Shown: one piece after another, positions 1 to 23,780 of the stretch
Position numbering within the stretch: the first letter of the stretch is position 1
Layout of the letters: each line of letters opens with the position of its first letter
IMG/VR virus record: IMGVR_UViG_3300006641_000180
Location: 1-23,780 of that record
Reading direction: 5' to 3' (one strand)
Origin: a virus
Length of the DNA: 23,780 nt
The notes under the pieces: generated by a model
What the model saw: only the letters and a program-made list of their open reading frames with translations
The model's database searches: none
What the model was told of the DNA's origin: nothing
Translations under genes and position numbers: made by a program

Positions 1-509
1 GTATACTCTACACCAAGCTCAGGTACAAATTTAACTCCAGCAGTATAAGTAAAGGAACTAGCTCCTGCAACTTTAGTACCTGTTCTAATGTACTTTGCAC
101 CGGATGGATTGTAAGTCCAGCTAACATTGTCGATGCTATACTGTACATCTATACTAGTGCCGTCTTCACCTTTTATTTTAACCCAGGTATATGTAGAAGT
201 ACTTGTACTATCGGCTTGTGTGAAGTCAACATAGGTACCTATCCAAGTACCAACATCTTCGCCATTATTAGCAGTAAAGGTACTACCACCATCATTACTA
301 TACTTAATATGTAGATAGCTGGTTTGGCCGTTAACTACTGTATACTCTACACCAAGCTCAGGTACAAACTTTACACCAGCACCATACGTAAATGTTGTAG
401 CTGGTGGTACTTTAGTACCTGTTCTAATGTACTTTGCACCGGCTGGATTGTAAGTCCAAGTAGCATTATCAACACTGTATTGTACATCTATACTGGTACC
501 GTCTGTACC
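1..509 (-). repeat. Recent 339-bp tandem duplication in the fibre gene, second copy cut by the edge
   Basis: The DNA at 1-170 reappears at 340-509 with few changes; for example, 29 of the first 30 bases agree. The period is 339 bp, or 113 codons, so the frame is kept. Each unit starts at G-(T/E)-DGTSIDVQYS and contains AKYIRTGTKV and KFVPELGVEYT. More copies may follow beyond the left edge. Confidence 0.9.
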
Positions 510-3500
510 CTTGTCACCTTTTTGAGCTAGTACTTGTGGAGTGCTCCAGTCACTACTTTCAATGATATCGGTAGTGCCAGTAGCTGATGCAGTAGCAAAT
601 ACAACCCAAATACTAGTACCATTACTTGCAGCAGGTATTGTTGTACTCCAGCCGCTGACTGCTGGACTTATAGATTTTGAAGAAAATGTATAAGTAATCT
701 CGGCTGCAGGACTAAATGTGGGTGCAATTGTTGTGCTGTCATTTCTAGCATACAGGAATATTGTTGCAGCATTTACACCGTTTTGAGTCAATACAACAGG
801 TGCTGACCATTCTGCGGATCCAATTACATCTGTATCTTCTTTACTTGCCGCAGTTGCTGCTACTACATACAGTGGATTATTACCCGTAGGAATAGTTTTT
901 TGCCAACCGCCAGATAAGCTTTGAGTAGTTATAGTTTTGGAAATAAAACTATACGTTACCTCACCAGGACTATCATTTGCCGGTAGTGCAGCAGCAGAGC
1001 GTTTATAGGCATAAATAATTGCAGAATTAATACCCTGTGTACCATCTCTAGTTTTATTAATAGTTAGTTTTTTATCAAGTGTTATTGTTGAGCCGTCAGG
1101 CTTTGTAACTGTTGCTCTAAAAGTTGCTTCCGCGTTATATTCTGCAGTAAATGTATTTACAGTTATGGCACCGGTGGTGCTATTAATAGATACGTCCATA
1201 GTTGCTGATTCTTCAGCAACAGAAAATGTAACTCCACTGGTTAATACAGTACCACCGCGCAAAACAGTCATTGTTGATGTTGCGTATGGCGAGGTAGTAT
1301 CATATAAAACTCCAGCTTGATTTGCTGGCAGGGTCTGATTTTCATTTGTTAAAAATGCAATATAGGTATCAGAGCCTTCATCTACACTAAATAAAGTTAA
1401 ACTGTCAAAGCTTTCTATATTTTCTGTAGTATTTTTAACTACCGCTTTTATAACTTTAGAAGTACCTGTTTGAAAGGCTGCAACTGTTAGAGTACTCCCA
1501 GACTCTCCTGTTTGTAGTACCCCGTCTATATACCACTCATATACTCTTGTTTCAGGAATATTAACAGCACTAACACTTAATTGAACACTATTGACATTAT
1601 AGCTATTGCTATTACGCTGCTTAATAAATACTTGATTAGTAGTGGTTAAATTAACCAGTGGTGCACTTGCTCCATCTAATACTTTAGTTAATTTAACTGT
1701 TTTAACTATGTTTGTGCTACCAACTATAAACCTTATATCAAAGCTAGAAAATATATCAGTAGGATCGTGTTGTGTAATAGTTACTATGCCGGTAGAACTA
1801 TTTAGACTTATTTTTGTAGGGTTTAATCCCACTATATTTTCAATAGCATAAGTTACGCTAGGGCTTGATAATATTTCTGTGCCCCGAACTACTATAGTAT
1901 TAAAAGTAAGTGGAAAGTTAGCATTATCTGCAGTACCATCACTATCACAAGTTATTACTCTACTAGAGTTGTTTATATCGGCAGCTATTATATCTGTGCC
2001 TTCTTGTAGATAGTATAGTGTAATTTCATCTTCTAGAGTTACTGTTTCTAGCTCACTATTAAGACCTTCAACTATAACTTTATAAGTTTTACTAACACTA
2101 TCTGTAAACTTATTTACTATATAAGTATTATTAGTACTCTCGGCTTGTACTACAGTATTACCTAATTTAAATGTATATGTTTCATTAGTTAGATTAACTG
2201 TACCAGCTATAATACTAATACTGTCTGGTATAGTTGCACTTTCAGGCTGATTTTTTGGTCGTACAAATGCTAATCTAGGAGCGCGTAAATTTAGCTGTGG
2301 TGCTGTTGCACCTGGAACACCTTGCTTAATTTTAGAAATATTCTGACGAACAGTTCTGGTATTTACTACACCTGCAAGACTCTTATATGTTACTGTAAAA
2401 ACAATATTTGCTGTATCAGCTGTCATTGCTGCCGGAGCACCAAAACTAATTATTTTAGTACCGGGATTAATACTTGCAGTACCAACAGTAATGTTTGTGT
2501 TGTCAATAGTAGGAATGCACCAAGTACCAGGCGTAGGTAAACTAGCATTTGAAGTAGGTGTTAGTTTCGTTGTGCCTTCGTACACTTCTATAGAACAAGT
2601 GGCTTCAGCATATTCAGAAGGATCAACTATACCAATATCATCTGCCTGTAATTGAGCATTAGGATTGTCTAAATCAATAGTAATCTCATTTGTACCATTA
2701 TTTAGTCTTATTATAGTATCCTCATCAAATACATCGCCAATTTCAGCTCTGACAATTACATACTTAATTTGTTTACTTATAGCGGCGGCAGCACCTGCAT
2801 TAGCAAATTGATTTTTAGTAATAACAATCTCATTACCAGTTTGGGTAAATGCTACATTGCCAATTAAAGTACCGTCTACCTTATATCCAGTTGCTGTAAA
2901 AGTGCATGTACCAGTTAAATTTGTTAATACTGCAGTTACCTTAACTTGGGGAGTTTCACTTAACTCAGCATTTACATCGTTATATATAAACTCATCTGGT
3001 GTAGTAATAAGCCTAATTTGAGGAGCATCCTGACCAATACCATTAATGATATTCCAGTCGCGCAGAACTTCTTTATCGTTATAAACAGCTTTAAAAGTAA
3101 CTTTAGCGGTGGTTGCAGCACCTGTCCAACCCGTAGCCTGAAATAGACCAGTAGTAGCATTTATTGTTACTTGCAAGCCATTAGTTGCACTACCACTAAC
3201 TATGCTATATACTGGACCATTTCCTGTTACTTCTTCGTTTATACTCCAGACTCTGAAAATTCCAGTTGCGTATTGCCAATCCGGATCTTGACTAGTTTGA
3301 CTTCTCGCTAAATAGTGCGGATCATTTGTAAGTTCACCATATACAGTAGTTAGTTCATCATAGGTAGTTTCTGCCATTTCTGGAGAAATAGTAAATACAT
3401 CGGGTTGAATTTTACTTATGAATGCATATCTAACGTAGTATGTTGTATCAATCGCTAAATCATCTAGATTAATAGAGGAGCCCACCCCGAACTCTATCGG

Positions 3501-3653
3501 AGTGAGCGCTTCCGGATTAAATCCTTGAATAGTACTAATCCAAACCTTTATACCAAGTAAGTCGTCCCGTACATCGTTGGTACGAATACTATCATATCTT
3601 GTAGTATAAAGCAAATGTAGACGTCTTATACCGGGGTATAAAGTAACTGCCAT
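1..3653 (-). CDS. Giant repeat-rich tail fibre or tip protein, 3' end outside the window
   Basis: I translated the minus strand from the ATG at 3653 and found no stop to the left edge, giving at least 1217 codons. AAGGA lies five bases before the ATG and overlaps the stop of the tip fusion, so the two are coupled. The start (MAVTLYPGIRRLHLLYTTRYDS) and the first 110 residues look FN3-like. Further on are at least three Ig/cadherin-like modules marked by NATTG, NSSTG and NSTTG near residues 164, 616 and 822. Two pairs of longer repeats follow, then short collagen-like GDKGTDGT linkers. Almost no Cys and very high Thr/Asn/Ser fit an exposed beta-structured shaft. It probably extends the tip and binds the host surface. 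The receptor-binding end is not in view. Confidence 0.85.
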   Translation of the reverse strand, partial: MAVTLYPGIRRLHLLYTTRYDSIRTNDVRDDLLGIKVWISTIQGFNPEALTPIEFGVGSSINLDDLAIDTTYYVRYAFISKIQPDVFTISPEMAETTYDELTTVYGELTNDPHYLARSQTSQDPDWQYATGIFRVWSINEEVTGNGPVYSIVSGSATNGLQVTINATTGLFQATGWTGAATTAKVTFKAVYNDKEVLRDWNIINGIGQDAPQIRLITTPDEFIYNDVNAELSETPQVKVTAVLTNLTGTCTFTATGYKVDGTLIGNVAFTQTGNEIVITKNQFANAGAAAAISKQIKYVIVRAEIGDVFDEDTIIRLNNGTNEITIDLDNPNAQLQADDIGIVDPSEYAEATCSIEVYEGTTKLTPTSNASLPTPGTWCIPTIDNTNITVGTASINPGTKIISFGAPAAMTADTANIVFTVTYKSLAGVVNTRTVRQNISKIKQGVPGATAPQLNLRAPRLAFVRPKNQPESATIPDSISIIAGTVNLTNETYTFKLGNTVVQAESTNNTYIVNKFTDSVSKTYKVIVEGLNSELETVTLEDEITLYYLQEGTDIIAADINNSSRVITCDSDGTADNANFPLTFNTIVVRGTEILSSPSVTYAIENIVGLNPTKISLNSSTGIVTITQHDPTDIFSSFDIRFIVGSTNIVKTVKLTKVLDGASAPLVNLTTTNQVFIKQRNSNSYNVNSVQLSVSAVNIPETRVYEWYIDGVLQTGESGSTLTVAAFQTGTSKVIKAVVKNTTENIESFDSLTLFSVDEGSDTYIAFLTNENQTLPANQAGVLYDTTSPYATSTMTVLRGGTVLTSGVTFSVAEESATMDVSINSTTGAITVNTFTAEYNAEATFRATVTKPDGSTITLDKKLTINKTRDGTQGINSAIIYAYKRSAAALPANDSPGEVTYSFISKTITTQSLSGGWQKTIPTGNNPLYVVAATAASKEDTDVIGSAEWSAPVVLTQNGVNAATIFLYARNDSTTIAPTFSPAAEITYTFSSKSISPAVSGWSTTIPAASNGTSIWVVFATASATGTTDIIESSDWSTPQVLAQKGDKGTDGTSIDVQYSVDNATWTYNPAGAKYIRTGTKVPPATTFTYGAGVKFVPELGVEYTVVNGQTSYLHIKYSNDGGSTFTANNGEDVGTWIGTYVDFTQADSTSTSTYTWVKIKGEDGTSIDVQYSIDNVSWTYNPSGAKYIRTGTKVAGASSFTYTAGVKFVPELGVEY
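518..1034 (-). repeat. Two tandem protein modules of about 86 residues
   Basis: Residues of about 874-958 and 959-1045 of the fibre protein repeat the same pattern. Each opens with G-(I/V)-N-(S/A)-A and an aromatic strand (IIYAYKRS / TIFLYARN), continues with TYSF / TYTF and GGWQKTIP / SGWSTTIP, and ends with the ATA...D(V/I)I...(E/D)WS-x-P-x-VL-x-Q-(N/K)-G block. They diverge at the DNA level, so the duplication is old. Confidence 0.8.
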
Positions 3654-3662
3654 ATAGTTCCT

Positions 3663-6600
3663 TTAAGTTATTGTTTTAATAACTATAGTTCCAAGTGCGC
3701 TTTGAGCACTGTACTCGTTATTTCTATTTAGCGCTCTGCACGCGACTCTGTAACTAATTCCAGCTTCAGACAATCTTGGTGTAGGCAAATCTAATAAATT
3801 AAATCTGCCTTCAGTAGTACTTCTAACTACTTTAATATTATTAGTATTATTAGGTTCTAAGTCCCAAAAGTCCTCAGTACCTGTATCTTTATAAAGCCTA
3901 TACTCAAAAGTCTGAAAGTCTGCTAGTAGTGCATAAGTTTGTGGTACTCTTGCTACTATATACGTATTGTCTAAATCCATTTCTAATGTAGGTTCTGCCG
4001 GCATTAATCCACTAGCTCCTGCTACAAATATTACACTATCCGTCCATGGGCCAAATATATTGCCAGTTTGATCTGTATATCTAGCGCGCAATTTATACAT
4101 TATATCAGTAGTTAAACCAACAAAAGTATAATTTCCAGTTTCTTTTCTCACAAAAACTGCATTTGCAGGATTGCTGGTACTAAATTGTTCATCAGCACGT
4201 ACCAATTCAAACTGTACCTGTTTAGCATTTGCGGTTAAGCCAGTAGGGTTTGAAAAACTTACTAGTGATGAGGTTTGATATATACCAATGGATATTTGCT
4301 GACTAGTTTCTCTGGTACTCGTAACACTATTAATAATTGGTTTACCAAGTATTGTGCTATCCACAACACCTGTAGTAGCTGTTATATTAGCATTATAAGT
4401 TACATTGGGAAACTCAGTATTTAAATTTAGCGAATATATTTGCTCACTATAGTCCGTTAGTGTTATTCTAGCAGATAAATTACTTGTGGGCTCCACTGCT
4501 AATACAATTAGGTCTTGGGTTTCTTTGTTTAACTCGCCTATAATAAACAAGTTATCAACTTCAAAATTATCACCACTTGTAATGCCAGTACTACAGGTTA
4601 CTTCATCATAGTAACCTGTTTGTGCTACAGCCTGTAGATTTTTATAAATACTGCCAACACCACCAGTACTATTTTTAGTATTAGTTCTTACCAGCACTCG
4701 GTATTGCTTGCCAGTCTCCAAATATATTGATTCGCTTAGTTTTAGTGTATTTCCAGTAATTGCTTTAAGTCTACCACTACCGCTACCCCACATAGGTACA
4801 TCGTGCGTTACTTTTACTAGGTCACCACGATTGCACACTAAATACTCAAAATCAGTATTAATTGTATAAGTTTCAGGGCGTAGTTTTAACTGTGCTAAAT
4901 GCCATTTTGCAAAAAACTTAGCTTGTGCCTGATTAGTAATACCAGGCAACTGTAGTTGTTCGAAAATTTCAGCATTAGTTTCGTTCTTTTGATAGTTATA
5001 TACTATTAGCTCTTTTGTTTGATATGCATCAGATTCGTCCTGTATAGTTACTCTAAATGCATCTGGTATTTTTGGCAGCGTTTTGGTAGATTCAAATCCC
5101 CAACTATTATGTGGTGTAAAATGTTGCACTACATAGTCACGGGGTTTGTCAATTACCACACTCCACTTACCGTCTATAAATATTGGACTTGCCATACCTG
5201 CCGCGCAAACATCCCTTATTGCGTCCATTACACTAGTGGTACTAGTAAGTACGTCATTGTAGGTTAGTTTTGGTCTGCCAGTTGCTGTGTTTGCTGTATT
5301 ACAAAAATTATGCCACTCTTGGAGTTTTTGTAAATCAACTTTTTGAGCCACATCTGTAAGAAAAGTATTACTTTCCAGCTTTGCTACTCTAAATGCATTT
5401 GCTGGATGTGTTAGTATATACAGGAATAGACTGGCAGGATTGTTAGTAGACTTAAAGGCCTCCCACTTTCCTAAAGTATTATTCCAGTCATAGGCTTGTG
5501 TTTGTACCAGTGCATTAACACCATCTACATTACCATTAACTTTGTTACTGCTCTGTACTTGTATAACTGTTCTTGCCAAATTACCTCTAGGCAATTTTTG
5601 TAGAGGTGTGCGCTTGCCGTATGAAGTACAATTTAGTAGTGCTACTTTGTGATACTTTCTATAATCAGTTTGATCTTCAGGGTCGTCGTTGTCTAGCCTT
5701 CTAACTCGTACTTTATATACTGCTTGCTCTAGGCCGCGCAATGAGTGTACATGATTAAAAGGATCTTTGCGCTTGGTATAAATATCATTAGTACCAAAAG
5801 TTATAATAGTGCCTAATGCCTTTAGAGGTGCATCACTACTGCCCTTTTTACTAGTAACTTTGAAAGCCACTGCGCAATTACCTTGCTCACTATTAACAGC
5901 AACTATTCTAACTAGATGAGTGCCTGCTTGTAGTCTCAATCTGCCTGTTGCACTAATTGCCCAACTTTTCTTTGGCAGGTCAAACACCTTGGCACCATCA
6001 ATATAAATCTGAGCCTCATCATCAACAGATGCTTCAAAATAGCAATCGGCAGCATCACTTAGAGTAAAAGATCCACGTAAATCTACACTGTTGGGATTTC
6101 CTGGTAGCCATACGCCATTTTCTTTTAGGAATGGGGCCCATCCCTTATATACCATATTTTGAGCAACAGCTGCTATGCCGCTACCGTCTTGAGTAAGAGG
6201 ACTTACCCTAGTAGCAAAATGAGTATCTGTGGTCATTACTCCATTAGCTGGAATAGCTTGTGGGTAATAAGTTCCACCACTTATTTGTACTAAAACATCT
6301 CCGGTTGCTTGCTCATCGTATCCTGGTGTGCCAACCATTTTAGGTGTAGTGGTAAGCGTAAATCCGCTATAGCCTTGACCGCCTAATCCGGCTAAATGGT
6401 TAATCGTCTCTACGATACCTACTCCGCCCTGTAGACATATAGTGTATAGTTTTACATAGTCAGTCGGTACGTCTGGTAACCGCTTAACATTTTGAGTAAT
6501 ACCTACTACACTTGCTAGACTACTATCTTCAAATAGGGTTCGAAGAGTGGTTGATGGCTCAGCATTTCTATCTTCAGTTGGGTAACCTGGAATTTCTATT

Positions 6601-8174
6601 ATCTCATTTTGCGGAGTTAGACAAATTATATACCACTTATAAAGCTGCATACTAGCCATAGACTCTGAACCGGCAATACTTGGGCCAGTTAAAGTTTTAG
6701 AATATGCTTGTACAGAATTAAATGTAGTAGGATCACTATCGGTACCGCCCGCTTGGTATCTTGGCGTAGAACCAAATTCTTCACCAACTTTTGCTACTTG
6801 TATTTCTACAGTAGCTGTGGTTTCTTCCACACGCCCAGCACCATCTCCACTAGTTTTTATCTTTCGCATACCTTCGGGAAAGGTAAGTACAATATCTATT
6901 CCAGTTGCTGTTTGCAAGAATGTAGCTTCTCGCCAAACATTAGTACCTTCTTGAGCATTATTTACTAACTCACCTTGTTGTGCAAATACTTGCTCTACAT
7001 CTTCTGGATAGCGCTTATTAAATAATTCGGTTTGTGTTGTATCCTCTGCAAATTCGCCTATAAGAGTATATGGTCTTGGTAACCCTTTACTTGTATCAGC
7101 ATCATAGAAAGCTGCTTCTAAGTTAGTTGCACCAACGCAAATATCGTCTACTTGTAGTGGCCCAAATCCCCAAATAATTAATAGATTAAGAATATTGGTA
7201 TCTGTTAGTGTAGTAGTATAGGGAGTAGCTCCCAATAGCCCAGTGTATCGTACTTTTCCAAGTACTATTGGTATAGCTCCAAATCTACTGGCTTGATTAC
7301 TACTGCCATTAAATAGATTGAGTTGATTGGGCTGACCTGGATCTTCCGTTCCAGGCATTCTAACTGGTGCAATAGCATTAACTAAAGCTGAACCTGCTTG
7401 AAAAGTGGCAGCCATAGCAACAGTTGTAACAAATTTTGCAGCTGTTGGTCCAAGTGCCTGTACTGCCTCTAATCCACCTACAAAGTCTCCTACCTGGATT
7501 GAAACGTATAAAACTGCAAGAGTTAGAATAAGTCTAGTTGCATTTCTACCTTGTGCAACTACTCTATAGGCTACTTGTTGTCCATCTTGTAGCGTGGTAG
7601 TTGACCACTGTTCTTTTGGTACAATAATACCATCTACAAGTATAATAATTCTACTACTAATATTTCTGCCAATTTTATACTTTTCATGCAAACTATCTAT
7701 AGCAGTTTGCAGTGTACTACCTGGCTGAACCCAGTCAGTAATAGCGGCAACTTTTAGGGGATGAGGAGCTCCAGTAACTTGTACTAAATTAGTAGTGTAT
7801 TTATAAAATCCCTCAATACGTTTAGACCACTGAGTGCTATTTAGTGATTCTATAACACTGTCTAATCCGTCTCTGCTATGTAAAAAACTATTGTTACCCA
7901 CATAGATGCCTACGTGAGCTGGTTCACCATAAATATTAAAAACACACAAATCGCCTAAATTTGGTGTATCTACTAATTCCCAACCATCTTTATATTGATT
8001 AATAATGGCGCTGAGTTGTTTATCCCAGCTACCATTGTATAGGTCGCTATAGTCGGGTAAGTCTATATTTAGCTCGTGCTTATAGTACAGACGAGCCAAT
8101 CCCCAGCAGTCAACGCCGTTCCAGTCTCTACCATTTTCCTGGTATGGTAAACCAATATACTTATCTATATTCAT
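3663..8174 (-). CDS. Tail-tip fusion: NlpC/P60 peptidase, gpI-like domain and gpJ-like host-specificity protein
   Basis: In 1503 aa this joins parts that lambda encodes as K, I and J. Residues 1-128 are an NlpC/P60 cell-wall peptidase with C23 (DCWG), H87 (AHVGIYVG) and H99 (FLHS) as the likely catalytic set. Residues 130-210 resemble the gpI-type beta-grasp domain, and 213-270 are hydrophobic helices. From about 280 (QPNQLNLFNGSSNQASRFG, IPIVLGKVRYTG) the gpJ-type hub follows, with a PA14-like insertion at about 660-775 (CYFEASVDDEAQIYIDG) and the conserved NRGDLVKVTHDVPMWG near 1115-1130. Two FN3-like modules occupy about 1240-1500. It should form the central tip, cut peptidoglycan and anchor the fibre. 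The stop overlaps the ribosome binding site of the next gene. Confidence 0.9.
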   Translation of the reverse strand: MNIDKYIGLPYQENGRDWNGVDCWGLARLYYKHELNIDLPDYSDLYNGSWDKQLSAIINQYKDGWELVDTPNLGDLCVFNIYGEPAHVGIYVGNNSFLHSRDGLDSVIESLNSTQWSKRIEGFYKYTTNLVQVTGAPHPLKVAAITDWVQPGSTLQTAIDSLHEKYKIGRNISSRIIILVDGIIVPKEQWSTTTLQDGQQVAYRVVAQGRNATRLILTLAVLYVSIQVGDFVGGLEAVQALGPTAAKFVTTVAMAATFQAGSALVNAIAPVRMPGTEDPGQPNQLNLFNGSSNQASRFGAIPIVLGKVRYTGLLGATPYTTTLTDTNILNLLIIWGFGPLQVDDICVGATNLEAAFYDADTSKGLPRPYTLIGEFAEDTTQTELFNKRYPEDVEQVFAQQGELVNNAQEGTNVWREATFLQTATGIDIVLTFPEGMRKIKTSGDGAGRVEETTATVEIQVAKVGEEFGSTPRYQAGGTDSDPTTFNSVQAYSKTLTGPSIAGSESMASMQLYKWYIICLTPQNEIIEIPGYPTEDRNAEPSTTLRTLFEDSSLASVVGITQNVKRLPDVPTDYVKLYTICLQGGVGIVETINHLAGLGGQGYSGFTLTTTPKMVGTPGYDEQATGDVLVQISGGTYYPQAIPANGVMTTDTHFATRVSPLTQDGSGIAAVAQNMVYKGWAPFLKENGVWLPGNPNSVDLRGSFTLSDAADCYFEASVDDEAQIYIDGAKVFDLPKKSWAISATGRLRLQAGTHLVRIVAVNSEQGNCAVAFKVTSKKGSSDAPLKALGTIITFGTNDIYTKRKDPFNHVHSLRGLEQAVYKVRVRRLDNDDPEDQTDYRKYHKVALLNCTSYGKRTPLQKLPRGNLARTVIQVQSSNKVNGNVDGVNALVQTQAYDWNNTLGKWEAFKSTNNPASLFLYILTHPANAFRVAKLESNTFLTDVAQKVDLQKLQEWHNFCNTANTATGRPKLTYNDVLTSTTSVMDAIRDVCAAGMASPIFIDGKWSVVIDKPRDYVVQHFTPHNSWGFESTKTLPKIPDAFRVTIQDESDAYQTKELIVYNYQKNETNAEIFEQLQLPGITNQAQAKFFAKWHLAQLKLRPETYTINTDFEYLVCNRGDLVKVTHDVPMWGSGSGRLKAITGNTLKLSESIYLETGKQYRVLVRTNTKNSTGGVGSIYKNLQAVAQTGYYDEVTCSTGITSGDNFEVDNLFIIGELNKETQDLIVLAVEPTSNLSARITLTDYSEQIYSLNLNTEFPNVTYNANITATTGVVDSTILGKPIINSVTSTRETSQQISIGIYQTSSLVSFSNPTGLTANAKQVQFELVRADEQFSTSNPANAVFVRKETGNYTFVGLTTDIMYKLRARYTDQTGNIFGPWTDSVIFVAGASGLMPAEPTLEMDLDNTYIVARVPQTYALLADFQTFEYRLYKDTGTEDFWDLEPNNTNNIKVVRSTTEGRFNLLDLPTPRLSEAGISYRVACRALNRNNEYSAQSALGTIVIKTIT

Positions 8175-8701
8175 CAGAATAACCCTGGAAAGTAATTGGG
8201 TGTAAAATTATAGCAAGGAAAAGGTTCTCTGCCAAAATCTATCATTTCTAGCTGCAAGCTAATACTTTCTGCATTATAAGTTGCAGATGTAATATAAAAC
8301 CCCGGAAAGCTGGCTTCTACAGTATTAGGGGCACTTGCTAATATTAGTTCTAATGTTACTTGCGTTGGATTGGTTAGTTGTGTACGAACTAGTTGAATAC
8401 CTTCTTTTGTAACATAGTTTAAAGTTAAACTGCATCTTCCAACTCCGGATTCTTCTTCACTAGGCAAACTTATCTCTAGCGGTAGAAAAAGATAATCATT
8501 ACCACGACTAGTTACACCGTACACAACATCTTCATCTGTAGTTAAATTAGCAAGTCGCCCAACAAAGCCATCCGCCAGTCTAACTGGTGCACTTGGATTT
8601 GCTGGGTTTTGTATTGTTAATAAAGTAATAAGCTGTTCATCTGTTTCCGTAGAGAACATTGCTTTGATAGCTTGTGGACTAAGTGTAACTAATCTGCTCA
8701 T
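8174..8701 (-). CDS. Minor tail protein of the DUF1833 / lambda gpL-like group
   Basis: This 175-aa protein sits between the gpM-like gene and the tip fusion, in the slot of lambda gpL. Its end, IDFGREPFPCYNFTPNYFPGLF, matches the signature EPFP-x-FTP-x-FPGLF of DUF1833 tail proteins. The N-terminal part has LLTIQNPANPSAPVRLADGF. lambda gpL binds an iron-sulfur cluster through several Cys, but here I count only two Cys (in GRCSL and PFPCY), so a cluster is unlikely. The stop TGA and the next ATG share one base (TGATG), which suggests translational coupling with the tip protein. Confidence 0.82.
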   Translation of the reverse strand: MSRLVTLSPQAIKAMFSTETDEQLITLLTIQNPANPSAPVRLADGFVGRLANLTTDEDVVYGVTSRGNDYLFLPLEISLPSEEESGVGRCSLTLNYVTKEGIQLVRTQLTNPTQVTLELILASAPNTVEASFPGFYITSATYNAESISLQLEMIDFGREPFPCYNFTPNYFPGLF

Positions 8702-9066
8702 GGTAGTATTTCAAAATTTATTTGTGTTTGCCAGTATCCTGGTGCTAAGTATTGCAGCTGAAAGAACTCGCCGTCACCTTGCGGAACGATTCTGACTTCC
8801 ACAGTACTTTTAGTACGAGGGTGTAAAAAGTTAAATCGCTTAGTGCCACGAATAGTATCTTTAACAAAAGTTTCTAACATTTCAGCGTGCTGATCTGTCA
8901 TTATAAAACTTAATTGCATAGTACTTGGTCTACGCCCACGTACTCGCTGTTTAGCAGGACCTGCGTCAGTAGAGGATCTTATAATATTGATCCCTACTGA
9001 CTCAGTAAATCCTTTTTGTGGTACTTGTGGAAAGTTATTGCTACTAGGCCAGCTTGATATTGCCAT
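8698..9066 (-). CDS. Distal minor tail protein, lambda gpM-like (inferred)
   Basis: This 122-aa protein comes right after the tape measure, where lambda encodes gpM, the distal tail component that seats the tip. It is beta-rich with the motif pattern FTMTD-like FIMTDQHAEMLETFVKD and FLHPRTKSTVEVRIVPQ, and it ends PGYWQTQINFEILP, which is frequent in this position. The assignment is by context and general sequence style. The start at 9066 has AAGGAG nine bases upstream. Another ATG four bases earlier is in a different frame. It overlaps the next start by four bases (ATGA). Confidence 0.68.
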   Translation of the reverse strand: MAISSWPSSNNFPQVPQKGFTESVGINIIRSSTDAGPAKQRVRGRRPSTMQLSFIMTDQHAEMLETFVKDTIRGTKRFNFLHPRTKSTVEVRIVPQGDGEFFQLQYLAPGYWQTQINFEILP

Positions 9067-9071
9067 ACATA

Positions 9072-12000
9072 TTATCTCCTTACGGTTGCGGGTCTAGTTA
9101 CGAAATTACTCATCATAGACTGTTGAAGTGGGCTATTCTTTCTACCCATTTCGCTAGCTACCATTTCGCCTACAACTACCTCAATCTTGCGATTACCACG
9201 GCTGTCAACTGTTTCACGAGTTTCAGCTTTTTCACCACTAAAGTTGTTAACTACCACTTCTACTTTGCCTTGCTGCTGTGGCTGTGCTATAACACCCAGG
9301 TTTCCATCACTATCTCTGCGCAGGGGCATAATGGCCTCTGGGCCTGATTCGCCCATCATACCAACACCCTTGGCAAACTTAAACATGGTCGGCTCTGCTA
9401 CTACACTATTGGTAAACATTCCACCCTTAGCGTACATCTCTATTCCTGTACCAGTGTAGGCTGCACCTTTAGCACGTCGTTCACCACGAAGTACCATCAT
9501 GCTACCTTCACCATTACTCGGTACAAAGTTATTACTCTTACCCATCATAGAACCGGCTGCAGAGTAAATAGCATCAGTTAACCAGTTACCGCCACTACTA
9601 GCAAATCCCTTACCAAACATACTCTCCATCATATTAAGAATTTGCATTCTTATTATAATTCTGGCAATATCTGAGATTACTGAATTAGCTAAGTCTTTAA
9701 AACTTAACTTACCAGTTTCGGCAAATTTCATGAAAGCGTCCGTCATCTTATCGGTAACACCTTCAAATACTGCACCAATTTTTCTAGCCATATCCATTTG
9801 GCTAGTATTATTTTCGTAGTTTAAATCTATTAGCCCTCTAGTAGCATTATATTGATTAGCTATTCCGGTTAAAGCTGTAACATTACGCTCTTTGATTCCG
9901 TCAATTTCTAGTTGTAGATTTTCGGTAATTACATTACCGGCCTGTGCAACCTTTAGTCTCCACTGCAGGGTTTCTTCTGCATTTCTTTGACCTTGGGCAT
10001 AAATTGCACGATCACGCTCCAGTTCAGCGTCACGTAGTGCAAGTAATCTAGTACGCTGATTAAAGTCGTCTTGATTTACAGCACCATTTTGCTGAGCGAT
10101 ATTTAGCTGCTCTTTTTGATAATCTATTTCTTGCTTACGAGCATTGAAGCTGTTCTCTTGAGCTGCTGCATTAACTGCTCCAGCTATATTGTATTTTTGA
10201 ATCAAAGACTCAAATGCTGCAACTTGTGCTTCAATAATTAGTTTCTCTTGCTCATTTTTATTAGTTATTGCACTAGTGGTCTCTAGTCGTGCTTTGTCTA
10301 ACTGTAGTTGTTCGCGAACAGATTGAAGTACCTCTGGCTTTACACCTGCACCTAATAAATCAACTGCGGTAGTTTTTTGCATTAAGGCCGCACTTTTTAG
10401 ATTGTCGATCATAGTTTTATAATCTTTTATCTGTTGTTCTCGTGCAACCGCTGCTTCTTTTGCTCCTACGGTATCTGGATCAAATGCCTTACCTTGTTCC
10501 TCTAGAATTTTGATTTTTTGATTTATATCAGCTACGGAATTTTCAGTTTGTTTATCAATCTGCTTTAATCTGCCTTGCAGAATAACGTCAGCACGTTTAG
10601 CATTTGCTTCTGCATTTGATACAATTACGCTTTGCCTTGCTTGAATAATAGACTGTAAATCCGGAAACTGTGTTAATAGGGACTTCATGCCCTCAACGTC
10701 GCCGGAACCCATAGCTTTAGCCTTAGCCTTGAGAGGATTGAGAGTTTGTGTGTCAAACGTTGTAAGAGCCGTTTGTCTAGCCTCTTCTGTGGCGAATCTA
10801 CCACCCTCTATTCGTTTACGTTCTTCTTCTGCAGCACGTATCTCCATTTGTACGCGCAATAAGTCAACAGAAGTAATTAGATTTTGCTGAACATTGCGTA
10901 GCGAAGTTTCAATATTAATTGCTTCCAGCTGTAACCTAGTGCGTTCACGAATTGTAGTTTCAGTTTCAGCAGGTAGTGCTGCTAGAGTTGCTTGCTTGGC
11001 TTGGTTATTAATCTGTTGTAGTCTTAGTTGGGTTTCTTTTAGAACATAATCAACTCTGGCTAATATTTCTTTGCCCATTTGCTCAGCAGCCAAAGTACCT
11101 AGTTTCTTAAACTCGGGCTGGGCCTTGAGAATCATATCATTCAAAGCTTTTTCCATGCCTGGTAGCATTGCTGACAGTCTTAAAAATTCTGCGCGATTTT
11201 TAGAATAGTCGCCAAGACCTTTTAGATTTTTAACACGTTCTATCTCTTTTGTAATTCTCTCTATTTCTTGGCGCTGCTTAGTAATAGGCTCGTTTATTTG
11301 ATTAAACTGAGTAGCTATGCTAGATAGCTGACTGGCTACCTCAGGCGAGAAATATTCAAGTTTAGTAACTTTATCTAGCACATTTTGAAATTCTACTGGA
11401 GCTGCTAAACTATCCTGAAATGCTTCTTTAAGCGCTACCACTTCTTTAGTAGTGCTTGCTAAGAAAGTTTGCATCTGTGTTGGCTTAAACACAGCATTAC
11501 TAAAATTCAGAAAAGCTTCCTGTGCGGCCTTATTGGTTTCTTTTACATTTTGTGCTAAGGTTTTGCTTTTAGATACAATTTGTTCTACTGAGGAAACTAT
11601 TCTACTGACTTCGGCACCCTTTTTAAGGATGTCTTCATTACTCATGCCAGCAAAAGCTTCCTGGAAGTCTAGTGTTCCTAAACTACCTTTTAGCTTGTTT
11701 TCTAATTCAGTGCGCAACGGGCCTTGTGGCACCGCCTTTACAGAAGCTTCCAATCCACTAGCTATATTTTTGGTGAACTGAGCTTTTAAATTGCCACCCC
11801 ACAGTACCTTTATATTATCAACTATGTGTCTGTCCCACCAGCTAGCGTATTTATCTGCATCTTGTAATGTTTTAACTAAGTTATTAATATCGTTTGATAC
11901 ATTTGTTAGTGCGGTACCATAAGCTATTAGAGCCTGACTATTGAATAGTGAGTTCTTGTACTTTTCATTAACATCAGTAGCGGTTTTAGTAGATTCTTTT

Positions 12001-13742
12001 AGACTATCAATACTAGAGTTAAATGCTTGTACTTGTTTATCATTTGCCGAAAATACACTATCCAGTATCATAAATACTGCTACTGCAGCTTCAACAACCC
12101 ACATAAGTGGACCAAATGCCTGCATAGCAATACCAGCGGCTGTACTTATGGCTATTAGGGCACCTACACCCTTAGTCTTTAACTTATCAAAGGCTCCAAG
12201 ATTTTTACTACTGTCTACTTCTTTGAAGAACGATGACAGTCCTCCTTTAAAGCCTTCTTTTTCTACTTTCTCGCCTACACCAGACAGTAAACTCATACGC
12301 TCCGCTGCAGTAACTCGTTGGCGTGCTATAGATGCGCGCTGCCACTCTTCGCTACCTTTTTTCATATCGCCGTATAGTGCAGTTTCTGCTTGGGCAACTT
12401 GCTTAGTTAAATTTATTCTGTCCTTTTGTGCATCTATAATAGCCTGTGCAGTTTTAGCGTGACGCATATTTGCCTCACTGCCCTCATTCATGCGCTTATT
12501 AACATCAGCTTGAAGTGTGGATAGCTGTCTTGCGGTTAGTTGCTGACCAGACTTCAGTGCTTCTAATATAGAACTCTTGTTCTTATAATTATTATCACTT
12601 GCTATGAACTTTTTAACTGCGTTGTCATAAGTTGTATTGGCTTTCTTTAGATCTTTATCAAGCTGATCAACATTGAACTGCTGCGTAATTCTGCCAACAA
12701 TGTTTTCACCAAATACAGTATTCAAATCTTGTGCAGCTTTGGCAGATGCTTGTGCTGATCTAGAAAGATTTTCTCGCCAACTAGTAATGGCCGGAATTGC
12801 TTGCTTAAATATTTTTGAGGCTATTAGACCTAGTGCTACAACTATAAGTCCGCTGTTTTCCGCAAATAAATTTACAATAGGCTTTAGGCCAGTATTAATA
12901 AGTTCTAAAACTTTTTGCGCTACATTGCTTAGACTAGCTAATAGCTTATCATACGGGTTAGCTGCTGCCGCCAATTCTCCAAACTTATCCTTGCCTTCCT
13001 TAATAACAGCGTTGGCAAATGCTTGACGTTTTTCAAAATCTGTTAAGCTATCAACACTTTTATTTACGCTCTTGGCATAATCTTCAGCAGACTTACCAAC
13101 TTTTGTAAATATGCCTAATTCGTCCAATAGTTCAGGCTCTAGCTTGGTAACACCGCGACTTAAACGACTTAGTGCATCTGTCATGTTTACACCAAGGGCT
13201 TGAGATGCACCCTTAGCTACTTTGCCCAGCTCTAGCAGCTGATCTCTGCTTAGTCCAGCTGCAGTAGCTTTTGTAGTTGCTTCCATAGCTTCTCGTAAGC
13301 TAACAGTACCATCCGTTACAGTAACCAACTGTTTTGCAATACCTCCCAAGGCCATACCACTAGCTGCACCCAACTTGTCCATACCCTGAACCATCATTGT
13401 AGTAGCTTCAGCTTGGCGTAGAGCATTAAACGCGGCGGTAACTGCAAATAAGTTAGCGGCATAGGTAGCATACAGACGAACCAATCCACCAAGACCCTGA
13501 GCTTGGTTAGCAAAGTCTCTGGCTTCTGCCCCGGTGGCACCCATGCTGCCACGACCACGCCCGTATTCTATATTTTCACCAGCTTCGCGCTGACGACGAG
13601 CAGCAGGCTTCATGGCCCTCTCAGCAAGCTGAGCTGCCTTAGTAAGACTTCTATTTAATTCTTTTGCTTCTTCATTGCGCTTTTTCAAGCTGCCACTATC
13701 ATCATTAACACTTAAGTTAATGTCTATTTGCTTTCCTGCCAT
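9072..13742 (-). CDS. Tail tape measure protein
   Basis: This protein sets tail length, fills the tube and is ejected with the DNA. It is the longest gene of the tail block (1556 aa). It is mostly helical and Lys/Glu/Ala/Gln-rich with long coiled-coil stretches (about 330-480 and 820-1300). Two hydrophobic regions lie near residues 293-318 and 525-575 and could cross the host membrane. The C-terminal part carries the common MMGESGPEAIMPLRRDSDGNLGV motif near 1463-1485. I see no peptidase or lysozyme motif. At about 0.15 nm per residue the tail would be roughly 230 nm, a general rule and not a measurement. The start has AAGGAG five bases upstream and its own promoter. The stop is five bases before the next start. 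Confidence 0.95.
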   Translation of the reverse strand: MAGKQIDINLSVNDDSGSLKKRNEEAKELNRSLTKAAQLAERAMKPAARRQREAGENIEYGRGRGSMGATGAEARDFANQAQGLGGLVRLYATYAANLFAVTAAFNALRQAEATTMMVQGMDKLGAASGMALGGIAKQLVTVTDGTVSLREAMEATTKATAAGLSRDQLLELGKVAKGASQALGVNMTDALSRLSRGVTKLEPELLDELGIFTKVGKSAEDYAKSVNKSVDSLTDFEKRQAFANAVIKEGKDKFGELAAAANPYDKLLASLSNVAQKVLELINTGLKPIVNLFAENSGLIVVALGLIASKIFKQAIPAITSWRENLSRSAQASAKAAQDLNTVFGENIVGRITQQFNVDQLDKDLKKANTTYDNAVKKFIASDNNYKNKSSILEALKSGQQLTARQLSTLQADVNKRMNEGSEANMRHAKTAQAIIDAQKDRINLTKQVAQAETALYGDMKKGSEEWQRASIARQRVTAAERMSLLSGVGEKVEKEGFKGGLSSFFKEVDSSKNLGAFDKLKTKGVGALIAISTAAGIAMQAFGPLMWVVEAAVAVFMILDSVFSANDKQVQAFNSSIDSLKESTKTATDVNEKYKNSLFNSQALIAYGTALTNVSNDINNLVKTLQDADKYASWWDRHIVDNIKVLWGGNLKAQFTKNIASGLEASVKAVPQGPLRTELENKLKGSLGTLDFQEAFAGMSNEDILKKGAEVSRIVSSVEQIVSKSKTLAQNVKETNKAAQEAFLNFSNAVFKPTQMQTFLASTTKEVVALKEAFQDSLAAPVEFQNVLDKVTKLEYFSPEVASQLSSIATQFNQINEPITKQRQEIERITKEIERVKNLKGLGDYSKNRAEFLRLSAMLPGMEKALNDMILKAQPEFKKLGTLAAEQMGKEILARVDYVLKETQLRLQQINNQAKQATLAALPAETETTIRERTRLQLEAINIETSLRNVQQNLITSVDLLRVQMEIRAAEEERKRIEGGRFATEEARQTALTTFDTQTLNPLKAKAKAMGSGDVEGMKSLLTQFPDLQSIIQARQSVIVSNAEANAKRADVILQGRLKQIDKQTENSVADINQKIKILEEQGKAFDPDTVGAKEAAVAREQQIKDYKTMIDNLKSAALMQKTTAVDLLGAGVKPEVLQSVREQLQLDKARLETTSAITNKNEQEKLIIEAQVAAFESLIQKYNIAGAVNAAAQENSFNARKQEIDYQKEQLNIAQQNGAVNQDDFNQRTRLLALRDAELERDRAIYAQGQRNAEETLQWRLKVAQAGNVITENLQLEIDGIKERNVTALTGIANQYNATRGLIDLNYENNTSQMDMARKIGAVFEGVTDKMTDAFMKFAETGKLSFKDLANSVISDIARIIIRMQILNMMESMFGKGFASSGGNWLTDAIYSAAGSMMGKSNNFVPSNGEGSMMVLRGERRAKGAAYTGTGIEMYAKGGMFTNSVVAEPTMFKFAKGVGMMGESGPEAIMPLRRDSDGNLGVIAQPQQQGKVEVVVNNFSGEKAETRETVDSRGNRKIEVVVGEMVASEMGRKNSPLQQSMMSNFVTRPATVRR

Positions 13743-13788
13743 AGATGCTCCTTGGCCTCACTTGGGATGAGATAATTTGTTTGGTACC

Positions 13789-13817
13789 ATTATATCACTG
13801 TGGCCTTGAATTGTCAA
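13789..13817 (-). promoter_or_regulatory. Sigma-70-type promoter for the tape measure gene (P2)
   Basis: On the minus strand, TTGACA (13817-13812) and TATAAT (13794-13789) are separated by exactly 17 bp. The -10 is also extended by TGA directly before it. The promoter starts about 20 bases after the terminator core and would give a leader of about 40 bases ahead of the tape measure start. An 8-bp palindrome, TGGTACCA (13782-13789), covers the expected start site. Confidence 0.92.
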
Positions 13818-13834
13818 ACCAAAAAATTTTATGC

Positions 13835-13871
13835 AATAAAAAACCCGCTAGGTTTTACTTAGCGGGTTTTT
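13835..13871 (-). terminator. Intrinsic terminator overlapping the chaperone stop codon
   Basis: CCCGCTA (13844-13850) and TAGCGGG (13860-13866) form a 7-bp core with a nine-base loop, extended by A/T pairs to about 12 bp. On the minus strand the stem is followed by a run of T residues (TTTTTTATT). The plus strand also reads a T-run after the stem, so it may work both ways. The stop codon of the frameshifted chaperone is in the loop. Confidence 0.9.
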
Positions 13872-14639
13872 CTTGTTGCTTCTTTTGCTTTCTAATCTCA
13901 TCAATTCTGACGGAATCAATCATGTGGATTAATTCTAGGTAAAACCTTTTATCACAGGGCTCAATATCATATGCATCGAATACCTCAAAGATACCGTTTA
14001 TATTTTTACCTAAATAGTTTCCACCCACAAATTCCCACTCATCACGAAGTATTTTGTATATACTCAATGCAATTTGAACTTCAAGTGGAAAGTCGTCAAA
14101 TTCAACTGGTATTTCTTCTTCAACTGGTTCGTTGCCCAACTGCTCGCACATATCAAAATACTGCTCCTTGGTCATGCCAAGATTAGCATTTTGCATATAG
14201 CTTGTTATTTGAGCTTTAGTACTTACTAGTTGCTCTTCGAGAAGTTTCCCAAGTCGTTAACCTTTTCACTTACAAAACTATCAAAGTCACTGCTGTTTTT
14301 CATCAGCATAAGCGCATTTTCTTTGCTGTATGCAAGTTCATCTTCAGGATCGTACTGAGATACATCAACAGGTACTAACAGGTTAATATACTTAAACTTT
14401 AAGCCGCTCCAGCCTTTAATGGCTGCATCAACATACAGCTCTAGGAAAAGATCTTCATTAAACTCCTCTTGAGTTTGGCGACCTTTAAAAGTAGTTTTAG
14501 TAGACTTTTTACGCAGGTTAATCAACCCGTCCCGGCTTAAGTAGTTAATTTCCAGTTTAAATTCTGGAAATCCTGGGTACTCTACTTCGATGGTTTTGCT
14601 TGGTACTAGTAGTGATTTTAGGCTAATTTCTTGTGCCAT
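13855..14639 (-). CDS. Frameshifted tail assembly chaperone, gpGT-like (join across 14244)
   Basis: After a -1 slip at 14244-14250, the first 132 codons of the chaperone are joined to 129 codons of the next frame, giving a product of about 261 aa. In lambda the T part contacts tail tube subunits and the G part binds the tape measure. The second part has family-like features: FPLEVQIALSIYKILRDEWEFVGGNYLGKNINGIFEVFDAYDIE, then DKRFYLELIHMIDSVR. The first ATG in the second frame (14196) has no ribosome binding site, so separate translation is unlikely. The last codons and stop are inside the stem of a terminator, which ends this transcription block. Confidence 0.82.
14226..14639 (-). CDS. Tail assembly chaperone, lambda gpG-like
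   Basis: This 137-aa protein probably coats the tape measure during tail assembly and is absent from the finished virion. It begins MAQEISLKSLLVPSKTIEVEYPGFPEFKLEINYLS and is acidic towards the end (YDPEDELAYSKEN), as in other chaperones of this class. Position between tail tube and tape measure is diagnostic. The ribosome binding site is weak (AAGG with about six bases to the ATG). Near the end, the codons TTG GGA AAC contain the slippery heptamer GGGAAAC, so a fraction of ribosomes should shift into the following frame and make the longer product. Confidence 0.82.
   Translation of the reverse strand: MAQEISLKSLLVPSKTIEVEYPGFPEFKLEINYLSRDGLINLRKKSTKTTFKGRQTQEEFNEDLFLELYVDAAIKGWSGLKFKYINLLVPVDVSQYDPEDELAYSKENALMLMKNSSDFDSFVSEKVNDLGNFSKSN
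14244..14250 (-). other. Programmed -1 frameshift site GGGAAAC
   Basis: The minus strand reads G GGA AAC in the zero frame at codons 130-132 of the first chaperone, which fits the X XXY YYZ rule exactly. lambda uses GGGAAAG at the same place. The -1 frame has a TAA just upstream of the site and is open from the site to 13855. The shifted product therefore continues as LLEEQLVSTKAQITSYM and on into the second frame. I saw only weak pairing downstream and no obvious stimulatory hairpin. Confidence 0.88.
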
Positions 14640-14658
14640 TTTTATCCTTGATTTAACT

Positions 14659-14689
14659 AAAAAGTGGTGCCGGAGATCAGCCCGGCACC
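14659..14689 (-). terminator. Intrinsic terminator after the tail tube gene
   Basis: On the minus strand, GGTGCCGG (14689-14682), an eight-base loop and CCGGCACC (14673-14666) form a perfect GC-rich 8-bp stem, followed two bases later by TTTTT (14663-14659). A smaller hairpin (GCTGT/ACAGC, 14691-14706) stands immediately before it, next to the stop codon. Readthrough must occur for the chaperone genes, because no promoter was seen between here and 14639. Confidence 0.85.
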
Positions 14690-14706
14690 TGCTGTAACGT
14701 CACAGC

Positions 14707-15867
14707 TTAAACTGTTGCGTGATATTCAATAGTGATTTCGTTTGCGGCATCAATATCGAAGTCCGTGCCAGTATAACCTTGTGCATTAAAAGTAATTGTA
14801 GTACTAATAACTTGTTCAGTATTAACTGTAGGAATTTGCAACATAGCTGCGGGAATTTTTAAGTCAACGTGTGTGCCACTAGCTCCGCCCATTTGTACGT
14901 TGATTGCATAATCTGGGTCAATTTCATTAGCAGCATTTGCAAGCAGACCGTTTAACAAACCACCGGTATTTGTGCTGCCACTACGTAAGTATGCAGTTAG
15001 CGTACCTGTTACACTACGTGTACCTGTAAAGTAGGTAATCGGTAGGTTAACAACACCAAGGTTAGCTGGTGTTAGGTATGTTAAGTTGTTGCTTAGTGTA
15101 ATATTACCGCCAGTGATAGGCACTGTATAATCACTACCTGTAAAGTCATTGATTGTGTCATTAACTTGTAGTACAGTTAGCTTATTGGTAATATACTTGG
15201 CGCTTGAGTTCTTTTCCTTGGCATCATTAGTACCAGTGGCCAAGTCGCTGCCAGTTAGTGGTACTTGTGCACTTGCTGGAGCACCTGCGGCAATGTTAAG
15301 TTGACGAATTAGTGAACCTTTACCAGCCCACTGAATGTTGGCGATGGCGTCAATACCAAAGTCAATGGTGGCGCTGTCTAGGGCACAGTTGTCCAATACA
15401 TATGCCAAGTCGTCGAAAATGATGATTAGGCCAAATGCTTGTAGCTGGTGCTTGTTGCTGTTTGCAACGCTTAGGGTGGCTGGATTGCCGTTGGTCCAAG
15501 CTGCGTTAGCTTGACCAATTGCAACAGCCCCGGCAAAAGCATTCCACAAGTAGCCTTCTTCTGCAGTTACATTAGTACCATTGTTAAATGGACGTAAATA
15601 AGTTGAGAAACTGAAGTCGAGTGGTTCTAATGCTGTGTTGAAACTGCGCTGACCGCGAGCAGGTGCTGCACCAGCTTCGTTTAGTGTAACAGTGTCAATT
15701 GTTGTATTTTGACTAAAGGTCATGCCTTCCAAAACTTGAATCTCAAAAGTATTAGTTTCGCTAAACAAGCTGCCAGCATCTTTGTATGCACCGGCTTTTA
15801 CACGACCTTGGCTATCTACGTTGGTAGTAAAGAAAACTCTACTATTACGAATTAAATTAACTGCCAT
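14707..15867 (-). CDS. Major tail tube protein
   Basis: This is the subunit that stacks in hexameric rings to form the tail tube. The 386-aa protein is beta-rich with no Cys cluster. It starts MAVNLIRNSRVFFTTN and ends with TTITFNAQGYTGTDFDIDAANEITIEYHA, which is a common tail tube C-terminal pattern. It is longer than lambda gpV (about 246 aa), and the extra part, roughly residues 205-290, may be an exposed domain. AAGGA lies six bases before the ATG. A 69-base gap separates it from the upstream gene, in which I found no convincing promoter. A clear intrinsic terminator follows the stop, as expected for a gene needed in high copy. Confidence 0.9.
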   Translation of the reverse strand: MAVNLIRNSRVFFTTNVDSQGRVKAGAYKDAGSLFSETNTFEIQVLEGMTFSQNTTIDTVTLNEAGAAPARGQRSFNTALEPLDFSFSTYLRPFNNGTNVTAEEGYLWNAFAGAVAIGQANAAWTNGNPATLSVANSNKHQLQAFGLIIIFDDLAYVLDNCALDSATIDFGIDAIANIQWAGKGSLIRQLNIAAGAPASAQVPLTGSDLATGTNDAKEKNSSAKYITNKLTVLQVNDTINDFTGSDYTVPITGGNITLSNNLTYLTPANLGVVNLPITYFTGTRSVTGTLTAYLRSGSTNTGGLLNGLLANAANEIDPDYAINVQMGGASGTHVDLKIPAAMLQIPTVNTEQVISTTITFNAQGYTGTDFDIDAANEITIEYHATV

Positions 15868-15936
15868 AGTTATTCCTTTTCAATGTATAACCTTGAGCAC
15901 CTTTACTAGACTATTATCTGCGCTGGTGTATCGTGG

Positions 15937-16377
15937 TTATTGAAGTGCATAGCGCACTTCTAAGTTAATTTCGCCAACGCCGTATGGAGCCAGCAAACCT
16001 TCGTCAGTAGTAATACTCTGGATTAAAATTTCCGTTGTTTCCAAATTATTCACCACATCATATTGTAGTACACGATTATTATCAATGCACAATTCCAAGT
16101 CATCTAGTAAATTTTCTAGCTGCTCTTGTGCCTCGTCTTCACTGTGTACATAAACTTTTACGCATACCTGCAACATTCCCCAGGTAAAGTTGCTTGGCAA
16201 GTAGTCGCGGGTTTCACTACCTGGGTGAAGATAAACACACGGAAAATCTTGTACTTCGTCCCAAAATTTTAGCTTTGCATAGCTGTTTTGGAAAAGATTA
16301 GTCTTATACTGTCCGGTACCGTCTATCTCCTTAAACTTTTCGCTTAATGCTTTGACTATACTAGTTCGTCTACTCAT
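15937..16377 (-). CDS. Tail terminator protein (lambda gpU-like)
   Basis: This 146-aa protein probably caps the finished tail tube and joins it to the head. It has the pattern of small tail terminators: an N-terminal helix (SIVKALSEKFKEI), a beta strand with FPCVYLHPGSETRDY, WGMLQVCVKVYVHSEDEAQEQLENLLDDLELCI in the middle, and an ending LLAPYGVGEINLEVRYALQ that is characteristic of the group. The position just before the tail tube gene fits. The start ATG lies in a four-base overlap with the previous stop. A 7-bp perfect inverted repeat covers the last codons. Confidence 0.78.
   Translation of the reverse strand: MSRRTSIVKALSEKFKEIDGTGQYKTNLFQNSYAKLKFWDEVQDFPCVYLHPGSETRDYLPSNFTWGMLQVCVKVYVHSEDEAQEQLENLLDDLELCIDNNRVLQYDVVNNLETTEILIQSITTDEGLLAPYGVGEINLEVRYALQ
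15940..15958 (-). other. Perfect 7-bp inverted repeat at the tail terminator stop codon
   Basis: GAAGTGC and GCACTTC flank a five-base loop and cover the last codons of the tail terminator gene. No T-run follows on the minus strand, so this is not an intrinsic terminator. It could be an RNA processing or stability element ahead of the highly expressed tail tube gene, or chance. Confidence 0.4.
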
Positions 16378-17873
16378 ACCAATACTGCCCTCATACGTGC
16401 TGCAACTTGTTGCTGCATAATTTCTCTAATAGATTTGCTGATAAGCAGTTTAGGGTCTCGGCTTCTGGGCAGCTCCTGTCTACCACCTTGGCTAAATGTT
16501 GCATAGGGGTTTTTCATGTAAGTGTAAAAGGCAGTTATCATGCCTTCACGACTTTCACTTAATCGTTGAACCTTTACGCTTTCAGCAAAGCGTCCACTAC
16601 GTAGATTAAGCACATCACGTCTATTACCAGCACCCATATTGCGCTTAACTTGTTCTACTAGACTGCCGTCCAGTATTTTTTGTAAGCTCATCAGTGAAGT
16701 GCTAGAATCGTCCGGTTCTAGCTGTTTAAACTGTTTAGGATCTTTTTTAGTAGCTTTTATTTTACTACGCAAAGCTTTAGCTGCATTAATCTGTTTTGTT
16801 TTACGCTTTGGCTTATTAATCTTTACAGTATTTTTTCCAACAGCAACTTTTGGACTTCTATATGTCTTTTTAGTTGCCTTGCCATTCTTTATGTTTCCAA
16901 CCAACTCATCAACAATGAGCTCTAACATACTAGGAGAGCCGCGTTCTTCGATTAAGCTAGTTCCTAGTGCAGGACTTGACTCTAATACTTTTATTAGTTC
17001 CTGCTCTGCTAGTTTTCCTCCAAATATATTACGAAGTTCTTCAACAATAGCAATACTGGCGCGACCTGCTTCGATGTTACCTGTTGCAACTTGCATTTCT
17101 ACTAGATATTTATCGCTACTCTTAATATACTTGGCGTACATTTCTTGAGTGATTGCGTTTGGTAGATTTGCTGTAGCTAAGTCATCTTTTAGTAACTTGT
17201 CAATGTATTGATCAAGTACCTTTATAAGTTCTTGCTTTTGCTTTTGTGCTAATGCGTCGGCTTTTTCTATCTCTGTTCTGAACTGCCTGGCTAAATTAGT
17301 GGCTACTGCTATAACGTGACCTTTGTTAAAGTAGAAACCTAGAGTGGCTCTGCGTTTAGCTTCCTGGTCTAATTTGTCAAGCTCTGCCTGTTTTTGACTA
17401 GCGGTTAAGCCCGCGTATTTTGGACTGGCTTTTAATACTTTTACTTGTTGTTCATAGAATCGTTCTTCAGCTTGCTGATAGGCGACTTCTACTTCTGGCA
17501 TAGTATTGATTACAGCTGCCAACTTTTCACTAATTGTGTCAAAACCAATATTTTCAAAAAATATTGCTCGTTGTCCGCCAACTGTAGTGTATACACCTTG
17601 TAAGCCAGTAGTCTTTTTACCACTAGTAAACTCTGGATTACGTAAGTCTTCTAGTAATACTTGTAATTCTAGGTCATCTATATCGCTACCGGTAATGGTT
17701 TTAAACATCTTTTTAACGGTAGATTCAGTAATATAAAAACTAGTTTTACTGGCTGTTAGTTGGCTCTTGCGTAATGAATCAACTGTGCTAGTTACAATAT
17801 TTTTATCTAACTTAGCAAGCCAATCTTTGTAAATTTTATCTTGCAATAACTTGCTAAAGTTTTGTATTGCCAT
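16374..17873 (-). CDS. Large neck or tail-completion protein (inferred)
   Basis: This is a 499-aa protein in the slot of lambda gpZ or HK97 gp10, between connector and tail terminator. Its last 100 residues resemble that tail-completion group: LNLRSGRFAESVKVQRLSE (422-440), then YMKNPYATFSQGG (452-464) and SRDPKLLISKSIREI (471-485). The first 320 residues are mostly helical and unfamiliar to me, with coiled-coil-prone stretches at 130-175 and 195-230. Residues 328-384 are very Lys-rich, which suggests DNA or acidic-surface contact. lambda gpZ has about 190 residues, so the N-terminal part is an addition of unknown role. The start overlaps the connector stop, and the end overlaps the next start by four bases (ATGA). 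Confidence 0.65.
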   Translation of the reverse strand: MAIQNFSKLLQDKIYKDWLAKLDKNIVTSTVDSLRKSQLTASKTSFYITESTVKKMFKTITGSDIDDLELQVLLEDLRNPEFTSGKKTTGLQGVYTTVGGQRAIFFENIGFDTISEKLAAVINTMPEVEVAYQQAEERFYEQQVKVLKASPKYAGLTASQKQAELDKLDQEAKRRATLGFYFNKGHVIAVATNLARQFRTEIEKADALAQKQKQELIKVLDQYIDKLLKDDLATANLPNAITQEMYAKYIKSSDKYLVEMQVATGNIEAGRASIAIVEELRNIFGGKLAEQELIKVLESSPALGTSLIEERGSPSMLELIVDELVGNIKNGKATKKTYRSPKVAVGKNTVKINKPKRKTKQINAAKALRSKIKATKKDPKQFKQLEPDDSSTSLMSLQKILDGSLVEQVKRNMGAGNRRDVLNLRSGRFAESVKVQRLSESREGMITAFYTYMKNPYATFSQGGRQELPRSRDPKLLISKSIREIMQQQVAARMRAVLV

Positions 17874-18439
17874 TATGTATAGTCCACTACATATTGATCT
17901 AGTATACGCTTAATGTGTGCTGGTAGATTTGTAGTGCTTACATACTCAATCTGTACACTGTTTGTGCCAGGTGCCTTACTACTGTGTATAGCACCATCGT
18001 TTTTGCGATAGTATGTAATCAAGTCTAATACAGCTAATTTTAAATCTTGTGGTACAAACTCATAACCTGCAAAATAAGTTACTTTGTACCCATTAATCAT
18101 TTCGGGCCATACACCTGTAGCGTGTAGTGATACTATACTGTCACCATCCTGAACCCAGTCTGTAAACTTGGTTAGTTTTGTATATGTTTGGCCGTAGTTA
18201 GTACTACGCTCAACACTGATAACTTGTGTGACGGGTGTTTCTTTTAGCAGTAGTGCTGCAAAGCCACCTTTAAAGATCTCTGACTTGGTTTCGTCAAAGT
18301 AGTCTATAAAAGTACGTTTGCAATATGTTTTCACTAACTCAGAAACTTTTGGTATTAAAAATTCTATTTCGGCATCATGGTTGGTACTGTTAATGCCAGC
18401 ATAAGTTTTGTATTCTTGTTTAGTAACTAAATCTGCCAT
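17873..18439 (-). CDS. Head-tail connector (HK97 gp6-like)
   Basis: This 188-aa protein probably forms the ring under the portal that closes the head after packaging. The N-terminal half looks like the gp6/DNA-packaging connector family: LVTKQEYKTYAGINSTNHDAEIEFLIPKVSELVKTYCKRTFIDY, followed by a beta-rich middle (YGQTYTKL, DWVQDGDSIV) and the GYKVTYFAGYEFVPQDLKLAVLDLITYYRK motif typical of the family. I place the start at the ATG at 18439 because a perfect AGGAGG lies eight bases upstream. A TTG one codon earlier is a less likely start. The stop overlaps the next start by one base (TAATG). Expression may be modulated by the hairpin pair upstream. Confidence 0.87.
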   Translation of the reverse strand: MADLVTKQEYKTYAGINSTNHDAEIEFLIPKVSELVKTYCKRTFIDYFDETKSEIFKGGFAALLLKETPVTQVISVERSTNYGQTYTKLTKFTDWVQDGDSIVSLHATGVWPEMINGYKVTYFAGYEFVPQDLKLAVLDLITYYRKNDGAIHSSKAPGTNSVQIEYVSTTNLPAHIKRILDQYVVDYT

Positions 18440-18450
18440 CAACTAGTCCT

Positions 18451-18494
18451 CCTGTCTTTTAACTAGACTCTAAGGAATCCAGTTAAAAGACAGG
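18451..18494 (-). promoter_or_regulatory. Alternative 14-bp hairpin that masks part of the connector ribosome binding site
   Basis: On the minus strand, CCTGTCTTTTAACT (18494-18481) is perfectly complementary to AGTTAAAAGACAGG (18464-18451), with a 16-base loop. The first arm shares CCTGTC with the 3' arm of the terminator-like hairpin, so the two structures exclude each other. The second arm ends with the first AGG of the connector Shine-Dalgarno AGGAGG (18453-18448). This geometry suits a conditional switch on readthrough or translation, which is inference from complementarity alone. Confidence 0.6.
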
Positions 18495-18513
18495 GATCAT
18501 AATGATCCCTGTC
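18485..18513 (-). terminator. Terminator-like hairpin after the capsid gene
   Basis: On the minus strand, GACAGGGATCA (18513-18503), the loop TTA and TGATCCCTGTC (18499-18489) form a perfect 11-bp stem, followed by TTTT and then AACT. It begins ten bases after the capsid stop. The short U-run suggests partial termination or a 3'-end stabilising hairpin rather than a full stop. Its 3' arm also pairs with the sequence before the connector gene. Confidence 0.7.
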
Positions 18514-18522
18514 CAAATAACA

Positions 18523-20448
18523 TTAAGCTACGTAACGAATAGCGCTGACACCAGCACCGTTGTTAGTTGTAACTTGTGTTAGACCTGTGCGTAGGCTTGC
18601 AACCATTACACGGCGTTGTGTTTCAACTAGGTCGTCTGTGTCAACACGTAGACCACGCTGATTACCAACTAAGAAGTTCATTGGTGCGTAGCATAGAGCT
18701 GCAACTTCACCGGCTGCCTTGCTGTTGAACTCAGCACTTACTAGTACTGGGCTGTTAGCAACTGTACCGATTTGACCTGTTAGTAAGGTAGCCTGTGGGC
18801 CAACTTTATCCATGGTCTGGAAGTTAGCGTCGTCTAGTAGGTCATAGTAACCTTCTGTGCTAACAACATAGATGACTTCGGCTGGGTCAAGACCCCAAGC
18901 ACCGATATCACGACGTGCACCACGTAGAGCAGCAACAGTTAGCTTGTCGCCATTGCTGATGTCTAGTGTAACTGCACTTGCTGCATCATAAGCAGCCAAA
19001 CCCTTAACAGGATCAGCACCTGCACCAGCACCTAGGCTGAATGCCTTGTCAACTGCGCGAGCAACACGGCGAACCATGGCGTCACGAACAACAGGCATAA
19101 TTGCTAGCAGAGCGTCTTCTTCCTCTTCGAAAGCGACATACTCGTTTGTAGCAACCTTGTATGCGTTTAGAGTGATTTCCTTTAGGGCGTGTGTGGCGTT
19201 ACCACCTGCGCTACCGCTTGTACCGAACTGGTTGTTCTGTACCCAAGTTGCCATGCCAGCCTCTGGATTTACAGGGATAGTCATAACATTGGTTTGCATG
19301 TTAATTGCACGTAGTGTTGGTGCAATAACTAGACGGCGGCGAACTTCGTTTTCCATTTGTAGGCTAACTTCTAGTTCCCATGTGGCGCTAGGTACGTGTG
19401 CACCAGCCTTTTCAACTAGTTGACGACCAAACTTGGTGCTCTCTAGGCTCTTACCACTCATCTTGGCTAGTAGAACTGCCTTTTCCTTTTCAGCATAGGC
19501 TAATTCACCTTGCTTGCTATCAGCAAATTGCATCTTGCTTTTCTGGATAGCTTCTAGTTCAGCAGCCTTCTCTTTTAGAGCAGCTTCTAAACCTTCAAGA
19601 GCCTTCTTGCTCTCTGTGCGCTCAGCTTCTAAACGCTTTTCAACTTCGGCTAGTAGCTTGTCAGCACCAGTCTCAGTAGGAGTAACGGCAGCAACAGCAG
19701 CCTTAATGCGAGCTTGTAGCTCGGCTTCTGCCTTTTCTTGAGCAGCCTTTTCTTGAGCAGCCTTTTCTTGGGCAGCAACTAGAGCCTTAGCTGTTTGCTC
19801 AGCGGCTTTAGCAGCGGCATCAGCTAGCATCTGTTCTAATTGTTTTGGATCCATATTCCATTCCTTTTTAATGTCGCTATTTGCTTCCGTTGAGGACTCT
19901 AGCCCTTTAGCTGACTCGCTGCCGGGTGCAAATTGCTGTTTGTACAAACTATATTCCTCGTCAGTATCAAATGACTTGGCTAAATTAAACAATGTATTTT
20001 GATTTGCTGGCACTGACACGACGGAAATTTCATGTAGTTCCAAATCTTTAACTAAGAAAACTTCGGCTGCTGTATTGTACTCCGCGTCCTTAATACGGAA
20101 TCCAATACTAAAGGCGCTCAGCACACCCTTTTTAATCAGCTTGTACACATCGCCGGCAGCGTCTGAAATTGTGGCTTTGATCCATAATCCCTTGCTGTCA
20201 ACTTTATGTTCTACCATTTTGCCTACCGGCATAGTATGATTATGATAGGCGAGAATAACAGGATTCTTTAAATAATCTGCTAATCCCTTTTCCCAAACGC
20301 TAGTCGGGACTACGTCTCCGTGTCTGTCCTTGTCGTTGGTACTAGCATAACCTTCAATCATTATGCTCTGATCTTCATCATCGTCTTTGGGTAGTGCTTT
20401 GGCAGTAAATTTACTGTTAAAGTAAAGTACTTTATCTTTATCTACCAT
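18523..20448 (-). CDS. Prohead protease - scaffold - major capsid fusion
   Basis: One 641-aa frame carries what are usually two or three genes. Residues 25-160 form an S78-type (HK97 gp4-like) prohead protease, with HGDVVPTS at 43, a candidate catalytic His in AYHNHTMPVGK (H69 or H71), the Ser motif SAFSIGF (S111/S114) and ELHEISVVSVPAN (137-149). Residues 199-310 are an Ala/Glu/Lys/Gln-rich coiled coil, probably the scaffolding delta domain. Residues from about 330 to 641 are an HK97-fold capsid (PF05065-like), including SLQMENEVRRRLVIAPTLR and IYVVSTEGYYDLL. The start has a strong AAAGGAG four bases upstream. A second strong ribosome binding site before Met199 should yield a separate 443-aa scaffold-capsid. 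I infer that the long product supplies protease in minor amount. A terminator-like hairpin follows the stop. Confidence 0.95.
   Translation of the reverse strand: MVDKDKVLYFNSKFTAKALPKDDDEDQSIMIEGYASTNDKDRHGDVVPTSVWEKGLADYLKNPVILAYHNHTMPVGKMVEHKVDSKGLWIKATISDAAGDVYKLIKKGVLSAFSIGFRIKDAEYNTAAEVFLVKDLELHEISVVSVPANQNTLFNLAKSFDTDEEYSLYKQQFAPGSESAKGLESSTEANSDIKKEWNMDPKQLEQMLADAAAKAAEQTAKALVAAQEKAAQEKAAQEKAEAELQARIKAAVAAVTPTETGADKLLAEVEKRLEAERTESKKALEGLEAALKEKAAELEAIQKSKMQFADSKQGELAYAEKEKAVLLAKMSGKSLESTKFGRQLVEKAGAHVPSATWELEVSLQMENEVRRRLVIAPTLRAINMQTNVMTIPVNPEAGMATWVQNNQFGTSGSAGGNATHALKEITLNAYKVATNEYVAFEEEEDALLAIMPVVRDAMVRRVARAVDKAFSLGAGAGADPVKGLAAYDAASAVTLDISNGDKLTVAALRGARRDIGAWGLDPAEVIYVVSTEGYYDLLDDANFQTMDKVGPQATLLTGQIGTVANSPVLVSAEFNSKAAGEVAALCYAPMNFLVGNQRGLRVDTDDLVETQRRVMVASLRTGLTQVTTNNGAGVSAIRYVA
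19731..19775 (-). repeat. Three tandem 15-bp repeats in the scaffold coding region
   Basis: CCTTTTCTTGAGCAG on the plus strand occurs three times head to tail, with a single G for A change in the third copy. It encodes the repeated pentapeptide AQEKA at residues 225-240 of the fusion. The in-frame repeat lengthens a predicted coiled coil of the scaffold segment, and copy number could vary by slippage without breaking the frame. Confidence 0.9.
19852..19869 (-). promoter_or_regulatory. Internal ribosome binding site and start codon for the scaffold-capsid product
   Basis: Inside the protease-capsid fusion, the minus strand reads AAAAAGGAA (19869-19861), then seven bases from the end of AAGGA to an in-frame ATG at 19854. 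Spacing and match are ideal for a Shine-Dalgarno. The start falls exactly at the boundary between protease and coiled coil (Met199), which would give a 443-aa capsid precursor. This is the expected way to make hundreds of capsid subunits per protease. It has not been proved by expression data. Confidence 0.75.
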
Positions 20449-20457
20449 AATACTCCT

Positions 20458-21636
20458 TTATTGCTCTGGTCTACCACCTTGCGATGGATCAGCAGCGCTA
20501 CCAGCAATGTTGGCCGGTATTCTCAAATCGTCATGACCGTCCATACTGTCATAACGCAACTCTTTTCTGGCTTCGTTAGGAGTGATAACTCCACCGTTAA
20601 CTAGTGCAACGTGATATTGCGCTATGTCTTTAAGCTCCGGCTGCAATGCACTAACGTTGCTTGTAATTGGTTCCACATCATATCCGAAGTATCGCTCGAG
20701 AGTAGAAACATACTTGCGTACTGCTGGAATAACTGTTTCCAAGTAAAATAAGCGCAAATTAGGGGAAATGTTAGCATTGTTACCACCCATTAGTAAAATA
20801 GGCGGTACGCCCACTGCAGTCATAATTTTTTCACTATGAGTTTTAATCGACTGATCAAAATCCATTTCTTTAAAACTTGCATCAGTAATATTGTGCGGTT
20901 TTAAGCCGGAATCCAAGATAATTGGACGCTTGCCACCGTTTTTAGTTGAATATTTTTGTAACCAGTAGTTTATAGTTTTTTCTTTAGCTATTTGTGATAG
21001 TGTGTTGTCCGATGTTAACACTAAACCAAATACAGCACCATTATCAAAGAACTGCTCTTGAAACTGCTGCATTGAGTATAGAATCTTTACGCTGCGTTCT
21101 GCAGCTTCCAGGCGACTAGCACCACGGTAAATACTTTCGCTACTAGTGTCACGAAAGTAGAAAACTTCTGATTCTTTAAAGTCAACTAAACCGTTGTACT
21201 TAAAACCTTTGATAAAAGTTTTAGTGTCGGTTATAATTTCTACGTTTTCGGAAGGTAGGTGGTATAGGAATGTACCATCATAGTGTACAAACGCATTACC
21301 TTCTAGTAACAGGTCAGTGAATATACACTGACGAAACTCTAATGCCGATTGATAAGGATTTGGACGGAAGTTTAGCAGTGTGTTCAGAGATTTCTGACGT
21401 ATGCCACTGACTACTCCGTCGTGTATTTTATCCTTTATATCGTAGTCTAGCGAAGCTGCGGCATTTACCACCATGCTGACACTACGATTTACAGATTCTA
21501 ATTTTTTAAAGGCTTGGCGGTAGGTAATTAACTTGGCTTCACTGCCTAAGTTTGTGCCTTCACCTTGCGCTATTCGTTCCTGAGCTGGGTTCAACTTTTC
21601 TACCAGCCAGTGACGTATGTTTGTTATTGTGCCCAT
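20458..21636 (-). CDS. Portal protein, HK97 type
   Basis: The portal is the dodecameric ring at one head vertex through which terminase packages DNA and to which the connector binds. The 392-aa sequence has the look of the HK97/PF04860 portal family: a clip/stem region with MTAVGVPPILLMG, then NISPNLRLFYLETVIPAVRKYVSTLE, and a crown-side end with GGVITPNEARKELRYDSMDGHDDLRIPAN. Its length fits this compact portal class. An AAGGGG lies five bases before the ATG and overlaps the stop region of the HNH gene. The stop is nine bases before the capsid fusion, and the genes are clearly co-transcribed. Confidence 0.93.
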   Translation of the reverse strand: MGTITNIRHWLVEKLNPAQERIAQGEGTNLGSEAKLITYRQAFKKLESVNRSVSMVVNAAASLDYDIKDKIHDGVVSGIRQKSLNTLLNFRPNPYQSALEFRQCIFTDLLLEGNAFVHYDGTFLYHLPSENVEIITDTKTFIKGFKYNGLVDFKESEVFYFRDTSSESIYRGASRLEAAERSVKILYSMQQFQEQFFDNGAVFGLVLTSDNTLSQIAKEKTINYWLQKYSTKNGGKRPIILDSGLKPHNITDASFKEMDFDQSIKTHSEKIMTAVGVPPILLMGGNNANISPNLRLFYLETVIPAVRKYVSTLERYFGYDVEPITSNVSALQPELKDIAQYHVALVNGGVITPNEARKELRYDSMDGHDDLRIPANIAGSAADPSQGGRPEQ

Positions 21637-21645
21637 GCTAACCCC

Positions 21646-22074
21646 TTAGCAAAATTCGCTGAAGTGGCTGCCAAAGCTAGGCTTGCGTATACTTGAACCG
21701 TTTAAGTGTTTTTCGCGCTGTATCTCGATCCAACGAGCCTGCTTTGGCTCCGAACCGGGTTGAGGAGTCTTACCGTATACACCGTGTAGTTGTACATGAT
21801 GTGGGTTACATAGGGTATATACCTGATCATATATTTCTGCATGGTGCTGCTCAATAAACTCGTCACGAACAGCCAAAATACCCTCATCGGTGCTAATATC
21901 ATAGCCCTGAGCTTGTGCCCACCGTTCCAGCAGTACAGTAATACTATGTAAGTGGTGTAGTTCTAAATCTGTGGTTCCGCTACAAATATAACAGCTTGTT
22001 TGCTTTTCATAAGCCGACTTAGCACGATCGCGAACCCATTTTACAGGAATGCGCTTGTTTGTATTTTTTGCCAC
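21646..22074 (-). CDS. HNH endonuclease next to terminase
   Basis: This is a 142-aa HNH/beta-beta-alpha-metal nuclease. A first zinc knuckle is visible at C28-x2-C31, then the catalytic-type ELHHLH (H40, H41, H43), and a second knuckle LCNPHHVQLH (C89, H92, H93, H97) in which His replaces the usual second Cys. HNH proteins in this position, for example HK97 gp74, assist terminase in cutting at the packaging site, so the same role is inferred here rather than homing. The start is a GTG at 22074: the frame has a TAG five codons upstream and no ATG in between. An AGGG lies about nine bases before it. The gene follows P1 directly and its stop is nine bases before the portal start. Confidence 0.85.
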   Translation of the reverse strand: MAKNTNKRIPVKWVRDRAKSAYEKQTSCYICSGTTDLELHHLHSITVLLERWAQAQGYDISTDEGILAVRDEFIEQHHAEIYDQVYTLCNPHHVQLHGVYGKTPQPGSEPKQARWIEIQREKHLNGSSIRKPSFGSHFSEFC

Positions 22075-22109
22075 ACCTAAAAACCCTACTTACATAAACG
22101 GATACATGT

Positions 22110-22138
22110 ATTATACACCAACAGCACCACTATGTCAA
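22110..22138 (-). promoter_or_regulatory. Sigma-70-type promoter upstream of the HNH gene (P1)
   Basis: On the minus strand, TTGACA (22138-22133) and TATAAT (22115-22110) are separated by exactly 17 bp, a full match to the bacterial housekeeping consensus. It lies in the 82-bp gap between the large terminase and HNH genes. The expected start is near 22103, which leaves a leader of about 28 bases. A perfect 10-bp palindrome, ATACATGTAT (22102-22111), overlaps the end of the -10 box and the start site and could be an operator, though this is inference. Confidence 0.9.
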
Positions 22139-22156
22139 TACTAATTTTTGTGGTAC

Positions 22157-23458
22157 CTACACCACGTAGGTATAAAGGGCATATCGCAACGCATCAGCCA
22201 TGTGCGAATAATCGTCGTGCTTTGGTCTTTCACGCTGTAAACCTTCACGATCGTCCCAACGATACTGGTCTAACATAGCTAAGACGTGTTTACAGTCTTG
22301 GTGTATGACCAATCTATCTTGTTGGATCAAGGTTTGCAGGTATGCAATGCCAGGTAGCACATCTTTTTTAGCTTTTGTGGTTGCTAAATCGTACTGATAG
22401 GCAAGGTCACTTGAAAATTGCGCAGCTGCCGAATCAATAAATATGGTTTCTACGCCCCAACGAGTGCACATTTCCTTAAAATCTTTGGCGTGCTCGGCTG
22501 TGGTACGCTCCGACTCTTGGTAGTCTTCAACAACGTAGAACTTATCACTCTCAAAGTGGTAGCCAACCACTACAAAAGCAGTGTGATCACGGTAGCCAGG
22601 GTCGCAGCCAGCTATAAATTCGCAACGACGCTGCTCTAACACGTCGCTAGGCAGCTGCTCTACAGTGTTGCTGGGTTTTAGTTCATAGATTTGACCTGCA
22701 TAGCTGGTAAAACTGGCCAAGTACTCTTGCTCAAACTCTGCCTTTGACATACTGCGGCGTGCTTCCTCCACATCAGACTCGGCCATCCTGGTATTTTCAC
22801 TATAATCCGCTTGTAGCGATACCCACTCCGGAAAGTTGTCGTCAAAACCACGGTTCCAAAACTGCGAAAACCAGTTCAGCTTACCACGAGGTGTACTAAT
22901 AAATATAGCTTTTGCACTAGGCTTGTCTAGGGTAGGACGTAGTGCAACATTAAAGGCTGCTTCACCACCCTCGCCCAGCGCGGCCTCGTCGAATATTATT
23001 AAATCGTAGCTACGACCCACAGTCGAATCCACTGTCGACAAGCTACCCATGCGTATAGTCGAGCCGTTTGACAATTCAATAATCTTGTCCTTTAAGTTGT
23101 CGCGCGTTACTTCCAAGTCAAAGTGCTTGATCAGCCTACGCTGCAGTTCAAACGAGATGCTACTCAGGTTATAGTTTGGACTAATAATCAACACATTTGA
23201 ATTGGGTACCAGTGTCACTAGTTGACCAATCACATTAGCTATGTAAGTTTTGCCTAGTCTGCGGGCAAGTGCTGCGCAGATAAAACGGTATTTAGGATCG
23301 TTGACTGCGTTGATTAAGGCAATTTGTGGACGGTTGATGGTATCGTAGATGCCTAATAGCTTTAGGTAGTTGTCGATTGGTAGCTTAATAAATCGCTTGT
23401 CACCAGGAAAGTCTACTATATAGTCGCGCTCAACATCCTGTCTTGAAATGGTTAACAT
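22157..23458 (-). CDS. Terminase large subunit (packaging ATPase and nuclease)
   Basis: This is the motor that pumps DNA into the prohead through the portal and cuts the concatemer. In 433 aa it shows the ATPase half first: a Walker A-like ARRLGKT at residues 65-71, Walker B LIIFDEA at 153-159 (D157, E158), and the coupling motif STPRG at 188-192. The RNase H-like nuclease half follows, with acidic residues in CDPGYRD (D286), IFIDS (D342) and HDDYSHMADALRY (D415/D416, D422). The length is usual for the family. The start ATG overlaps the upstream stop by one base, and an AAGG lies six bases before it. The gene stops just upstream of a strong promoter, so the downstream head genes have their own transcription start. 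Confidence 0.96.
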   Translation of the reverse strand: MLTISRQDVERDYIVDFPGDKRFIKLPIDNYLKLLGIYDTINRPQIALINAVNDPKYRFICAALARRLGKTYIANVIGQLVTLVPNSNVLIISPNYNLSSISFELQRRLIKHFDLEVTRDNLKDKIIELSNGSTIRMGSLSTVDSTVGRSYDLIIFDEAALGEGGEAAFNVALRPTLDKPSAKAIFISTPRGKLNWFSQFWNRGFDDNFPEWVSLQADYSENTRMAESDVEEARRSMSKAEFEQEYLASFTSYAGQIYELKPSNTVEQLPSDVLEQRRCEFIAGCDPGYRDHTAFVVVGYHFESDKFYVVEDYQESERTTAEHAKDFKEMCTRWGVETIFIDSAAAQFSSDLAYQYDLATTKAKKDVLPGIAYLQTLIQQDRLVIHQDCKHVLAMLDQYRWDDREGLQRERPKHDDYSHMADALRYALYTYVV

Positions 23459-23780
23459 TAAATACCTTCACCAGTCATTAATCTTTGCACAAGCTGTGCG
23501 TACTTGCTACCCTCCAAACCTTCATTAATCTGCACATTTACCTGCTTTTGCGGGCCGGATACTTGTGTGCGTGCCTTTTCTAGCTGTATTTCACGGTCTA
23601 GCAAGTCCATTGACATTTTATGTGACATTTGTAAGAGCTCAGCAATGTCCTTGCTTGACCCAACCCCCGACTCCTCCAGCTCCTGAAACTTTTGGCGGAT
23701 AAGTGCGTCCATGGCTTTGCGCATTAAAAAGCGATTGTTGTAGCCCATGTCCTTGAATACGTGGTCTATGTAGCTGCGCA
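23458..23780 (-). CDS. Probable terminase small subunit, 5' end cut by the window edge
   Basis: The role would be recognition of the phage DNA and recruitment of the large subunit for packaging. The reading frame has an ATG at 23748 (96 aa from there). However, the same frame stays open to the window edge with a plausible continuation (RSYIDHVFKD before the Met), and the AAGGA next to that ATG leaves only one base of spacing, so the true start is probably at or beyond 23780. The protein is helical and charged, with a likely oligomerisation helix (SHKMSMDLLDREIQLEKAR) and a flexible tail, as in small terminases. I see no diagnostic motif. The call rests mainly on position: its stop overlaps the start of the large terminase by one base (TAATG). 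It could instead be an unrelated small packaging protein. Confidence 0.6.
   Translation of the reverse strand, partial: RSYIDHVFKDMGYNNRFLMRKAMDALIRQKFQELEESGVGSSKDIAELLQMSHKMSMDLLDREIQLEKARTQVSGPQKQVNVQINEGLEGSKYAQLVQRLMTGEGI

Follow-up and report, generated by a model that had tools for sequence, protein, structure and literature searches.

Phages make hundreds of capsid proteins and few adaptors from neighbouring genes of one operon. What, then, is the role of the RNA structure that occupies the boundary between these two genes in an uncultured T5-like phage, and what would become of the messages that run through it? The window, by which we mean the whole 23,780-nucleotide stretch that was analysed, is a contig of such a phage; its late genes occupy the minus strand in the order terminase, HNH-like gene, portal, fused protease/capsid, head-tail adaptor and neck, followed by the tail terminator, major tail protein, chaperones and tape measure. 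The gap between the capsid stop codon (18525-18523) and the adaptor start (18439) contains, on the minus strand, a double hairpin whose two members are called S1 and S2 in the following list.

18523-20448, minus strand: fused protease and major capsid gene (phrog_80, phrog_617)
18523-18525, minus strand: stop codon TAA of the capsid gene
18503-18513, minus strand: segment X, the 5' arm of S1, GACAGGGATCA
18489-18499, minus strand: the 3' arm of S1, TGATCCCTGTC, where the shared strand Y starts
18485-18488, minus strand: TTTT, the U tract of the terminator-like S1, also within the 5' arm of S2
18475-18494, minus strand: the 5' arm of S2, with 18494-18489 common to S1 (18488 too, through a G-U pair)
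18451-18470, minus strand: segment Z, the 3' arm of S2, ending in AGTTAAAAGACAGG
18448-18453, minus strand: Shine-Dalgarno AGGAGG of the adaptor gene, its first AGG inside S2
17873-18439, minus strand: head-tail adaptor (connector) gene, downstream of the element (phrog_442)

S1 pairs 18513-18503 with 18499-18489 over 11 bp, or 12 when G18514-U18488 is counted, and its 3' arm is followed in the window by TTTTAACT. S2 pairs 18494-18475 with 18470-18451 through the arms CCTGTCTTTTAACTGGATTC and GAGTCTAGTTAAAAGACAGG, in 20 uninterrupted pairs, G-U counted, of which the outer 14 are Watson-Crick. The 5' arm of S2 is thus made of the lower 3' arm of the terminator and its U tract, and the bases common to both hairpins are CCTGTC (18494-18489), that is 6 nt, or 7 with the G-U pair. 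The predicted fold of the 106-nt RNA has an energy of -38.8 kcal/mol (z = -5.8), a value matched by none of 200 shuffles, and a mechanical scan with strict settings finds one such double hairpin in the window and none in 40 simulated windows. A sequence-only reading of this DNA had described an 11-bp stem followed by TTTT, a 14-bp stem sharing six bases with it, the first AGG of the AGGAGG within the second stem, and an arrangement hard to explain by chance; the segments and their coordinates are confirmed, as is the position of the AGG in the window, and the shuffles and simulations bear out the last point. Its statement that only one stem can form at a time was too strong: competition is limited to 6-7 nt, S1 and S2 are compatible in their upper parts, and the minimum-energy fold contains the whole of S1 together with 13 bp of S2. 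The S1-complete form of the window has an energy of -33.7 kcal/mol and the S2-complete form one of -33.3 kcal/mol, a difference of 0.4 kcal/mol. Across 84 distinct intergenic regions, the difference between the forms has a median of -0.2 kcal/mol and an interquartile range of -0.4 to +0.8, the few outliers being pairings not closed by the simple helix finder. This near-equality in energy comes from the close resemblance between the sequences of X and Z.

The capsid and adaptor proteins, used as queries, led to 138 distinct capsid-adaptor junctions, and 123 of them belong to relatives defined by a capsid identity of at least 45%. An S2 of at least 14 bp that overlaps S1 by at least 3 nt is present at 120 of these 123 junctions, and the remaining three keep an S2 of 18 bp that reaches 1-2 nt into S1. 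The length of S2 is mostly 16-21 bp, its invasion of S1 amounts to 3-9 nt in nearly all members, and the strand Y, which runs between the two hairpin loops, measures 22-24 nt in 106 of 121 members, a constancy of which common descent may be a partial source. A compensation between the lengths of S1 and S2 appeared strong by permutation but is partly built into the definition of the stem boundaries, and for this reason the analysis relies on the raw length of Y alone. The position and orientation of the element after the capsid stop are fixed, and the gap between this stop and X ranges from about 2 to 43 nt. The loop of S2 has received inserts of 20-41 nt in four members, with the stem intact; in the intergenic regions L065/L198 and L197 the inserts measure 39-41 nt and both stems are intact, and the L198 insert contains a GGTTCGAGTCCC stretch that resembles a tRNA T arm. 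The U tract, covered by the 5' arm of S2 in nearly all members, has a median tail score of 3.3, falling to 0.96-1.75 in several lineages in which S2 is still kept; the terminator part of the element is not universal, since some lineages have almost no U tract. Three contigs found by an exact 17-nt pattern search (L158, L160 and L166) have neither capsid homology nor the double hairpin and were set aside as chance matches. A search of genome contigs returned one metagenome-assembled Verrucomicrobia contig that carries the element, which gives no basis for naming a host.

Is this structure merely inherited, or are both of its pairings maintained? In a plain MAFFT alignment of 32 divergent sequences, made without structure, the proportion of paired cells is 99.0% for form A and 98.6% for form B, and changes are found on both sides in 21 of 22 pairs of form A and 18 of 20 of form B. 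None of 500 shuffles matches the observed pairing values, and sliding the partners makes the pairing fall to 34-58%. The bases shared by the two hairpins change in X, Y and Z together: one shared column reads G-C-G in 28 sequences and A-U-A in 4, and another reads C-G-C in 26, U-A-U in 5 and U-G-U, an intermediate, in one. Placed on the capsid tree, these triple changes correspond to about 3 and 4 events at the two positions, and the sister rows L208 and L211 are one triple change apart. Both alternative pairings are thus kept among the relatives with full covariation, and the three-way coordinated changes show that both are under selection. Furthermore, G-U pairs outnumber A-C mismatches by 50 to 3 in S1 and upper S2, a ratio of about 17, from which it follows that the structure acts as sense-strand RNA.

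In the window and in the relatives, S1 has the GC-rich hairpin, with a loop of 3-8 nt, of an intrinsic (Rho-independent) terminator, and it would presumably terminate transcription. The U tract (18488-18485) is transcribed before segment Z (18470-18451), which is located 3' of it, so that S2 cannot control termination at that place and concerns the read-through RNA only. The next perfect sigma-70-type promoter on the same strand of the window stands at 13817, past the adaptor and major tail genes, and some read-through past the capsid junction is therefore likely to be needed. This promoter (13817-13789, minus strand), just past a terminator hairpin and ahead of the tape-measure gene, and a second one (22138-22110, minus strand), ahead of the HNH-like gene, are both perfect matches to TTGACA-17-TATAAT. 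After the major tail protein gene, the minus strand carries an ordinary terminator (14689-14666; 9-bp stem, 6-nt loop, U tract) that has no second overlapping stem. Two further observations concern other late genes of the same strand. A canonical -1 slippery heptamer, G GGA AAC (14250-14244), stands in the frame of the first tail-assembly-chaperone ORF (14226-14639), and from it the -1 frame is open into the second (13855-14196), which makes a G/GT-type frameshift fusion of the chaperones likely. The ORF 21646-22074, in the terminase-portal interval, starts with GTG and has an HNH-like CxxC...HHLH motif; a Pfam search with it gave zero matches, and it is possibly a homing endonuclease.

The model that we tentatively put first, and which may well be correct without being probable, is that of a conserved sense-strand RNA element at which read-through mRNA would be split by RNase III-type processing, separating the capsid message from that of the adaptor. 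The X-Y pairing forms an intrinsic-terminator-like hairpin after the capsid gene. The Y-Z pairing, a second hairpin of 16-20 bp, can arise only after polymerase read-through and thereby marks the read-through messages. The contested bases can swap between X and Z at almost zero energy cost, and the two hairpins could stack on Y to give a helix of about 23 bp closed by two small loop caps. The host RNase III, or a similar double-strand-specific nuclease, would then cut the Y-Z stem, leaving a capsid mRNA that ends in a terminator-like 3' hairpin, with S1 fully closed, and an adaptor mRNA with a free ribosome-binding site. A double-stranded stem of roughly two helical turns, as befits an RNase III site, is what S2 (mostly 16-21 bp) and Y (22-24 nt) provide. 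The contigs of nine relatives contain no RNase III gene, so the processing would need the host enzyme. RNase III does not obviously require the overlap between S1 and S2, and this overlap is the point that the processing model explains least well.

Several known systems combine some of these properties. In the case of lambda sib, the read-through RNA extends the terminator stem and becomes an RNase III target, which leads to the decay of the int mRNA. Our element is close in idea to this sib/int retroregulation, being a terminator whose read-through RNA folds differently, and thermodynamic prediction indicates that Z, which is present only after read-through, is able to draw the lower part of the 3' arm of S1 into pairing within S2; here, by contrast, it is a separate hairpin further downstream that captures the U tract, and cleavage would be the presumed outcome. 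The capsid/head-completion terminators of T5-like phages (Demerecviridae) occupy the same junction with a GC-rich hairpin and a U run, but they are single hairpins with stronger U tracts (tail scores of 3.8-5.2, against the median of 3.3 in the element), and the tests made do not establish membership of the element in this class or in that of lambda sib. In GenBank records (Vibrio, Klebsiella, Escherichia, Aeromonas, Eos), the capsid junction is mostly occupied by a single terminator of the ordinary kind, and of the 15 junctions that are more distant, almost all of them belonging to cultured T5-like phages, 14 lack a second overlapping stem. Among the cultured T5-like phages, only Salmonella phage SA001 (L181, 2926-3010, plus strand) has such a pair of overlapping hairpins behind its capsid gene; there the pair lacks a U tract and is followed by an inserted gene that has a CapR-homology domain. 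The drop in output after the capsid gene that had been proposed from the sequence is plausible, since an ordinary terminator stands there in most of the cultured T5-like relatives examined.

A precedent for the processing model is Escherichia coli RNase III, which cuts the pflB-pflA interval past a strong terminator, and also the ahpC-ahpF interval, with stabilisation of the upstream message (PMC5371410). These sites and those of T7 likewise consist of intergenic double-stranded RNA between neighbouring genes of unequal demand, but without a conserved isoenergetic overlap of three segments; the fold of pflB-pflA is an ordinary terminator with no overlapping layout, and that of ahpC-ahpF has no overlapping pair by eye. 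Amino-acid attenuators and terminator/antiterminator riboswitches also use alternative hairpins with a common strand, one of them terminator-like, but the competing strand is here 3' of the U tract and powerless over the termination decision. Against Rfam 15, the window gave no match at the gathering score and only sub-threshold hairpin look-alikes, mostly of microRNA families, and the literature searched, outside which most subscription journals lie, holds no description of the layout.

The layout is found at other junctions as well. Strict double hairpins number 11 in 622 kb (eight genomes), against 1 in twelve shuffled copies; seven of the 11 are the capsid junction and the others are unrelated to it in sequence, so that the layout recurs and does not represent one inherited sequence. 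In the L011/L091 genome (L239, 1154-1067, minus strand), it stands where the tape-measure gene ends, ahead of the next tail gene, with a Y of 23 nt. In the L056 genome (L243, 10037-10097, plus strand), two overlapping hairpins, with no U tract, occupy the leader of a phage Hsp20 gene, and a third hairpin comes after them. In the L130 genome (L268, 18442-18522, plus strand), a very long version (14 bp + 27 bp, overlap 12) separates a possible glycosyltransferase gene from a glycine-rich protein gene. The Y of 23-24 nt at other junctions is mildly informative, since the search thresholds force Y to about 20 nt or more. A bolder reading, which we regard as rather unlikely, is that of a new class of phage mRNA element, re-evolved from unrelated sequence at several junctions, in which a three-strand RNA capable of branch migration at near-zero cost would act as a sensor of the occupancy of its flanks. 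If it were true, a strand of about 23 nt common to two capped hairpins would set the ratio of neighbouring messages, and the flanking events sensed would be polymerase read-through, a ribosome at the upstream stop and a 30S subunit at the downstream start.

A narrower proposal, and an unlikely one in our view, is a translational switch, in which the occupancy of X, for example by a ribosome ending the capsid gene, would favour S2 against the adaptor Shine-Dalgarno and lower adaptor translation, a 30S subunit bound to the Shine-Dalgarno favouring the other form. Small forces could tip two forms so close in energy, S2 ends near the Shine-Dalgarno (median gap of 2 nt), and the cost of opening it goes up by at least 3 kcal/mol in 60 of 119 cases when the six lower bases of X are blocked. 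The Shine-Dalgarno starts inside S2, however, in only 17 of the 84 intergenic regions, mostly the close kin of the window, so that its half-hiding, which the sequence-only reading had taken as part of the switch, is a local detail and no family-wide feature. A ribosome that finishes the capsid gene also makes a poor trigger: when the 9 nt beyond the capsid stop, the footprint of a ribosome on the stop codon, are masked, the opening cost rises to this extent in only 11 of 119 cases, and the variable distance from the stop to X speaks against it too. What stands of the earlier proposal is a two-state RNA with a terminator-like first stem, both pairings of which covary and are selected; the classical attenuator, the hiding of the Shine-Dalgarno as the conserved function and the ribosome trigger find no support. 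A true switch is possible.

Equally unlikely, to our mind, is a partial terminator with a shield, in which a leaky S1 would lower downstream transcription and S2 would hide the U tract of the read-through RNA from Hfq or from nucleases that attack single strands, so that the long message would be stabilised with no cleavage and no switch. It agrees with the match between S1 and the terminators found at the same place in T5-like phages and with the cover of the U tract by the 5' arm of S2, but it leaves unexplained both the invasion of S1 by S2, with its coordinated three-way changes, and the persistence of S2 where the U tract is nearly lost.

Two other explanations have very little to recommend them. 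A classical transcription attenuator, with S2 as the antiterminator of S1, would account for two overlapping alternative hairpins of which one is terminator-like, but it is highly improbable, Z not yet being made when the polymerase decides at the U tract. DNA-level palindromes (a cruciform, nicking or recombination site), or functionless repeats kept alike by template switching, would suit the near-perfect palindrome of S2 and the weak match of the model to the opposite strand, but are scarcely credible in view of the excess of G-U over A-C, unexpected for a DNA palindrome, the fixed position and orientation after the capsid stop, and three-way coordinated changes that are independent on the tree.

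In conclusion, the double hairpin is a genuine mRNA element, apparently undescribed so far, of a large group of uncultured T5-like phages, and its role is probably the handling of messages that run past the stop signal of the capsid gene, for which we tentatively favour the processing model. It places a compact RNA, which lies outside Rfam 15, at the capsid/adaptor boundary of 120 distinct uncultured phage sequences. It offers a testable case of an RNA that holds two structures of equal energy over long evolution, and equally of the fate of messages that run through a terminator.
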